From an uncultured Spirochaetales bacterium (GTDB lineage Bacteria; Spirochaetota; Spirochaetia; Sphaerochaetales; Sphaerochaetaceae): a DNA stretch of 64,000 nt. A model generated the notes under the pieces. The model saw nothing but the letters and a program-made list of their open reading frames with translations. It was not told the origin of the DNA and did not search any database. The position numbers and the translations under genes are program-made. The first letter of the stretch is position 1, and each line of letters begins with the position of its first letter. Where the stretch lies: positions 1-64,000 of the forward strand of contig CASEAG010000038.1 in the NCBI GenBank assembly GCA_949285785.1. The letters run 5' to 3'. This document shows positions 1 through 64,000 of this stretch, in pieces.

Positions 1-1
1 A

Positions 2-1699
2 GTGGAAGATGAAACTCAGATGACTGACATGCAGTCCCTCCTGCAGGAGCAGTATCTAAAGTCACTTGCGGGCATTGAAGACGGTCAGATCGTAACCGGA
101 ACTGTTGTACAGTTAAATGACGACTATGTATTTGTTGATGTAGGCTACAAGAGCGAGGGAAAGATTCCTGTAGACGAATTCATCGAGCTGCCTAAGCTCG
201 GCGACAAGGTCAATGTCGTGATCGTCAACAAGGAAGGAAAGGGTGGTCAGGTCATCGTTTCCAAGAAGAAGGCCGATGCAAAGGAAAGGACAGAGGCCCT
301 CAGGGAGGCGGCTGAGAACAAGACACCCGTGCTTGGCAAGTTCAGCAAGGTCATCAAGGGCGGCTTCGAGGTCGATCTTGGTGCGGACTATAAAGGTTTC
401 TGCCCTCTCTCGAAGGCGGATGTCAACAGAGTCGAGGATCCCGAGACTCTCATCGGCAAGACCGACTACTTCATCATCGACAAGTTCCATGCGTCGAGCA
501 AGATGAAGAGCGTCGTCAACAGGAGAGAGTATCTCGAGAAGATCATCGCCGAGAACAAGGAGAAGTTCTTCTCCTCCGTCCAGATCGGCGACGTCGTCCA
601 GGGCGAGGTCAAGTCGTTCACCAGCTTCGGTGCATTCATCGACCTTGGTGGATTCGACGGACTTCTCCACATCAACGACATGAGCTGGGGCCACGTGACC
701 AAGCCCAAGGATTTCGTCAAGAAGGGCCAGATCGTCCAGCTCCGCCTGATCAACATCGATCCCGAGACCCAGAAGATCAACCTGTCTCTCAAGCACATGC
801 AGGCCGATCCCTGGACGAACTTCGAGGAGAAGTACCACGTCGGCGATGTAGTCAAGGCGCCTGTCACGAAGATCACCAGCTTCGGTGCATTCATCGAGCT
901 GGAGCCCGGCATCGAGGGACTTGCACACATCAGCGAGCTCAGCTGGACGAGGAAGATCAACAATCCGAAGGAGGTCGTGAACATCGGCGATGTCGTCGAG
1001 GCCAAGATCCTCGGATACGACCTCGACAAGAAGAGGGTCTCCCTCGGACTCAAGCAGCTTCAGGACAACCCATGGGATTCCATCGGTGACCGCTATCCGG
1101 TCGGAACCGTCCTCAAGAGGAAGGTCGTCAAGTTGACCAACTCCGGCGCTTTCGTCAACCTCGAGGATGGAATCGACGGATTCCTCCACATGGACGACGT
1201 ATCCTGGACGAAGAAGCTCAAGAACATGTCCCAGTTCTGCAAGGAAGGGGACGAGATCGAAGTCCAGGTCTCCCGTGTCGAGCCTGAGAACAGAAGGATC
1301 CGCCTCTCCGTGAAGAACCTCGAGGGCAACCCCTGGCAGAATCTGAAGAGGAGCAATCCGAAGTATTCCGTCATCACCGGAACTGTCTCCAACGTCACCG
1401 ACTTCGGTGTGTTCGTGAAGGTTCCCGGAGATATCGAGGGACTGATCTCCAAGTACAATCTTGTCGGACCGGATGAGGAGTACACGGACAAGGTCCTCGA
1501 GAACTTCAAGGTTGGTGATGAGGTGACCGCGATGGTCGTCGACATCAACCCCCAGACACAGAAGCTTTCTCTCTCGATCAAGGAGATGATCAAGAAGAAT
1601 CAGGAATCAGAGATGGCCAAGTACATGGCTGACAGCAAGGACGACGGTGATACGTTCTCCCTTGCAGACGTGCTCAAGGCCAAAGACGAAGAGATCTGA
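2..1699 (+). CDS. rpsA: 30S ribosomal protein S1 (5' end at window edge)
   Basis: S1 holds mRNA on the 30S subunit during translation initiation. The 565 residues form six consecutive S1/OB-type repeats, beginning near residues 24, 105, 195, 280, 367 and 455. Repeats 3-6 carry the typical pattern of a GDVV-like start, an SFGAFI-like strand and an INLSLK-like end. Six repeats match the full-length bacterial protein, usually about 550-560 residues. The first visible start is a GTG at base 2. The upstream sequence is cut off, so the true start, the ribosome binding site and any fusion upstream (for example to cytidylate kinase) cannot be judged. Confidence 0.95.
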   Translation: MEDETQMTDMQSLLQEQYLKSLAGIEDGQIVTGTVVQLNDDYVFVDVGYKSEGKIPVDEFIELPKLGDKVNVVIVNKEGKGGQVIVSKKKADAKERTEALREAAENKTPVLGKFSKVIKGGFEVDLGADYKGFCPLSKADVNRVEDPETLIGKTDYFIIDKFHASSKMKSVVNRREYLEKIIAENKEKFFSSVQIGDVVQGEVKSFTSFGAFIDLGGFDGLLHINDMSWGHVTKPKDFVKKGQIVQLRLINIDPETQKINLSLKHMQADPWTNFEEKYHVGDVVKAPVTKITSFGAFIELEPGIEGLAHISELSWTRKINNPKEVVNIGDVVEAKILGYDLDKKRVSLGLKQLQDNPWDSIGDRYPVGTVLKRKVVKLTNSGAFVNLEDGIDGFLHMDDVSWTKKLKNMSQFCKEGDEIEVQVSRVEPENRRIRLSVKNLEGNPWQNLKRSNPKYSVITGTVSNVTDFGVFVKVPGDIEGLISKYNLVGPDEEYTDKVLENFKVGDEVTAMVVDINPQTQKLSLSIKEMIKKNQESEMAKYMADSKDDGDTFSLADVLKAKDEEI

Positions 1700-1716
1700 G
1701 TCTGACGGATTGTAAG

Positions 1717-1749
1717 GATAGGCGGGCGGCAGTCATGTTCCCGCCTATC
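1717..1749 (+). terminator. Hairpin after rpsA, possible terminator or processing site
   Basis: Perfect 10-base arms GATAGGCGGG and CCCGCCTATC enclose a 13-base loop, 18 bases after the rpsA stop. No T-run follows, so it may be an attenuator or an mRNA-stabilising hairpin rather than a true terminator. It separates rpsA from the TPR gene. Confidence 0.5.
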
Positions 1750-1767
1750 TGATCTTAGGGGGAAACC

Positions 1768-2457
1768 GTGAAAGAAAAGGACAAGAAGCTTACTGCATCC
1801 GAGAGGATGGCGGCAAGGACCGAAGGTTTCTTTGCAAGGAACTACAAGCTGATTGCGATTATAGTGGCAATCATCCTGGTTCTCTGCATTGGAATCGGGA
1901 TCTGGTCCCTGGTCTCCAGCAACAGCAAGGAGAGCATCGCCGATTCCGTATACTTCCTTGAGAAGGATTACAGCAACCTCCTTCTGATGGATGTGGAGAG
2001 TGCAGAATACACGTCGGCATGTAACGAGTTCGTCGTCGAGGGTCAGAGGATTCTCTCCGAGGTGAAGGCGGGGGATTATGCATCTCTCAAGACCAACTAC
2101 CTCATGGGAATGTTCTATTTCCTCAATGAGGACTGGAACACAGCTATCGGATATTTCGATACAGTCGCCCAGGAGGGCAGTGGAACCTACTTCGGTTCTC
2201 TTGCTCTTGCCAACGCTGCCGCATCTGCCGAGAACGCAGGTGACCAGGATGCTGCGCTTGCATATTACAACCGCATCTGGGATGATTATGCCGATGAAGC
2301 TCCCGAGAGCCCCAAGGCGCTTTTCAACGCTGCAAGGATCTATGAGAGCCAGGGTGACATCGAGCTTGCCGTTGCGACCTATTCCCAGCTTGCCGACGAG
2401 TTCGTCGGATCCGAGTATGGACAGCTTGCAGAGGCTAGACTGATCGTTCTTGAGTAA
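1768..2457 (+). CDS. Membrane-anchored tetratricopeptide-repeat protein
   Basis: This 229-residue protein has a charged N-terminus, one hydrophobic segment at about residues 30-52 and an extracytoplasmic C-terminal part with TPR-like helical pairs. Examples are the stretch around YFLNEDWNTAIGYFDTVAQ and the later AALAYYNRIWDDY and IELAVATYSQLADEF units. The plan resembles the YfgM / TPR_21 type of periplasmic TPR protein that works with the secretion machinery or cell-envelope assembly, but the exact family is not certain. The start is GTG at 1768 behind a GGGGG Shine-Dalgarno sequence. A lipoprotein gene follows 34 bases downstream. Confidence 0.7.
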   Translation: MKEKDKKLTASERMAARTEGFFARNYKLIAIIVAIILVLCIGIGIWSLVSSNSKESIADSVYFLEKDYSNLLLMDVESAEYTSACNEFVVEGQRILSEVKAGDYASLKTNYLMGMFYFLNEDWNTAIGYFDTVAQEGSGTYFGSLALANAAASAENAGDQDAALAYYNRIWDDYADEAPESPKALFNAARIYESQGDIELAVATYSQLADEFVGSEYGQLAEARLIVLE

Positions 2458-2491
2458 TTCATATTGCTCTTGAACCGCAGGAGGATGGAAA

Positions 2492-3295
2492 TTGAGAAAG
2501 AAGGCATTGTCGATGCTACTCGTTTCCATCCTCTTTCTTTACCTGCTCACATCATGTGGACAACCTTCCTATCATGACTATTCAAACGAGATAAGCGTCA
2601 GCAAATCCAATCACTATATCGGTGGCGAGTCATATAATGCCGGATTCAGAGTCCATGTCGATTCGAATCTGATCGGCCTTGGCGGATCCACACCCTCCAT
2701 ATTGTTGATGTACTGCATTTCGCCATCCACTGATTCGTTGAGCAACTATTTCAACCAGTACATCAGAGGCACCAACAACTATTACAATGGAGCAACGGCC
2801 ACATTCAACTCGAATGGAGAACTGGACAATGTAGTCGGGAACTATGAAGGTGAGGAGCTTCATCTCTATGCTTTCAAAGGCGCCAACCAGTTGCCATTGT
2901 CGAGTTCGCCTTCTTACACGGTCTCCATTCCCCTGGATATCGGCGAAAGGGCTCAGTATTACTTCATTATGGTGAGACGTAGCGGGGAGGATTCTGACAA
3001 CCGCTTCCATTTGATTCTTGACTGCTATGCCGGAGATTCATATTCAGGATCCGATGCTCGTAAAGTCCGCAGCATGGATCTTTACAGATATCCAGGTGGT
3101 TCCAACTCGCAATTCTATAGGAACACCAGTGATGCGCAAGGTCAGGTCGACTATTCCCTTTATTCCGAACTTGAACTTAATGAAAATGATCATTACATCC
3201 AGATTGCACTTGCTGTCAATCTGATTCCCGTGAATACCGGATACAACAACATCTACTGGTCCAACCTTGTTTTCGACAACATTCGCATCCAGTAA
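2492..3295 (+). CDS. Predicted lipoprotein of unknown function
   Basis: This 267-residue protein starts at a TTG codon preceded by a strong AGGAGG. The N-terminus has two basic residues, a hydrophobic core and a lipobox LLTSC, so Cys23 is the likely lipidated residue. The mature part is rich in Ser, Asn and Tyr with alternating hydrophobic residues, suggesting beta structure. I recognise no family. Its base composition is more AT-rich than that of the flanking rpsA, in line with a fast-evolving surface protein. It is probably exported to the periplasm or cell surface. Confidence 0.65.
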   Translation: MRKKALSMLLVSILFLYLLTSCGQPSYHDYSNEISVSKSNHYIGGESYNAGFRVHVDSNLIGLGGSTPSILLMYCISPSTDSLSNYFNQYIRGTNNYYNGATATFNSNGELDNVVGNYEGEELHLYAFKGANQLPLSSSPSYTVSIPLDIGERAQYYFIMVRRSGEDSDNRFHLILDCYAGDSYSGSDARKVRSMDLYRYPGGSNSQFYRNTSDAQGQVDYSLYSELELNENDHYIQIALAVNLIPVNTGYNNIYWSNLVFDNIRIQ

Positions 3296-3330
3296 TCCTG
3301 TCGTCTCATTTTGAGCCTCGTCATGAGGTT

Positions 3331-3372
3331 AAAGAAATCCCGGTCATCAGGAAGACGACCGGGAACAATTTA
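3331..3372. terminator. Bidirectional terminator between convergent genes
   Basis: Arms CCCGGTC (3339-3345) and GACCGGG (3357-3363) form a stem between the lipoprotein gene on the plus strand and the flavoprotein gene on the minus strand. T-rich sequence follows the stem on both strands (AACAATTT on plus, ATTTCTTT on minus). Confidence 0.7.
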
Positions 3373-3386
3373 AACGGAATCCCTAA

Positions 3387-4601
3387 TCAGAGATTCTCTT
3401 CGATAGGTCCAAGATCAAAGCTGTCAAGGACTGATACTGTAGCGACCTTGCGGCCTTCCTTGTAGAGAGAGACTGCGAGATGCTCGCCACCGAGAATCTT
3501 CATGACCTTGTCGGACTTGTAGATGTCGACAGGCTTGAGATCGACACCATGCTGAGCCGCATACGACTCGAGCTTGGTCAGCACAGCCCTGTCATTGTCC
3601 TCGCTGGCATTGTAGTAATAGACGAGGACCTTCTCCTTGGAAAGAATGTCGCTGTGGATCGTCTCGAGATCGCCGATATACCTCTCGGCCATATAACCGG
3701 CGACAGCACCGTCACCGACAGCGGTCGAAACCTGGCGAAGAGTCTTAGCTCTGACATCACCTGCCGCGAAGATACCAGGCTGGTTGGTCTCCATGTCGAC
3801 ATTCGTGACGATATAGCCACGGCTATCCAGATCGACCAGACCCTCGAAGAGCTTCGTGTTGGGCAGATATCCGATGAAGAGGAAACAGCCATCTACATCA
3901 ACGGGGATGATCTCGCCTGTCTTGAGGTTCTTGAGATTGACTCTGTTCAGCAGGTCACCGCCTTCGAAGGAATCGACGGAAGTGTTCCAGATGAAGTGCA
4001 TCTTGTCGCAGTTGAACGCCTTCTCACGGGCGACCTCGTTGGCATCGACATGTCCCTCGTCATGGACGACGGAAACCCAGACCTCGGAGCAGAAGCGGGT
4101 GAGGAACAGGCCTTCCTCGATCGCGGCGTCGCCGCTTCCGATAATGAGAACCTTCTTGCCGGTATAGCGGGCGGCATCGCAGGTCGCACAGAAGCTGATT
4201 CCCTTGTCGAGGTATTTCTCCTCACCGGGAGCGCCTGTAAGACGATTGCGTCCACCAGTTGCAAGCACAACGGCCTTGGCATGATAATCCGTCCTGAAAG
4301 TGGAGACGTTCCATCTTCCATCATCAAGACGTGTGACACCCTTGCAGTCAGTGAGCTTGACATTGACGCCGAACTTCCTGAACTGCTTGTCGAAGAGCTT
4401 CATGAGCTCAGTGCCATCGATCCCTTCCGGGAACCCGGGATAGTTCTCGATTTCGCTGGTATAGGTTGCAAGACCACCGATCAGGGACTTCTCCATGAGA
4501 AGTGTCTTGAGCCTGGCACGACCTGCATAGAGGGCAGCGGTCATACCACCGGCGCCGCCGCCGATGACAACGACATCGTAATCTTCAATTCTCTTTTCCA
4601 T
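3387..4601 (-). CDS. Thioredoxin-reductase-like flavoprotein with C-terminal thioredoxin-fold-like extension
   Basis: The first ~315 residues match the TrxB class: FAD-binding GGGAGG near residue 15, the redox motif CATC at 138-141, a second dinucleotide loop GSGDAA near 155, and the FAD-binding AAGDVR near 280. The NADPH-recognition motif (normally HRRxxxR) is replaced by VHDEGHVDAN, so NADPH use is doubtful. Residues ~318-404 form an extension that looks like a thioredoxin fold (VLVYYYNAS, then helix, then VDIYKSD and AVSLYKEGRK), but it has no CxxC. The gene ends the tusA-yeeE module. It may reduce sulfur species or regenerate the persulfide carrier; this is inferred from context. Length is 404 residues against ~310-320 for ordinary TrxB. 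Confidence 0.8.
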   Translation of the reverse strand: MEKRIEDYDVVVIGGGAGGMTAALYAGRARLKTLLMEKSLIGGLATYTSEIENYPGFPEGIDGTELMKLFDKQFRKFGVNVKLTDCKGVTRLDDGRWNVSTFRTDYHAKAVVLATGGRNRLTGAPGEEKYLDKGISFCATCDAARYTGKKVLIIGSGDAAIEEGLFLTRFCSEVWVSVVHDEGHVDANEVAREKAFNCDKMHFIWNTSVDSFEGGDLLNRVNLKNLKTGEIIPVDVDGCFLFIGYLPNTKLFEGLVDLDSRGYIVTNVDMETNQPGIFAAGDVRAKTLRQVSTAVGDGAVAGYMAERYIGDLETIHSDILSKEKVLVYYYNASEDNDRAVLTKLESYAAQHGVDLKPVDIYKSDKVMKILGGEHLAVSLYKEGRKVATVSVLDSFDLGPIEENL

Positions 4602-4614
4602 ATTTCTCTCCTGG

Positions 4615-4659
4615 AAAAAAAAGAGGATGGCGCCCCCATGATGAAAGGAGCGGCCATCC
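4615..4659 (-). terminator. Terminator or attenuator between yeeE and the flavoprotein gene
   Basis: On the minus strand a stem with arms GGATGGC (pairing 4653-4659 with 4625-4631) is followed by a run of eight T (4615-4622). It lies after the yeeE stop and 14-58 bases before the flavoprotein start, so it could reduce expression of the distal gene. Confidence 0.65.
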
Positions 4660-4670
4660 TTTGCGAAAGC

Positions 4671-5900
4671 TCAGTTGAACTGTGCTCTCTTCTTGTTCTC
4701 CCACCACCAGGCGAGGATCCACAGTCCAAGAAGGGCTGCAAGCTGGATCACCAGGGCAGGAACGAGTCCTCCGAGAACTGCAGGCAGGTAGACCTTAACA
4801 CCAGCAGTCAGGAAGGTTCCGGAGGTGGCGCTTGTGATTGCACCGCCGAGGAAGTTTCCGATACACCAGAAGGGGAAGCAGATCCAAAGCTGGACATAGC
4901 CTTCACCCATTCTGACGAGTGTGCCGGATGCACAACCACCTGCAAGAACGGCTCCGATACCGAAGAGGAAGGCTCCGATGAAGAGCTGGAGGCTGATCAC
5001 GCTGCCGGGCATGTTCTCAGCGGTGAGGCCGGAAAGATCGGCACCGAACTGGTTTGCATGCTTGCCGAAGAAGAAGATCGTCGACAGGGCAAAGGCAACG
5101 ATGACAGCCCTGGTGAGCTTAGTCTCGCCGGTGAGTCCGGGATCCCTGTATGCTGCAGTGAAGCAGAAGCGGGAGCGCTGGAGGGAATAGCCGAGACCAA
5201 GACCGATGAGCATCAGAAGCGGGGCCTTGGGGTAGGTTGGTGCGACGATGAAGGCGACGATTGCGCTGATGACGACAATCGCGACAGCAACGATGATCTG
5301 GATCTTCTTGTTGCGTGCCTTCTGCTCGGCAGTGAGTCTCTTCCTGTTGGGTCTCTTGTTGGACACCGGCGGCATGAAGAACTTCAGGAGCTTTCCACCG
5401 ACTGTTGCGCCAAGGAAGACGAAGAGAAGGAAGAACCAGGCCGCCAGAGAGAACTGGGGCAGCTGGGAGAAGAGACCTCCGATGTTACAGCCACCAGCCA
5501 TCTTGGCACCGAAGCCCATCAGAAGACCGCCGACGATGGCGGCCAGAGCCTGCTTGTAGTGCTTGATGTTCCTGATCTTCCACTGGGCAGCGAGAAGACA
5601 GGCCACAGCGGCACCGAGCATGATCCAGGTGTCGGTGAGGGCAGGCTGGCTGCCGAAGAAGCTGTATGTCTCGAGGGTCGTGTTCTTGAAGACACTGTCA
5701 GCACCCGTGTTGACACCGAAGAGATTGAACAGGAGTGCACCCCAGTTGCCAAAGGCGCCGGAGACGCCCCAGGTGCTTCCGACCATGCACAGGGCCATCG
5801 CGAAGATGACGATGAGAACCGAACCGGTGTAATAGGACCACTCCCTCTTGAGAACGATATCGTAGAGAGAGGGCCTTTCAAGCTGATTGTTCTGATCCAT
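4671..5900 (-). CDS. YeeE/YedE-family sulfur-compound (thiosulfate-type) membrane transporter
   Basis: This polytopic membrane protein of 409 residues carries the family's Cys-containing repeats: GAKMAGGCNIGG, then SRFCFTAA, then LAGGCASGTLVRMGEG. In the structurally studied Spirochaeta thermophila homologue, conserved cysteines line the path for thiosulfate. The ATG at 5900 is preferred, because starting further upstream would overlap tusA in a low-complexity reading frame. It is probably cotranscribed with tusA, 17 bases upstream. The YedE branch linked to selenium is an alternative, but no selD or yedF is visible here. Inferred job: uptake of thiosulfate or a related sulfur oxyanion for sulfur assimilation. 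Confidence 0.85.
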   Translation of the reverse strand: MDQNNQLERPSLYDIVLKREWSYYTGSVLIVIFAMALCMVGSTWGVSGAFGNWGALLFNLFGVNTGADSVFKNTTLETYSFFGSQPALTDTWIMLGAAVACLLAAQWKIRNIKHYKQALAAIVGGLLMGFGAKMAGGCNIGGLFSQLPQFSLAAWFFLLFVFLGATVGGKLLKFFMPPVSNKRPNRKRLTAEQKARNKKIQIIVAVAIVVISAIVAFIVAPTYPKAPLLMLIGLGLGYSLQRSRFCFTAAYRDPGLTGETKLTRAVIVAFALSTIFFFGKHANQFGADLSGLTAENMPGSVISLQLFIGAFLFGIGAVLAGGCASGTLVRMGEGYVQLWICFPFWCIGNFLGGAITSATSGTFLTAGVKVYLPAVLGGLVPALVIQLAALLGLWILAWWWENKKRAQFN

Positions 5901-5917
5901 TCCGCTCAAGCCTCGAC

Positions 5918-6145
5918 TCAGCATGTCTTCTCGATGACGACTTCCCACTCGCCGTCGCCGACTTCCTCGATCTCGACGTTGTAGCCCTGTCCACGAGCCC
6001 AGTCGGGAACGTTCTTCATTGCGCAAGTGTGGTCGATTCCGACGACAAGCACATCACCAACCGCCATTTCCTTGATGGCGTTCTGAGTTTTCACGAGAGG
6101 CACAGGACATGCCTCACCAAGGCAATCAAGATACTTTTCTGCCAT
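5918..6145 (-). CDS. TusA-family sulfur carrier protein
   Basis: This small protein of 75 residues has the hallmark CLGEACPVPLVKT near its N-terminus, where the first Cys (residue 8 of MAEKYLDC) carries the persulfide sulfur. The start at 6145 is chosen because it has a perfect AAGGAGAA Shine-Dalgarno sequence; the frame remains open further upstream without one. TusA-like proteins commonly partner YeeE transporters and accept sulfur from the imported compound. It heads the tusA-yeeE-flavoprotein unit, with a good promoter at 6180-6208. Confidence 0.9.
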   Translation of the reverse strand: MAEKYLDCLGEACPVPLVKTQNAIKEMAVGDVLVVGIDHTCAMKNVPDWARGQGYNVEIEEVGDGEWEVVIEKTC

Positions 6146-6179
6146 GACGATATTCTCCTTGTGAATATGTGATAATGGA

Positions 6180-6208
6180 ATTTTAGAATAAGTGGTGACT
6201 ACTCTCAA
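6180..6208 (-). promoter_or_regulatory. Sigma-70 promoter of the tusA-yeeE module
   Basis: TTGAGA (6203-6208) and TAAAAT (6180-6185) are separated by 17 bases. This gives a 5' leader of about 28 bases before tusA. Confidence 0.65.
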
Positions 6209-6256
6209 TTAAGGGGATGTGACAAACTGGAATAATGTGTCAGGAAAAGATGCTGA

Positions 6257-6913
6257 TCATACATTGCCAAGTGCAGAAAGGTCATTGATCTGCACGATGC
6301 CACGGGAGCTTGTGATCATTCCCTCCAGCTCGAGAGTCCTCAGGATGTTCGACACCTGGGAACGCGAAAGTCCGACATCGAGGCTTATGTCCTCCTGCTT
6401 GACATGAAGCGTAAGGGAAGACGAATTGAGAGAAAGATCGTACAGATAGCTTGCCACCTGCTGCTTTGCATACGACAGGCCCTTGCTGCGGAGTATGTAA
6501 AGGATATCTGAGAACCTGTCCATGAAGTTCTTCCTGAGATAAATCGACATCTGCGGATACTTGTCCTTGAGTTCCTTGAACAGGGAACTGGGCGTCTTCA
6601 GAATCCTCGAGTCCATATCGGCGATAAGTGCGATCTTGTTGCCGATTCCATACAGTTGCTGTGAGCTTGCAAGCGTACACACGTCATTCTCGTTGAGATA
6701 ATACAGGAGTAGGGGATGCTCCCTGTCGGAGTAGAGACTCTTCAACCGGCCCTCGATCACGATGATGATGTTCGAGCACTTGTCATCCGGAGCGAGGATC
6801 ACATCCCCGGCCTTGAAATCCTGGGTGAAGCTGTAGAAGGACATCCTCTGTCTGTCGTCTTCATCCAATTCGTTGAAGAATGGAAAATATGATTCTAAAA
6901 CCTTTCTCATCAT
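6257..6913 (-). CDS. Crp/Fnr-family transcription regulator
   Basis: The protein has an N-terminal cyclic-nucleotide-binding-like beta-barrel (FKAGDVILAPDDKCSNIIIV), a long dimer helix and a C-terminal winged helix with recognition segment LSRSQVSNILRTLELEG. It lacks the N-terminal Cys cluster of true FNR, so an oxygen-sensing iron-sulfur cluster is not expected. It lies directly upstream of tusA-yeeE on the same strand and divergent from a second Crp/Fnr gene. That suggests control of the sulfur module or of its neighbour. The start is uncertain: ATG 6913 (218 residues) is used; a GTG at 6946 is also possible. No Shine-Dalgarno sequence is seen. Confidence 0.85.
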   Translation of the reverse strand: MMRKVLESYFPFFNELDEDDRQRMSFYSFTQDFKAGDVILAPDDKCSNIIIVIEGRLKSLYSDREHPLLLYYLNENDVCTLASSQQLYGIGNKIALIADMDSRILKTPSSLFKELKDKYPQMSIYLRKNFMDRFSDILYILRSKGLSYAKQQVASYLYDLSLNSSSLTLHVKQEDISLDVGLSRSQVSNILRTLELEGMITSSRGIVQINDLSALGNV

Positions 6914-6922
6914 GCTATCATC

Positions 6923-6952
6923 ATTGTAACAGAATCGGTCTAACACGATAAA
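6923..6952 (-). promoter_or_regulatory. Candidate promoter of the minus-strand Crp/Fnr gene
   Basis: TTTATC (6947-6952), an 18-base spacer and TACAAT (6923-6928). The -10 box ends 9 bases before the ATG at 6913, so the transcript would have almost no leader. Confidence 0.4.
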
Positions 6953-6966
6953 GGGTAAAAAAGATT

Positions 6967-7632
6967 ATGGATAAGGATGACATCGAAGAGCTCAGGAGTG
7001 TTTTTCCCTTCATATCCTCTTTCGAACAGCCTGATATCGACCTGATGGCCGATGCTACGAGAATCGGCAGATTCTCCAAAGGCACGATTCTTCGTGACAG
7101 AAAGGAGAGCATAGACGGCATCGTGTACATCAAGGAAGGTCTTCTGAGGGTATACACGAATGACGGTGAAAAGCAGATGCTGCTGTACTATGTTCCGGAT
7201 GGCCATGTCTGTGTCATGACCGCTCCTAAGATATGTCAGAGTCAGGCGATTGAATATCATGTCGAGACCGCAAGCGATGCATTGCTTTACATCATTCCTG
7301 ACGAGGTCATAACGAGACTGGAGAAGAAATATCCAGAACTGAGGAACTTCATCGACAGCAGACTCGCCATGCGTCTGGACCGGCTCTTCGATGAACTTGA
7401 TGGAATGCTGAGGGAAAGCCAGAGCGAGCAGATCGAGAACTATCTCGATTACATGTCCAGGATTCTCCGGAAAGATACGTTCATGATCAAGCATACCGAC
7501 ATCGCAAGAGATCTTGGAATCCGAAGAGAGTCTGTCAGCAGGATACTTGACAGGATGCAGAGCGAAGGAAAGGTTGAAATCTCGCGCGGATGCATCAGAT
7601 TGTTGAGAAATCAAGCCGTGAATCAGGCTTGA
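6967..7632 (+). CDS. Crp/Fnr-family transcription regulator (second, divergent copy)
   Basis: This 221-residue regulator has the same plan as its divergent neighbour: cNMP-like barrel (FSKGTILRDRKESIDGIVYI), dimer helix and winged helix with recognition segment IRRESVSRILDRMQSEG. There is no FNR-type Cys cluster. The ATG at 6967 is preceded by AAAGGG. The two regulators share a divergent control region of about 50 bases and are only distantly similar, so they are unlikely to be a recent duplication. The effector is unknown. Confidence 0.85.
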   Translation: MDKDDIEELRSVFPFISSFEQPDIDLMADATRIGRFSKGTILRDRKESIDGIVYIKEGLLRVYTNDGEKQMLLYYVPDGHVCVMTAPKICQSQAIEYHVETASDALLYIIPDEVITRLEKKYPELRNFIDSRLAMRLDRLFDELDGMLRESQSEQIENYLDYMSRILRKDTFMIKHTDIARDLGIRRESVSRILDRMQSEGKVEISRGCIRLLRNQAVNQA

Positions 7633-8148
7633 AGAAGAATTCGAAAAATTAGATATAATCGATATTCTGTCAACTAGAGAGTATTTGAACATCAAAATCA
7701 GCCCAAAATCGCATTGAAACTGAAATCGGAGTAGATGAACTGGTCAACGGTTGATTTCGGTTGATTTTTTAGCTGATTTAATGAATGTAAAATCAAATTG
7801 GCTAAATATGTACATTATTCATTACGTAATTCTTAATTGTCATATTTTGTCAAGAAAACCGTATTTGATTGTAATGTTTTCTTAACGACAAGTTTCATTG
7901 ATAGATTTTGTAAAATAAAATTAAATATATAGTTTTAGTTATGTTTTATTTATGTTATTTAGAATATACTTTACTATATTCTATTTGTTAAATTTACTTT
8001 CTCATAATTAATGAAAAATTTACATTTTGAAATTCATTCTCGCCTACCCTTTTGATTTGAATTTCCGTTTATGAATCACATCAATCTGTTTCTATTTGTA
8101 GCTGCCTGAAACTTTGAGCATGACAATATGATGAATCTTTGATGACCA
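7633..8148. other. AT-rich intergenic stretch with no gene seen
   Basis: 516 bases lie between the 3' ends of two convergent genes. Composition drops sharply to long A/T runs, in contrast to the GC-rich flanks. A tandem GGTTGATTT repeat lies near 7748-7766, and AAATCAGC (near 7694) and GCTGATTT (near 7773) form a distant inverted pair. I see no convincing ORF, tRNA or terminator with a T-run, and no transposon ends. Confidence 0.7.
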
Positions 8149-9627
8149 TTAAACATCAATCAGGAAATCGGTTGGCTTTGGAACATTTACAATCTGTCCA
8201 TCAAAGCTGTCAATTAGTGCATCCTGCAATTCGAGGTTGTATTCCCTGACCGGCTTGAGCCCGGCATAGACATCATATCCACCTGTTCCGGATGCTCTGT
8301 AGCTGTTCAGAACAAGCCGTAATCTGTAATCCTCATTGACAAGAAGATCAACACCTTTGAATACAAGTCGTGTTACACGTTCTCCAACAGGTCTACCAGG
8401 ATTGAAGGAGTATGAGAGCCCTCTGTAGAAGTCGAAATTATAGCGTTCGTCCTTTCCTGGCGAGAAGCTTTCGGACTCGACATATTCTCCATCTTTGAAA
8501 TCGACGAACTGGGCACTGCGTTCAAGGGCCTTCCGAAGCTGGGAAGCCGTGATTTCGAATAGCTTAAGAGAATTTGCAAAAGGATATGCAGCCAGCAGAT
8601 CGCTTATCGTAACATCTGGACCGACGGAAATCGGGTTGTTGAAAAGTGATGTCGCTGAAATGTCGGCTCCTGTCAGCTTCAGCTGCAGATCGTTGATGTA
8701 GTCGGCAAGCGAAGAACCATGAAGATAGCTCCATACACGCGAACGGTCCTCGAGAACCCCATCGACCCGCCCTACTCTTGTCTTAAGGTATTCCTTAACC
8801 TTTGCCTGTGTCCTGTCCTCCCTTGCAAGGACGATCATGGAATCAAGAGTCACATCCTTCTCGCATCCTAGAATCTCGGCTTTTGGAAAGAGATTCCTGA
8901 CCAGGTGGACATGAGCGCAGCAGGAAGCCTTGCTACCTGCCTGGAGAACAAGGGTTCCGTCGATGAAATGCGGCTGGATCACCTGATGCTGATGGGCGGT
9001 AAGCAGCACATCGAAACCGAGTCCGGCGATTTCATCTGCCCTGTTTTCACGTATTCTACCCTCTTCGCACGATGAGAAGCCTCCATGGTAGACACAGATG
9101 CGCCAGTCGACATCCAGCCTGCTTGTCTGTTCAAGAACTCGCTTGAGCGAATCGACGCAATCAAGGATCCGCATTCCAGCAAGCCTGTCCTTGTCCCAGA
9201 CATTCACATAATCGGTGACGGCTCCCGTGACAAGGACCTTCTCATCTCCTTTCTGGATCACGACATATGGTAGAACATGAAGCGAACCTCTCTCATCGAG
9301 GAGATTCGCGCATACGGTCCTGGCATCAAGCGAGTAGATGAACTCGCAAAGCCTGTCATAGCCGAAGTCGAAATCGTGATTGCCGGGTACGAACACATCA
9401 AGCCCTGCTGCATTGAAGGCCTTTGCTGCAAGATGAGGAGAGATGCGGTTCTTCAGCTCATAACGGATCAGCGGGGATCCCTGAAGCACGTCCCCGCCAT
9501 CGATGATGATCGAGTCAGGAGTGAAATGTGATGCCAGAGCCATGTATCCCATAGGCTTCGGTTCATCACCAAGATAATCCGTTGGATAGACATATGAATG
9601 CGTGTCACTTGTGAAGAAGATGTCCAT
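8149..9627 (-). CDS. 5'-nucleotidase / UshA-like metallophosphoesterase, probably cytoplasmic
   Basis: The N-terminal calcineurin-like domain shows the metal-site motifs in order: SDTHSYVYP (DxH), DGGDVLQGSP (GDxxQG), VPGNHDFDFG (GNHD) and LLTAHQHQ (the GHxH position, with Ala for Gly). A 5'-nucleotidase C-terminal domain follows (about residues 290-470). Length is 492. The protein begins MDIFFTSDTH, with the first catalytic Asp at residue 8, so there is no signal peptide, unlike periplasmic UshA. It is the last gene of the phn-type importer operon, 3 bases after the permease. Inferred role: removing phosphate from an imported phosphoester inside the cell. Confidence 0.85.
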   Translation of the reverse strand: MDIFFTSDTHSYVYPTDYLGDEPKPMGYMALASHFTPDSIIIDGGDVLQGSPLIRYELKNRISPHLAAKAFNAAGLDVFVPGNHDFDFGYDRLCEFIYSLDARTVCANLLDERGSLHVLPYVVIQKGDEKVLVTGAVTDYVNVWDKDRLAGMRILDCVDSLKRVLEQTSRLDVDWRICVYHGGFSSCEEGRIRENRADEIAGLGFDVLLTAHQHQVIQPHFIDGTLVLQAGSKASCCAHVHLVRNLFPKAEILGCEKDVTLDSMIVLAREDRTQAKVKEYLKTRVGRVDGVLEDRSRVWSYLHGSSLADYINDLQLKLTGADISATSLFNNPISVGPDVTISDLLAAYPFANSLKLFEITASQLRKALERSAQFVDFKDGEYVESESFSPGKDERYNFDFYRGLSYSFNPGRPVGERVTRLVFKGVDLLVNEDYRLRLVLNSYRASGTGGYDVYAGLKPVREYNLELQDALIDSFDGQIVNVPKPTDFLIDV

Positions 9628-9630
9628 ATA

Positions 9631-10446
9631 TCAGCCACGCATGAGTTTCGTCCTGAGCCTTGAGGAGATCCACTCGACAAGCAGGACAAGGATTATGAGT
9701 CCAAGCAGAATCGCACCGACATCATTCCATCTGTAGCTGTTCATGGCGAACATGAGAGGTGCTCCAATACCGCCGGCACCGACAAGACCAAGGACAGAAG
9801 CATCTCTGAGATTCATGTCGAATCGATAGATGAGCGTCGATGAGAACGAAGGCATGAGCTGTGGAAGAATGCCGTATCGGATCTTGTCGAATGTGTTGCA
9901 TCCAGCTGCATCAAGCGACTCTATGATGCCCCTGTCCAGTTCCTCGATGGATTCTATGAACATCTTTGACAGCATTCCGATCGAACACGTTGACATCGTC
10001 AGCAGTCCGGCAAAGGCGCCAGGGCCTGTGACCATGATGAACATTAGGCCATATACGAATGCCGGAATCGTCCTGATGGCCATCACGGCAAGTCTTATGA
10101 GGATTGAAACAGGTTTGGGCACGATGTTCGAAGCCCCGAGAAACGCGAATGGCAACGAGAGCACAGCTCCGACAAGCGTTCCCAGGAAGGCGATGGCCAT
10201 CGTCTCGAAAAGCAGATACGGAACTCCATCATCTCCAAGCGTCAGCAGAAGCGAAGGTGTCGGGTGGAGTATTCCGGAAACGATCCCCTTCGCGACCGAC
10301 AGTCCGCTTCCTCCAGTGGAATTCGACTGCATCGCGCTTGCGGACCAGGCAAGCAGGAAAAGGCATATCAGAACGATCGCCATTGTCATGAGCCACTTCC
10401 TGGGTTCTCTGGAAAGAGTCTCTGCATATGTAAGATGCGTATCCAT
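9631..10446 (-). CDS. Phosphonate/phosphate-ester ABC transporter permease (PhnE family)
   Basis: This integral membrane protein of 271 residues has about six hydrophobic segments. The cytoplasmic EAA-like loop (IIESLDAAGCNTFDKIRYGI, followed by LPQLMPSF) contacts the ATPase. The end of the core domain carries the PhnE-type SVLGLVGAGGIG. It starts with ATG at 10446 behind GGAGGG. It is the second of two adjacent PhnE-type permeases, so the channel is probably a heterodimer. Confidence 0.85.
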   Translation of the reverse strand: MDTHLTYAETLSREPRKWLMTMAIVLICLFLLAWSASAMQSNSTGGSGLSVAKGIVSGILHPTPSLLLTLGDDGVPYLLFETMAIAFLGTLVGAVLSLPFAFLGASNIVPKPVSILIRLAVMAIRTIPAFVYGLMFIMVTGPGAFAGLLTMSTCSIGMLSKMFIESIEELDRGIIESLDAAGCNTFDKIRYGILPQLMPSFSSTLIYRFDMNLRDASVLGLVGAGGIGAPLMFAMNSYRWNDVGAILLGLIILVLLVEWISSRLRTKLMRG

Positions 10447-10460
10447 TATACCCTCCTGTC

Positions 10461-11282
10461 TCAGATCAGCTTCGAGCGCAGATATGAGCTGACCGTCTCG
10501 ATGATCACGACGGTTATGAACAGGGCGATGAGAATCATCCCTACTCTTGCATATTCCATCCAGCCGATGCGTTCGTTGAGAATCAGTCCAAGACCGCCCG
10601 CTCCCACGTAACCGAGGATCGATGCGTATCTAACATTGCCCTCGAAGCAGAAGAGCACTGTGGATATGAACTGGGGGAAGACCTGTGGCCATATGGCATA
10701 CCTGATTGTGGAAAGACGACCCATTCCAAGAGCCTCAAGCGCTTCATAGCTTCCCATGTCGGCGGTCTCGATCTGCTCATACAGGATCTTTCCGCAGTAT
10801 GCGAAGGTGAACACCGCAATGGCGACGGTTCCGGCGAATGTACCAAGTCCGAAGATATAGGTCGCGATCAGCGCTATGACCAGAGTCGGCAGTGTCCTGA
10901 CTACAGAATAGAACAGCTTGAAGAAAGCCGTGACGAATCTGCTATGGATCAGATTGGATGCGCAGAGCACGGAGAAAGGTATGCAGAGCAATGCACCGAT
11001 GAACGATCCCAGAAGACTCATCTTGATCGTATCCATAAGCGGTTGCCATACACGTGGCATGTATGCCCAGTCAGGCGGGAACATGTCCCTCAGTATGACA
11101 AAGAAATAACCTATTCTCCTGACAAGCGTCGAAAAGCTGAATCCTGTGACCTCTCCCGAAACGATCGTCGCGACAACGAGGAGGATAAGCACAAGCGGAA
11201 GTCTCGAACGCTTCTGTGTCACCTGATGTCCATCGCCCAGGGTGTATGTCACAGGTTTGAACAACCTGTCATACAGACTCAT
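10461..11282 (-). CDS. Phosphonate/phosphate-ester ABC transporter permease (PhnE family)
   Basis: This is a 273-residue PhnE-type permease with an EAA-like loop (GSYEALEALGMGRLSTIRYA, followed by IWPQVFPQF) and the family motif ASILGYVGAGGLG. The ATG at 11282 is chosen because it follows the ATPase stop by 4 bases; longer in-frame starts would overlap the ATPase gene. It is paired with the downstream permease. Confidence 0.85.
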   Translation of the reverse strand: MSLYDRLFKPVTYTLGDGHQVTQKRSRLPLVLILLVVATIVSGEVTGFSFSTLVRRIGYFFVILRDMFPPDWAYMPRVWQPLMDTIKMSLLGSFIGALLCIPFSVLCASNLIHSRFVTAFFKLFYSVVRTLPTLVIALIATYIFGLGTFAGTVAIAVFTFAYCGKILYEQIETADMGSYEALEALGMGRLSTIRYAIWPQVFPQFISTVLFCFEGNVRYASILGYVGAGGLGLILNERIGWMEYARVGMILIALFITVVIIETVSSYLRSKLI

Positions 11283-11286
11283 GGAA

Positions 11287-12036
11287 TCATTCCTTCTCAT
11301 CGCTTTCCCCATAGACAAGAGAAAGGACCTTCTGGTCAACCTGTGATGAAGGTCCATCGAAGACGACCATGCCCTCTCTTATGCCGATGACACGGTCGCA
11401 GTATTCGAGAGCCAGTTCGACATGGTGGATGTTTATTATCACGGTGATGCCCATCTCACGGTTTATCTTCCTGAAATCATCCATGACCACCCTTGCCGTG
11501 ACAGGATCAAGGGCTGCGACCGGTTCATCTGCCAGTATGATCGAAGGATTCTGGGCAAGCGTCCTCGCCAGTGCGACACGCTGCTGCTGTCCACCGGAAA
11601 GCTGGTCGACTCTCGTGAACGACTTCTCGAGTATGCCGACCTTGTCAAGGCATTCCAGCGCCTTGAGCTTATCCTGCCTTCTGAAGATTCCAAGTACCCT
11701 TCTTGCAAGAGGCATGTCGGGAACGAATGCCGTCAGGACATTGCGGATCACAGTCGTCCTTGTGACCAGATTGAAAGACTGGAATATCATTCCGATCCTT
11801 CTCCTCAGACGACGCAGCTCCCTGCTCGAGAGCTTCTCGACATCGACGTCGTCGATATTGAGGTTGCCGCTTGTGATCGGGTGCATTCTGTTGATCGACC
11901 TGAGCAGAGTCGACTTTCCGGCACCTGAACGGCCAATGATCGCGATGAATTCCCCATCATCGATCCTGAGGTTCACATCCTTCAGGCCAACAGTGCCGTT
12001 CGGATAGACTTTTGCAACATCCGTGAACTGTATCAT
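11287..12036 (-). CDS. Phosphonate-type ABC transporter ATPase (PhnC family)
   Basis: This nucleotide-binding subunit of 249 residues has Walker A GRSGAGKST, signature LSGGQQQRVALARTL, Walker B IILADEPVAALD and a switch His (NIHHVELA). The Q-loop segment MIFQSFNLVTRTTVIRN is typical of PhnC. The ATG at 12036 has GGAG seven bases upstream and is preferred to a GTG at 12063. It energises the two PhnE-type permeases. Confidence 0.92.
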   Translation of the reverse strand: MIQFTDVAKVYPNGTVGLKDVNLRIDDGEFIAIIGRSGAGKSTLLRSINRMHPITSGNLNIDDVDVEKLSSRELRRLRRRIGMIFQSFNLVTRTTVIRNVLTAFVPDMPLARRVLGIFRRQDKLKALECLDKVGILEKSFTRVDQLSGGQQQRVALARTLAQNPSIILADEPVAALDPVTARVVMDDFRKINREMGITVIINIHHVELALEYCDRVIGIREGMVVFDGPSSQVDQKVLSLVYGESDEKE

Positions 12037-12107
12037 TGGAATCTCCAGAAGGGGCATGGTCACCCATGCCCCATGATGAACTAGTGTTTTCCTTCAGGAA
12101 ATCGGCC

Positions 12108-13145
12108 TCAGCCGTTGAGGGACTTCATGATTTCCTGTGCAACTCTCTCGTTGTCATAGTCGGAGCTGGTCGCAGGCAGGTAGCCGGTGTGGCTGTAGAT
12201 CGCGATGACGCCCTTGCCCTCCTCGGTCTTGTTGAGGTTCATGAAGGCCTGCTGGAGAGCAGCGACGAACTCGTCCGTCATGATCGGACTGTTCTTGGAG
12301 ACACAGACTGTATCGTTGTAGATCATGGGTGTGACTCCGATGAGGTCGGTGTCCTCCCAGATGGAGTTCTGCATTCCGAAGGAATCGTTCCAATCGTCCT
12401 CGTAGTCCCTTCTTGCATCGGCGAAGCAGCACACGATGTCGACCTGACCGGAAGCAAGGCGGGCGAAGGCGGAAGGATAGGAGTCGACCTGGACTGTGTG
12501 CGTGAGATCGGCGATCGTCCTGTTGTCGTAGCGCTCCATGAGCCACATCGTCGGATATACATAACCGGCGCTGCTGGTGGAACTCATGACCGCCCAGTTC
12601 GCGCTGTCGAGATCCTCCCAGGTGAGCTCCTCGCCTGCATTCACCTTCGCGGCAAGCTCCTGACCCTTGGCGGAAGGTCCAGCGATGAGCAGAGCCCTGT
12701 AGCCGACAGCCTGTACAGTGCTGGCCGTGATGGGTTCGTTCTGGTTCCAATCCCTGGGATCGTCGCTGTCGACGGACAGTCCATCTCTGGTCGCAGTGAG
12801 AATGACATCGCAGCCCTTGTCGTACAGGAGGTACGTGTTGGCAGGCATTCCGACAGAGACGTCCGCACTTCCGGCTGTCAGCGCAACACCGACCGCCTCA
12901 TAGTTCGTTCCAACGGAGATGTCGATGTTCTCGACCGTGTAGCCCTGCGCAGCAAGCTCCTGCGTAAGCAGCTCCTTGAGCGGCTCGGTTGCAGTGATGA
13001 TCTCCTCAGGCTCTCTGGAAGGGACATACATGATTCTGAGCTCCTCGATGACGTTCCCATCCTGAGAGGCGCTCTCGGATGATCCGCCCGCGAAAAGGCT
13101 CACGGCGACAAGAGCCATGAGAACCAGCGTCAATGTTCTTTTCAT
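12108..13145 (-). CDS. Phosphonate/phosphate-ester ABC transporter substrate-binding protein (PhnD family)
   Basis: A signal peptide ends in SLFAGGSSES, a form frequent in spirochaete binding proteins. There is no lipobox Cys, so signal peptidase I cleavage is likely. The mature part has PhnD-like features: an LRIMYVPSREPEE start, a VGMPANTYLLYD segment and a late helix with VCVSKNSPI. Length is 345, with an AAGGAGG Shine-Dalgarno sequence before 13145. PhnD-family proteins bind phosphonates, phosphite, hypophosphite or phosphate esters; the ligand cannot be read here. No C-P lyase genes are nearby. Confidence 0.85.
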   Translation of the reverse strand: MKRTLTLVLMALVAVSLFAGGSSESASQDGNVIEELRIMYVPSREPEEIITATEPLKELLTQELAAQGYTVENIDISVGTNYEAVGVALTAGSADVSVGMPANTYLLYDKGCDVILTATRDGLSVDSDDPRDWNQNEPITASTVQAVGYRALLIAGPSAKGQELAAKVNAGEELTWEDLDSANWAVMSSTSSAGYVYPTMWLMERYDNRTIADLTHTVQVDSYPSAFARLASGQVDIVCCFADARRDYEDDWNDSFGMQNSIWEDTDLIGVTPMIYNDTVCVSKNSPIMTDEFVAALQQAFMNLNKTEEGKGVIAIYSHTGYLPATSSDYDNERVAQEIMKSLNG

Positions 13146-13183
13146 TCTATTCCTCCTTGACCGATCCCAAGACCGGCTGGTAA

Positions 13184-14086
13184 TCAAATCAGAAGCGACT
13201 CGGCGTAGATGTTGTAGCTCTGAGTCCTCTCCTTGCGTATCTTCTCCCTGAGCAGCTTCAGTGCAGTACGCAGGATGTCGTCGCTGAAGATCAGAAGCCT
13301 GTGCCCACGCACGACATCCTCGCTGAAGAAGTTGACGTATGTGACCGTCTCCGGATTCTCCCCTCTTTCGTCCAGCGCACGGAAAGCGCCACGCGCATAG
13401 TCGCTGTCACCGAATATCAGCCCCTGCGGAATGCGCTCGAGCGCCATCACGGCATTGTATCCGCTCTCCTCGTCGAGTCCGCCGGAAGGGATGCACGCCT
13501 CGTCAAGCATGCAGTATCTCCTGAGAAGCTGTCTGAAATGCTCCGCCCTGTTCTGGCCGATGACATGTCCCGAGCGCACATAGGTCCCGCCAAGATAACC
13601 AACCTTGACAAGACCCTTGTCGTTGAACATGCGCACAACGTTCTCCTCGCTGTGGGCATAGTCCATCATTATGCTGTCATGCGAATAGCTCGTTCCAAGG
13701 TTGTTGATCATCAGCAGATTCGAGGACACCTTCTCATAGTCCATGACCTCGTCCCTGCTGAACTCCCCTATCGCGATGATTCCATCCACATGCTGGCTGC
13801 GATTGAAATGATGTATGTTGAATCCAGGTCCGGAAAGCTGCTGGAGATATGTTATCAGCCTCTCCTCGAATCCCGGCTTGTCGAATGGAGCAAGCGCGAT
13901 GGATATGTCGAGGATGCGGTCGCTTCTCTTCTGTCGCGGAGTGCGGTATCCGAGACGGGCGGCCTCCTCCTCGATCTTCCTCCTGACATCACTCGAGACG
14001 GAGAGCGTCGAATCCTGGTTCAGGACCCTTGAAACTGTAGCGTTGCTGACATTGCAGTTGGATGCGATTTCCCTGATGGAAGCCAT
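13184..14086 (-). CDS. LacI-family transcription regulator
   Basis: The N-terminal helix-turn-helix and hinge are classical (IREIASNCNVSNATVSRVLN). A periplasmic-binding-protein-like effector domain follows. Length is 300, about 30-40 residues shorter than usual, with the missing part at the C-terminal side. A GAGGAG Shine-Dalgarno sequence precedes ATG 14086. As first gene of the importer operon it probably controls the operon in response to an imported ligand. A LacI regulator for a PhnD-type importer is unusual, since such systems are more often under phosphate control. Confidence 0.88.
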   Translation of the reverse strand: MASIREIASNCNVSNATVSRVLNQDSTLSVSSDVRRKIEEEAARLGYRTPRQKRSDRILDISIALAPFDKPGFEERLITYLQQLSGPGFNIHHFNRSQHVDGIIAIGEFSRDEVMDYEKVSSNLLMINNLGTSYSHDSIMMDYAHSEENVVRMFNDKGLVKVGYLGGTYVRSGHVIGQNRAEHFRQLLRRYCMLDEACIPSGGLDEESGYNAVMALERIPQGLIFGDSDYARGAFRALDERGENPETVTYVNFFSEDVVRGHRLLIFSDDILRTALKLLREKIRKERTQSYNIYAESLLI

Positions 14087-14104
14087 CTCGTCTCCTCACT
14101 TATC

Positions 14105-14134
14105 ATTTGACTACAGAAGGGATGACAAGGTCAA
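14105..14134 (-). promoter_or_regulatory. Candidate promoter of the LacI-importer operon
   Basis: TTGACC (14129-14134), an 18-base spacer and TCAAAT (14105-14110). A short palindrome ATTTA-G-TAAAT at 14148-14158, just upstream, could be an operator half-turn but lacks the central CG of typical LacI sites. Confidence 0.4.
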
Positions 14135-14200
14135 CATGTCAGGTAAAATTTAGTAAATACTTCACTCCGATTTCACCTGGAGATTTCATCTTCATGGTCA

Positions 14201-14229
14201 TTGCACGGGACTGATTACGTACATATAAT
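14201..14229 (+). promoter_or_regulatory. Promoter of mazG, probably giving a leaderless mRNA
   Basis: TTGCAC (14201-14206), exactly 17 bases, then a perfect TATAAT (14224-14229). The mazG ATG begins 7 bases after the -10 box, so transcription should start at or next to the A of the start codon. Confidence 0.8.
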
Positions 14230-14236
14230 CACATCC

Positions 14237-15049
14237 ATGGTCGAATACACGTTCACACGGGCGAAGGACGTAACCGGAGCCTTTCGCAATCTCTACAAGA
14301 TAATCTCACTGCTCAGAGGCGAAGGGGGCTGTCCCTATGACAGGGCCCAGACGGAAAGGTCGTCTCTTGGAAACCTCATCGACGAGTCATATGAATATCT
14401 TGAAGGCGTCGTGGAGAACGACAGGGAGATCTGCAAGGAGGAGCTTGGTGATGTGATGCTGAACATCGTCACGCTTCTGCAGATCCATGAAGACAGGAAG
14501 GACTTCTCCTCGGTCGATGTGTTGAATGACGTGTGCGAAAAGCTCATCAGGAGACATCCTCATGTATTCTCCGACAAGGTGGCGAAATCGGTCGAGGACG
14601 GGCTGAGCCTATGGAATTCCGTGAAGAGGCAGGAGGGGCGTGACTCTTCCATCACATCCGTCCTTGACCATGTCCCATCCGGCATGCCACCACTTGAGAA
14701 GAGCTATGAGATCCAGAAGAAGCTTGGCCGCATGGGTTTCGAGTGGACATGCATCGAGGATGTCATAGACAAGGTCTACGAAGAGCTGGATGAAGTGAAG
14801 ATGGCAATCGCCGAAGGTAGTCAGGAGCATATGGAAGAGGAGCTCGGGGACGTTCTCCAGACGCTGGTCAATCTTGCCAGATGGATGAAGGTGCGACCTG
14901 ACCAGGCTCTCGAGAGGGCCAACGAGAAGATCACACGACGCTTCATCAGACTTTCCCGGATCGCAGATGAAAGAGGAATCGACATCTGCAAGGAGAATCT
15001 CGATCAGCTTGATGCCATCTGGGACGAGGTCAAGGCCGGAGAGAACTAG
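14237..15049 (+). CDS. mazG: Nucleoside triphosphate pyrophosphohydrolase MazG
   Basis: MazG hydrolyses (d)NTPs to the monophosphate and pyrophosphate and so cleans the nucleotide pool. The 270 residues contain two MazG domains, residues ~30-120 (LLRGEGGCPYDRAQ, then EELGDVMLNIV) and ~160-260 (LGRMGFEWTC, then EELGDVLQTLVNLAR). Their EExxE-D metal sites are visible in both. The ATG at 14237 follows a strong -10 box by 7 bases and has no Shine-Dalgarno sequence. The stop overlaps the stop of the convergent lipoprotein gene by 4 bases. Confidence 0.93.
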   Translation: MVEYTFTRAKDVTGAFRNLYKIISLLRGEGGCPYDRAQTERSSLGNLIDESYEYLEGVVENDREICKEELGDVMLNIVTLLQIHEDRKDFSSVDVLNDVCEKLIRRHPHVFSDKVAKSVEDGLSLWNSVKRQEGRDSSITSVLDHVPSGMPPLEKSYEIQKKLGRMGFEWTCIEDVIDKVYEELDEVKMAIAEGSQEHMEEELGDVLQTLVNLARWMKVRPDQALERANEKITRRFIRLSRIADERGIDICKENLDQLDAIWDEVKAGEN

Positions 15050-15846
15050 GTCCTCCGCTGCAGAGCCCTCAGTCTTGACATCGTCATCTGAGGATAGTCC
15101 TCATACGCATACGAATAGTATGTGCTGGCAGTGCCGGGGATGCCCATCTGTGCATAGATGTCCCCGATCATGATCGCGACAAGGCTGTCCCCGACCTCGT
15201 AGACATTCAATGCAATGGTGAGGATCAGCTCTCCGTCGCCCCGTGAAATTAGTATCCGTGCCGCTTCCATGACGGCCTCCCTCGTTTCCTGCGTACGGCC
15301 CTCCTCCATGACCCACGCCTCGAGATTCGAGACTATCAGAGTCGAAGAGGCTTCGGCATCGATGCACATGAGGGCTGCACTCCTGTCGGATAAATCCCCA
15401 CGCACATCGTTGTAGATCTCAGCCGCCCTGTCATACTCACCGCATGACGTGAGAGCCTTGAAATATGCGATCTTCTCATCCGTTCCCGCGCCTGGGCGTG
15501 AACAGAGATACTCCCCTGCCCGTATGGACAGCGTGGAGTCGTCGTTGTAGTAGAGGATTATCCTGAGGGCCTCGTCGATGCGTCTGTCATCCTCGCCTCT
15601 CTGGATAGCATAGAAGACGACGGCGCTCCTGTTGGCCTCGCGGAACTGTCCAAGCCTGTAATGGCAAAGCATCTTGTAGTACAGATGATCGGCATCTATC
15701 GAATCGGAAAGAGAATCATCGCATATGGACAGAAGCTCTTCATAACGGCCTTCGGAATACATCGTAGCCAGGTCTGCTTCACCTGAACATGCTGGAAAAA
15801 GGAGAAGGACCATGAGGATGAGCATGTACAATGTCCTTCTCATCAT
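15046..15846 (-). CDS. Predicted lipoprotein with TPR-like helical repeats
   Basis: An N-terminal signal with lipobox LFPAC is followed by about 240 residues of helical pairs resembling tetratricopeptide repeats (GRYEELLSICDDSL, then HYRLGQFREANRSAVVFY, then YEDYPQMTMSRLRALQRR). Start is ATG 15846 behind GGAGG. It lies 21 bases after the 3' end of rnpB on the same strand. Probable role: envelope scaffold or assembly factor. No precise family is recognised. Confidence 0.65.
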   Translation of the reverse strand: MMRRTLYMLILMVLLLFPACSGEADLATMYSEGRYEELLSICDDSLSDSIDADHLYYKMLCHYRLGQFREANRSAVVFYAIQRGEDDRRIDEALRIILYYNDDSTLSIRAGEYLCSRPGAGTDEKIAYFKALTSCGEYDRAAEIYNDVRGDLSDRSAALMCIDAEASSTLIVSNLEAWVMEEGRTQETREAVMEAARILISRGDGELILTIALNVYEVGDSLVAIMIGDIYAQMGIPGTASTYYSYAYEDYPQMTMSRLRALQRRT

Positions 15847-15867
15847 GGTCCTCCATATAAAAACAAT

Positions 15868-16201
15868 GACGGTCGGCAATAAGCCGGGTTCTGTATAACG
15901 ACAACCATCTATCTAGGCCCGGGGTCTCCCCCGGGCTCGAGCAGCCTACCCGCAGAGCATTGTCCAAGGCGCGACCCTCTGCTGCTTGGCCTTGCACCTG
16001 ATGAGGTTTACACTGCCGTCCCTGTCGCCAGAGACGCGGTGAGCTCTTACCTCGCCTTTTCACCCTTACCCTTTGCAGGGCGGTATGTTTTCTGTTGCAC
16101 TCTCTGTTGCATCACTGCACCTGGGTGTTACCCAGCATCATGCCTTGAGGTGCCCGGACTTTCCTCTTCGCCAAAGCGAAGCGGTTGTCTAGCCGGCCGT
16201 C
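15868..16201 (-). ncRNA. rnpB: RNase P RNA component
   Basis: This is the catalytic RNA of RNase P, which matures tRNA 5' ends. Read on the minus strand, it has the universal 5' box GAGGAAAGTCCGGGC soon after the P1 strand, internal GGTGAAAAGGCGAGGTAAGA, and a 3' end with ACAGAACCCGGCTTA. P1 forms between GACGGCCGGC (5' end) and GCCGACCGTC (3' end) with one mismatch; this fixes both ends. It is an A-type-like RNA of about 334 nt. It starts 6 bases after the stop of the zinc-ribbon gene, so it may be processed from a long dnaG-rpoD transcript. Confidence 0.95.
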
Positions 16202-16207
16202 GTATTG

Positions 16208-17032
16208 TCAGACGTTGTCGAAGTCGTCGTCGCTGATCGCGTCGGCGAAGAAGTCCTCTCCACCTTCGCCGGACTCGAAGTCGCTCAGGTCGATCTGCTC
16301 CTCGTCCTCCTGGTAGTACAGGATCCTCGAACAGTATGGGCAGTACTCCGTTGCATTCGTTCCAAGTCTCACATCGTTGACGAACTGCATCGGCAGAATC
16401 ATATGGCAGCCGGAGCATACCTGACCCTGGATGATCGGGGTGATTCCAAGTCCGTTCTTGTTCTTGACGATTCTGCAGAACTTGGCATAGATATCATCGC
16501 TGATGCCATCGCCCTTGATCTCGATGCACTTGGCATCAAGCTCCCCGATCTTCTCGTTCTTCTCCTTGAGAATGCCATCGATCTTGGACTTCTCCTCGTC
16601 GACCTCGGCCTTGAGTCCGTCGCATACCTCACCCTGCTCCTTGAGCTGGGCGTCAAGCTCCTCGACGAGTTTGTTGGAGGCGTTGCGGGCCTTGAGAAGC
16701 GCATTCTCCACGACACGTGCCTCGTCGATCTGCTTCGTGACGGCCTCGTACTCCCTCTGGAGAGTGATCTTCTCGACAAGCTTCTCGGCATCCGTCCTGG
16801 CCCTGACGGCATCATCGTATTTGATCGAATTGGATGTCGCATCCTGCCTTGCCTTGTTATAGGCGTCGTTCAGCTCGACATACTTCGCATTGGCCTCTTC
16901 AAGCCGGCCCTCCTTCTCCTTGAGTGCGGCCGGAAGGACCTCGATCTCCTCTTCGAGCTCGAACTTCTCCCTCAGGACGTCCTGGAGCTGGAGCAACAGG
17001 GTGTGCACATGATGCAATTCGTTATCAGCCAT
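16208..17032 (-). CDS. Coiled-coil protein with C4 zinc ribbon (DUF164 / CT398-like)
   Basis: Most of the 274 residues (1 to ~190) form a charged heptad coiled-coil hairpin. A C-terminal zinc ribbon follows with CSGCH and CPYC pairs about 25 residues apart, then an acidic tail. Such proteins are widespread next to rpoD or dnaG. They have been linked to RNA metabolism and to export and flagellar contexts, but no defined biochemical role can be given from sequence. It sits 17 bases downstream of rpoD and directly upstream of rnpB. Confidence 0.85.
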   Translation of the reverse strand: MADNELHHVHTLLLQLQDVLREKFELEEEIEVLPAALKEKEGRLEEANAKYVELNDAYNKARQDATSNSIKYDDAVRARTDAEKLVEKITLQREYEAVTKQIDEARVVENALLKARNASNKLVEELDAQLKEQGEVCDGLKAEVDEEKSKIDGILKEKNEKIGELDAKCIEIKGDGISDDIYAKFCRIVKNKNGLGITPIIQGQVCSGCHMILPMQFVNDVRLGTNATEYCPYCSRILYYQEDEEQIDLSDFESGEGGEDFFADAISDDDFDNV

Positions 17033-17049
17033 TTCAAATCTCCTACAGT

Positions 17050-19491
17050 TTATACGTAATCCTTGAGCTTTCTGCTTCTCTTGGGATGTCTCAATCTTCT
17101 CAAGGCCTTGGCCTCGATCTGCCTGATTCTCTCACGGGTGACATCAAAATACAAGCCAACCTCCTCGAGAGTCAATGGATAGCCGTCATCAAGTCCGAAG
17201 CGCATCCTGAGGACCTCTTGCTCACGCGGCGGAAGCGTCGTCAGTACTTCGCTTATCTGCTCCTTCAGCAGCACATATGCCGTCTGGGTCGCAGGATTCT
17301 CGACGTCCTTGTCCTCGATGAAGTCCGACAGTAGGCTGTCCTCCTCCTCTCCGACCGGAGTCTCGAGCGAGATGGGCTCCCTCGAGACGGACTTGACGGC
17401 CTTGACCTTCTTCTCGTCCCATCCGAGCTTGGCGGCGATCTCCTCGTCGGTCGGCTCGCGCCCCAGCTGTTGCATGAGGGACCTGGACTCCCTGACGACC
17501 TTGTTGATCTGCTCGATCATGTGGACGGGAACGCGGATCGTCCTCGCCTGGTCGGAGATTGATCTCGTGATCGCCTGGCGTATCCACCAGGTGGCGTAGG
17601 TCGAGAACTTGAAGCCCTTGCGGTACTCGAACTTCTCGACGGCCTTGATCAGACCGATGTTGCCCTCCTGCACGAGGTCGAAGAACTGGAGACCACGGTT
17701 GGTGTACTTCTTGGCGATCGAGACCACCAGTCTCAGATTGGCCTTGATCAGCCTGTCCTTGGCATCCTTCATCATCTTCTGCCCCTCACGGATCTTCTTC
17801 ACGGAGGCGAGAATCTTGTCGGTTCCACTGACAAGGACCTTGTCCGGGTCGGCGGGATCGAACCTGTCGTCGAAGGACTCGAACTCGTAGCAGATGCTTT
17901 TCAGCTGCTTCTCGTTGATCTGCAGCGTCTTGATGTCCTCCTTGATCTCGTCGGCGCTCATGCCAAGGGCCTCTTCGATGCTCCTGGTCTTGCTTCTCGT
18001 CGCGAGGTCACGTCCAAGCTGCCTCAGCTCACGTGCCGTATCGGTGCTGGAGATATGGAGCTTCGATATGAGATAGGCGGCCTTGTCGCTGCACTCGTGG
18101 ATCTGGTCTGCGGCCTGGAGGAAGCGTCCGGTGAGCTCGTCGATCTCCTCCTGGTCGAGGACGATGGGGTAATACCAGATGGGCATCCGCCCACGTCTGA
18201 GCCCCGTGTCGTTCGCGACCTCGAGCACTGCCTTGTAATCTTCGTCCGCCCTGAGAGCCTCGAATGCACCGCCCTCGCTCCTCTCCTCCCTTGCGGCAAG
18301 CTCTTCATCCTTCCTGTCGAGCTCGCTGAAGATAGAGAAGTCGTTGCGGTCGCTGATATGGTTGCGGGAGACGATGATCTGGTTTCCATAGGGAGTGCGG
18401 ATCTTCATGTACATGTGCAGCGTCTCGTCGTCAAGCTCCTTGGCATCGACGCCGAGGAATCTGGCAAGCTCCTTGCGGTTGTCCTCGTCGAAGAAGACGA
18501 TCTCGTCGGCCTTGACCTCGAAGCCGCCCAGATAGAGCTTCATCAGCTCCTCGCGGCGTCTGGCGAAGTCCTCGTCTCCGATTATGTCCTCGCCGGTGAG
18601 GATGGCCCTCTGGATCTGGTCGTTGTATTCCCTAAGCAGCTTCGAGCAGTCCTTGAGAGACTCCTTATACACTGCGGTGTAGTGCTTCTGTCTGGAGAGA
18701 AGCGACTTGAGCTCCTCTGGACTGATGGAGTCGTCATCCTCGTCGACCCTCGTGGCAAGCTGATTGCTGATGCGTGTGAAAAGCGAGATGAGAAGCCCGC
18801 TCTCCCTGATGACCGACCTGATGACCTCGTCACCGGCCTCCATCTGTTTCGAGAGCGTGACCTCCTGGGCGGCATCAAGCAGATTCTCCTTGCCGATCTC
18901 CTTCATGTAGAGTCTGATGGGATCGTCGCCGGAGCTCTCGAGCTTGTCGTTGCCGAGGATGGTATGGGACTTGGTCTCGTGGTCATGGCTGTCGCTGATC
19001 TGGTTGAGATCGACGAAGTGCTCGCCGGACCCGACATGCTCATCATCGGGATTGGTCCATGAGCTGAGAGTCGGGGCATCGTTGTCGACATCCTCCTCGC
19101 TCTCCTCGTCGTAGTCCTCGTCCTCCTCGTCCTCGCTCTCCTCCTCTTCTTCAGCACCATCTTCCGGGATGTCGAAGTCGGATGGGACGTCGTCATCGCC
19201 GGCGAGTTCCTCGTCCTCCATGTCGGGATAGTCGAGATTCTCCTCCTCGAGCTCCTCTTCGCTCATGCTCTCGGGATCCTCTTCGGCTATGGCCTGGCTG
19301 GCATTGTCATGATAGTCGATGCCATGCTCGTTCAGTTCATTCACGAGATCGTCGAAGTCGGTCGACTTGTTGATCTCGTCCTCCCTGATGGCAAGAACCT
19401 CCAGAATGTCCTTCTTCAGTACGAAGCCCCCATTGTCGAAGCTCCTCCTGGACAATTCCTTGATGATCTGATTCTTCTGTTCCTCTGTCAT
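17050..19491 (-). CDS. rpoD: Primary sigma factor RpoD, very large form
   Basis: This housekeeping sigma-70 has all regions: 1.1 (residues ~1-70), a highly acidic linker (~95-150, long Asp/Glu runs), 1.2 ([17 protein letters not shown]), a long non-conserved insertion of roughly 300 residues, 2.1-2.4 ([51 protein letters not shown]), 3 and 4 ([33 protein letters not shown]). At 813 residues it is longer than E. coli RpoD (613), due to the linker and insertion. ATG 19491 is used; a GTG six bases upstream (19497) lies at a better distance from GGAAGG and may be the real start. It is probably cotranscribed with dnaG. Confidence 0.96.
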
Positions 19492-19507
19492 CGACACTAA
19501 AACCTTC

Positions 19508-21328
19508 CTAAACGTTCTGAAGCCTTTCAGAAAGCTCCCTGATCTGACCGTCGAGATCGATCTTCTCGTTGAGAAGCTCCTTCTGTTCGGCCTCGGAGAA
19601 GCCTTCGGCCTCACCCTGCCTGATCTGCAGCAGCACAAGCCGGCGACGTTCCTCCATCTTCCTCAGCGTGATGCGATCCAGGATCTCGTCTATAACCTCT
19701 TCAGGATTGTCCACCTTGAATTCCGGAAGAAGGAAACTGGTGGCCACATCGTGTCTTACCTGGTCGTCAGCAATGAGGGAGAGGAAGAGCTCATCGGTCC
19801 TGCCTACCCCGTCCCGGCGGACAGACTCCAGGGCAAGATAAATCATCTGCGCCTCCCTGTCCTTGAGGTCGCCGAATCTGAATGCCCTGGTGTAGGTCGC
19901 AAACAGCCCCCTGTGATTCGCGAACATGAGCATCATGTACAGATCAGGGGAGATGTCTCCTACCTTCAGCCGCCTGAAATGGGTTGTGGAAGAGTCCTGG
20001 TCGACACCCTGCCGCCGCACCGTCTGGCGCGAGGAAAGCGCATCGTCCAGATCCCGTCCGATCTCCACCTCACCTACGCCAAGGACCTGTGAAATCTGCC
20101 TCACATATGCATCCCTCTCGACATTGCTTCTGGTGGCATTGAGAAAGGGCGCCATGCTCTGGACGAATTCCGACTTTCCTTTTGGCGTTCTAGTATTATA
20201 TAAATCCAGCCCCCGTTTTACAAGATATCCGAAGGCGTCGCTGGACACTTCAAGACAGGTCCTGAGGGCGTCCTGACCTTCCTTCTCCAGGTACTCCGAT
20301 GCGTCCTTGTACCGGTCGAGCGCCAGGATGCGGGTCTCGAGTCCCTTCTCCTGGAGCATCGTGATGGCCTTCACAGTCGCCTCCTGTCCGGCCTGGTCGG
20401 TGTCGAACAGCAGCTTGACAGTCGTCGCATAGCGGGCGATTAGACCTGCCTGCTCGCTCGTGAAGGCCGTACCGAAGGGTGCCACGGCATAGGCGAGTCC
20501 CGCCTGATGAAGGCTGATGGCATCGAAGTTGCCCTCGCACACGATCACCTCATGGCCCTTCTTCACGTTCTCCAGCGACTCGTAGAATCCATAGAGGTTG
20601 TGCTTCTTCGAATAGACGGATGTATCCGGCGTGTTGATGTACTTCGGGGTGTCGTCACGGAATGAGAGATCCCTGGCGCCGAAGGCGACGACCCGTCCCT
20701 GCCAGGACCTGACGGGGAACATGAGACGGTTGCAGAAGAGAGGATACGGATAGTTGTTGCGGCTGAAGAAACCGCTCTGGCGCAGGAAGTCGTCGCTGTA
20801 GCCGAGCTTCAGCATATGGCTGTGGAGCCACCTCGAATCCTTCGGGGCATAGCCGAGGTTGAATTTCCTGACCGTCTCGTCGGTGATCTTGCGCTTTGCA
20901 AGATACAGTCTTGCATCCTCGGCCTCCGGGCTGGAGAGAAGCATCTCGTGGAAGGTCCTTGCCATCTGTTCGTTGAGCTCGAACAGGCTGTTCTTCTCCT
21001 CCTTCCTCTTCGCATCGGCAGGCGTCTCGTCCTCGACGGCAACTCCGGCCTTCTGTGCAAGCAGGCGAACAGACTCGGGGAAAGTGACCTTGTCCATCTT
21101 CATGACGAAGTCGAACATGCTTCCATGTTCATGGCAGGCGAAGCAGTAATAGCTTCCACGTTCCACGTTGAGCTTGCAGCTCGGTGTCCTCTCGCTGCCG
21201 TTTCCATGAAAGGGACAGCGGATCCAGAATGCACTGTTGCGCTGTATCACCTGGGTATAGGAAGACACCACGTCAACGATGCTCAGTCTGGATTTGATAT
21301 CCTCGATTGTCCTGTCAGAAAACGCCAA
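19508..21328 (-). CDS. dnaG: DNA primase
   Basis: This 606-residue primase has an N-terminal CHC2 zinc finger (CPFH near residue 38, CFACH near 62). A catalytic core follows with [10 protein letters not shown] and a TOPRIM domain ([17 protein letters not shown], then [12 protein letters not shown]). The C-terminal helicase-binding part is less conserved. The start is TTG at 21328 behind GGTGGGG. It is first in the unit dnaG-rpoD-zinc ribbon-rnpB and has its own promoter at 21349-21377. Confidence 0.95.
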
Positions 21329-21348
21329 AACGGAACCCCACCAAATAG

Positions 21349-21377
21349 AAGATAGTGTGAATGGATGCCAAAGGCAA
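21349..21377 (-). promoter_or_regulatory. Promoter of the dnaG-rpoD unit
   Basis: TTGCCT (21372-21377), a 17-base spacer and TATCTT (21349-21354), about 20 bases upstream of the TTG start of dnaG. Confidence 0.55.
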
Positions 21378-21380
21378 TCC

Positions 21381-21818
21381 TCATTTCACGATAGTCACCA
21401 GTTTCTCAAGCAGAGTCTGCCTCAGAAGGCTTCTTATGCTGGAGGCATCATGATGTTCTCCGCAACCGATTCCGGGACAGCTGTCCTTCTCAGCCTCCCA
21501 CAGGGCCCTGTCCTCGAAGACATGCGGCCAGAATGGGTAAGTCATGCATTGCAGAGGTCTGACAGGATAGATCGAGCATCCCTTCTCGGTGAGGAAGACG
21601 CAGCTGTAGTCATCCCTTTCCTTAAGGGAGATCTGCCAGTAGGTGCCCATGTCGACAAGTCGCGTGTACTTTTCAAGAAACACATCCCTGTCGAGACCGA
21701 GATGGTCGCTGATCTCCTGGATGGACTTCTCGGAAAGATAGACGAAACCCGGTTCCCCCGAACAGCAGTGTCCGCACATTCTGCAGGTGAAATCGACTCC
21801 CTTGTCGTACCAGGCCAC
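21381..21818 (-). CDS. YkgJ-family cysteine cluster protein
   Basis: The N-terminal CRMCGHCC and the later CSIYPVRPLQC plus CPGIGCG cysteines define the YkgJ / UPF0153 group, which probably binds zinc or an iron-sulfur cluster. The biochemical role is unknown. GTG 21818 (145 residues) is preferred because GGGAGG lies six bases upstream; the ATG two codons earlier touches the Shine-Dalgarno sequence itself. Gene order places it between tRNA-Tyr and dnaG. Confidence 0.8.
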   Translation of the reverse strand: MAWYDKGVDFTCRMCGHCCSGEPGFVYLSEKSIQEISDHLGLDRDVFLEKYTRLVDMGTYWQISLKERDDYSCVFLTEKGCSIYPVRPLQCMTYPFWPHVFEDRALWEAEKDSCPGIGCGEHHDASSIRSLLRQTLLEKLVTIVK

Positions 21819-21830
21819 GCACATCCTCCC

Positions 21831-21862
21831 ATGAAAAGAAAGCCTCCCATCTCTGGGAGGCT
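21831..21862 (-). terminator. Terminator after tRNA-Tyr
   Basis: Perfect 9-base arms AGCCTCCCA (21841-21849) and TGGGAGGCT (21854-21862) with a 4-base loop. They are followed on the minus strand by TTCTTTTC. Confidence 0.75.
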
Positions 21863-21873
21863 TCTTCCGTATC

Positions 21874-21955
21874 TGGAGAGAGAAGGATTCGGACCTTCGA
21901 AGGCTAAGCCAACAGATTTACAGTCTGCCCCCTTTGACCGCTCGGGAACCTCTCC
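21874..21955 (-). tRNA. tRNA-Tyr (anticodon GTA)
   Basis: The acceptor stem GGAGAGG pairs with TCTCTCC. The anticodon arm is GCAGA-CTGTAAA-TCTGT with anticodon GTA, and the T arm is GAAGG-TCCGAAT-CCTTC. A class II long variable arm (GGC-TTA-GCC) is present, as expected for bacterial tRNA-Tyr. Discriminator is A; CCA is not encoded. Length 82. Confidence 0.97.
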
Positions 21956-21968
21956 GTCAAACAACGCT

Positions 21969-21998
21969 ATTCAAGCATAAACAGGCAGACATTGTCAA
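21969..21998 (-). promoter_or_regulatory. Promoter of tRNA-Tyr
   Basis: TTGACA (21993-21998), 18 bases and TTGAAT (21969-21974). A small inverted repeat ACATTGT-N6-ACAATGT overlaps the -35 box. Confidence 0.6.
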
Positions 21999-22041
21999 CA
22001 CACAATGTGAGCTTTTAATGCCGATTCATTCAGAACAAGAG

Positions 22042-22554
22042 TCAAACTCCGGCACCAGAAGGAGATATCGGCCTGATCTTTTTCTTCAGCAGTCTCACGA
22101 CCTGCTCCGGGACGAGGCTGGAGACATCCGCTCCGAAGGCGGCCATCTCCTTGATCTGGGACGAGCGGAGCATGAAGTAGCTCGGATCGGTGGGCATGAA
22201 GAGGACCTCCAGATCCTCCATCATCTGCTTGTTCGTCATTGCCAGCTCGAACTCGTAGCCGAAGTCGCCTACGGCCCTGACACCGCGGATCATGACGCCG
22301 ATTCCGTTCCTGCGGGCGAAGTCGACCATCAGCCCGTCGTATGAGACGACGACAATGTTTTCACTGTCGCTGAAGATGTCCTTGAGCATGTCCACCCTCT
22401 CCTGGGCGGTGAACAGGCACTTCTTGCTGATATTGTCCGCGACAACCACAAAGAGGCGGTCATATAGCTTCAGGGAACGCCTGATTATGTTGACATGTCC
22501 CAGCGTGGGGGGATCGAAGGATCCAGGGAACATGGCGACATGGGGATCGGTCAT
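22042..22554 (-). CDS. coaD: Phosphopantetheine adenylyltransferase
   Basis: CoaD makes dephospho-CoA from 4'-phosphopantetheine and ATP, the penultimate CoA step. The N-terminal nucleotidyltransferase motif GSFDPPTLGHVNII is present, with RGVRAVGDFGYEFE and the C-terminal RSSQIKEMAAFG substrate segment. Length 170, normal for the family. Its start overlaps the stop of the upstream gene as ATGA. It is last in the ffh-rplS operon. Confidence 0.96.
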   Translation of the reverse strand: MTDPHVAMFPGSFDPPTLGHVNIIRRSLKLYDRLFVVVADNISKKCLFTAQERVDMLKDIFSDSENIVVVSYDGLMVDFARRNGIGVMIRGVRAVGDFGYEFELAMTNKQMMEDLEVLFMPTDPSYFMLRSSQIKEMAAFGADVSSLVPEQVVRLLKKKIRPISPSGAGV

Positions 22555-23024
22555 ACCTTGTTCTCCTCGACGTACGAGCGGATCTTCTCGAGCCTGTCCC
22601 CATCCTCGTACTGGATGCGTCTGACAACTGTCCAGCGGCCTTCTCCGTCCTTCTCGAATATGGCGAAGTTGCCATGACCGGAATAGGAGAGCACCTGCCC
22701 CTCGGAGAGCGGGTTCTCAGCCTTGAGCTTCTCCAGGACACAGTCGAAATGGACAAGAGCACCCTCAGGCGAATACATCGCGTTTGCGACGCTCTCGATC
22801 CTCTCGCCGCAGATGGCACAGGTGTCGAAAGGCTCCTTGACGAGCCGTGGTTCGATCACAGGGATTCTGGAATGATGTGCATGGCTCCTTGGCGCCCCGA
22901 CGACCTGGTCGAGGGTCTTGAAGCCGACAAGCCGGCTGTCATCGCTCTTCCTACGCCTGCGGTCCTTCGACGGTCTCGAATTTCTTCTGGCACCATACTG
23001 GCCCTTTCCTGACTTCTTGCTCAT
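22551..23024 (-). CDS. Conserved hypothetical protein with a treble-clef-like Cys/His site
   Basis: The basic N-terminus of this 157-residue protein (RRNSRPSKDRRRRKS) suggests RNA or ribosome binding. The centre contains FDTCAICGERI followed by ALVHFDCVLEKL, a CxxC...HxxC arrangement that could bind zinc. The C-terminus resembles a small beta-rich domain (GHGNFAIFEKDGEGRW). It lies between rplS and coaD, within a translation operon, and overlaps coaD by 4 bases. ATG 23024 is used; an upstream TTG has no better signal. I do not recognise a named family. Confidence 0.7.
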   Translation of the reverse strand: MSKKSGKGQYGARRNSRPSKDRRRRKSDDSRLVGFKTLDQVVGAPRSHAHHSRIPVIEPRLVKEPFDTCAICGERIESVANAMYSPEGALVHFDCVLEKLKAENPLSEGQVLSYSGHGNFAIFEKDGEGRWTVVRRIQYEDGDRLEKIRSYVEENKV

Positions 23025-23123
23025 AACGCACTCATTATGTTTCAAATCACGGCTTTATACAATTACAGAAAGACCGGACAGTATTCAAGCTGTCCGGTCC
23101 TTTCCAGATTGGAATGGCGAATT

Positions 23124-23480
23124 TCAGTCCGCCTTCTTCCTGATGAGCTCCTTGACCTTGGCGGCCTTGCCCACCCTGTCTCTGAGGTAGTAGAGCTTCG
23201 CTCTTCTGACACGACCTCTTCTGACGACCTCGATCTTCTCGATTCTGGGCGAGTGGAGAGGGAAGATCCTCTCGACACCGACACCATAGCTGATCTTCCT
23301 GACTACGAAGGTCTTCCTTATGCCCGTGTTGTTCTTGGCGATGACGATGCCTTCGAAGACCTGGATTCTCTCAGTCGTACCCTCGACGATCTTGAAAAAG
23401 ACCTTGACGGTGTCTCCGATGGAGAAGTTCTCAGCATCCTTCTTCATCTGTCTGGCTTCGATTGTTCTGATGATGTCCAT
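23124..23480 (-). CDS. rplS: 50S ribosomal protein L19
   Basis: This 118-residue protein sits at the 30S-50S interface. It carries the family signature segments [26 protein letters not shown] and [18 protein letters not shown]. It lies 6 bases downstream of trmD, the standard bacterial order. Confidence 0.97.
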
Positions 23481-23486
23481 ACGACA

Positions 23487-24215
23487 TTACCCCTTCATTT
23501 CGTTGATAAGTTCTACAAGTCTTCTCCGCATTGCCAAGTCGAGAGAGGCTCGGCAAAGCACTTCCGGTCTGCTCAGCATCGTTTTTTCGAGCATACGGAA
23601 ATCACGCCAGGTAGCAATCCTTTCGTGATGACCTGACAACAATACATCAGGAACACTTTTTGTGCAATACCTTTCAGGTCTGGTGTACTGCGGGTACTCC
23701 AGCAGTCCGTTGGAGAAGCTCTCGTCCTCCAGGCTCTCCGCCGTGATGACGCCTTCGACCAGGCGGTAGAGCGCGTCGATGATGACGATCGAGCTCGTCT
23801 CTCCGGAGGAGAGGACATAGTCTCCGATGCTGATCTCGTCGTCGACGTACGTGTCGATTATCCTCTGGTCCAGTCCTTCGTAGTGGCCGCAGATGAACAC
23901 GAGGTTCTCCTCCATGCTCAGCTGCTTGGCATACTCCTGTGTGAAAAGCCTGCCTGAAGGTGTCGGGAAGATGACACGCTTGTGCATGGCATCGACCTCG
24001 TCGAGCGCCTTGCCAAGCGGTTCGCACTTGAGCACCATTCCTGCTCCCCCGCCATAAGGCACGTCGTCACAGGTGTGATGCCTGTCCTCGGCATAGTCCC
24101 TGAAGTTGACGATTCTGTATGTGACGATCCCCTTCTCCACAGCCCTCGCCATGATCGAGGATGTGAAGAAGCTGGAGACCATTTCAGGAAAGAGCGTCAG
24201 TATGTCTATGTGCAT
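23487..24215 (-). CDS. trmD: tRNA (guanine-N1-)-methyltransferase
   Basis: TrmD methylates G37 of tRNAs with G36 and prevents frameshifting. The SPOUT-fold features are visible: LTLFPEMV start, RDYAEDRHHTCDDVPYGGGA, ICGHYEGLDQR and the deep-knot SIGDYVLSSGE. Length 242. It follows rimM by 3 bases. Confidence 0.97.
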   Translation of the reverse strand: MHIDILTLFPEMVSSFFTSSIMARAVEKGIVTYRIVNFRDYAEDRHHTCDDVPYGGGAGMVLKCEPLGKALDEVDAMHKRVIFPTPSGRLFTQEYAKQLSMEENLVFICGHYEGLDQRIIDTYVDDEISIGDYVLSSGETSSIVIIDALYRLVEGVITAESLEDESFSNGLLEYPQYTRPERYCTKSVPDVLLSGHHERIATWRDFRMLEKTMLSRPEVLCRASLDLAMRRRLVELINEMKG

Positions 24216-24218
24216 TCT

Positions 24219-24731
24219 TCAGATTTCCAGAAGAGACTTCTCGACAAGCTCGATCGTGCCCTTCTCGAAGTCCGGCTTCGAGACGAATGGGGCCATGTTC
24301 GGTATCAGAACACTCGAGCCGTCACTCTTCCTGACCATCAGATAGTCGGCCTGGGCGCCGTCGCATACGGACTCCACGGTTCCGACCGTCCTGCCATCAC
24401 AGATGAGCGACAGTCCGAAGAGGTCGGCGATGTAGTATTCGCCATCCTCGAGCCTGGGCCCCTCCTCACGGCGGATATACATTTTTCCACCGGAGAGCAT
24501 GCTCGCCTTCTCCTTGCTCTCGTAGCCGGAGAAGCGCATGAGAAAGCTGTCGCTGTGGTCACGGGTATCGAGGACGCGGACCCTGACGCTCCTGCCGTCA
24601 CGGCAGACGATGGTGCATTCCTCGAGTCTTCTCAGATGTTCGGTCTCGCCGCTGTATGGATGGATATGCACGAAGCCTTCGTAGCCGTGTGTGCGTCCTA
24701 CAGCAGCCGTGACGAGGAGTCTGTCATCCAT
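24219..24731 (-). CDS. rimM: 16S rRNA processing protein RimM
   Basis: RimM assists 30S head maturation. The N-terminal RimM barrel (VTAAVGRTHGYEGFVHIHPY) is followed by a PRC-barrel (YYIADLFGLSLICDGRTVG, then LMVRKSDGSSVLIP). The ATG at 24731 is selected for its spacing from GAGGG; the frame is open further upstream. Length 170, normal. Confidence 0.93.
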   Translation of the reverse strand: MDDRLLVTAAVGRTHGYEGFVHIHPYSGETEHLRRLEECTIVCRDGRSVRVRVLDTRDHSDSFLMRFSGYESKEKASMLSGGKMYIRREEGPRLEDGEYYIADLFGLSLICDGRTVGTVESVCDGAQADYLMVRKSDGSSVLIPNMAPFVSKPDFEKGTIELVEKSLLEI

Positions 24732-24807
24732 TGGATTTTCCCTCATTGTTCCAGCAGAGAAAAAAAGACCTCTGGCGGGAATGTCTCCCGCCAGATCCTG
24801 TCCTGCT

Positions 24808-25041
24808 TCAGTCGAGAATCTCGAGACTGGCTCTCTTGCCGTCCTTTGTGGCGCAGGCCGAGAGTATGGTCCTGATGGCCTTGGCGATGCGTCCCTGCTT
24901 GCCTATGACCTTGCCGATGTCGTCCTCGGCGACACGAAGCTCGAGTATTGTCGACTTCTCGCCCTCGACGACGTTGACACTGACCTCCTCCGGTCTGTCC
25001 ACAAGACTCCTGACCAGGAATTCAACCAGTTCCTTCTCCAT
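24808..25041 (-). CDS. khpA: KH-domain RNA-binding protein KhpA
   Basis: This 77-residue single type II KH domain contains the GxxG loop in [20 protein letters not shown]. KhpA binds RNA, often with KhpB, and affects cell envelope and division genes. Its place between rpsP and rimM is the standard order. Confidence 0.92.
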
Positions 25042-25062
25042 ATGTCACGCTCCTTGAGGGAA

Positions 25063-25326
25063 TCAGTTCTCTCTCTGGCGTGAAATGGAAATTCCCTGCT
25101 TATTGAAGATCTTCTTGACAGTTGCGGAAGGCTGTGCGCCGTTCGCAAGCCACTTCTTCGCCTTCTCTGCGTCGAGGGTGACCTGCTTGCCCTCTGCCTC
25201 GATCGGGTGATAGGTTCCCATCTCGTCGATCGTCGCGGAGGACCTTGCGGCCCTGCTGTCCATGACGACGATGCGGTAATAGGGTCTCTTCTTTGCGCCG
25301 AAGCGCTTCAGTCTGATGCTAACCAC
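25063..25326 (-). CDS. rpsP: 30S ribosomal protein S16
   Basis: The protein has 87 residues with the S16 start [20 protein letters not shown] and the central GTYHPI. A GTG at 25326, 7 bases after AAGGAG, is the start that gives the normal family length; the frame stays open further upstream. Confidence 0.95.
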
Positions 25327-25355
25327 GGTATTTCTCCTTATTCTACTTGATAGGC

Positions 25356-26684
25356 TCACATGAAGTTCTTCAACATCTGAGCCTGCATTTTCCTGTTTCC
25401 CATCAGCTTCTTCATCATCAGCTTCTGCTTCTCGAAGAGCTTGAGAAGCCTGTTGACGTCTGCAACCGATGTGCCCGAGCCCTTAGCGATCCTCTTGCGT
25501 CTGCTCGGTCCTATGATGCGGTAGTTCGAGCGCTCGAACTTCGTCATCGACTTTATTATCGCCTTCTGGATCTCGAACTGCTTCATGTCGATGTCGTCGG
25601 CGCTGACGTTGCCCTTGGCGCCGGGGATCATCTCGAGAATCTTGTCGACAGAGCCCATCTTGTCCATGTTCTCCAGCTGTTCAAGGTAGTCCTGGAGGTC
25701 GAAGGTGTTCTTCTGCATCTTCTGGGCAAGACGCTCGGCCTCCTTCTGGTCGTAGACCTGCTGTGCCTTCTCGACGAGAGAGACGACATCGCCCATGCCC
25801 AGGATGCGCTGTGCGATCCTGTCCGGATGGAAGACCTCGAGATCCTCGGGCTTCTCGCCTGTACCGATGAACTTCAGCGGCTTGCCGACGACGCTCTTGA
25901 GAGAGAGCGCGGCACCGCCGCGGGTGTCGGAGTCGAACTTGGAGAGGATGACACCGCTGATGCCGACCTTCTGCTCGAACTCCTGGGCGATCGTCACCGC
26001 GTTCTGACCGGTCATCGCATCGGCGACGAAGAGCGTCTCGTCAGGGTTGACCGCCCTGGCGATGTCGACGATCTCCTTCATCAGGGTCTCGTCGAGATGC
26101 ATCCTTCCGCTGGTATCGATGATGACGGTGTCGTATAGCTCATGACGGGCGGTCGACACCGCTTCACGCGCAACCTTGACCGGATCCTTCTCGCCCGGCA
26201 TGGCGAAGACGCGTACGCCGACCTTCTCACCGAGTACCTGGAGCTGGGTGACGGCGGCGGGTCTCACCAGGTCTGCCGCGACGAGCATGACCTTGCGTCC
26301 GTCCTTGGTGAGGCGGAGGGCCAGCTTGCTTGCCGTCGTGGTCTTTCCAGAGCCCTGGAGACCCATCATGAGGATGATGCTCGTAGCGTCCTTGCCCTTG
26401 AGCCTGAGGCCCTGGTCGTCACCACCCAGCAGGGCGACCATCTTGTCGTAGACGATCTTCGTGAACTGCTGGCCGGGATCGACGGAAAGAAGGACCTTCT
26501 CACCAAGAGCCTCATCGAGCGTCGAGTTTATGAAACGGCGGACGACACGGAGATTGACATCGGCATCCAGAAGGGAGATCTTGATCTCCTCCACTGCATC
26601 GCGGATGTTCTTCTCTGTGATCCTGCCCTTTCCCGACAGGCTCTTCATGATGGATGAGAACTTTGTGCTTAGGCTATCGAACAT
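25356..26684 (-). CDS. ffh: Signal recognition particle protein Ffh
   Basis: This GTPase of the SRP targets membrane proteins to FtsY and SecYEG. The N and G domains have GLQGSGKTT (G1), DTSGRMH (G3) and [10 protein letters not shown] (G4 region). The Met-rich M domain with the RNA-binding helix [20 protein letters not shown] ends the protein. Length 442, normal. It heads the ffh-rpsP-khpA-rimM-trmD-rplS-x-coaD operon. Confidence 0.97.
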
Positions 26685-26711
26685 TCTTCCTTATCCTGAT
26701 GGCAAGAGTCA

Positions 26712-26741
26712 TTTATACAGTTTTTCAGTCTGGCACGTCAA
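26712..26741 (-). promoter_or_regulatory. Promoter of the ffh operon
   Basis: TTGACG (26736-26741) overlaps the last codons of smc. An 18-base spacer and TATAAA (26712-26717) follow. The leader is about 20 bases with AAGGAAG. Confidence 0.65.
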
Positions 26742-29578
26742 GATTTCACCTTGCGCTTGCCGTCCTTGTCGAAGTCGACCTTCTGATCGTCCTCATCAAG
26801 GATGACTGGCTCTCCCGCGATGTTGGCGAGCTTGTACGTCACGGTGGTGGAGACGCCAGCCTCCATCTGTGTGACTCCAAGGAGCGACTGGGAGCCCATG
26901 ACAGTATGAGTGTTGTGCGTGATTATTATGAACTGGCTGGTCTGGCTGAAGTCGTCCAGGACGCTGAGGAAGTAGCCGATGTTCTTGTCGTCAAGGGCCG
27001 CATCGATCTCGTCCAGGATGCAGAACGGGCTGGGCTTCACCAGGTATGTGGCGAAAAGCAGGGCGACGGCGGTCATGCTGCGCTCTCCACCGGATAACAG
27101 GGTCAGGCTGATCAGCTTCTTGCCTGGCGGCTGGGCGAAGATGTCGATGCCGCTGGTGAGCACGTTCTCCTCGTCGGCGAGTGTTATCTCGGCACGGCCG
27201 CCGTTGAACAGACGCTTGAACATCGCCTGGAAGTTGTCGCTTATCTGCTTGTAGGTGGACATGAACATCTGGATGCTCTTCTCCTGGATCTCGGAGAGCA
27301 CCTTCTCCAGGTCGGCCTTGGCCTTGTTGAGGTCATCAAGCTGCTTCGTGTAGAAGTCGTAGCGCTCCTTGGCCTCCTTGAAGTCGTCCACGGCCATGTG
27401 GTTGATGTTCGGGCCCAGCGCGGCGATCTGGCTGCGCACCTCGGCAAGCTCGTTCTCGACAAGCTTCTGATCGGGAAGCTCCTTGGACTCGAGCGTCTCG
27501 CCGTATTCGTTCAGACTCCTCGAATACGTGTTGAAGAAGCCTGTGAAGAGCATTCTGATCTGCTCATCGGCCTGGTTGGCCCACAGGTCGCTCTTCTCTA
27601 TCTCGCTTCTAAGCGTATGGATCGTCTCGATCGTCTGGTCCTTGGCCTTCTGCCTGTCCTCGAGCTGGCTGTTGAGGGTCCGGATCTCGCCCATGACCTC
27701 CTGCAGCCTGGTCCTGGCATCGGCGATACGCTCGCCAAGATCGCTCTTCTCCTCCTCGGCCTCGCGGATGCTCCTGTCGGTGTCGGATATCCTGCCTTCA
27801 TAGAAGGCGACCCTTGTCTGGGCATCATCGAGGGAGGCCGTGGTCTCCTCGATGCTGCGTCTGATGTTCTGGGCGATCTGTCTGGCCGAATCCAGGGATG
27901 CCTGCATGGATGCGACCTGGACCTCGATCGTCTTGACAGTCTCGCGAAGTCCGTCGATCTCCTGATTGAGGGTTGCTATGCTCTGGCGACATGCGGCGAT
28001 CCGCGTACGACTGTGCGCGATAGATGCACGGCATGCCTCCTCCTCTTCGGCGATGCTCCTCTTGCGGGTGAGCAGCCCTTCAGGAGCAAGCAGCGAATCT
28101 ATGAACGGCGGTATGGAGCCCTTGTAGTCCTCATAGGCCTTGCGTATCGCCTGGATGGAGTCGGCGATGCTCTGGAAATCAGAATCCAGACGGTCGCGGA
28201 TGTCGGTCCCCTCGGGAAGCGTCCTGTAGAAGGATGCCTTCTCCCCGACACGCCTCAAGAGGACGTCGAGCTTTTGGACGAGAGCCTCCTCGCAGGAGCT
28301 CCGTCTCTGGAACGAGTACTCCTCTCCCATCTTCTCGTCGAGTTCTACGGCGAGGTCCTCGATCACCTTCTTGAGCTCCTCGGAAAGGTCCGATATGCGC
28401 TGCTCGTTGGCGATGATGCTCGCCTCCTCGCCTTCAAGCGTGGCGTTCTCCTGCTCGACATGGGCAAGGTCGTCCTGGATCATCCTCTGGGCATGGGCGA
28501 GCTGTCTGCTGGACTCCTCCAGCAGATCCTCCTTGTCCGCTATGCCCGACTCGTTCTGTTCCAGCTCCAGCCTGTCGCGTTCGATCAGAGCGTTGTATCC
28601 CTCGATCTTCTGGGTGAACTCGTCACGGCTGCGGATGTATTCGCGGTACTGGTCCTCGAGGATCCTGATGCGGTCGTTTCGGCTGTTTATGGCCTCTTCG
28701 TCCTTGGTGATCCGGCTCTGCAGCTCGAACGAGACCCTGTTCTTCTCCCTGACCAGGACCTGCTCCTCCTCGATGCCCTCCCTGAAGCCGTCCAGGGAAG
28801 AGGTGAGCTCCTCGAGACGCCTCTCGTTGCTCGCCTTCTGCTCGGCCCTGACGGCCTTGAGGTTCGTGAAGGTCTGGATCTGTATCGCATGCAGCGTGAC
28901 GTCGAGCTCAAGCTGACGCTTGACGAGGTCGTTGTAAGCCATGGCCTTCTCGGCCTGGTTCTTGAGGGAGTTGTATGTCCTCTTCTCAGCCGAGATGATG
29001 TTCTCGACCTGGGCGATGTTCTCGTTTGTCCTGTCGATCTTCTTCTGGGCCTCATTGCACTCCGCCTTGAAGCGGGAGATGCCGGCCGCCTCCTCGAAGA
29101 TGTAGCGTCTGTCCTCCGGCTTGGATGACAGGATCTGGTCGATCTTCCCCTGTTCGAGGATGGAATAGGCCGACTTGCCGATACCAGTGTCGAAGAAGAG
29201 CTCACGGATGTTCTTCAGAAGGCAGCGCTGCCTGTTGATATAGTATTCGCTCTCGCCGGTACGGAAGACCCGCCTCTTGATCTCGATCTCGGACAGGTCA
29301 GTCTGAAGCTTGTGCTCGCTGTTGTCGATCGTGAGTGCGACCTCAGCGAACTGCAGAGGCTTGCGCGTGTCGGTGCCGTTGAAGATGACGTCCTCCATCC
29401 TGCCGGCTCTCAGCGTCTTGGTGGACTGTTCGCCCAGGACCCATTTGATCGAGTCGACGATGTTGGACTTGCCGCAGCCGTTTGGTCCCAGAAGGCTCGT
29501 GATGCCGTCACTGAAGTCGATATGCGTCTTGTCGGCGAAGCTCTTGAAGCCGTTGATGTCGAGACACTTTAGAAACAA
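26738..29578 (-). CDS. smc: Chromosome segregation protein SMC, short form
   Basis: SMC dimers compact and segregate chromosomes with ScpAB. The N-terminal head has Walker A GPNGCGKSN (31-39) and the Q-loop region. The C-terminal head has the signature LSGGERSMTAVALLFA and Walker B FCILDEIDAALDD. Between them lies ~700 residues of coiled coil. The total is 946 against ~1180 in typical bacteria. The centre (about residues 450-505, with SIPPFIDSLLAPEGLL) is too short for a normal ~150-residue hinge. Several spirochaete SMCs are also short. The TTG start at 29578 has GGAGG at ideal spacing. Confidence 0.92.
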   Translation of the reverse strand: MFLKCLDINGFKSFADKTHIDFSDGITSLLGPNGCGKSNIVDSIKWVLGEQSTKTLRAGRMEDVIFNGTDTRKPLQFAEVALTIDNSEHKLQTDLSEIEIKRRVFRTGESEYYINRQRCLLKNIRELFFDTGIGKSAYSILEQGKIDQILSSKPEDRRYIFEEAAGISRFKAECNEAQKKIDRTNENIAQVENIISAEKRTYNSLKNQAEKAMAYNDLVKRQLELDVTLHAIQIQTFTNLKAVRAEQKASNERRLEELTSSLDGFREGIEEEQVLVREKNRVSFELQSRITKDEEAINSRNDRIRILEDQYREYIRSRDEFTQKIEGYNALIERDRLELEQNESGIADKEDLLEESSRQLAHAQRMIQDDLAHVEQENATLEGEEASIIANEQRISDLSEELKKVIEDLAVELDEKMGEEYSFQRRSSCEEALVQKLDVLLRRVGEKASFYRTLPEGTDIRDRLDSDFQSIADSIQAIRKAYEDYKGSIPPFIDSLLAPEGLLTRKRSIAEEEEACRASIAHSRTRIAACRQSIATLNQEIDGLRETVKTIEVQVASMQASLDSARQIAQNIRRSIEETTASLDDAQTRVAFYEGRISDTDRSIREAEEEKSDLGERIADARTRLQEVMGEIRTLNSQLEDRQKAKDQTIETIHTLRSEIEKSDLWANQADEQIRMLFTGFFNTYSRSLNEYGETLESKELPDQKLVENELAEVRSQIAALGPNINHMAVDDFKEAKERYDFYTKQLDDLNKAKADLEKVLSEIQEKSIQMFMSTYKQISDNFQAMFKRLFNGGRAEITLADEENVLTSGIDIFAQPPGKKLISLTLLSGGERSMTAVALLFATYLVKPSPFCILDEIDAALDDKNIGYFLSVLDDFSQTSQFIIITHNTHTVMGSQSLLGVTQMEAGVSTTVTYKLANIAGEPVILDEDDQKVDFDKDGKRKVKS

Positions 29579-29594
29579 CCCTTCCCTCCTGGAG

Positions 29595-29624
29595 TTGACT
29601 TGGCAGTCCTTGCAAAGATAGCAT
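29595..29624 (+). promoter_or_regulatory. Candidate promoter of rnhB
   Basis: TTGACT (29595-29600), 18 bases and TAGCAT (29619-29624), ending 13 bases before the rnhB ATG. The short leader has only a weak GAGCGG. Confidence 0.45.
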
Positions 29625-29637
29625 TCTTGAGCGGTTT

Positions 29638-30264
29638 ATGGAAGAACAGCTGACACTTTTCGATTTCACCAGAGCGGGTCTCGTGTGCGGTTGCGACGAG
29701 GCGGGTCGCGGACCTCTTGCCGGTCCCGTCTGCATCGCCGCGTGCATCCTTCCCGACGACTTCGACACTTCCCTTCTGGACGACAGCAAGAAGCTGAGCG
29801 AGAAGAGGCGTCTGGCCCTCGAGCCCATGATCAAGGCGAATGCGATAGACTGGTCAATAGTGTTCATCGACCAGGATGAGATAGATTCCATCAACATACT
29901 GGTCGCCACCATGAAGGGTATGGCGATGTGCTATGAGGAGATCGCATCACGCCATCCGATCTCGACGTTCTTCGTGGATGGCAACAGGACGCCCCGGATC
30001 CCCTCGGACCGTGACGCGAACGTCGTCGCCGTGGTCAAAGGCGATTCGAAGATACCGCAGGTGATGGCGGCAAGCATCCTTGCGAAGACCGCACGTGACC
30101 GCTATATGACGGAAATGGATTCACGCTATCCACAGTACGGATTCGCAATCCACAAGGGCTACGGGACAAGGGCGCACATCGAGGCCATCAGACGATTCGG
30201 CCCATGTCCGCTGCACAGGATGACGTTTCTCAGGAGGATACTGCTCACAGAAGAGCGAGAGTGA
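29638..30264 (+). CDS. rnhB: Ribonuclease HII
   Basis: RNase HII removes ribonucleotides and RNA primers from DNA. The catalytic pattern is visible: CGCDEAGRGPLAGPV (Asp and Glu near residues 20-21), VDGNR, KGDSKIPQVMAASILAKTARD and the substrate-specificity Tyr in HKGYGTRAH. Length 208, normal. Its 3' end overlaps that of the convergent zinc transporter gene by 20 bases. Confidence 0.96.
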   Translation: MEEQLTLFDFTRAGLVCGCDEAGRGPLAGPVCIAACILPDDFDTSLLDDSKKLSEKRRLALEPMIKANAIDWSIVFIDQDEIDSINILVATMKGMAMCYEEIASRHPISTFFVDGNRTPRIPSDRDANVVAVVKGDSKIPQVMAASILAKTARDRYMTEMDSRYPQYGFAIHKGYGTRAHIEAIRRFGPCPLHRMTFLRRILLTEERE

Positions 30265-31021
30265 CCCCCATCAGGACCATGCCGAGGATGACGGCATAGG
30301 TGACCAGATGATGGTGTCCGTAGTTCTCCGCCGTCGGCAGCAGCTCGTCGAATGCCAGATAGATCATGATTCCGGCGACAAGCGCATAGACCAGGGCGAA
30401 TGTGAATGGCGTGAAAACACTCTGAAGGAACATGAAACCCACGACTGCACCCAGAGGTTCTGCTATGCCTGAGCCGAGTGCATACAGGAAGGCCCGGGTC
30501 CTGCTTCCGCTTGAATGATAGATCGGGGAGGCGACGGTTATGCCTTCGGGAATGTTGTGAAGAGCTATGGCAATTGCGACCGACACACCGCTGACGGGGT
30601 CGTCCAGGGCGCTCATGAACGAGGCAAGACCCTCGGGAAAGTTGTGAACGGCGATTGCAAGGGCGCTCAGAAGGCCCATCTTCCTCAGCGCCCCGCCCTT
30701 CTGCTCGTGTCCGAACTCATGAGGGTTCTCGTCCTCCGGAACGAGCTTGTCTATGATCGCGATGAGCGCCATGCCGGCGAGAAGGAAGCCAAGCGCCATG
30801 AGTCCTGCCGTCCGCTTCGTGTAGTAGCGGGACAGCGAGTCGATCGCCTCAGGGAGCATCTCCATGAACGAGACATAGACCATGACCCCTGCGGACAGGC
30901 CCAGCGAGAAGCACAGGAAACGGGTGCTGCGCCTGTTCGTGAACAGCGGGACCAGGCCTCCGATTCCGGTGGACAGCCCCGCTGCCAGGGATACGAGAAA
31001 GGCGAAGACAGTGGCGCTCAC
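30245..31021 (-). CDS. zupT: ZIP-family metal (zinc) transporter
   Basis: This protein of 258 residues has eight hydrophobic segments. The binuclear metal site of the ZIP family is in helices 4 and 5: AVHNFPEGLASF and ALHNIPEGITVA. A His-rich loop (HEFGHEQ) precedes it. The GTG start overlaps the stop of the PUR-domain gene (GTGA), so the two are translationally coupled. Predicted to import zinc or other divalent metals across the inner membrane. The exact metal range is inferred. Confidence 0.9.
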   Translation of the reverse strand: MSATVFAFLVSLAAGLSTGIGGLVPLFTNRRSTRFLCFSLGLSAGVMVYVSFMEMLPEAIDSLSRYYTKRTAGLMALGFLLAGMALIAIIDKLVPEDENPHEFGHEQKGGALRKMGLLSALAIAVHNFPEGLASFMSALDDPVSGVSVAIAIALHNIPEGITVASPIYHSSGSRTRAFLYALGSGIAEPLGAVVGFMFLQSVFTPFTFALVYALVAGIMIYLAFDELLPTAENYGHHHLVTYAVILGMVLMGVTLALL

Positions 31022-31284
31022 TCCTCTTCGACCACCTGTCTGCTGGATGTCTTTCTGGCATGCATCTTCAGATAGTCCAGACTCTTCTGCATCTCCTTGA
31101 TGAACTCGCCGATGTCCTCCTGATAGACCAGGACCGACTGTCTGAGGAAGCTTCCACCCTCTGTCGGCTTGCTCTCGACGATATTGAGATACAGGTCTCC
31201 ATACATGTTCTCCTTGACGTTGAAGAAATACGTCCTGTCCTTCCTCACCAGTCTTGAAGAAAACATCTCACCACGCTGTCCCAT
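31018..31284 (-). CDS. PUR-domain nucleic-acid-binding protein (BpuR / DUF3276-like)
   Basis: The 88-residue protein fits a single PUR repeat: GEMFSSRLVRKDRTYFFNVK, then GDLYLNIVESKP, then a C-terminal helix IGEFIKEMQKSLDYLK and an acidic tail. The family is characterised in Borrelia (BpuR), where it binds DNA and RNA and modulates gene expression. ATG 31284 has GGAGG at 7 bases; the frame is open further upstream. A possible promoter, TTGAAT-16-TATTTC, lies at 31305-31332. Confidence 0.82.
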   Translation of the reverse strand: MGQRGEMFSSRLVRKDRTYFFNVKENMYGDLYLNIVESKPTEGGSFLRQSVLVYQEDIGEFIKEMQKSLDYLKMHARKTSSRQVVEEE

Positions 31285-31420
31285 GATAGAACCTCCGCAA
31301 AAATGAAATAGATTTTCCAGATGTGTATTCAACCACTCGCCATGCTTCGTTGTCAACATGCGCTAACTCCTTTGCAGGAAAGGCATTGCGGGAAAAGTTC
31401 AAATCTTTTGCTCCGTTTTA

Positions 31421-31450
31421 TTGACTAAAGTGCGCCATCTCTGCTATTTT
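31421..31450 (+). promoter_or_regulatory. Promoter of tRNA-Gly
   Basis: TTGACT (31421-31426), 18 bases and TATTTT (31445-31450), ending 13 bases before the mature tRNA. Confidence 0.65.
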
Positions 31451-31463
31451 ACACAACGTCATC

Positions 31464-31535
31464 GCGTCTGTCGTATAATGGCTATTACCCCAGCCTTCCA
31501 AGCTGAAGATGCGGGTTCGATTCCCGTCGGACGCT
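31464..31535 (+). tRNA. tRNA-Gly (anticodon TCC)
   Basis: Acceptor stem GCGTCTG pairs with CGGACGC (one G-T). The anticodon loop is CTTCCAA with anticodon TCC, and the T loop has GGTTCGATTCC. Length 72, CCA not encoded. Confidence 0.97.
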
Positions 31536-31552
31536 TCACCCAAGAACGAAAG

Positions 31553-31576
31553 CTCCTTGTCTGCAAGGAGTTTTTT
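31553..31576 (+). terminator. Rho-independent terminator after tRNA-Gly
   Basis: Arms CTCCTTG and CAAGGAG, loop TCTG, then six T. It lies between tRNA-Gly and the Shine-Dalgarno sequence of the next gene; no separate promoter is seen for that gene, so read-through may supply it. Confidence 0.85.
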
Positions 31577-31596
31577 GTTACCCGGAGGTCCAACAC

Positions 31597-32748
31597 ATGA
31601 ACATGCTCGCCGACAGGTACGCCCGTTTCATCGTGCACTCGATGCTTCGCCTGGAAGATGGTGACAGGCTGACGATACACTCGAACGAAGAGACAATCGA
31701 GTTCGCACACAAGGTCGCCCACGAGGCTGCCGACACCACCGGGGTGCCGGTATCGCTTGTATACATCGAGAAGGGCAAGGTCGAATCCGTCGACGAGATT
31801 TCACCGGACTTCCCCGCCAGAAAGGCGGAAGGCGACGTCATGCTCCATCTGGCATCGTTCACCAGCCGGCCATTCGACAGGGACGCCGAGATGGATGCGG
31901 TCAACCTCCAGAACCACAGGCTGCTTGCCGACCCGATATTCCTCGACAGGAGGATTTCGATTCCATACGCGGTCGCATATGTCCCGACCGCGGCATGGGC
32001 CGAGTTCGTCTACGGTCCTGGTTCCACTGTCGACCAGCTGTATCTCGACCTTGCCGACTTCCTGTCGCTTGACGAAGGCATGGATGTGACATCAACGCTT
32101 GAGCGGACTCTCCACCAGCGCGCCACGCTCCTGAATGGAATGGACATCGAAAGGCTGCAATTGAAGAGTCCGACGATGGAACTCGAGTGCTCGCTTGCAA
32201 AGGGGGCCAGGATAGGCACAACCGCCTCCAAACTGTCAGGTGGAAGGTTCTTCTACCCTACATTCCCCTGCGAGGACCTGATATTCCCGATCGACTTCTC
32301 GAAGGCGGAGGGGCATTTGCACACGACCTACCCGTTCCGTTTCTTCGACTCGGTCATCGAAGATGCCGAAATCGAGGTGAAAGGCGGCCGCATCACGCTC
32401 TTCTCCTGTGAAAGGAGCGATTATGTCGAGAAGTACATGAACATCGATGCCAGGTCAGCATCCATCGGCGAGGTCATTCTCTGCGAGAGCCTGACACAGG
32501 CGGCATCCTTCCACCGTGCATTCGGACTGCCGCTTCTCGACAGGATGCGTACAAGCCAGGTCGTCTTCGGAGGCGTGACGCCGGAGATGGTCACCATCAC
32601 GGACGATGACAGGCTCGAGGAGATGGGTCTCAACACGGGATTCGCACGTCTAGAGATCCCTGTCGGAAGCAGAGAGCTCGCCGTCACGGCGATTGCGCGT
32701 GACGGAAGTGTCCATACGATTTTCGAGGATGGTGTCTTCTGTTTATAG
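31597..32748 (+). CDS. M29-type aminopeptidase homologue with lost metal ligands
   Basis: The whole 383-residue chain follows the plan of M29 (AmpS / aminopeptidase T) peptidases: start LADRYARFIVHSMLRLEDGD, YVPTAAWAEFV, LHQRATLLNG, and the final RDGSVHTIFEDGVF. At the active site, two acidic positions remain (E226 in FPCEDLIF for the NIPTEEVFT motif, and E292 in SIGEVIL for LGEVAL). The His in the DENxxxH motif is Gln321 (LLDRMRTSQVVFGG), and the HxD of VHVDFMIGS reads Arg351 and Glu353 (ARLEIPVGS). It is probably not an active two-metal peptidase. GGAGG precedes ATG 31597. Confidence 0.8.
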   Translation: MNMLADRYARFIVHSMLRLEDGDRLTIHSNEETIEFAHKVAHEAADTTGVPVSLVYIEKGKVESVDEISPDFPARKAEGDVMLHLASFTSRPFDRDAEMDAVNLQNHRLLADPIFLDRRISIPYAVAYVPTAAWAEFVYGPGSTVDQLYLDLADFLSLDEGMDVTSTLERTLHQRATLLNGMDIERLQLKSPTMELECSLAKGARIGTTASKLSGGRFFYPTFPCEDLIFPIDFSKAEGHLHTTYPFRFFDSVIEDAEIEVKGGRITLFSCERSDYVEKYMNIDARSASIGEVILCESLTQAASFHRAFGLPLLDRMRTSQVVFGGVTPEMVTITDDDRLEEMGLNTGFARLEIPVGSRELAVTAIARDGSVHTIFEDGVFCL

Positions 32749-33507
32749 GTTGAGCGATGCGATGAGCCTGAGGCCGTTGAGAGTATGCCTCTTGTCCAGA
32801 TGGTCGATTCTTCTGATCAGAGGGGAGATCGTCATGCTCAGGCCGCCGGTGGCCATGACATACACCCTGTGTCCGAGTTCGTCCTCGGTGCGGCGTATGA
32901 TGCTCTCCACCAGCCCGGCATAGCCATACATGATCCCGGCTCTTATCGAATCCTCGCTGTTGCGTCCAAGCACCGATGTCGGGATCTTGAGCTCGACCTG
33001 TGGGAGCTGGGCCGTGGAGCCGAAGAGCGCATTCACGCTGGTCAGAAGACCGGGTACTATCGCAACGCCTTTCACACGTCCCTCCGCATCGACGGTAGAG
33101 AACGTCAGGGCCGTGCCGAAATCGACCGTCATGACCGTTTCGTCGGCTCTTGCATGGTGCGCCCAGGCAAGATTGCACAGCAGGTCGCTTCCAAGCTCCT
33201 GCGGAATCGACTCGCGTACAAGTCCGCTTCTGATGTCATGCGTGACGACAAGGGCCTCCAGGCCGAAGATGCGCTGCATGTCTTTCTGCATGGAACGTGT
33301 CAGATTGGGCACGACGGACGATATGATGACGCTGTCGACCGCACTCACGTCGACGCCCTCGCCTTCGATTAGAGAACGGAATATGACGTAATATTCGTCA
33401 CCTGTCTTCCTCTGGTCCGAGTAGACTCGCCAGATGTGCCTCCATTTCTCCCCGTCATGTATGGCGAGGACTATGTTCGTGTTGCCGATGTCTACGACTG
33501 CAAGCAT
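32743..33507 (-). CDS. coaX: Type III pantothenate kinase
   Basis: CoaX performs the first CoA step, pantothenate to 4'-phosphopantothenate. The ASKHA-fold motifs are visible: VVDIGNTNIVLA (phosphate 1), ELGSDLLCNLAWAH, VDFGTALTFSTV (phosphate 2) and ATGGLS near the C-terminus. The ATG at 33507 starts 5 bases after the ABC-F stop; the upstream frame overlaps that gene. Length 254, normal. Both coaX and coaD are in this window. Confidence 0.94.
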   Translation of the reverse strand: MLAVVDIGNTNIVLAIHDGEKWRHIWRVYSDQRKTGDEYYVIFRSLIEGEGVDVSAVDSVIISSVVPNLTRSMQKDMQRIFGLEALVVTHDIRSGLVRESIPQELGSDLLCNLAWAHHARADETVMTVDFGTALTFSTVDAEGRVKGVAIVPGLLTSVNALFGSTAQLPQVELKIPTSVLGRNSEDSIRAGIMYGYAGLVESIIRRTEDELGHRVYVMATGGLSMTISPLIRRIDHLDKRHTLNGLRLIASLNL

Positions 33508-33511
33508 ATCG

Positions 33512-35149
33512 TCAAAGCAGCACGACGTGGTGCTGTCCCTCATAGGCCTTGTCACGCAGAGCATCGATGCTCTTGTCGTTGATGTAGCTCTCGAACGTGG
33601 TGAAGCGGTCGATCAGGCCGGTCGGAGTGAACTCGATGATCCTGTTGGCGATCGAGTCGACGAACTGGTGGTCATGGCTGTTGAACAGCAGCGTTCCCTT
33701 GAAATTGATCAGACCGTCGTTGAGCGCCTGGATCGCCTCGAGGTCCAGATGGCTGGTCGGCTCGTCGAAGATCATGCAGTTTGCCCCCTCGAGCATCATC
33801 TTTGCAAGAACAACGCGGACCTTCTCGCCTCCGGAAAGGACGCGGCATGCCTTGAGAGCCTCGTCACCTGTGAACAGCATCCTGCCGAGGAAGGAGCGCA
33901 CGAACGTGTCGTCGTCCTCCTTGCTGAACTGCTGCAGATAGTCGGCGATCGACATGTCGGTGTCGAACATGCGTGTGTTGTCCTTGGGGAAGTAGCTCAG
34001 AGATGTCGTGACGCCCCAGGTGTAGCTTCCTTCATCCGGCTCCATCTCGCCGGCAAGGATCTGGAAGAGGACGGTCTTGGCATAGTGGTTCGGACCGACG
34101 AAGGCGACCTTGTCGCCGGGGTTGATCGTGAGGTTGAGCTTGTCGAAGATGACCTGACCGTCGATGGTCTTGCTCAGGTCCTTGATCTCGAGGCAGTTCT
34201 TTCCGATCTCGCGCTCGGGCTTGAAGGCCACATAGGGGAACCTCCTGCTTGAGGGCTTGATGTCATCAAGGGTGAGCTTCTCGATCAGCTTCTTGCGGCT
34301 CGTGGCCTGCTTGGCCTTTGCGACGTTGGAGCTGAAGCGCTGGATGAACTCCTTGAGCTCTGCGATCTTGTCCTCCCTCCTCTTCTTCTCGTCCTTCAGC
34401 TGCTTGGCTGCAAGCTGGCTGGACATGTACCAGAAGTCGTAGTTGCCGACATACAGCTGGATCTTGCCGTAGTCTATGTCACAGATATGAGTACACACGG
34501 TATTGAGGAAGTGTCTGTCATGGCTGACGACGATGACCGTGTTGTTGAAGTCGGCAAGGAAGTCCTCAAGCCAATGGACAGACTCGAGGTCAAGGTGGTT
34601 GGTGGGCTCGTCGAGAAGCAGGATGTCGGGGTTTCCGAAAAGGGCCTGGGCAAGCAGGACACGGACCTTCAGGTTATCCTCGATCTCCTCCATCTTCCTG
34701 TCGTGCAGGTCTGTGGGTATTCCGAGGCCGTCCAGCATCTGGGCAGCCTCGCTTTCAGCCTCCCATCCGCCCATCTCGGCGAACTCGGTCTCAAGCTCTG
34801 CAGCCCTCAGGCCATCCTCCTCGCTGAAATCCGCCTTTGCGTATATCTCGTCCCTCTCCTTCATCACGGAATAGAGCTTGTCATAGCCCATGATGACGGT
34901 CTCGAGGACTCCGTACTTGTTGAACGCGAAGTGGTCCTGTCTGAGTACTGCCATTCTCTCGCCCGGGGTGATGATGACCTCTCCGCTGTCAGCCTCGATC
35001 TCGCCGGAGAGTATCTTCATGAATGTGGACTTGCCTGCCCCATTGGCACCGATGATGCCATAGCAGTTGCCCGGCGTGAACTTGATGTTCACGTCCTTGA
35101 ACAGTACCTGGGTTCCATACGAAAGGGAAATGTTGCTAGCTGTAATCAT
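33512..35149 (-). CDS. ABC-F family ribosome-associated ATPase (YbiT-like)
   Basis: Two ABC domains in one chain (545 residues) are joined by a charged linker (about residues 245-305), without membrane segments. Domain 1 has Walker A GANGAGKST and Walker B ILLLDEPTNHLD, but its signature is degenerate (EEIEDNLKVRVLLAQAL). Domain 2 has signature LSGGEKVRVVLAK and Walker B CMIFDEPTSHLD, but its Walker A reads GPNHYAKT, with Ala for the last Gly. ABC-F proteins act on ribosomes at the E site. The degenerate first signature also occurs in YbiT relatives. GGAGAG precedes ATG 35149. Confidence 0.9.
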   Translation of the reverse strand: MITASNISLSYGTQVLFKDVNIKFTPGNCYGIIGANGAGKSTFMKILSGEIEADSGEVIITPGERMAVLRQDHFAFNKYGVLETVIMGYDKLYSVMKERDEIYAKADFSEEDGLRAAELETEFAEMGGWEAESEAAQMLDGLGIPTDLHDRKMEEIEDNLKVRVLLAQALFGNPDILLLDEPTNHLDLESVHWLEDFLADFNNTVIVVSHDRHFLNTVCTHICDIDYGKIQLYVGNYDFWYMSSQLAAKQLKDEKKRREDKIAELKEFIQRFSSNVAKAKQATSRKKLIEKLTLDDIKPSSRRFPYVAFKPEREIGKNCLEIKDLSKTIDGQVIFDKLNLTINPGDKVAFVGPNHYAKTVLFQILAGEMEPDEGSYTWGVTTSLSYFPKDNTRMFDTDMSIADYLQQFSKEDDDTFVRSFLGRMLFTGDEALKACRVLSGGEKVRVVLAKMMLEGANCMIFDEPTSHLDLEAIQALNDGLINFKGTLLFNSHDHQFVDSIANRIIEFTPTGLIDRFTTFESYINDKSIDALRDKAYEGQHHVVLL

Positions 35150-35165
35150 CAAAACTCTCCAAAGC

Positions 35166-35202
35166 AAAAAAAATGCAGCACAGACCTTGGTTCCTGTGCT
35201 GC
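35166..35202 (-). terminator. Terminator of the tRNA-Gln / tRNA-Glu unit
   Basis: Arms GCAGCACAG and CTGTGCTGC (35175-35183 and 35194-35202), followed on the minus strand by A and eight T. It also stands just before the Shine-Dalgarno sequence of the ABC-F gene. Confidence 0.88.
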
Positions 35203-35210
35203 TCCTCTTT

Positions 35211-35282
35211 TAGTTCCTAGGGGAATCGAACCCCTATTTAGAGACTGAGAATCTCCCGTCCTAACCGTTAGACGAAGGAACC
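35211..35282 (-). tRNA. tRNA-Glu (anticodon CTC)
   Basis: Acceptor stem GGTTCCT pairs with AGGAACT (G1-U72 wobble). The anticodon arm is GGAGA-TTCTCAG-TCTCT with anticodon CTC. The T arm is AGGGG-TTCGATT-CCCCT. Length 72. The CTC isoacceptor fits a genome preferring GAG codons. Confidence 0.94.
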
Positions 35283-35294
35283 ATTGTTTCAGAT

Positions 35295-35365
35295 CTGGGA
35301 TGGAGGGATTCGAACCCCCAAAGGCAGAACCAGAATCTGCAGTGTTACCATTACACTACATCCCA
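35295..35365 (-). tRNA. tRNA-Gln (anticodon CTG)
   Basis: Acceptor stem TGGGATG pairs with CATCCCA, with the U1-A72 pair typical of tRNA-Gln. The anticodon arm is GCAGA-TTCTGGT-TCTGC with anticodon CTG, and the discriminator is G. It is transcribed with tRNA-Glu, 12 bases downstream. Confidence 0.95.
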
Positions 35366-35389
35366 ATCTCTGTTTTCCAGTCCTCAAGT

Positions 35390-35418
35390 AAACTACCTGA
35401 AACGCGCATAAGTGTCAA
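35390..35418 (-). promoter_or_regulatory. Promoter of the tRNA-Gln / tRNA-Glu unit
   Basis: Perfect TTGACA (35413-35418), 17 bases and TAGTTT (35390-35395). The rest of the gap to 35543 is AT-rich without further signals. Confidence 0.7.
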
Positions 35419-35542
35419 CTAGAATTCGCCAAAATTGTGAAAATTCTATCACATTCATTGCAACTCGTTACCAGGCAAGGATTTATTATTAAAATTAAAA
35501 TTACTCCTATCGGTCTGACGATTTAGAACAATCAGATTGATG

Positions 35543-35580
35543 GAACAAATCATGGCACCAATCTTCATTGATGCCATGAT
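35543..35580 (-). terminator. Terminator of the poly-G lipoprotein gene
   Basis: A stem of 14 pairs with one mismatch (ATCATGGCACCAAT / ATTGATGCCATGAT, loop CTTC on the plus strand, 35549-35580) is followed on the minus strand by TTGTTCC. Confidence 0.75.
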
Positions 35581-35608
35581 CCACGATAGCCAAAGAAAGT
35601 ATAAGATT

Positions 35609-36142
35609 TCAATTCTGAGGTCCAAATGACGGCAGATAGCTTGACTGACTCATGTCGTACGTCTTCCCTTCGTAAGTCACATCGAACTTCTCTACGGAGA
35701 AAGTCGAATTATCTCCATCATAATGAGAGACATAAACGACATCGACAGTCATGGTTCTGGCGTCACTTGATTCCTTGCTTGTCTTATAAAGGATAGTTCC
35801 TTTCGTTGAAGACGTCATATCGGGCCCTGTTACAGTATCAGTATTATTAGAACTTGGTACTAGACCAGTTCCCTTGAGTAATATATAACCGTTTTTTGCG
35901 CTGTAATCCTTCACCATTTCAGTCATTTTTTCATTCCAATACTCATTATTTGGATTATCTGGACTTGGACTCGGCATGACCTCGAACAATGCACCAAGGA
36001 CATTTCCAATCTCCTGTTCGATATTTGCATCCGGCTTCACAGATGAAGACGTAGAAGACGTCGGACTCGGATTATCATTACCACATGCGACAAAACCGAA
36101 TACAACAAAAAGAACCAACAAAACACTCAGCAATCTTTTCAT
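35609..36142 (-). CDS. Predicted lipoprotein with poly-G tract in its promoter
   Basis: This small protein of 177 residues has a clear signal and lipobox FVAC, then a Ser/Thr/Pro-rich spacer (NPSPTSSTSSSVKPD) typical of surface-displayed spirochaete lipoproteins. The domain behind it is predicted alpha then beta and matches no family I know. GGGGAG precedes ATG 36142. Composition is more AT-rich than the neighbours. The promoter contains eight consecutive G between -35 and -10, so expression may switch by slippage. Confidence 0.75.
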   Translation of the reverse strand: MKRLLSVLLVLFVVFGFVACGNDNPSPTSSTSSSVKPDANIEQEIGNVLGALFEVMPSPSPDNPNNEYWNEKMTEMVKDYSAKNGYILLKGTGLVPSSNNTDTVTGPDMTSSTKGTILYKTSKESSDARTMTVDVVYVSHYDGDNSTFSVEKFDVTYEGKTYDMSQSSYLPSFGPQN

Positions 36143-36187
36143 GACTACTCCCCTTTTTCCTAGGCTGAATTGCCCGATGTCGAGGCA

Positions 36188-36215
36188 AGAGTAGAGTATT
36201 TACCCCCCCCGTCAA
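36188..36215 (-). promoter_or_regulatory. Lipoprotein promoter with homopolymeric spacer
   Basis: TTGACG (36210-36215), a 16-base spacer whose first seven bases are G, then TACTCT (36188-36193). The leader to the ATG is about 38 bases. Any change in the G count alters the -35/-10 distance. Confidence 0.6.
36203..36210 (-). repeat. G8 homopolymer tract
   Basis: Eight consecutive C on the plus strand (G on the coding strand of the lipoprotein gene), overlapping the last base of its -35 box and the spacer. Confidence 0.9.
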
Positions 36216-36317
36216 GAATTTCAGACGGTCCGAAAGGATTTCTTACAATACTGTAACAAAAAAAGAGATGTGTTCGTGGCCGGCATCATCTCCGGGATTT
36301 CAGAATAGCACCAATGC

Positions 36318-37337
36318 TCAGGGATAGACATGCTTGAAGGCCGCTACCCTGCTGCTGGCGGTGAGTCTGAGGTCATCCCTGAATCCGTCCTGAAGATAGC
36401 GGTATGCAAGACCGGCGACCATGGCGCCGTTGTCGGTGCAAAGCTTGAGAGACGGGAATGTCACCGTGTAGCCACCCTGCTCCAGAGCCTTAAGCTCGCT
36501 TCTGAGAAGACTGTTGGCAGCGACTCCACCACCTGCGGAGACACGCTTGAGACCCGTATCCTTCAGTGCAGCCTTCACCCTTTTCATGAGGATTCCAACT
36601 GCACAGCGCTGGAATGATGCAGCGATGTTCTCGTTCGTCACCGGGGCATCGCCATTGCGGAACTTGTCGAGCTGGTTGATGACACCGGTCTTGAGTCCGC
36701 TGTATGACATGTCGTATGGATGCTCGCCCCTGTCCAGAGTCGGTCCCGGGAACAGAAAGGCCATCGGATCTCCGTTCTTGCTGAGACGGTCGATGACGAC
36801 ACCACCCGGGTAACCGAGATCGTAGAACTTGGCGACCTTGTCGAATGCCTCGCCGATTGCATCGTCGATGGTTGTTCCAAGCACCTGGATCCGATCGTAT
36901 CCATCGACACGGCAGATGACGGTGTGTCCACCCGATACGAGCACGCCGAGATATGGATACTCCAGGGGGTTCTCGATCTGCGAGGCGTACAGATGGGCCC
37001 TGATATGGTCGATTCCGATCACGGGAATGCCAAGGGCATAGGCGAAGGACTTGGCGAAGTTCACACCGACGAGGAGAGAGCCCAGCAGGCCGGGTCTGTT
37101 CGAGACCGCGACGGCATCCAGATCCTGATTCGTCAGTCCGGCCTGGGCGATGGCGGCCTTGACGACCTGGCTCACCCATTCGGTATGCAGACGGCTTGCA
37201 AGTTCAGGCACAACGCCCTGGTAGGGCTTGTGGAGTTCAATCTGAGTCGCGATTACATTGGACAGAATGTCCCTTCCATCTCTGACGACGGCTGCCGAAC
37301 ATTCATCGCAGCTGGTCTCGATTCCAAGAACGATCAT
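36318..37337 (-). CDS. tsaD: tRNA N6-threonylcarbamoyladenosine synthase subunit TsaD
   Basis: TsaD transfers threonylcarbamoyl to A37 of ANN-decoding tRNAs, with TsaB and TsaE. The ASKHA motifs are visible: GIETSCDECSAAVV, GVVPELASRLH, metal-binding DHIRAHLYA (HxxxH), SGGHT and the C-terminal AGGGVAANSLLR and CTDNGAMVAGLAY. Length 339, normal. It starts 7 bases after a small unknown gene. Confidence 0.96.
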   Translation of the reverse strand: MIVLGIETSCDECSAAVVRDGRDILSNVIATQIELHKPYQGVVPELASRLHTEWVSQVVKAAIAQAGLTNQDLDAVAVSNRPGLLGSLLVGVNFAKSFAYALGIPVIGIDHIRAHLYASQIENPLEYPYLGVLVSGGHTVICRVDGYDRIQVLGTTIDDAIGEAFDKVAKFYDLGYPGGVVIDRLSKNGDPMAFLFPGPTLDRGEHPYDMSYSGLKTGVINQLDKFRNGDAPVTNENIAASFQRCAVGILMKRVKAALKDTGLKRVSAGGGVAANSLLRSELKALEQGGYTVTFPSLKLCTDNGAMVAGLAYRYLQDGFRDDLRLTASSRVAAFKHVYP

Positions 37338-37344
37338 GCCCTAG

Positions 37345-37587
37345 TCAATACTCTTCTTCATCCTCAGTGTCAACCATGTCGTCATAACCGTTCCAGTCGA
37401 GTCCGAGATGGTTGAAGTAGTAGATGTTGTAGAGATCGTCGGCGAAAAGCGAATGGTAGTAGTTGGCCACCGCCACGTCTATGGTCTGTCCAACGACCAC
37501 CGAAGGGCTCTTCTTCCGGCCACCCGACATCGGAATCGGAATGACGAGATCCCTGGTGACACCATTTCCGGTAAATACATCACCCAT
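37345..37587 (-). CDS. Small acidic hypothetical protein
   Basis: The 80-residue protein has a beta-rich first half (VTRDLVIPIPMSGGRKKSPS) and an aromatic, very acidic second half rich in Tyr and Asp. ATG 37587 is 8 bases from GGAGG; an ATG two codons earlier is too close. It lies directly upstream of tsaD, probably in the same transcript. No family is recognised. Confidence 0.6.
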   Translation of the reverse strand: MGDVFTGNGVTRDLVIPIPMSGGRKKSPSVVVGQTIDVAVANYYHSLFADDLYNIYYFNHLGLDWNGYDDMVDTEDEEEY

Positions 37588-37679
37588 TTTCATGCCCTCC
37601 TTGTCTGAAGTCTATCATCGAAATGTAATTCCTGTCTAAAAAATACAGGATTTTCCCAAAAAGGGAAGTAGGGACACAG

Positions 37680-37715
37680 AAAAAAAGAGATGCAATCCCG
37701 CCAAGGAATTGCATC
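37680..37715 (-). terminator. Terminator after tRNA-Thr
   Basis: Arms GATGCAAT and ATTGCATC (37689-37696 and 37708-37715), followed on the minus strand by TCTTTTTTT. Confidence 0.85.
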
Positions 37716-37724
37716 CGTCATGCC

Positions 37725-37796
37725 AGCCGGGAAAGGGAATTGAACCCTTGACCTGCTCATTACGAGTGAGCCGCTCTACCCCTGAGCTATTCCGGC
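37725..37796 (-). tRNA. tRNA-Thr (anticodon CGT)
   Basis: Acceptor strand GCCGGAA faces TCCCGGC with one A-C mismatch at positions 6-67. The anticodon arm is GCTCA-CTCGTAA-TGAGC with anticodon CGT, and the T arm is AAGGG-TTCAATT-CCCTT. The discriminator is T. Length 72. Otherwise a standard elongator tRNA. Confidence 0.95.
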
Positions 37797-37837
37797 ATCA
37801 TGTCCCTCCAGCAGCAAGGTGCTGAAGCAACTCTCAT

Positions 37838-37867
37838 CTTTTAGCACAAAAGCGACAGAAGAATCAA
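37838..37867 (-). promoter_or_regulatory. Promoter of tRNA-Thr
   Basis: TTGATT (37862-37867), 18 bases and TAAAAG (37838-37843), about 40 bases before the mature tRNA. Confidence 0.5.
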
Positions 37868-37887
37868 CACGGTGTAGAGACCTTTTT

Positions 37888-39228
37888 TCAATCCTTGCCT
37901 GCAATCGACAGGCTCGAGACGAGAACCGATGGGCTACCGGTCCTGAAACCGGAGAGTGTCACGTCGAATTCCAGATCGTCGGCGACAGCGACTATGTCCT
38001 TCAGCATCTGGAAGAAGTTGCCTGCCACGGTAAAGCCCTGGACAGGTCCTTCGACCTTCCCATCCCTGATCAGGAAACCGCTGGACTCGATGGAGAAGTC
38101 TCCGCTCACGGCATCGGCACCGGCATGAAAGCCCTTCATGGCGGTGACATATATTCCATCGTCTGCCTGCGAGGCGAGATCGTCGAAGCCGATGGAGCCA
38201 GGAGCGATGTAGAACGAATATGGGCGGATGGCACTTCCTGCCGGAGTGCTTACCGCATTGCCTGTTGACTGGCATCCTGCCTTGAGCGCCCACTGTCTGT
38301 TGTATAGCAGCGTCCTGAGGATTCCGGACTCGATCACGGGCTTGGTAAATGTCGCATAGGCATCTCCATCGAAGGTGCACTGTGCCGGATAATCCGGATA
38401 GAGTGGATCGTCGATGAGTGTGACGCATGAGGCGGCGATCTGCGTATCGACCTTGTCCCTGTATGGGGACAGGCCGAGCAGCGCACTCTTCCCGCTGAAT
38501 GCGGAGGAGAACGTCGAAAGGAACATGTTGAAGCATTCAGGGCTGAAGATGACGGGTCTTGATCCGCTCTCGGCAGTGCCTGCGCCAAGCCTCCTCACGG
38601 CCTTTTCGACGGCCGGGGACATGTCCGCTTTCGTGATATCCCCTTCCACTGTCAGATAGGCGTTCTTCACATCGTCGCCTTCCTTGACGATCACAGAGCT
38701 CGAGATATAGCTGGAAGACCAGGAATCATGCAGTGAAAGCCCCTTGGAGTTCTCCACATACGTCTCGCCGCTGCCTGTCGCCGCTGAACTTCCAGTGCCT
38801 TTCGATACTCTGCCGTCAGAGGCGAAGATCGCCTTCTGCGTCCTGGCAAGGACATCCTTGATCTGGGATGCTGTGGCCACATGACCGCCCAGGCAGGTCT
38901 TCTGCGGATAGCACTCGTCGCCTTTGTGGATCTCCGGGGCGTAGGACGGATCGATCTCCTTCACCCTGCTGTTTTCGAGAGCCATACTCACCAGTGCAGG
39001 GATGACCGACTCGTCTACTCTCTGGCTAGTCGCGACGCCTTCGCGTCCATCAACTATGACTCGTGCAGAAATGCTCGTATCGGTAGCCGAGGAGAAGTCG
39101 ACAAGCTCATCGTCGACCATCTCCGCGGAAATCGAGGTGCCATAGGAGAAGACGATCTCCCAGTCCTCGACACCAAGTCTGTCGCATTCCCTGCCGACCG
39201 CATCCCTCAAGACTTTCCTGTCGATCAT
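37888..39228 (-). CDS. tldE: TldE/PmbA-type metalloprotease partner protein
   Basis: In TldD-TldE complexes this subunit shapes the proteolytic chamber, while TldD holds the metal. The 446 residues have the family plan: N-terminal domain with FSSATDTSISARVIVDGREG and a C-terminal domain with STGNAVSTPAGSAIRP and a GSPSVLVSSLSIAGKD end. No HExxxH is present, as expected for TldE. It starts 1 base after the tldD stop with GGAGG. Confidence 0.9.
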   Translation of the reverse strand: MIDRKVLRDAVGRECDRLGVEDWEIVFSYGTSISAEMVDDELVDFSSATDTSISARVIVDGREGVATSQRVDESVIPALVSMALENSRVKEIDPSYAPEIHKGDECYPQKTCLGGHVATASQIKDVLARTQKAIFASDGRVSKGTGSSAATGSGETYVENSKGLSLHDSWSSSYISSSVIVKEGDDVKNAYLTVEGDITKADMSPAVEKAVRRLGAGTAESGSRPVIFSPECFNMFLSTFSSAFSGKSALLGLSPYRDKVDTQIAASCVTLIDDPLYPDYPAQCTFDGDAYATFTKPVIESGILRTLLYNRQWALKAGCQSTGNAVSTPAGSAIRPYSFYIAPGSIGFDDLASQADDGIYVTAMKGFHAGADAVSGDFSIESSGFLIRDGKVEGPVQGFTVAGNFFQMLKDIVAVADDLEFDVTLSGFRTGSPSVLVSSLSIAGKD

Positions 39229-39229
39229 G

Positions 39230-40618
39230 TCATCTGCCTCCCACTGTGATCTTCCTGACGCGGATCAGGGGCTGGCCCACATCCGTCGGAATGGAGCCGG
39301 ACGAGGATCCGCACATCCCCTGCTCTGTCTGCATGTCAGGGCCGACCATGTCGATGTCGAAGAGGATCTCGCTTCCACGTCCGATCAGGGAAGCCCCTCT
39401 GACGGCCTTTCCGATCCTGCCGTTCTCGACCATGTAGGCCTCGGTGACGGCGAAGTTGAACTCTCCGGTGACGGGGTTCACGCTGCCGCCTCCCATCTTC
39501 GCACAGTACAGTCCCCTGTCGATGCTTGCGATTATGTCGGCATCGCTGTCATCACCAGCTGCGATGAAGGTGTTCGTCATACGGCTTGTCGGAGTATAGG
39601 CATAGCTCTGGCGACGGGCGGAACCGCTGGACGGCTCGTTCATCCGCCTTCCGTTGAACCTGTCGACCATGTAGCGCTTCAGGACGCCTTTCTCTATGAG
39701 GACCTTGCGCTGTGTAGGCGTGCCCTCGTCGTCGATGTTCAGGGATCCCCAGGCGTTTGGGATTGTACCATCATCGATCGCCGTGACCTTCTCGTTGGCG
39801 ATCACCTGCCCCTTCTTGCCGCAGAATTCGCTCGTTCCATAGGCGACGCTGGTCGCCTCGAGGGAATGCCCGCATGACTCGTGGAAGATGACGCCGCCGA
39901 ACCCGTTCTCGATGGCGACGGGATAGACTCCCGAATCGATATAGCCGGCTTCGATGTTCACCAGTGCCTGGCGAGCCGCCTCTCTTCCGATATCTTCAGG
40001 ACTCGAGACCAGATCGAAGAACTCCATGCCCATGCGTCTGCCGGGACCGCAGAATCCGGTCTGGCTCTCGCCGCCTCTGGTGGCGACGGCAGAACATGCC
40101 GCCCTCAATCTTATCTGGCGGTCCGTGGTCAGAAGACCCTCGCTGTTGGCGACGAGGATGTGCCTGTCGACATCCTGTATCGTCCCGCTCACCTGACTGA
40201 TGACGGAGGAAGAGGCCCTGGCCGCGATGCACATGCGCCTTGCCAGATCCACCTTCTCTCCTACCGGATAGGAGGAAGGAACGACCTGTATGGGATGGAT
40301 GTTCGTATTAACGCGTTCAGACAGCCTGAACTCCGGTGCAGTACGTCTACCTTCCCCTATGATCGATGCGACATTGCGTGCCGCGGCAAGCACCGCGTTA
40401 CGCCCAAGATCGCTGGAAGTCGCACTGACGCTCCGTAGCCCAAGATACGCCCTTATCCCGACACCCGAGATCATGACGGACGAGACGGTGTCCACCTTCT
40501 CATCCACGATCTGAAGAGTGTTGTTGAGAGTATCCTCGACGAAGACCTCTGCGAAGTCGGCGCCACTCGAGAGCGCGACATCCAGAGCCTCCCTGATCAG
40601 AGTCTCGTTCATAAGCAT
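39230..40618 (-). CDS. tldD: TldD metalloprotease subunit
   Basis: This is the catalytic subunit of the TldD-TldE protease, which trims unfolded peptides and in some bacteria processes modified peptides. The zinc motif HESCGH lies at residues 246-251. Other TldD marks are GGVIFHESCGHSLEA, DDEGTPTQRKVLIEKGVLK and the C-terminal QGMCGSSSGSIPTDVGQP with the distal Cys. ATG 40618 (462 residues) is 8 bases after GGAG and overlaps the preceding gene by 10 bases. Confidence 0.95.
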   Translation of the reverse strand: MLMNETLIREALDVALSSGADFAEVFVEDTLNNTLQIVDEKVDTVSSVMISGVGIRAYLGLRSVSATSSDLGRNAVLAAARNVASIIGEGRRTAPEFRLSERVNTNIHPIQVVPSSYPVGEKVDLARRMCIAARASSSVISQVSGTIQDVDRHILVANSEGLLTTDRQIRLRAACSAVATRGGESQTGFCGPGRRMGMEFFDLVSSPEDIGREAARQALVNIEAGYIDSGVYPVAIENGFGGVIFHESCGHSLEATSVAYGTSEFCGKKGQVIANEKVTAIDDGTIPNAWGSLNIDDEGTPTQRKVLIEKGVLKRYMVDRFNGRRMNEPSSGSARRQSYAYTPTSRMTNTFIAAGDDSDADIIASIDRGLYCAKMGGGSVNPVTGEFNFAVTEAYMVENGRIGKAVRGASLIGRGSEILFDIDMVGPDMQTEQGMCGSSSGSIPTDVGQPLIRVRKITVGGR

Positions 40619-41106
40619 CCCATCTTCTCCTTCCAGCCCCTTGTCGCCTTGCAAGTGAGGCTCTGAACTTCCAGCCTGAAGACGAGAATGGCGCTCATAC
40701 CTCTGACATCGTACTGGAAATCAGCTCTGCCGTAATGCTCCATCAGGAGATCGAGGGCCCTCTTTCGTTCAGTATCGCCCTCGACGAGGGTGACGACTCC
40801 CCTTCCGATGATCGATGCATAGTCCATGTTGCACGTCCTCTTGGCTTCGTCCATGAAGAGAGACGACGAACCCTCAAGCTCGAAAGAGCAGTGCGGATTC
40901 TTCTCGATCAGTTCATGCAGAAGGCCGTTGCGGTTCTTGTGGAAATAGAAGACCCGTCTGTCCTCGATCCTCTCGTAGCCGAAGCACAGAGGAACAATGT
41001 ATGGCAGGTCATCCGTCGCCATGCCGATTCTGAGAACCTGGCTGTCGGCGATGCATTTCTCGATGACGACATCGTTTGTGCTGTTGTCCCGATCAAGCCT
41101 TCTCAT
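40609..41106 (-). CDS. Pyridoxamine-5'-phosphate-oxidase-like flavin-binding protein (NimA-type)
   Basis: A 165-residue split-barrel protein. MRRLDRDNS, then VLRIGMATDDLPYIVPLCFGY, then HKNRNGLLHELIEKNPHCSFEL follow the NimA / PNPOx-like pattern for binding FMN, F420 or a related cofactor. The substrate is unknown; nitroimidazole-type reduction is only one possibility in the family. The start has GGAGG at 6 bases and overlaps the DUF368 stop by 14 bases. Confidence 0.82.
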   Translation of the reverse strand: MRRLDRDNSTNDVVIEKCIADSQVLRIGMATDDLPYIVPLCFGYERIEDRRVFYFHKNRNGLLHELIEKNPHCSFELEGSSSLFMDEAKRTCNMDYASIIGRGVVTLVEGDTERKRALDLLMEHYGRADFQYDVRGMSAILVFRLEVQSLTCKATRGWKEKMGCL

Positions 41107-41914
41107 TCTCCGCCTCCTTCTTCGAAACGAAATAGATGATCACGAACCCGATGGCGAACATCAGGACCGAGAGAGGAATCTCCCAGCCTGACGGATTGCC
41201 CGGGTAGACAGTATAGAGGGAACCGACAAGAAAGCCCATGATCATCATGTAGGTAAGCTGCGGAAAACGCTGCATGCAGATTTCCAGGATCCGTGTCAGC
41301 AGAACGACTCCGAGCACGAAGCCGAGAGCGAACGGCACGAGCGCAAGCACATTCAGCTCGGCGATGGCCAGCATCACGTAATCGTAGGTTCCAAGCAGGA
41401 GAAGCAGATAGCTCGTGCTGATTCCGGGGAGTATGAAGCCTACGGCAACGACGATACCGGTGAGAATTTGTAGAAGGAACGTGGATATGCTCATCTCTAG
41501 AGAGACATCATCCCCACCCATCGGTGGCAGAAACGCCATGGCGATGACGACTGCGACACCGATGACGAAGCTGAGCACGTACTTCCAGTCCAGCTTTGTG
41601 ATTCTTGCACTCTTGTAGAGCATGGGCAGGGAACCGAAGACAAGTCCGATGAAGAAGAACATCGATACGACAGGAAAACGGTCTATGATTGCAGATATCG
41701 GGCTTGCGCAGATGATGATTCCGACCAGTGCCGGGATTCCGAACTGCAGCAGATACATCGTGCAGCCCTTCCAGTCCTTGAAGAAGGAGCTTATGGAACT
41801 GATCAGCCTGTCGTAGATTCCAAGCACCATGGCCATGGAACCGCCTGAAACGCCAGGCACCATCATCGTCGAACCGACGACGAAACCCTTCAATATCAGT
41901 GATAACGAGAACAT
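41093..41914 (-). CDS. DUF368 polyprenyl-phosphate transporter (PopT-like)
   Basis: This 273-residue protein has about eight membrane segments. The DUF368 signatures are clear: GFVVGSTMMVPGVSGGSMAM near the N-terminus and GFILPGISTSYLLLLLGTYD in the middle. Members have been shown to recycle undecaprenyl phosphate across the inner membrane for wall synthesis. The ATG at 41914 has no Shine-Dalgarno sequence and lies 7 bases after a TATATT box, so translation is probably leaderless. Confidence 0.9.
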   Translation of the reverse strand: MFSLSLILKGFVVGSTMMVPGVSGGSMAMVLGIYDRLISSISSFFKDWKGCTMYLLQFGIPALVGIIICASPISAIIDRFPVVSMFFFIGLVFGSLPMLYKSARITKLDWKYVLSFVIGVAVVIAMAFLPPMGGDDVSLEMSISTFLLQILTGIVVAVGFILPGISTSYLLLLLGTYDYVMLAIAELNVLALVPFALGFVLGVVLLTRILEICMQRFPQLTYMMIMGFLVGSLYTVYPGNPSGWEIPLSVLMFAIGFVIIYFVSKKEAENEKA

Positions 41915-41921
41915 GAGTCAG

Positions 41922-41927
41922 AATATA
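41922..41927 (-). promoter_or_regulatory. -10 box of the DUF368 gene, near-leaderless
   Basis: TATATT ends 7 bases before ATG 41914. No good -35 hexamer is visible at 16-18 bases upstream. Confidence 0.45.
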
Positions 41928-41945
41928 TCACTTACGATGAATGAA

Positions 41946-41968
41946 GGCCACAGCTGTACGCCGTGGCC
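41946..41968 (-). terminator. Hairpin after the outer membrane protein gene
   Basis: Arms GGCCACAGC and GCCGTGGCC with a 5-base loop, 32 bases beyond the beta-barrel gene stop. The following minus-strand sequence TTCATTCATC is only moderately T-rich. Confidence 0.5.
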
Positions 41969-41999
41969 TCCATTATTCATAGTTTGCTGGACTGTTAGC

Positions 42000-43268
42000 T
42001 CAGCGCTCCCAACCGATGTTGAAGCGGATTGTAAGAGCATCGACATCCTTCTGTCCAAGCACGTCGCCGAACTCGTTCCAGTAGTAGCCGACCTCGCAAT
42101 GGATGACATTGAAGAGGTTTACACCGGCACCGACGGAGATGTAGCCGCCGTTGAGTCCGGCTCTGAGCTCCAGCACCTTGAACATCTGGAGCTCGATACC
42201 GGCCTTCAGTCTCGAGAGGAAGCCGATCGTGTTGAATTCGTCGGCAAGGCCGATGACATCCACGACATCGACGGCGATGGTCGGGTCAAGGATCCATTCG
42301 AACCAGCCGAGATCCGGTGCCCATCCCAGTCCGATGCTGTAGTTGACAGGCGACTTCATGACGAACGCAGATTCTCCGAAGACATCTGTTACTGATTCCG
42401 TGTAATCATCAGCGATACTGTTGTAATCTGTGACGATGTAATTGAATCCGCCATTTATCAGATGGATGTTGGACACGACATTGGCCAGCGTGAAGCCGAA
42501 AGGCATGTTGATGTTGATGCCGACAGTGAGCGGAACGGCCCATCCGATTGCAACCGGTTGTGAACCGATGAGATCGGCAGGATCGCCTCCCTCGCCGAAT
42601 GCATCGGCAAAGGTGTTTATGCCGACGGCCTTCATGAAGGCCCTCATCTGGAGCGAAGCGGAAACACCTACATCGAAATTGAATGCGCTGTCTCGGAAGA
42701 ACCTGAATCCAAGACCAAACGTGGCAGCCACGTCGACCTGGGGAATCACGTTGAGTCCGGACACACCATATGTGTTGAAGGTGTTGAGATTCACCTGCGA
42801 ATCGAGTGCGAAGGCGAATCGTCCAAGCTTCGTTCCGAATCCTGCATCGATTGTGGCAAGCTTGTTCCTTCCACTGGCGGTAAGCACATTGATGAAGGAA
42901 TCGAGAAGGTCACCCGTCAGGAACTCCGTGTCGGTCAGTTTTCCCATATCCTCAAGCAGCGCCTTGGAAAGTCCACTGTCGACATATACGCTCTTGATGT
43001 TGTAAAGCGTCAGCGCGAAGTTCGGGACGTTGAAGACAAGGCCCTTCTCTCCAAGTGATGCAGGGTTCATGTAAAGCGAATCCTGGTTGTTGAAGACGGC
43101 AAGCCCTGCACCACCCATCGAGGCAACCCTTGCACTGGTCTTCGTGAATGGAGCCTCGAGCGCCGAATACGTTTCATCACCGACCGGATTGAAGGAGACG
43201 GCGGCGAAGACGGACATGGATGAAAGCATCATGCCCAATATGAGAATGATCGTGATAGTCCTTTTCAT
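42000..43268 (-). CDS. Outer membrane beta-barrel protein (UPF0164 / PorV-FadL-like)
   Basis: A cleavable signal peptide ends SVFA. The mature N-terminus SARVASMGGAGLAVFNNQDS followed by LYMNPASLG is the hallmark of the UPF0164 / TraF-like barrel group common in spirochaetes. Alternating hydrophobic strands continue to the final residues TIRFNIGWER, typical of a barrel closing strand. Length 422. It lies 11 bases downstream of a lipoprotein gene, so the two probably form a unit. Function is not defined; a porin or hydrophobic-ligand channel is possible. Confidence 0.78.
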   Translation of the reverse strand: MKRTITIILILGMMLSSMSVFAAVSFNPVGDETYSALEAPFTKTSARVASMGGAGLAVFNNQDSLYMNPASLGEKGLVFNVPNFALTLYNIKSVYVDSGLSKALLEDMGKLTDTEFLTGDLLDSFINVLTASGRNKLATIDAGFGTKLGRFAFALDSQVNLNTFNTYGVSGLNVIPQVDVAATFGLGFRFFRDSAFNFDVGVSASLQMRAFMKAVGINTFADAFGEGGDPADLIGSQPVAIGWAVPLTVGININMPFGFTLANVVSNIHLINGGFNYIVTDYNSIADDYTESVTDVFGESAFVMKSPVNYSIGLGWAPDLGWFEWILDPTIAVDVVDVIGLADEFNTIGFLSRLKAGIELQMFKVLELRAGLNGGYISVGAGVNLFNVIHCEVGYYWNEFGDVLGQKDVDALTIRFNIGWER

Positions 43269-43279
43269 CTTGCACCCCC

Positions 43280-44155
43280 TCAGCTCTCGGAACCAGATCC
43301 GGTGAACTTGCTTATCAGATCGGAAATGTTCGGCACGTCAAGGACATCAGTATTACCGGACAAAGTGTTCGTGACATTTGATAAAAGGGTCAGATCATCC
43401 ATGATGGACATGACATTGCTGTCATTCATGACCGTACTCATGTCCTCTACATCCTTAAGCGTATCAGCGGCATCTGCAACCGAGGATACAAGGTTTGTGA
43501 TCATCTGAACCTGCAGGACCTCAGCCTTCGTCAGATCTTCAGTCTTCTTCGACTTATCTTCAAGCTCCTTCTGGAGATCAGTGAGAATGGTCTTGACCTC
43601 TTCAGGCATGTCGCCATCTTCCGTGCCCATGTTTTCAGTCAGAGTTGTTATGAGCGAGTTCGTCAGAGCCATCGTACCCTTGGCGGCATTGCTCTGTATC
43701 TCTCCAGCAGGCTCGGACATCGAAGAGACGAAGGCCTTTGTTCCGGATGAGCTTGCAAGTGAACTGCCGATGCTGGCATAAAGATCGTCCTTGTTCTCCT
43801 GAGGCTTCAGAAGGCCGTTCTTAGATATGACTTTAGCAGCATCTTCTGTAAGCTTGATTTTCAACTCACCGGTTTCCTCACCTTCCTGCTTACCGATATT
43901 TTGAATGGTCTCATAGATTTCCTTGAAGCCGTCGACCTTGCTCAGATCGAGCTCTTGACCTTTTAATGCATTATCAACCTCAGCCGTCTCCATGCTGTCA
44001 AGCCTGTTGGATACGTCGTTCACGGCAGGGTTGTCGAACTTGACCATGCCCATGCGTTCATAGACATTGCCCTCGAGATCGTCGAGAGAACATGACGAGA
44101 GGACGGTCACCAACGACAGACATATGCATGCGATCACATATAATCTTCTTTTCAT
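43280..44155 (-). CDS. Predicted lipoprotein, mostly helical
   Basis: The N-terminal signal ends in lipobox LSSC. The 270 residues after it are rich in Lys, Glu, Asp and Leu and appear almost entirely helical, with Met- and Ser-rich segments. No family is recognised. It starts at ATG 44155 behind GAGAAGG and an extended -10 promoter. It is followed directly by a beta-barrel gene, which suggests a lipoprotein partner for the barrel. Confidence 0.68.
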   Translation of the reverse strand: MKRRLYVIACICLSLVTVLSSCSLDDLEGNVYERMGMVKFDNPAVNDVSNRLDSMETAEVDNALKGQELDLSKVDGFKEIYETIQNIGKQEGEETGELKIKLTEDAAKVISKNGLLKPQENKDDLYASIGSSLASSSGTKAFVSSMSEPAGEIQSNAAKGTMALTNSLITTLTENMGTEDGDMPEEVKTILTDLQKELEDKSKKTEDLTKAEVLQVQMITNLVSSVADAADTLKDVEDMSTVMNDSNVMSIMDDLTLLSNVTNTLSGNTDVLDVPNISDLISKFTGSGSES

Positions 44156-44177
44156 AACCTTCTCCAGTTTTCTTGCG

Positions 44178-44205
44178 ATTATAGCACAATCCCTCACCCT
44201 GATAA
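44178..44205 (-). promoter_or_regulatory. Extended -10 promoter of the lipoprotein/barrel pair
   Basis: TTATCA (44200-44205), 16 bases and TATAAT (44178-44183) preceded by TGC, an extended -10. Confidence 0.7.
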
Positions 44206-44224
44206 GCCTCCCCCGGGGCTTTTG

Positions 44225-44476
44225 TCAGGCTTTCGAGATCTTTTCCTCATACAGATCGTCAAGCGTCCTGATCTCCTTGTCCAGCGGAGAGAAGTCATAC
44301 ATGTCCTCCATGCTGAAATCGAGGACACGGGACAGCTTGTATGCCAAAGACAGCGATGGGGAGAAGACCCCCTTCTCTATCGAGATGATCGTCTGTCTGC
44401 TGACACCACAGCAGTAGGCCAGCTCGCTCTGTGTCATACGTCTCTTGATTCTTAGTGCCTTGACAAGATTGTTCAT
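44225..44476 (-). CDS. Small XRE-family regulator
   Basis: This 83-residue helix-turn-helix protein (LRIKRRMTQSELAYCCGVSR, then QTIISIEKGVFSPSLSLAYK) resembles the YozG / DUF6429-free type of short Cro-like regulators. The C-terminal tail is acidic. It is followed by the lipoprotein-barrel unit and may control it. The ATG lies 8 bases after a -10 box and lacks a Shine-Dalgarno sequence. Confidence 0.88.
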   Translation of the reverse strand: MNNLVKALRIKRRMTQSELAYCCGVSRQTIISIEKGVFSPSLSLAYKLSRVLDFSMEDMYDFSPLDKEIRTLDDLYEEKISKA

Positions 44477-44484
44477 ATGCTAGA

Positions 44485-44513
44485 AGTAAAATGCCCTTTA
44501 GAGATTTTGTCAA
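44485..44513 (-). promoter_or_regulatory. Promoter of the XRE gene, near-leaderless
   Basis: Perfect TTGACA (44508-44513), 17 bases and TTTACT (44485-44490), ending 8 bases before ATG 44476. Confidence 0.6.
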
Positions 44514-44536
44514 TTTAGTTTGACCAGATCATTTGT

Positions 44537-44572
44537 AAAAAATGGACGTATCGGAGGCTTTCCGATACGTCC
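44537..44572 (-). terminator. Strong terminator of ppdK
   Basis: Perfect 12-base arms GGACGTATCGGA and TCCGATACGTCC with a 5-base loop. They are followed on the minus strand by A and six T. Confidence 0.92.
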
Positions 44573-44597
44573 AGATCCATCTGAGGAGGAATCGACC

Positions 44598-47306
44598 CTA
44601 TTTCTCCTTTCTCGCAGCAATCGCTGCCTGGGCGGCTGCAAGGCGGGCGATAGGCACCCTGAAGGGTGAACAGGAGACGTAGTTGAGAGGGATGTCCTGG
44701 CAGAACCTGATGGTCTTGGGATCACCACCATGCTCTCCGCAGATTCCCAGCTTGATGTCGGGTCTGACGGAACGTCCGAGCTGTGAGGCCATCCTGACGA
44801 GCTTTCCGACGCCTCCGACGTCGATCGTGGCAAACGGATCGTATTCATAGAACTGCTTGTCCGGATCGTTGACGTAGTGTGTCAGGAAGCTTGCCGCATC
44901 GTCACGGGAGAAGCCGCAGGTCATCTGCGTCAGGTCGTTGGTGCCGAAGCTGAAGAACTCGGCCTCCTTGGCGATCTCGTCGGCGGTGATCGCGGCACGC
45001 GGGACCTCGATCATCGTTCCAATCTTGTACTCGATCTTGAGGCTCTGCTCCTCGAAGACCTTGTCGATGACCTTGAGGGCCTTCTCCTTGCAGAAGATGA
45101 ACTCCTTGTCGATGCCGACAAGAGGAATCATGATCTCGGGCTTCACATCATAGCCCTCTCTCTTGGCCTGGATGGCGGCCTCGATGATCGCCCTGACCTG
45201 CATCTCGAGGATTTCGGGATAGACGACGGCGAGGCGGCAGCCGCGGAAGCCGAGCATCGGGTTGAACTCATGATGCTTCGCGATCTTCTGGCTGAGCTCC
45301 TCGACGCTCATGCCGAGCTGGAGAGCGGTCTCATGACGGGTCGTGCTGTCGTTGGGCAGGAACTCGTGCAGAGGCGGATCGAGCAGGCGGATCGTGACAG
45401 GAAGACCGTTGAGCGCCTTGAAGATCTCGTAGAAGTCGCCTCTCTGCATCGGAAGAAGCTCGGCAAGCGCCTGCTCCCTGGCTCCGAGCGTGTCGGCAAG
45501 GATCATCTTCCTCATGGAGAGGATCCTGTTTCCACCGAAGAACATGTGCTCGGTGCGGCACAGTCCGATGCCTTCGGCTCCCAGAAGCACAGCGTAGTGT
45601 GCATCCTTCGGGGTGTCGGCATTGGTCCTGACTCCCATGGTCTTGATCTCGTTCACGTAGCCCATGAACTTCTTGTAGTTCTGGTACAGAAGGCTCTCGC
45701 TCTCCCTCATGGTTCCATCGAGCACCTGCATGATCTCGCTGGGCTTGACGGGGATCTTCTGGGTGTATACGGCACCGGTGAATCCGTCGATGGCCATGTA
45801 GTCGCCTTCCTTGAGCTTGACACCGTTGACCTCGAGCGTCTTCTGGAGCTCGTTGACATGGATCTCGCCGCATCCGGAGACGCAGGGGCAGCCCATGCCA
45901 CGGGCGACGACCGCCGCATGGCTCGTCATGCCTCCACGGCAGGTGACGACACCGCGGCTGACCGCCATTCCACCGATATCCTCGGGACTCGTCTCCTCCC
46001 TGACGAGGATGACGTCCTTGCCCTCAGCAGAAGCCTCCTCCGCAGCCTTGGCCGTGAAGTAGATCTGTCCGCAGGCACCTCCCGGGCTTGCTGCAAGTCC
46101 GGTGGTAGCGACCTTGTAGCCCAAGTCGCGGATGATCTTGTTGTCGAGAATCGGGGCGAAGAGCTTGTTGAACTCCTGTGCAGGGACTCTGGAGACGGCG
46201 GTCTCCTTGTCAATCAGGCCCTCGTCCACCATCTCGACCTGGCTTCTGAGCCAGGAGAAGATAGTCCTCTTACCGCTTCTGGTCTGGAGCATGTAAAGCT
46301 TGCCTTCCTGGATGGTGAACTCAATGTCCTGCATGTCATGATAGTGCTTCTCGAGAGTCTGGCGGATGTCGCACAGCTGCTTGTAGACTTCAGGATTGAC
46401 CTTTGCAAGCGTCTCGATGGACTGGGGAGTCCTGATGCCTGCGACGACGTCCTCGCCCTGAGCGTTCATGAGGAACTCGCCGAAGAACCTGTTCTCACCG
46501 CTGGAGGGATCGCGCGTGAACGCGACGCCTGTTCCGGAGGTATCGCCCATGTTGCCGAAGACCATCGACTGGACGTTGACGGCGGTGCCAAGCAGGCCAC
46601 GGATATCGTTCATGAGACGGTACTTGATCGCCCTCTCGTTGTTCCACGAGTTGAAGACCGCATCGATCGTCTTGAACAGCTGGTATTCGGGATCGGTCGG
46701 GAACTCCTCGCCGGTGAACTTCCTGTAGACGATCTTGTAGCGCTTGATGACCTCCTTGAGGTTCTCGATGTCAAGCTCGGTGTCAAAGACCTTGCCGTTC
46801 TCGTCCTTTACAGACTGGAGGACACGCTCGAACTCCGCATGGGGAACACCCATGACGACGTCGCCGAACATCTGGATGAAGCGGCGGTAGCTGTCCCAGG
46901 CGAACCTCTCGTTGCCGGTCTTCTGGATGAGCGCCTCGAGTGAGTCGGGATTGAGGCCGAGGTTGAGGACGGTGTCCATCATGCCTGGCATGGACTGGGC
47001 GGCACCGGAACGCACGGATACGAGAAGAGGATTCTTCTTGTCACCGAGCTTTGCACCCATGAGCTTCTCGAGCCTGGCGAGGTTTGCAAGGACCTCCTCC
47101 TTGAGCCCTTCCGGATAGGCCTTGTGGGCGTCGAAATAGGCACAGGCCTCGGTCGTGATGGTGAAGCCGGGAGGAACGGGAAGACCGATGCTGGTCATGT
47201 CGGCCAGATTGGCGCCCTTTCCACCAAGCAGATGCTTCATGTCGGCACGGCCCTCGGTCTGGCCTGCACCGAAGAAATAGACATACTTCGTTTTTTCCTT
47301 CTTCAT
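44598..47306 (-). CDS. ppdK: Pyruvate, phosphate dikinase
   Basis: PPDK interconverts pyruvate, ATP and phosphate with PEP, AMP and pyrophosphate, a common glycolytic or gluconeogenic step in anaerobes. Domains in order: ATP-grasp (HLLGGKGANLADM start), a phospho-His domain with GGMTSHAAVVARGMG, and a PEP/pyruvate TIM barrel with GEHGGDPK and the final NYVSCSPFRVPIARLAAAQA. Length 902, normal. ATG 47306 overlaps the stop of an 11-codon leader ORF, which has the good Shine-Dalgarno sequence; ppdK itself has only a weak one. Confidence 0.95.
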   Translation of the reverse strand: MKKEKTKYVYFFGAGQTEGRADMKHLLGGKGANLADMTSIGLPVPPGFTITTEACAYFDAHKAYPEGLKEEVLANLARLEKLMGAKLGDKKNPLLVSVRSGAAQSMPGMMDTVLNLGLNPDSLEALIQKTGNERFAWDSYRRFIQMFGDVVMGVPHAEFERVLQSVKDENGKVFDTELDIENLKEVIKRYKIVYRKFTGEEFPTDPEYQLFKTIDAVFNSWNNERAIKYRLMNDIRGLLGTAVNVQSMVFGNMGDTSGTGVAFTRDPSSGENRFFGEFLMNAQGEDVVAGIRTPQSIETLAKVNPEVYKQLCDIRQTLEKHYHDMQDIEFTIQEGKLYMLQTRSGKRTIFSWLRSQVEMVDEGLIDKETAVSRVPAQEFNKLFAPILDNKIIRDLGYKVATTGLAASPGGACGQIYFTAKAAEEASAEGKDVILVREETSPEDIGGMAVSRGVVTCRGGMTSHAAVVARGMGCPCVSGCGEIHVNELQKTLEVNGVKLKEGDYMAIDGFTGAVYTQKIPVKPSEIMQVLDGTMRESESLLYQNYKKFMGYVNEIKTMGVRTNADTPKDAHYAVLLGAEGIGLCRTEHMFFGGNRILSMRKMILADTLGAREQALAELLPMQRGDFYEIFKALNGLPVTIRLLDPPLHEFLPNDSTTRHETALQLGMSVEELSQKIAKHHEFNPMLGFRGCRLAVVYPEILEMQVRAIIEAAIQAKREGYDVKPEIMIPLVGIDKEFIFCKEKALKVIDKVFEEQSLKIEYKIGTMIEVPRAAITADEIAKEAEFFSFGTNDLTQMTCGFSRDDAASFLTHYVNDPDKQFYEYDPFATIDVGGVGKLVRMASQLGRSVRPDIKLGICGEHGGDPKTIRFCQDIPLNYVSCSPFRVPIARLAAAQAAIAARKEK

Positions 47307-47338
47307 CTTGAAACACGGCACATGGCAGGTCCTGCCAT
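47303..47338 (-). CDS. Possible 11-codon leader peptide upstream of ppdK
   Basis: This short frame encodes MAGPAMCRVSR. It starts 5 bases after a strong AAAGGAGG, and its TGA overlaps the ppdK start as ATGA. This would couple ppdK translation to the leader. It lies across a long palindrome. It could also be chance, with the Shine-Dalgarno sequence serving a differently initiated ppdK. Confidence 0.45.
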   Translation of the reverse strand: MAGPAMCRVSR

Positions 47339-47340
47339 GT
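47320..47340. promoter_or_regulatory. 21-base palindrome at the ppdK leader
   Basis: Perfect 10-base arms ACATGGCAGG and CCTGCCATGT flank a single central base. It covers the leader ORF start and lies about 60 bases after the predicted transcription start. It may be an operator or an RNA hairpin (8-base stem, 5-base loop) controlling initiation. Confidence 0.6.
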
Positions 47341-47402
47341 TGTCCTCCTTTCTGGGATAATTTGTTCAGTCGCAAGGCATGTCGGACATGCCGTACAGAT
47401 TC

Positions 47403-47430
47403 ATTCTATCAAATCCTGTGGGATAGTCAA
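47403..47430 (-). promoter_or_regulatory. Promoter of ppdK
   Basis: TTGACT (47425-47430), 16 bases and TAGAAT (47403-47408). A palindrome GCTTGC-CGA-GCAAGC (47432-47446) abuts the -35 box and could be an activator or repressor site. Confidence 0.72.
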
Positions 47431-47553
47431 TTGCTTGCCGAGCAAGCACTTACAACATGATTCTTAATCAAGGCGGGACAGTAAGTCCTTAGGATGGAAG
47501 CAGTTAGGTCGACCCTTGTCAATAATGGAATGAGGTTTCATTTCCGGCACGCT
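47431..47553. other. Intergenic region between the ppdK promoter and the sigma-factor terminator
   Basis: It holds the small palindrome next to the ppdK -35 box. A stretch near 47485-47505 resembles the GGAAGCAG box of SRP RNA, but its flanks do not pair. No gene is seen. Confidence 0.5.
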
Positions 47554-47596
47554 GAAAAAAGTGGACACAGGAGACTTCATCCAGTCCCCTGTGCCC
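47554..47596 (-). terminator. Terminator of the alternative sigma gene
   Basis: A long stem pairs GGCACAGGGGACT with AGTCTCCTGTGTCC (one G-T and one bulge, 47563-47595). It is followed on the minus strand by AC and six T. Confidence 0.82.
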
Positions 47597-47621
47597 ATCC
47601 TCCTGCAATGCGGATGATCCG

Positions 47622-48497
47622 TCATGCGGTATAGCTCTCGAGCAGCTTCGCCCTACCGGGCTGCTTCAGTCTCTCGAGCGCCCTCTTCTCGATCTGGCGG
47701 ATCCTCTCCTTGGTGAGGTTGTACAGCTCTCCGATCTCCTTCAGGCTCATGGGAGCCGTGTCGTTCAGGCCGAAGCGCAGCGTTATGATGTCGCGCTCCT
47801 TGTCGCTGAGCGTCGCGAGAACCTTGTCGATATCCTCCTTCAGGCACTTCTGCATGGCCAGCTCCTCGGGTCCGAAGCCATCGTCCTCGATGAAGTCCCC
47901 GAGCTTGCTTGAAGAGGGGTCCGATCCGTTTGCGACCGGTGCATCGAACGAGACCGTCTCGCGGGAGATCGCCAGAAGTTCGCCGACGAGCGTACTGTCG
48001 AGTCCCGCCTCCTTCGCGATCTCCTCGATGCTCACCTCTCCGCTTGCGGAGGAATGCATGAGGTTCTTCTGGGCCTTCTGGATCTGGAAGAGCTCGTTGG
48101 CCCTGTTCAGAGGCAGTCTGACCGCCCTGCTCTTCTCGCAGATCGCCTTCATTATGGACTGTCTAATCCACCAGACGGCGTAGGAGATGAAGTGGTATCC
48201 CTTGTCGGGCTCGAACTTGTCCAGAGCTATCAGCAGACCGATGTTGCCCTCGTCGATGAGGTCCTCCAGAGGCAGTCCCTGTCCCTGGTACTTCTTGGCC
48301 ACCGCCACGACGAAGCGGAGGTTGGAGCTGATGAGCCTCTCTCTTGCCTTCTCGTCACCCTTCTGGGCCCTCACTGCCAGGGCATACTCCTCGTCATGGT
48401 CGATCAGAGGAACCCTGTTGATCTCCTTGAGGTAGATCGAGAGGACATCCTTGTCGTCTTCCATGTTCACTGTGTCGTTGAGCATCTTCCTTGACAT
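47622..48497 (-). CDS. Group 2 alternative sigma-70 factor (RpoS-like position in a sigma-54 cascade)
   Basis: This 291-residue sigma factor has region 1.2 (DVLSIYLKEINRVPLIDHDE), region 2 (NLRFVVAVAKKYQGQGLPLE, DLIDEGNIGLLIALDKFEPD, YAVWWIRQSIM), region 3 and region 4 (LSDKERDIITLRFGLND, LTKERIRQIEKRALERL). It lacks region 1.1, the acidic linker and the large insertion of RpoD. It recognises probably -10/-35 promoters similar to RpoD. It is transcribed alone, from a perfect sigma-54 promoter with two upstream palindromes. GGAG precedes ATG 48497. RpoS is an analogy of role; orthology cannot be shown here. Confidence 0.9.
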   Translation of the reverse strand: MSRKMLNDTVNMEDDKDVLSIYLKEINRVPLIDHDEEYALAVRAQKGDEKARERLISSNLRFVVAVAKKYQGQGLPLEDLIDEGNIGLLIALDKFEPDKGYHFISYAVWWIRQSIMKAICEKSRAVRLPLNRANELFQIQKAQKNLMHSSASGEVSIEEIAKEAGLDSTLVGELLAISRETVSFDAPVANGSDPSSSKLGDFIEDDGFGPEELAMQKCLKEDIDKVLATLSDKERDIITLRFGLNDTAPMSLKEIGELYNLTKERIRQIEKRALERLKQPGRAKLLESYTA

Positions 48498-48524
48498 CTT
48501 CGTTTTCTCCTATGCCACTATTTC

Positions 48525-48542
48525 AAGCAATAGGCGTGCCAA
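48525..48542 (-). promoter_or_regulatory. Sigma-54 (-24/-12) promoter of the alternative sigma gene
   Basis: Read on the minus strand, TTGGCACG-CCTA-TTGCTT matches the consensus TGGCACG-N4-TTGC[A/T] at every position, with GG and GC exactly 10 bases apart. The expected start site is near 48516, giving a leader of about 19 bases. Confidence 0.88.
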
Positions 48543-48615
48543 CACTGTCAGGCAGGAAAATGCACGGTTTCGGTGCAGATATGACAATGGAAAGGAATTG
48601 AAAACGGCATCATAC

Positions 48616-48630
48616 GTGTCATAATGACAC
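48616..48630. promoter_or_regulatory. Enhancer-like palindrome, proximal copy
   Basis: GTGTCA-TAA-TGACAC, perfect 6-base arms, centred about 107 bases upstream of the sigma-54-dependent start site. It shares identical arms with the distal copy. Confidence 0.75.
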
Positions 48631-48655
48631 ACACATCGGCAATTCAGATCTTTCG

Positions 48656-48670
48656 GTGTCATTTTGACAC
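48656..48670. promoter_or_regulatory. Enhancer-like palindrome, distal copy
   Basis: GTGTCA-TTT-TGACAC, centred 40 bases (about four helical turns) beyond the proximal copy, so both lie on the same DNA face. It sits just after the stop of the upstream gene. Confidence 0.75.
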
Positions 48671-48681
48671 GAAGTGCGGAT

Positions 48682-49065
48682 TCATGCGGTGAGGAACGGT
48701 GTCCTTTTTTCCCTGAAATCGATCCTGAGGCCCTTTAGAAGGTTCCACTCGCCATCCGCATGGACCGCGAACGGACTCTCCTCCAGGGAGATCTTCATCT
48801 GCCGGAAGGTGTCTTTGATGAGGTCGCAGACCTCGTCGCCTTCGCACAGCGGAATCGAGAAGTCCCGCCGCCCGGTGAGATACACCCTGAACTGGTAGTC
48901 GAAGAAACTCGAGAACTCGATGTCGAAGAAGCCGCTGCAGGTGCATCTGAGATAGAAGCCCTTCACATAGCAGGAGATGCAGGACTCCAGGTCGCCCTCC
49001 TGGGCCGCCTGTCGCGCCTTCTTGAGATAGATGAGACTGTTGAGCCTTCTGATATCCATCGCCAT
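48682..49065 (-). CDS. Hypothetical protein
   Basis: The first 45 residues of this 127-residue protein look like a helical pair (LNSLIYLKKARQAAQEGDLE). A Cys-containing beta-rich part follows (CISCYVKGFYLRCTCSGFFD) and an amphipathic end. No family is recognised. ATG 49065 is used after AGGGA; ATG 49059 is equally possible. It lies upstream of the sigma-54 regulated gene, with the enhancer sites immediately after its stop. Confidence 0.6.
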   Translation of the reverse strand: MAMDIRRLNSLIYLKKARQAAQEGDLESCISCYVKGFYLRCTCSGFFDIEFSSFFDYQFRVYLTGRRDFSIPLCEGDEVCDLIKDTFRQMKISLEESPFAVHADGEWNLLKGLRIDFREKRTPFLTA

Positions 49066-49241
49066 CTCTTCCCTGTGACCTAGAAATAACAATGCAGAAG
49101 GCCATCGGCAAGAGGTCGACGATGAATTTTGTGCACACTGTTACCTTTTTTCGCACCGTGTGGGGAGGCAGGCATCGTGACACGGGGCGGAAGACATTCC
49201 ATGGACGAGTGGTCGAGATCGAAATGCACGATGCGGACATC

Positions 49242-49271
49242 TTGCCGATTCCCCTCTCCTTTGGCTATATT
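49242..49271 (+). promoter_or_regulatory. Promoter of groES
   Basis: TTGCCG (49242-49247), 18 bases and TATATT (49266-49271). The expected start coincides with the left edge of a palindrome. Confidence 0.6.
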
Positions 49272-49278
49272 ACACAAT

Positions 49279-49295
49279 GTTGCCGACACGGCAAC
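49279..49295. promoter_or_regulatory. Operator-like palindrome at the groES start site
   Basis: GTTGCCG-ACA-CGGCAAC, perfect 7-base arms, at +1 of the groES promoter. It is not the CIRCE element (TTAGCACTC-N9-GAGTGCTAA) bound by HrcA. Confidence 0.65.
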
Positions 49296-49330
49296 CACTA
49301 CAGGCAATCAATAGAGGAGAGAAAAGACAT

Positions 49331-49594
49331 ATGAAGATCATTCCTTTGAACGACAGGGTCCTGGTCAGAAGCGCAGAGGCCGAGGAGAAGACCGCAAGCG
49401 GACTCTACATCCCTCAGACCAGCCAGGAGAAGACACAGATCGCCGAGGTCATCGCGATCGGCGACAGCGAGGACATCAAGGTCAAGGCCGGCCAGAAGAT
49501 CCTCCATGACAAGTATGCAGGCACCGCCGTCAAGGCAGATGGAGTCGACTATCTCATCCTTGCAGCCGCCGACATCCTTGCCGTGATCGAGTAA
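49331..49594 (+). CDS. groES: Co-chaperonin GroES
   Basis: The 87-residue GroEL cap shows IPLNDRVLV, the mobile loop EKTASGLYIPQTSQEKTQIA and VKADGVDYLILAAADILAVI. The start is ATG 49331 after GAGGAGAG, although the frame is open upstream. No groEL follows; the gene stands alone between its promoter and a terminator. In Treponema pallidum groES and groEL are also apart. Confidence 0.96.
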   Translation: MKIIPLNDRVLVRSAEAEEKTASGLYIPQTSQEKTQIAEVIAIGDSEDIKVKAGQKILHDKYAGTAVKADGVDYLILAAADILAVIE

Positions 49595-49622
49595 GGACCA
49601 TCGCTCTACATCGGATTGAAAG

Positions 49623-49660
49623 GACGGCATCCTGTTCAGGCAGGGTGCCGTCTCTCTTTC
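49623..49660 (+). terminator. Terminator of groES
   Basis: A 12-base stem with one mismatch (GACGGCATCCTG / CAGGGTGCCGTC, 49623-49652) is followed by TCTCTTT. Confidence 0.82.
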
Positions 49661-49664
49661 ATCG

Positions 49665-51788
49665 TCACTGGTAGAGGAAATCCTCTATCCGCTGCGGGAA
49701 CGATGAGACGCTCAGCCCCTCCTCGTCCGGGATGTAATAGGCCGGAATGCATGCGCGAATGAGCGGCATGTAGCGTCGGGCCCGCGCGTCGGCTATGACG
49801 ACGACGCCCCTGTCGTTCTCGCTTCTTATCAGACGGCCGATGCCCTGCTTGAGCGTGATCAGCATCTCGGGCAGGTCGATCAGCATGTATGGGTTCCTGC
49901 CCTCCTTCGCGAGCGCCATGGCGCGTGAGCGGCGGATCGGGTCCTCCACATGGGCGAATGGAAGCTGAGTGATCACGAGCAGCCTGAGCGAATCGCCGGG
50001 CACATCGATGCCCTCCCAGAACGACCTGAGGCCGAAGAGCACGCTTCCCTCGTCCTGACAGAAGGCACGGCGGAGCTTCTCCGTGCTGGAACCCTTCTTC
50101 TGTATCAGCAGCGTCTGGGATATCCCGTCCTTCGCCTCCTCGCTGACGAGATTCAGCATCTCGGTGCTTGTGAACAGCACAAGGGCGCCTCCCTCGCTGC
50201 TTCTCACCGCATCGACGACAAGCGAAGACAGGTAATGGGCGTACTCCCTTCTGGTGGAGACGTTGAAGCTCATCCCGTCCTCGAGCGCAGGATAAAGCAG
50301 CATCGCGTTGCGGGAGTAGTCGAAAGGCGACGGATAGAAGCCGGTGACGAGGTCCTGTCTGTCCTCTAGTCCGATCTGCGACAAGAAATAGGAGAAGTCC
50401 TTCCCCGCCTTGATCGTTGCCGAGGTGCACACCACGCTCTGGAGCTTGTCGAAGATGTCGTCCCTCATCCGCTTCGCGACTGACAGGGGACTTGTGACCA
50501 TCGACACCTCCCCCTCCCTGCCGGACCACTGGTAGTGGAAGACCAGCTCGGGATGCGAGGCATGTTCGATGAAGGCGTCCAGCAGGTTCTTCCAGCTCAT
50601 GTATGTGTCGCGGATGGTCGTCGCCATGCGCACATACATGCCATCCTCCTCATCCACGTCGCGGACATCAAGGAGGAAGGAGAAGAGCTTCAGGAACTGG
50701 TCGAGCGTCGAGGCAAGGGCGATGCAGCGCGACCGCTGGACCTGGTCGAACGGGATTCTCGTGTCATCGAGCAGACACTGGGACGAGAACGTCCTCCTGT
50801 CGTCGTCCACGATGATGCCGCCAAGAAGGGAGGCCGCCTCCTGGTTGAACTGTACGGCAAGCGTCGAGAATCTCCTTGCATCCTCCCCTGTCACATCCTT
50901 CCTCAGAGTCGTGAGGATGTCGGCAAGCGTCATGTCGTGACGGGCCTTGTGGGTGACCTGGAAGAGCCTCCGGTGCGTTTCGAGTATCCATCGGCGGTCC
51001 ATATACGTGCTGAAGAACTCCGTGGCCGCCCTGTCGATGTTGTGGCATTCGTCTATAACAAGTCGGTTGTAGGGCGGGATGATGACGCTCTCGTCGTAGT
51101 CCTCCCCCGCATCCGACCTGATGGAGGAGTCGATGAGCAGGAGCGCATGGTTCGTCACGATGATCCTGCTGTTCCTGGCCTTCTGGAGCGCATTGTAATA
51201 GAAGCATCTGGAATAGTGCGGGCACTTCTGCTTCATGCAGGTGTCCTTGTCGCTCCTCACCGTCTGGATGAAACGGGACGAAAGCAGCCGGTGGTCGAGC
51301 TCCTCCACGATGCCCGTGGTGGTGTTGCGGAACCACTGGTATATCCTCTCCTCGTCGCTCTCCTCGTCCTTGAAGAGAAGCCCGTCGGCCTTCTGCCTGT
51401 ATGCGTTCATTGCGCCGGTCATCCTGGCGAAGCAGACATAGCGTCCACGTCCCAGCAGAAGGGCGTATGGAACATCGACGTCCATCAGGCGCTCGAGAGT
51501 CGGAAGGTCCTTGTTGATCAGCTGCTGCTGGAGGGCGACGTTGCTGGTTGCTACGACCGTACGGTCCTCTGCGTTCTCAAGCGCATCGAGGATCGCGACG
51601 GAGAGATAGGCATAGCTCTTTCCTATACCCGTACCAGCCTCGATCACGCCGACAGTGTCCTCGGCATAGCATCTGGCGACGTCCTGGGCCATGAGAAGCT
51701 GGTCGTCCCTCCTCTCATAGTTCCCGAGCCCCTTGTCCAGTATGCCGCCGCGGGCGAATATGTCCTCGAGCTGCTCCTGCGAGATCAC
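49665..51788 (-). CDS. dinG: DinG-family iron-sulfur helicase
   Basis: This superfamily 2 helicase of 707 residues (XPD/DinG group) unwinds DNA or R-loops. Walker A is AGTGIGKS (51-58) and the DEAH box is VIDECHNI. Four Cys between them (GRYVCF, DTCMKQKCPHYSRC) can bind a 4Fe-4S cluster. The C-terminal motifs are FGLRSFWEGIDVPG and QGIGRLIRSENDRG. The GTG start overlaps the response-regulator stop by 4 bases, so it belongs to the murG-kinase-regulator operon. Confidence 0.92.
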   Translation of the reverse strand: MISQEQLEDIFARGGILDKGLGNYERRDDQLLMAQDVARCYAEDTVGVIEAGTGIGKSYAYLSVAILDALENAEDRTVVATSNVALQQQLINKDLPTLERLMDVDVPYALLLGRGRYVCFARMTGAMNAYRQKADGLLFKDEESDEERIYQWFRNTTTGIVEELDHRLLSSRFIQTVRSDKDTCMKQKCPHYSRCFYYNALQKARNSRIIVTNHALLLIDSSIRSDAGEDYDESVIIPPYNRLVIDECHNIDRAATEFFSTYMDRRWILETHRRLFQVTHKARHDMTLADILTTLRKDVTGEDARRFSTLAVQFNQEAASLLGGIIVDDDRRTFSSQCLLDDTRIPFDQVQRSRCIALASTLDQFLKLFSFLLDVRDVDEEDGMYVRMATTIRDTYMSWKNLLDAFIEHASHPELVFHYQWSGREGEVSMVTSPLSVAKRMRDDIFDKLQSVVCTSATIKAGKDFSYFLSQIGLEDRQDLVTGFYPSPFDYSRNAMLLYPALEDGMSFNVSTRREYAHYLSSLVVDAVRSSEGGALVLFTSTEMLNLVSEEAKDGISQTLLIQKKGSSTEKLRRAFCQDEGSVLFGLRSFWEGIDVPGDSLRLLVITQLPFAHVEDPIRRSRAMALAKEGRNPYMLIDLPEMLITLKQGIGRLIRSENDRGVVVIADARARRYMPLIRACIPAYYIPDEEGLSVSSFPQRIEDFLYQ

Positions 51789-53140
51789 CTGGCGCTCCCG
51801 TATTCTTCGAGCTTCCTGTGAAGCGTCTTGCGTCCAATCCCCAGCACCTCGGCGGCACGGGTCTTGTTGCCCTTGCAGTGGTCGATGGTGGAAAGGATGA
51901 TCATCCTCTCGGCATCCTCGAGTCTCGTGCCTATCCTGACGCTGACAGTCTCGTCCAGGCCGCTGTCCACGATGTGGGGAGGCAGCTCGTCGACGTCGAT
52001 GATCCTCCCTCGTGCCATGACGACGCAGCTTTCGACAGTGTTCCTCAGCTCCCTTATGTTGCCGGGCCAGGAATATGCCATCAGCGCCTTCCTGGCCGCA
52101 GGAGTGAAACCTTCGATGCTGCGGCCGTCCTCCTCGTTAAACGTCTTGATAAAAGAGGCGACCAGCAGCGGGATGTCCTCCTTGCGCTCGCGAAGCGGAG
52201 GAACATGGATGTGCACGACGTTGAGCCTGTAGTACAGGTCTTCGCGGAAGCTGCCCTTGCGGATCTCCTCCTCCAGGTCCCTGTTCGTGGCGGCGACGAT
52301 GCGCACGTCGACATGAAGCGTCTCCTCGCCTCCTACGCGCTCGAACGAACGCTCCTGCAGGACGCGCAGTATCTTGATCTGGGTGTTCTGGTCGATCTCG
52401 CCGATCTCGTCCAGGAAGATGGTGCCTCCGTCAGCTAGCTCGAAGCGACCTTTCTTCTGGCTGACGGCACCGGTGAACGCGCCCTTCTCATGACCGAAGA
52501 GCTCGCTTTCCAGAAGCGTCGGCGACAACGATGCGCAGTTGACCTTGATGAACGGCCCCTGGCTGCGGTTCGAGAGGCTGTGTATCGCATCGGCGACGAG
52601 CTCCTTGCCCGTGCCGCTCTCCCCCGTGACCAGGACCGACGCCTTAGACGGAGCGACCTGCTGTATGACCTCCATCATCTTCGCCACAGCGGAGCTCTTG
52701 CCGACGATACCGTCGTAGCCCTGCCGCTTGCGAAGAGTGTCGAGCTCCGCCTTGAGCCTGGTGTTCTGCTCGCTGATCGTCCTGTTGTGCAGCGCCTTGC
52801 CGACCGTGAGGATCAGGTGGTCCAGGTCGACCGGCTTGGTGAAGAAGTCGACGGCACCGTCCCTCATCGCCTGAACGGCGTCCTCGATCGAGCCATGGCC
52901 GGTCAGGACGATCACAGGCAGCGTCGGATAGGCCGAGCTGATCTTCTTGAGAAGGTCGTAGCCGCTCATGCCGGGCATCCTGAGGTCGGTCACCACGAGG
53001 TCGACCGACTTCCTGTTGACGATGGACCAGGCCTCCTGTCCATCGGCCGCCTCGAGGGTGTCGTAGCCCTCGTCCTCGAATGCTATGCAAAGTCCGGAGC
53101 GGATGTTCTTCTCGTCATCTACCACCAGTATCGTGGCCAT
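51785..53140 (-). CDS. NtrC-family sigma-54 activator / response regulator (AtcR / Rrp2-like)
   Basis: Receiver domain with phospho-acceptor Asp52 (VVTDLRMPG), Thr80 and Lys102. The AAA+ domain has Walker A GESGTGKE (173-180), GAFTGA (220-225, contacts sigma-54), Walker B GTIFLDEIG and the R-fingers. A Fis-type helix-turn-helix ends the protein (NKTRAAEVLGIGRKTLHRKL). Length 451, a complete classical NtrC-type activator. It overlaps its kinase gene by 26 bases. It is the best candidate to bind the palindromes before the alternative sigma gene. Treponema AtcR and Borrelia Rrp2 are the closest known counterparts by role. Confidence 0.95.
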   Translation of the reverse strand: MATILVVDDEKNIRSGLCIAFEDEGYDTLEAADGQEAWSIVNRKSVDLVVTDLRMPGMSGYDLLKKISSAYPTLPVIVLTGHGSIEDAVQAMRDGAVDFFTKPVDLDHLILTVGKALHNRTISEQNTRLKAELDTLRKRQGYDGIVGKSSAVAKMMEVIQQVAPSKASVLVTGESGTGKELVADAIHSLSNRSQGPFIKVNCASLSPTLLESELFGHEKGAFTGAVSQKKGRFELADGGTIFLDEIGEIDQNTQIKILRVLQERSFERVGGEETLHVDVRIVAATNRDLEEEIRKGSFREDLYYRLNVVHIHVPPLRERKEDIPLLVASFIKTFNEEDGRSIEGFTPAARKALMAYSWPGNIRELRNTVESCVVMARGRIIDVDELPPHIVDSGLDETVSVRIGTRLEDAERMIILSTIDHCKGNKTRAAEVLGIGRKTLHRKLEEYGSAR

Positions 53141-54311
53141 CGGATACCTCCTCGATGTTCTCTATGGCGATCCTCTCGTCGCTGGGAACCGGCAGAGAGA
53201 TCGTGAACGTCGTGCCCTTGCCGACCTCGGACGAGACGCTTATGTCGCCGTCATGCTCCTTGACGATCTTGTACACCACCGTCAGACCGAGTCCCGTGCC
53301 GGAGGCCTTCGTCGTGAAGTACGGCTCGAAGATCTTTCCGATATGCTCCTGGTCTATTCCACAGCCGGTGTCCTTCACCGAGATCTTCACGTAGTCGCCG
53401 TCCGACCAGACATCGATGTCGAGACGTCCTCCGTCCTCCATCGCGTTCATCGCGTTCTTGACGATGTTCAAAAGCGCCTGGCGCAGATAGTTCACGTCTA
53501 TCATCAGCTGCGGCAGGAACGGCTGGATCTTCACCACGAGCCTGATGCCATGCTCCTCGAGCTCCGGGCGGACGAAGTCCTCCAGGGCGCCGATCACGGC
53601 GTCTATCCTCTGCTTGGACAGGGAGACGTTCATCGGACGCACCGCGAAGAGGAAGTCCACCGCGATTCCGTTGAGATGCCCTATCTCCTCCTCGAGCACG
53701 CCGAGGTAGCGCTGGGCGTCATCGAGCGTGAGGCTGCCCTTCCTCTGGAACGCCTTGCGAAGCAGCTGGATGTGGATCTGCATCGCGGCAAGCGGGTTCT
53801 TTATCTCATGGGCGACACCGGCGGCCATGGTCGTCATTGCGGCAAGCGATTCACTTCGCCTGAGGCGGGCCTGGTCCCTCCTAAGCGATGTCACGTCCCT
53901 GGTCACTATGTCCAGATACGGCTTGTCATCGATCTCGAGAGTACGGTTGACGATGCTTATGATGCGCACCTCGCTACCCTGCTGGAACGAGAACTCCCTT
54001 GTGTTCTCCTCGTCCCCTGCCTCCAGGCCCTGGAGGTACTCCAGCACCTGCTCGTCAGTGACGACCTCGTCCAGGTGATGGCCTTCGCTTCTGGACAGAT
54101 AGAGCCTGTTGGTCGGGATCATCGTGCCGAAGGAGACGTTGGCGTAGCGTATCAGCCCGTCCTGGAGCACACAGTGGCCCTCCCGGCTGTTCTCCATGAG
54201 GCTCTGCAGCAGGTCTGTCATCGTGAGCTGGGAAAGCATTATCCGCTTCAGCTCCGCCCTGGGCATGCTGTCGATCTTCTCGATCGCCTTTCTGAGTATC
54301 CTGTCCGTCAT
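53115..54311 (-). CDS. Cytosolic NtrB-type histidine kinase (AtcS / Hk2-like)
   Basis: 398 residues without membrane segments or signal. A PAS-like sensor (residues ~35-140, with HCVLQDGLIRYANVSFG) precedes the HisKA domain with His168 in MAAGVAHEIKNPLAAM. The HATPase domain has N (NIVKNAMNAM), G1 (KDTGCGID), F (KIFEPYFTTK) and G2 (GTGLGLTVVYKI). ATG 54311 overlaps the holB stop as ATGA. It should sense an intracellular signal and phosphorylate the adjacent NtrC-type regulator. Confidence 0.93.
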   Translation of the reverse strand: MTDRILRKAIEKIDSMPRAELKRIMLSQLTMTDLLQSLMENSREGHCVLQDGLIRYANVSFGTMIPTNRLYLSRSEGHHLDEVVTDEQVLEYLQGLEAGDEENTREFSFQQGSEVRIISIVNRTLEIDDKPYLDIVTRDVTSLRRDQARLRRSESLAAMTTMAAGVAHEIKNPLAAMQIHIQLLRKAFQRKGSLTLDDAQRYLGVLEEEIGHLNGIAVDFLFAVRPMNVSLSKQRIDAVIGALEDFVRPELEEHGIRLVVKIQPFLPQLMIDVNYLRQALLNIVKNAMNAMEDGGRLDIDVWSDGDYVKISVKDTGCGIDQEHIGKIFEPYFTTKASGTGLGLTVVYKIVKEHDGDISVSSEVGKGTTFTISLPVPSDERIAIENIEEVSDGHDTGGR

Positions 54312-55438
54312 AACGCAACCAGCCTCCTGCCGATACGCTCCATCATGGTACGGCTGTTCTGGCTGTAGGTCTTCGCCTCGCTCTGGCAGACGGACAGGAG
54401 ACAGAGCATCTTCTGGGAGCGCTTCAGGTCGATGTGATCCTGTCTGAATCCGTCCTCGATTATCGCGACGACCTTGCCAAGGAATATGTCGCAGGCATCC
54501 CACTGGTCCAGATGGGAGCACAGGTCACCAAGGGCCTGAGGATCGTACATGGTCCGCTTCGTGACCAGCGCATGCACGAAGTCCTCCGCCCTCACCTCGA
54601 GATCCGTCATGTCAAGGCCGCTTGTGGAGCAGATGAAGTCGTGTATGTCGTCCTGCCCGTCGGCATGATACAGGTCCCTGAGCAGTGCCTTCTGGACCCG
54701 CTTGTCGATTGGCGGAAATGCATACTGCCTTACGCGCGAGAGAATCGTCGCGAGGATGCGGCCCGCGTTCCTTGACACCAGGATGATGTATGCCCCCTGC
54801 GGCGGCTCCTCCAGGAGCTTGAGGATCGAGTTCATCGCGCCGACCGTGACATCCTCTATGTTCTCGAGGATGACGACCTTGTTCTGCCCTGCGTTCTGCT
54901 GCATGAAAGCCTGTATGGCCCTGATCTGGTCTATCGTGAAGTTACCGCTGCGGCGCCTTCTGGAAAGAAACCGTGCCAAGGCTGCGTCATAACGCGAGAG
55001 GAAGTCCTGGACCGCCTTCTCGTCGAAATCATCAGGCGCTTCGTAGAGCACGTCGGAAAGCTCGCCGGCCGCGGCGAATGCATCCTTGTCGCCGCCGCTG
55101 AAAAAGACCTCATGGAAGGCTGAGAGCTCGATGCGGGTCTCGTGTATCATCGCGTCCAGCGACCAGCGGGTCCGCTGCCGGGCGAAGTGATTCCTCATCG
55201 CCCTGAGCCTCATTGTGCCGTCGCGGTCAGACAGGATGATCAGGTCGGGGCATTCGAGACGTGCATATGCGTCTTCCTCCCCGATGAGCGAAAGACCCAG
55301 CTCGATGGCAGCGCTCATCCTGCCGCTGTACGGCCTGCCATGGAAGAGCAGCGATTGGGGCAGACTTCCGTCTGCCAGTTCATCGGACAGCCTGGCCGCG
55401 ATGCCGGGCTGGATGCGCTCCAGTCTAGACAGCGGCAT
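54308..55438 (-). CDS. holB: DNA polymerase III delta' subunit-like protein
   Basis: A clamp-loader AAA+ protein of 376 residues. The P-loop is degenerate (LLFHGRPYSGRMSA), as usual for delta'. The segments IDQIRAIQAFMQQNAGQNKV, VILENIEDVTVGAMNSILKL and LEEPPQGAYIILVSRNAGRI are typical of delta'/tau. The switch region FPPID follows. No zinc-finger Cys cluster is visible, though many delta' subunits have one. It lies between cvpA and the kinase and overlaps both. Confidence 0.88.
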   Translation of the reverse strand: MPLSRLERIQPGIAARLSDELADGSLPQSLLFHGRPYSGRMSAAIELGLSLIGEEDAYARLECPDLIILSDRDGTMRLRAMRNHFARQRTRWSLDAMIHETRIELSAFHEVFFSGGDKDAFAAAGELSDVLYEAPDDFDEKAVQDFLSRYDAALARFLSRRRRSGNFTIDQIRAIQAFMQQNAGQNKVVILENIEDVTVGAMNSILKLLEEPPQGAYIILVSRNAGRILATILSRVRQYAFPPIDKRVQKALLRDLYHADGQDDIHDFICSTSGLDMTDLEVRAEDFVHALVTKRTMYDPQALGDLCSHLDQWDACDIFLGKVVAIIEDGFRQDHIDLKRSQKMLCLLSVCQSEAKTYSQNSRTMMERIGRRLVAL

Positions 55439-55988
55439 GGGAGACCTCCTGAATTGTCCTGATGCCCTCCTGGGTCAGAGTCTCCAGCGTCCCTATGGTC
55501 GCTGGCAGCAGTGGCTGGACGATGCGGCTTATGATGACCGAGGAGGAGAAATACGGCGTGAAGTCGATGAGACTCTGAAGCGATAGCAGGTATACGACCA
55601 CTGCGACGGCCATCAGGCTCACCACCACCCCCCACACGAAGCCGAGTATGTTGTCGACGACAGAGAGGTTGAACGTCTTGACTATATGGCGCAGCATCAT
55701 CCCCACCAGCAGCACGACGAGAAAGCCGATCAACCACATCGCAAGGAACGTCAGGAACGCGACAACCCAGTGCGGCCACGAGGATGGAAGCAGAGACGCC
55801 ATCGTGTCCGATGCCACAGGCGTGAACATGATTGCGACAAGCAGGCCGATGAAGATGCCCATCCATTTGCTCATCTCCATCACGAAGCCCCTGATACAGC
55901 AGAAGACGGCGCTTATCATGCATATGACGAAGATTACGATGTCCACGACGGATATGCCTATGGATCCTATATTAATCACTGTGTCCAT
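55425..55988 (-). CDS. CvpA-family membrane protein
   Basis: The 187-residue protein has four hydrophobic segments in the CvpA pattern (SVVDIVIFVICMISAVFCCI, then GFVMEMSKWMGIFIG, then NLSVVDNILGFVWGVVVSLM). CvpA proteins affect membrane stress tolerance and, in some species, secretion; the mechanism is not settled. ATG 55988 follows GAGGTG; the upstream open frame overlaps murG and is rejected. Confidence 0.87.
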   Translation of the reverse strand: MDTVINIGSIGISVVDIVIFVICMISAVFCCIRGFVMEMSKWMGIFIGLLVAIMFTPVASDTMASLLPSSWPHWVVAFLTFLAMWLIGFLVVLLVGMMLRHIVKTFNLSVVDNILGFVWGVVVSLMAVAVVVYLLSLQSLIDFTPYFSSSVIISRIVQPLLPATIGTLETLTQEGIRTIQEVSHAAV

Positions 55989-55993
55989 TCCAC

Positions 55994-57022
55994 TCACCTC
56001 TTCTCTAACAGTATGCCGGCGATGCGTCTGGCGGCGTCGGCATGTCCTTCCTTCGATGCCGCCAGGGCGATGCCTGCGTTCAGATCGTCGTCCTCCATCA
56101 GCGACACCACGGCTTTCATGAAATCGTCTGTCTGTGCATAGACCATGCAGGCCCCCTTTTTCTCCATATGGAGGGCGTTCTCCACCTGGTCGCCCCTGCT
56201 TGCATGGCGTAGGGGGATCAGCAGCGAGCACTTGCCCAGGGCGCAGATCTCCGCGATCGCATTGGCTCCGGCCCGGCTTATGACGAGACGGGAACGGGCC
56301 ATCAGCCCCGCAAGCTCCCTGTCGATGAACTCCCTCTGCTCATACCCCTCCGCGCTTTTCGACATGTCGCCATGGCCGCCGCACTGGTGGACCACCCTGT
56401 AGCGCGGACACAACCGGTCAAGATTTGCATAGATCAGGTCGTTGACCTCGCTGGCACCCTGGCTGCCGCCGAGCACGAGGATAAGATTCCTCTCCTGCTC
56501 CACATTGTCTTTCGACAGGGCGAGCACGTCGCTTCTGACCGGGTTGCCGGTCAGCACATACTTCACACCATCGACGAGGGGACTGTCGAACGACAGGCAG
56601 ACCACATCTGCATGACGGGCGTTGAGCCTGTTGGCAAGACCCATGGAGAAGTCGCTCTCATGGGTGACGATCCTGATGCCTAGCGAGGATGCGGCCGCCA
56701 CGACGGGAACGGAGACGAATCCTCCTTTGGAGAAGAGCACGTCGGGTCTCTGCTCACGAAGGATCCTCCTGGCCTGCACATAGCCCTTTATGACACGAAG
56801 CATGTCGGTGAGGTTGCGTAGCGAGAAGTAGCGCCTCAGCTTGCCGGTGGATATGGCATGAAAGGGCATGTTCCTGTCCTCGACGATCCTGCGCTCCCTT
56901 TCACTGTCGCCGCCGATGAAGAAGGCCTCGAGGCCTTCGTCCATGCGCCTCAGCTCATCATAAACGCTGAGTGCCGGAATGACATGGCCGAGGGTGCCAC
57001 CTCCTGTAAGCGCGACTTTCAT
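55994..57022 (-). CDS. murG: UDP-N-acetylglucosamine transferase MurG
   Basis: MurG adds GlcNAc to lipid I to form lipid II at the inner membrane. Length 342. The N-terminal GGGTLGHVIPALSV loop, FSKGGFVSVPVV, THESDFSMGLANRL (donor region) and the C-terminal SRAGANAIAEICALGKCSLL, IPLRHASRGDQVENA define the family. The second Gly loop reads TLGH, where TGGH is more common. The ATG at 57022 lies 9 bases after a -10 box and has no convincing Shine-Dalgarno sequence. It heads the operon down to dinG. Confidence 0.95.
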   Translation of the reverse strand: MKVALTGGGTLGHVIPALSVYDELRRMDEGLEAFFIGGDSERERRIVEDRNMPFHAISTGKLRRYFSLRNLTDMLRVIKGYVQARRILREQRPDVLFSKGGFVSVPVVAAASSLGIRIVTHESDFSMGLANRLNARHADVVCLSFDSPLVDGVKYVLTGNPVRSDVLALSKDNVEQERNLILVLGGSQGASEVNDLIYANLDRLCPRYRVVHQCGGHGDMSKSAEGYEQREFIDRELAGLMARSRLVISRAGANAIAEICALGKCSLLIPLRHASRGDQVENALHMEKKGACMVYAQTDDFMKAVVSLMEDDDLNAGIALAASKEGHADAARRIAGILLEKR

Positions 57023-57031
57023 GACCCAAAA

Positions 57032-57058
57032 GTACTATCCACCACTTGGATGTGTCAA
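57032..57058 (-). promoter_or_regulatory. Promoter of the murG operon, near-leaderless
   Basis: Perfect TTGACA (57053-57058), a short 15-base spacer and TAGTAC (57032-57037), ending 9 bases before the murG ATG. Confidence 0.5.
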
Positions 57059-57123
57059 TTGGATACAGCTGTTTCAATTTGACACTATCAGGACCCGTTG
57101 TTTTCTCTTTCACCGTTTTTCGT

Positions 57124-57129
57124 TACTAT
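57124..57129 (+). promoter_or_regulatory. -10 box of secA, near-leaderless
   Basis: TACTAT ends 10 bases before the secA ATG. The best -35 (TTGACA at 57079-57084) is too far for it, and the hexamers at normal distance are poor. A TTGACA-17-TTTCTC alternative upstream is also possible. Confidence 0.35.
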
Positions 57130-57139
57130 TCGACCTGTT

Positions 57140-59914
57140 ATGGCCAAGAATCTACTCGCCGCACTTTTCGGCGGCACAAAGCACGACAAGGACATGAGAC
57201 GTCTCCAGCCGATCGTGGCGAACGTCAACGCACAGGCATCCTGGGCACAGGGCCTCAGTCAGGAGGACATGGTCGCCCAGACGAATGAATGGAGACGTCA
57301 GCTGACAGAAGGGACGGTCACTCTCGACGAGCTTCTTCCCAAGGCCTTCGCCATGGCGCGCGAGGCGAGCTTCCGCGTTCTGGGCGAACGGCACTACGAT
57401 GTGCAGATAATGGGTGCCATCGTCCTGCACCAGGGCGACATCCTCGAGATGAAGACCGGTGAAGGCAAGACGCTGACCTGCGTACCCGCAGCCTACCTCA
57501 ACGCACTTCCCGGCAAGGGCGTGCATGTCGTGACGGTCAACGAATACCTGGCGGGAAGAGACGCCGCCTGGATGGGGCCGGTCTACTCGTACCTCGGCCT
57601 CACGACGGGTGTCGTCATGTCCAACCAGGATGTCGCGAGCAAGCGTCGCGCCTACCAATGCGACATCACGTACTGCACGAACAACGAGCTTGGATTCGAC
57701 TACCTGAGGGACAATATGTCATGGAGCCTGGATCAGAAGGTTCAGAGGGGCCATGCCTACTGTATCGTCGACGAGATCGACTCGATCCTGATAGACGAGG
57801 CCCGCACCCCTCTGATCATCTCCGGTCAGGCCGAGGACGACTCGAAGCAGGTCAAGGCGGCAGACGGAATCGTGAAGTTCCTCAAGGAATGCGAGAAGAA
57901 CCCCGAGACCGGCGAATACTACGAGCTGACGAAGATGGAGATGCTCGACAGGAGGACCGTCGAGGCATTCGACGAGCGTGGCGACTACAGGATCGACGAG
58001 AAGAGCAAGAACGTCACCTTCACCAAGCAGGGCATCGACAACCTCGAGAGGATACTGAAGCAGCAGGGCCTCCTGGTGACCTCCACCGACGAGGATGGGA
58101 ACGATGTGACCAGCATCTACGATGACGGCAACTTCGAGATGATCCACTACTGCACAGAGGCCGTGGTCGCCCACAGGCTGTACGAAAAGGACGTCGACTA
58201 CGTGGTCAACGACGGCCAGGTCGAGATCGTCGACCAGTTCACGGGACGTGTGCTTCCCGGACGCCGCTACTCCGGCGGGCTCCATCAGGCGATAGAGGCC
58301 AAGGAAGGCGTGAAGATCCTAGGACAGTCCAAGACCTTCGCAACCATAACATTCCAGAACTTCTTCAGGATGTATTCGAAGCTCTCCGGCATGACAGGAA
58401 CCGCTGACACCGAGGCCAATGAGTTCAAGCAGATCTACGACCTGGATGTCGTGGTCGTGCCGACGAACAGGCCCATACAGAGGAAGGACCTTCCGGACCT
58501 CATCTACTACAACGAGGAGATGAAGTTCAACGCCATCGTCGAGGAGGTCAGGAGGATACATGCCACAGGACAGCCGGTCCTCGTCGGCACCGTCTCCATC
58601 GAGAAGTCGGAGGCGCTCTCGAAGCTCTTCCGCCGTGCAGGGATCCAGCACGAGGTGCTCAACGCAAAGAACCACGCCCGGGAGGCCTTCATCATAGGAG
58701 AGGCCGGCAGCAAGGGTGCCGTCACGATCTCCACGAACATGGCGGGACGAGGAACCGACATCAAGCTGGGAGGCTCTCCTGAGCACATGGCCCTGAAGAA
58801 GGTCGGCAGCGAAGCCAGCCCCGAGGAGCTCAGGGCGGCGGTCCAGGAGATTATGCCGCAGTGGAGGAGGAACTACGAGGAGGTCAAGGCTCTCGGAGGC
58901 CTTTACATCATCGGAAGCGAACGCCACGAGTCGAGACGCATCGACAACCAGCTTCGCGGACGTTCCGGACGCCAGGGCGACCCGGGCTCGTCCAGGTTCT
59001 TCGTCTCCATGGAGGACTCGCTGATGAGGCTATTCGCCTCGGACACGGTCCGCTCGCTCGTCGGCAGACTCGGGATGTCTGACGGTTCTCCGATCGAGAA
59101 CAAGATGCTGACCAACGCCATCGAGAAGGCCCAGATGCGGGTCGAGGAGCGCAACTTCGAGATAAGAAAGCGTCTGCTCGACTACGACGACGTCCTCAAC
59201 GAGGAGAGGAACTACATCTACGAGCAGAGGGACGAGATCCTCTCCAGCGACGACCTGTCGGCCCGCATAAAGGAGAACTGCCGCATATTCACGCAGTCCC
59301 TGTACGAGGAGACTCAGAAGGACGGCGCCTCCCGTTTCCGCGAAGCGCTGCAGCACACGTTCACGACGAACTTCGATCTGAGTGACGACGAGTACGCCTC
59401 CAAGCCCGTCGATACGGTCTGCGATAGGATCGACACGATCATCGAGGACAAGGAGCAGCTGATCGGCAAGGCCAACTTCAACCTGTTCCTGCGCTCTGTC
59501 TACCTCAGGAACATCGACAGGCGCTGGATCGACCATCTGGATGTCCTCGACGAGCTCAAGGACGCCAGCCAGCTGAAGAGCTACGCACAGAAGAACCCGC
59601 TGATCGAGTACAAGAACGAGGCATCCGACGCCTACGACAGGATGCTCGAGGAGATCAGCGAGAACGTGTGCCGCATGGCAGTCGCCGCGAAGTTCGTGCT
59701 CAAGGCCGCCAACCGTACGCCATCCCACCAGAAGCTCGTGCTCTCCAGACCCGATTCCAGGCAGAACACGCCCCAGAGGAACGACAAGCCGGTCACGGCC
59801 AGTGCGATGAACACTACCACGGTCGTCAGATCCACACCCAAGGTCGGACGCAACGACCCCTGCCCATGCGGAAGCGGCAAGAAGTACAAGAACTGCTGCG
59901 GGCGGAATGCCTGA
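57140..59914 (+). CDS. secA: Preprotein translocase ATPase SecA
   Basis: SecA drives protein export through SecYEG. The DEAD motor has MKTGEGKTL near residue 105 and [19 protein letters not shown]. The second motor half includes [14 protein letters not shown] and [23 protein letters not shown] (split as [13 protein letters not shown] and [10 protein letters not shown]). The C-terminal linker ends in a zinc-binding [14 protein letters not shown] that contacts SecB or ribosomes. Length 924, normal. ATG 57140 is the conserved start [12 protein letters not shown]; no Shine-Dalgarno sequence precedes it. Confidence 0.97.
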
Positions 59915-59928
59915 GGCGGGCAGACATG

Positions 59929-59967
59929 GAGAGCGGGTGTCATGAGTGATGCCCGCTCTCTTCTTGT
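59929..59967 (+). terminator. Terminator of secA
   Basis: A stem with arms GAGAGCGGG and CCCGCTCTC, extended by inner pairs (59929-59960), is followed by TTCTTGT. Confidence 0.82.
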
Positions 59968-60071
59968 CCAGGTATGGTTGTAGGAAAAGTCAAAGAATCC
60001 AATGAAATCAATGAGGAAAGCCTACCGGACTTTCCTCCTGTTGAAATATTGTCAAGGATATGACGAGCGAA

Positions 60072-61226
60072 TCAGATGAACATCTGGGGATTGAGCAGGA
60101 TGCCTCCCTGCTCGATCTGGAAATAGAGGGTCGGCCTCGTGTACGGTTCGACTGTCGAGCCGATCGTTCCAATGACCTGACCTGAGGACACCTGGCTTCC
60201 CACCACGCTGTTGACCACGGTCTCAAGGTTCGAATAGGTCGTCTTGTAGCCCTGCTCGTGCTGGATCACCAGGAAGCGCCCCGCTCCGCCTTCGACGCGA
60301 CCGGCATCGACGACGATGCCGTCAGCCGCGGCGCGGACAGCCGATCCCGCACTTGCACCGATGAGGACGCCCTGCAGGTTCTGGTTTCCGATGTACTGGC
60401 CATACGAGCCATAGATAGTCCCGTCCATTGGCATGCTGAAGGATACGGAGACCTGCTGGATGGACGAGGCATCGTCGGCGCCTGTCATGTCAGGAATGAA
60501 CAGCTCCTGCCCGACCCGTATGCTCTCGCTTCTGAGGCCGTTGATGTCCATGAGGGTCTTCCAGCCGAGCTCGGGATTGAACCTGTGGGCGATCGTGGAG
60601 AGCATATCCCCTTCCTGGACGACGTAGAGCTGACCGTTCATGTTGGGAATCTGCAGTTCGACGCCAGGTGTGATCGCCGCGATGTTGCGGATCCTGTTGA
60701 CGGAGACGAGCGTGTCGACCGTCAGGCCGAAGCGCTTGGCGACGGACTCCAGCGTATCGCCTTCCTGAAGGACATATGGCATGTAGAGAAGCACGTCTGA
60801 GTCGTCGAAGGAAGCCATGTTCTGGGCCGTGATGAGATCCACCGCACTAACGCGGCTGGAATCCGTCTGGACAGCAGGCCTCAGGGACTGGGACGTGTCC
60901 TGGACATCCGATGTGCTGGAAGCAGACTGCTGCGGAGTCTGGGTATCGTCTGTGACGGATGGCGTCACCTCATCCTCCGTAACGGTGGTCTGTGAAGTTG
61001 CTGCAGGCTGTATCGTCTCAGGCTGTCTGATCTCGACAGTCACCGGATTCTGCTGAGCCTTCGGCTGCGCCGTCTCCTCCTGCGGGGAGAGGATGACCAC
61101 GAGCAGAACCGCAATGGCGCAGATCAGGATTCCGAACACAGCTATCAGTCCGGTGATTCTGGAGGAACCTCTGCTTCTGCGTGGACGGTCAGGAGAGACC
61201 ATGTCATCGTAACTTTCGCGTCCCAT
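60072..61226 (-). CDS. LysM protein with degenerate LytM (M23) domain, probable amidase activator
   Basis: Type II membrane topology: basic cytoplasmic N-terminus, one membrane segment at ~24-46, then a Gln/Thr/Ser/Pro-rich linker to ~140. Two LysM domains follow (151-195, 201-246), which bind peptidoglycan. The last ~115 residues are an M23/LytM fold. All zinc-ligand positions are changed: HxGxD reads LQGVLI (284-289), the TYxHL His is Asn333, and HLH reads TLY (366-368). EnvC and NlpD of E. coli have the same loss and activate amidases. It is divergent from a transpeptidase gene; a role in septal or lateral wall remodelling is likely. Confidence 0.85.
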   Translation of the reverse strand: MGRESYDDMVSPDRPRRSRGSSRITGLIAVFGILICAIAVLLVVILSPQEETAQPKAQQNPVTVEIRQPETIQPAATSQTTVTEDEVTPSVTDDTQTPQQSASSTSDVQDTSQSLRPAVQTDSSRVSAVDLITAQNMASFDDSDVLLYMPYVLQEGDTLESVAKRFGLTVDTLVSVNRIRNIAAITPGVELQIPNMNGQLYVVQEGDMLSTIAHRFNPELGWKTLMDINGLRSESIRVGQELFIPDMTGADDASSIQQVSVSFSMPMDGTIYGSYGQYIGNQNLQGVLIGASAGSAVRAAADGIVVDAGRVEGGAGRFLVIQHEQGYKTTYSNLETVVNSVVGSQVSSGQVIGTIGSTVEPYTRPTLYFQIEQGGILLNPQMFI

Positions 61227-61255
61227 TTACTTTACCCTTACCTCTTCCCTATAAT
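61226..61255 (+). promoter_or_regulatory. Promoter of the FtsI-type gene, leaderless
   Basis: TTTACT (61226-61231), 18 bases and a perfect TATAAT (61250-61255), ending 8 bases before ATG 61264. Confidence 0.65.
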
Positions 61256-61263
61256 ACTCCACA

Positions 61264-62928
61264 ATGGCTCGATATTCCAGAAACAGGACCCCATACGTCT
61301 TTCTCGGCATAGTGATCGTGCTGTTCCTGATCTTCACTGCAAGAATAGCATATATAGTCGTCATGGAGAAGGACGGACGCAGAAGCTATGACGACCCGGT
61401 GGTCGCATCCAGCGTCGTGAGGGGCCGTATCAGCGACAGGAACGGCAATGTCCTGGCAAGCCAGACAAGCACCTGGGCCATCCATTTCAGGCTCTCGGCG
61501 ATCGAAGACATGGAATACGCCGCCATGACCATCAGTCCTTACATCGGAATGACGATTGACGAGATTGTCGAGCGGGCCGGAAGATACACCACATACGCGC
61601 TGATCAAGGACGGAATTGGCATGGGCGAGGCCGAGGCGGTGAGAGCCGCCGTCGAGGATGCCGGACTTGCAGACCAGATCGACGTGACCAGGCAGCAGAC
61701 AAGGAGCTACGCCTCGCATTTCCATGCCAGCCAGCTCATCGGCTTCATGAACCGGGAAGGTGTAGGCTCGGAGGGGATCGAATACATGTTCGACGATGTC
61801 CTCTCGCCCTACCCGGAACTTGGCGAGAGCGTGACATACGGTGACGACATCTCGCTCACGATAGACCTCGACATCCAGTATCTGGTCGACGTCCAGGTGC
61901 AGAACATCGCCTACGAGCACGATCCCGACTACATCATGGCAATCGTCGCCGATGCCAAATCGGGAGACATTCTCGCCATGTCGTCCTACCCATGGTACGA
62001 CCTCAACCACTACAACGTCTCCAGCGCCGACGAGCGGCTCAACCGCTGTGCGGCTTACAACTACGAGCCGGGAAGCGTGTTCAAGGTGTTCACGCTTGCA
62101 AAATGCATCGACGAGGGCGTAGACACCACGACACCCTTCCTCTGCGATGGAAGCGAGACGTTCACCGTCAACGGGAACTCCTTCACCATCTCATGCCACA
62201 CGCCGCATGGACAGGTCGACGGCAGACAGATGATCGCACAGAGCTGCAACGGTGCGATCGCTTCATGGTGCCTCCAGCTCGGCGACGACGTGTTCTACGA
62301 ATACCTAAGGTCGCTCGGTTTCGGCCAGAAGCCGGACCTTCCGATCCCTGCACTGACATCCGGATATCTTGCCGATCCATCGTCCTGGAGCAGCAGGACA
62401 AAGGCGACACTCGCCTTCGGACAGGAGATCGACGTCAATGCGCTTCAGATCGTCTCGGGTGCGACTGCGATCGCGAACGGCGGCATCCAGAGGCCGCTGA
62501 ACATAATCCATGAGATCGTCGACCATGACGGGACGGTGGTCTGGCAGAGCCCTGAAGAGGAAGGGCATCGTGTCATGAGCAGCCAGACGGCAGACCTGAT
62601 CCTTTCTTACATGGTGAGCGCGGTCGAGGAAGGCACGGCGAAGAAGGCGGCTGTCGAGGGGATAAGGGTCGCGGCGAAGACCGGCACCGCCGAGATAGTG
62701 AACCCAGAAACAGGAAGCTACGCAGACGGGACGAACCTCGCATCCACACTGGTGATGGCGCCTGCCGACGATCCGCAATACATCATCTACTTCGCAATCT
62801 CGGCGCCCAAGGGCAACAGCGTCTGGGGTGCCGACATAGCGGCCCCTGCCTGCGGAGCCCTTGTGGAAGGGCTTGCACGTCAGGGACGCATCCAGACAGA
62901 CAGCCAGACGAAGATTCAGGTCAACTGA
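61264..62928 (+). CDS. Class B penicillin-binding protein (FtsI / PBP3-like transpeptidase)
   Basis: This transpeptidase crosslinks peptidoglycan at the septum or side wall. One N-terminal membrane helix (~11-33), a pedestal domain with RGRISDRNGNVLA, and a transpeptidase domain with all three motifs: SVFK (Ser271), SCN (327-329) and KTG (472-474). Length 554. The PASTA repeats of some relatives are absent. The divergent LytM gene suggests a shared wall-growth function. It has no Shine-Dalgarno sequence. The last 13 bases overlap the end of flhF. Confidence 0.92.
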   Translation: MARYSRNRTPYVFLGIVIVLFLIFTARIAYIVVMEKDGRRSYDDPVVASSVVRGRISDRNGNVLASQTSTWAIHFRLSAIEDMEYAAMTISPYIGMTIDEIVERAGRYTTYALIKDGIGMGEAEAVRAAVEDAGLADQIDVTRQQTRSYASHFHASQLIGFMNREGVGSEGIEYMFDDVLSPYPELGESVTYGDDISLTIDLDIQYLVDVQVQNIAYEHDPDYIMAIVADAKSGDILAMSSYPWYDLNHYNVSSADERLNRCAAYNYEPGSVFKVFTLAKCIDEGVDTTTPFLCDGSETFTVNGNSFTISCHTPHGQVDGRQMIAQSCNGAIASWCLQLGDDVFYEYLRSLGFGQKPDLPIPALTSGYLADPSSWSSRTKATLAFGQEIDVNALQIVSGATAIANGGIQRPLNIIHEIVDHDGTVVWQSPEEEGHRVMSSQTADLILSYMVSAVEEGTAKKAAVEGIRVAAKTGTAEIVNPETGSYADGTNLASTLVMAPADDPQYIIYFAISAPKGNSVWGADIAAPACGALVEGLARQGRIQTDSQTKIQVN

Positions 62929-64000
62929 CCTATGATCGGGCGGATGTGCATGTCGAAGCCGTCCAGGTACTCCATCAGCACGAGCGTCGAGGCCTTCTTG
63001 AGATCCTCCGGAACGCCCTGCCCGTTCGTGCAGAACGAAATCGGGAGACCGGCCTCATAGGCGAATGTGAGGAAGCTTCCTATGCTCTGGCTCTCGTCCA
63101 GCTTTGTGACGATGAGCGAATTTACCTTGACGAACTGGTCGTAGTGCCTCCACTGCTTGAGCATGTCCTCCGTCTTCATTGTGGCAGGGCATGTGAGCAG
63201 ATAGCTTGTATCGGCAGCCTCGAAGAGGGCCAGCAGTCCTCTTAGCTTGAGGTTGAGCGGTATGTCGTTCGGACTCAGGCCCATGGTGTCCACAAGCACG
63301 AGGTCCTTGTCGCGCATGCCATCCTTGGCAAGGAGGACGGCATCCTCGTCCTTGACCAGGACGGCGGGGATCGAGAATGCGTCGGCGAAGGCCTTGACCT
63401 GCTCAAAGGCGCCGACCCTGTAGCTGTCCAGACAGATGATTCCGACATCCTTGCCGACGGTCTTGTAAAGGGAGGCTATCTTGGCAAGCGTCGTCGTCTT
63501 CCCGCTTCCGGTCGGTCCAAGGAACACCTGGTACCTTCTCGGGTGGGCCTGGTTCTCATGGTCGATCGCGACCGACGAGATTATCCTGTCGCTGAGGGCG
63601 AGATCGAGGTCATCGCCAGGCTCGAAGCCGTCCAGGATATGATCGCGCAGCTTCAGCCTGATGCCGTTTAGATCGAGTATGTCGTGGACACGTCTCTCGC
63701 CTTCAAGCTGGCGTGCAGGCTGTGCAGTGTCGAGTCTCTCGGCTTCCGACAGCCTGCTCGGGTCAGGGGTCTGTGCCTCCTTCTCGAACTCGGCCAGATC
63801 CTGTCTGGTTACGGTCTCCTCCTTCTTCGCCTTCCTCTCGCCGGCGCGCGGCTCGACAAGATAGCAGGTCAGCTCGCACTTGTGCCTCTTGCGTGTGAAC
63901 AGCCCGCCGCCAACCGTGTATTCACGACGGGAATGGACTCTCAGAGCATCTCCGTATTTCCTCTTCGCCTCGTCAAGCGCCTTCTCATATGTGTCGGACA
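62916..64000 (-). CDS. flhF: Flagellar biosynthesis GTPase FlhF (5' end beyond window)
   Basis: FlhF is an SRP-type GTPase that fixes the place and number of flagella. The frame is open from the right edge to the stop at 62916. Near the edge it reads SDTYEKALDEAKRKYGDALR and TVGGGLFTRKRHKCELTCYL, typical of the FlhF N-terminus. A variable linker follows, then the G domain: FLGPTGSGKTTTLAKIASLY, DSYRVGAFEQVKAFA, DTMGLSP, TKLDESQSIGS and a C-terminal GQGVPEDL. The G3 box reads DTMGLS for the usual DTAGRS. The start codon lies outside the window. It implies a motile, flagellated organism. Confidence 0.95.
   Translation of the reverse strand, partial: SDTYEKALDEAKRKYGDALRVHSRREYTVGGGLFTRKRHKCELTCYLVEPRAGERKAKKEETVTRQDLAEFEKEAQTPDPSRLSEAERLDTAQPARQLEGERRVHDILDLNGIRLKLRDHILDGFEPGDDLDLALSDRIISSVAIDHENQAHPRRYQVFLGPTGSGKTTTLAKIASLYKTVGKDVGIICLDSYRVGAFEQVKAFADAFSIPAVLVKDEDAVLLAKDGMRDKDLVLVDTMGLSPNDIPLNLKLRGLLALFEAADTSYLLTCPATMKTEDMLKQWRHYDQFVKVNSLIVTKLDESQSIGSFLTFAYEAGLPISFCTNGQGVPEDLKKASTLVLMEYLDGFDMHIRPIIGQLT

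Follow-up and report, generated by a model that had tools for sequence, protein, structure and literature searches.

A G8 tract in the promoter spacer of a Sphaerochaetaceae lipoprotein gene is a probable slipped-strand contingency locus of a lipoprotein-dedicated set

To our knowledge, the only spirochaete genes known to switch through promoter poly-G tracts encode outer-membrane proteins of Treponema pallidum. In tp0126, which encodes an OmpW homologue, a poly-G tract lies between -35 and -10, and transcription is optimal when the spacing is 17 nt (PMC7864442). At tprL, mixtures of G7-G11 tracts are found in vivo, and reporter output is higher with 8 than with 10 G (PMC7864442). Neisseria meningitidis porA also carries poly-G in its promoter spacer, with expression that tracks 17-nt spacing, and opc has poly-C at -35, so C runs are used as well (PMC7864442).

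The window studied here is the whole 64-kb stretch of DNA analysed, from an uncultured Spirochaetales bacterium of the Sphaerochaetaceae. On its minus strand, positions 36215-36188 read TTGAC-GGGGGGGG-TAAATACTC-TACTCT. The -35 hexamer TTGACG (36210..36215) ends on the first base of a G8 homopolymer (36203..36210; C8 on the plus strand), which is the proposed slippage site. Seven G and TAAATACTC make up a 16-base spacer (36194..36209) before the -10 hexamer TACTCT (36188..36193). This direct reading bears out the initial annotation, which had the G8 tract running from the last -35 base into a 16-base spacer. The promoter is placed 46-73 bases 5' of a minus-strand gene for a 177-aa lipoprotein (35609..36142, ATG at 36142), and a probable ribosome-binding site, GGGGAG (36148..36153), lies 5 bases before the ATG. 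A generic sigma-70 scan of the window did not list the TTGACG/TACTCT promoter, because TACTCT is a poor match to TATAAT.

The protein begins MKRLLSVLLVLFVVFGFVAC|GNDNPSPTSSTSSSVKP..., with a signal peptide and lipobox (FVAC) over residues 1-20 (36083..36142, minus strand), the lipobox Cys at residue 20 and then a Ser/Thr/Pro-rich stretch. The same annotation had described a short lipoprotein with such a stretch. The lipobox and the linker are clear, and the protein may be exposed at the surface. A Pfam search of the 177 residues matched no family, and the protein shares 29% identity with the product of the syntenic gene in the sister species G011. The AlphaFold2 model was of low confidence (mean pLDDT 65), too weak for a fold search.

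The upstream gene, tsaD (36318..37337, minus strand; PF00814, E 2e-88), is context outside the proposed switch. Beyond the lipoprotein lie tRNA-Gln and tRNA-Glu (35210-35366) and then an ABC-F ATPase gene. A comparison of TsaD placed the source bacterium close to named rumen and gut Spirochaetales assemblies, to Ca. Ornithospirochaeta avicola and to Sphaerochaeta, and so in a Sphaerochaetaceae-type lineage; in named relatives no such lipoprotein was found between tsaD and the tRNA pair. The tRNA pair directly follows tsaD in several relatives, and the lipoprotein is therefore an insertion into a conserved neighbourhood.

Like loci of the porA/tp0126 type, the G8 promoter has a slippage-prone homopolymer between -35 and -10. 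The initial annotation had invoked the T. pallidum tpr genes. The closest precedent in spirochaetes is instead tp0126, which shares with our locus a spirochaete host, an envelope protein gene and poly-G in the -35/-10 spacer (PMC7864442). Experiments have shown a spacing-type switch at both tp0126 and porA (PMC7864442). The resemblance to tprE, tprG, tprJ and tprL is that length-variable G8-G10 tracts affect the transcription of surface-protein genes.

The G8 tract is the sole G/C run of at least 7 in the window. At least one G8 run also occurs in 68/100 dinucleotide shuffles of the window, so we rejected G8 alone as a significant signal. Unlike the bare tract, the combination of promoter, tract and lipoprotein is far from chance. 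We read all 19 G/C runs of at least 8 in the source genome (G000; 2.05 Mb, 40 contigs) on both strands. Thirteen of them sit 20-75 bases before a lipoprotein start; arithmetic from about 11 lipoproteins per 464 kb gives an expectation of about 0.05 of the 19 within 100 bases. Twelve of the 13 lie inside a TTGNNN-(15-17)-TANNNT promoter, and the other, on contig C7, has a weaker TTTACT-16-TAGAAT arrangement, judged by eye. On the sense strand 10 are G and 3 are C. Background statistics for this genome were drawn from stretches totalling 464-619 kb. In an unbiased 464-kb sample, 3/11 lipoproteins had a G tract of at least 6 upstream, vs 1/481 other genes (Fisher P = 3e-5). Lipoprotein promoters with shorter tracts are also present, on C12 (G6), C39 (G7) and at C28:237887 (C7, spacer 13), bringing the lipoprotein genes wired with spacer tracts to roughly 16. 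The genome's long G/C runs are thus concentrated in lipoprotein promoters, as in a set dedicated to lipoproteins.

Poly-C (C7-C9) replaces poly-G in the lipoprotein promoter spacers at G000:C7:14541, C25:11667, C35:3066 and C28:237887 (L042, L048, L055, L288). C10 and C9 cases are found in two other genomes, G022 and G065.

We then searched 139 family genomes for the pattern TTGACN{2,26}G6+TANNNT, with the reversed pattern and a poly-C mirror as controls. The poly-G pattern gave 323 sites, the reversed one 19 and the mirror 8 (sums by hand); 60/139 genomes carried the poly-G pattern. The genus of the source genome has 28 sites vs 0 reversed, and genus g16 has 271 vs 3; g16 contains the Ca. Ornithospirochaeta avicola genome, as shown by a site that G170 and G065 have in common. 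Among the 8 mirror sites, the 3 with C7-C10 precede lipoproteins and the C6 ones do not. Across the class, 111/395 genomes were positive. The highest count, 20 sites, came from family f24; the genera of this family appear to resemble Treponemataceae. Sites fetched from outside the Sphaerochaetaceae are often, not always, before lipoproteins. A TTGACG6 pattern with two mismatches was too loose, swamped by chance matches, and was dropped; it nonetheless revealed the G011 ortholog on C2.

Where the tract adjoins -35, as at the studied locus, 9/9 TTGACGn sites precede lipoproteins. TTGAC-Gn is conserved at the G011 syntenic locus and in 8 further sense poly-G sites of this type, again all before lipoproteins. 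Where the tract adjoins -10, 82/102 Gn-TANNNT sites precede lipoproteins; of the remaining 20, 15 lack a readable gene, in most cases owing to a contig end. An alignment of 58 lipoproteins behind such promoters shows only the signal peptide and the Cys in common, with Cys20 invariant. Few of them have known domains, and these are scattered and adhesin-like: Pectate_lyase_5 in 6, Big_3 in 3 and a BspA LRR in 1.

Two side cases come from other families of the class. At G406:C12:126330 and 127999 (L323, L333), two peptides of 73 aa are encoded side by side behind identical G10 promoters, with a bacteriocin-like leader of the double-glycine kind (MNGFTEVSSLELEQIEGG). The single-contig genomes G444 and G293, of family f24, have very long tracts (G12-G17) with a short remaining spacer.

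Tract length differs in 20/30 near-identical pairs, defined as sites with at least 90% identity over 40-120 bp downstream; the flanks of about 145 bp have 0-2 gaps, and the pairs are not independent of each other. Genome G079 holds three copies with identical flanks and tracts of G9, G10 and G10. In G076, too, the flanks of the copies are identical and the tract is G8 or G9, and copies in G074 differ as G12 vs G9. The studied locus itself is syntenic in G011, with 80-85% DNA identity on both sides. Its promoter is G8 with spacer 16 in the source genome vs G6 with spacer 14 in G011, and the CTCTACTCTTGC block at -10 is identical. Two further syntenic pairs of these species also differ (G6 vs G8, G7 vs G8). 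The tract therefore varies faster than its flanks, both between copies and between species. Lengths of at least 8 were found at 91/102 Gn-TANNNT sites, though the pattern permitted 6, and cluster at 8-10, unlike random runs, for which a steep fall-off from the minimum of 6 is expected. These sequence comparisons support well the structure, recurrence and instability of the tracts, and in part the reading in the initial annotation that expression of the lipoprotein would switch with tract length. The comparison covered one genome per species; slippage is the probable cause and may also occur inside the source species.

In 619 kb of the source genome, the spacing of tract-free TTGAC/TANNNT pairs peaks at 17-18 in intergenic DNA and is flat in coding DNA. 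From a spacer of 16, changes of one or two bases thus cross the optimum. Tracts adjoin -35 in some promoters and -10 in others and may be G or C; spacing, and not a fixed operator, therefore seems to matter. In the Treponemataceae-like family f24, the lengths of prefix and tract compensate each other (r = -0.69), and 0/5000 permutations were as tight. No such compensation was found in the source genus (g1) or in g16. We also looked for mismatch-repair loss and saw none: MutS is encoded in the source genome and mutS1 is kept throughout the genus, so loss of repair was rejected as a driver. Tracts of 8 or more are able to slip despite mismatch repair.

We conclude, with a probability of about 85%, that G8 is the mutable part of a porA/tp0126-type contingency locus subject to slipped-strand errors, one that belongs to a lipoprotein-dedicated set. 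During replication, slipped-strand mispairing would add or remove G, and each slip would reset the -35/-10 spacing, from 16 with G8 to 17-18 with G9-G10 or 14-15 with G6-G7. A gain of one or two G would reach the 17-18 optimum, and a loss of one or two would depart from it. The shift is expected to make RNA polymerase bind more or less strongly, so that lipoprotein output would step up or down, reversibly and cell by cell. That transcription follows spacing at the G8 promoter is likely by analogy with the characterized promoters. With about 16 such loci, a population could hold many lipoprotein combinations simultaneously.

The same tie to one gene class would be seen if the G run were the binding site of a regulator over a lipoprotein regulon and its length changes were incidental, and at the tpr promoters of T. 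pallidum poly-G length does act jointly with a CRP homologue (PMC7864442). Such a site would be hard to reconcile with a tract that is not fixed in position, lying at -35 or at -10, with the use of poly-C in at least 4 of the source genome's lipoprotein promoters, and with otherwise identical copies that differ in tract length, and we consider this explanation improbable. Those differing copies, found inside one genome, also speak against a static setting of spacing or strength for each gene that shifts only on evolutionary time. Most tract-promoter spacers in the source genome are 15-16, as though kept near a single value, which is what a static setting would predict. However, a non-repetitive spacer would be more stable, and nearly all tracts are 8-13, a length range known to slip; a static setting is, in our judgement, similarly improbable.

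The poorest candidate is a homopolymer sequencing or assembly artefact, or chance, to which we give hardly any credence. Most of the assemblies are metagenomic, a consensus tract could be miscounted by one base, and repeats close to contig ends could be wrongly joined. The tracts nevertheless recur in dozens of independent assemblies, the single-contig G293 and G444 included. They lie within the promoter spacer in every case and 5' of lipoproteins in most, and the reversed and mirror controls are near zero. As an account of the tract's existence, artefact is already refuted.

The slipped-strand switch proposed here is of a kind already known. What is new, as far as we have checked, is its extent in gut-type Sphaerochaetaceae, its focus on lipoproteins and a promoter/signal-peptide cassette. 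Our literature search, incomplete in coverage, turned up no work on phase variation in Sphaerochaeta. The product of tp0126 is an outer-membrane barrel, whereas the set described here is large, is dedicated to lipoproteins, occurs in gut lineages of the Sphaerochaetaceae type and uses C as well as G tracts. For tprE, tprG and tprJ, the reported rule is permissive expression at 8 G or fewer, not spacing, and the proteins are a porin-like repeat family. porA and opc are single genes for unrelated proteins in unrelated organisms, whereas here one promoter type extends across the lipoprotein repertoire.

The cassette is clearest in G076, where the signal peptides of six lipoproteins are identical and their promoters and leaders near-identical, and the bodies are only 22-34% identical. 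The source genome has a milder form. Cassettes before strongly diverged bodies are found at L249-L256 (G076) and at L262, L263, L265 and L266 (G079), and contigs often stop within this repeated cassette on account of the repetition. Its uniformity may come from gene conversion, or the bodies may simply diverge fast. In Mycoplasma hyorhinis, the vlp lipoprotein family likewise combines a similar promoter and signal region, a promoter poly-A tract and varied bodies; vlp uses poly-A at one clustered locus, whereas the tracts here are poly-G or poly-C and the genes are dispersed over the chromosome.

We give even odds to a broader proposal, that host-associated Spirochaetia have a class-wide lipoprotein phasome. 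The near-identical promoter/poly-G/signal-peptide cassette would be kept uniform, possibly through gene conversion, among dispersed paralogues whose bodies diverge to 22-36% identity, and independent one-base slips would produce a combinatorial, changeable coat in commensals and pathogens. If true, this would be a general route to lipoprotein diversity in gut-type Sphaerochaetaceae and Treponemataceae-like bacteria, and poly-G switching would predate pathogenicity. TTGAC-N-G8+-TANNNT before a lipobox would then be a signature for variable envelope proteins of uncultured spirochaetes.

The 6 remaining long runs of the source genome include one upstream of a GntR regulator and another 8 bases from a start codon. 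G8 or G9 tracts stand just 5' of GntR-type regulators at G000:C35:3982 (L056) and G007:C24:10646 (L164), where they could render a whole regulon switchable. At G000:C16:87979 (L045), a G8 tract precedes a 395-aa non-lipoprotein gene by only 8 bases, and the length of the tract could influence translation initiation. A G9/C9 run at G000:C28:296877 (L050) falls within a predicted coding region and is a candidate contingency site of the frameshift type.
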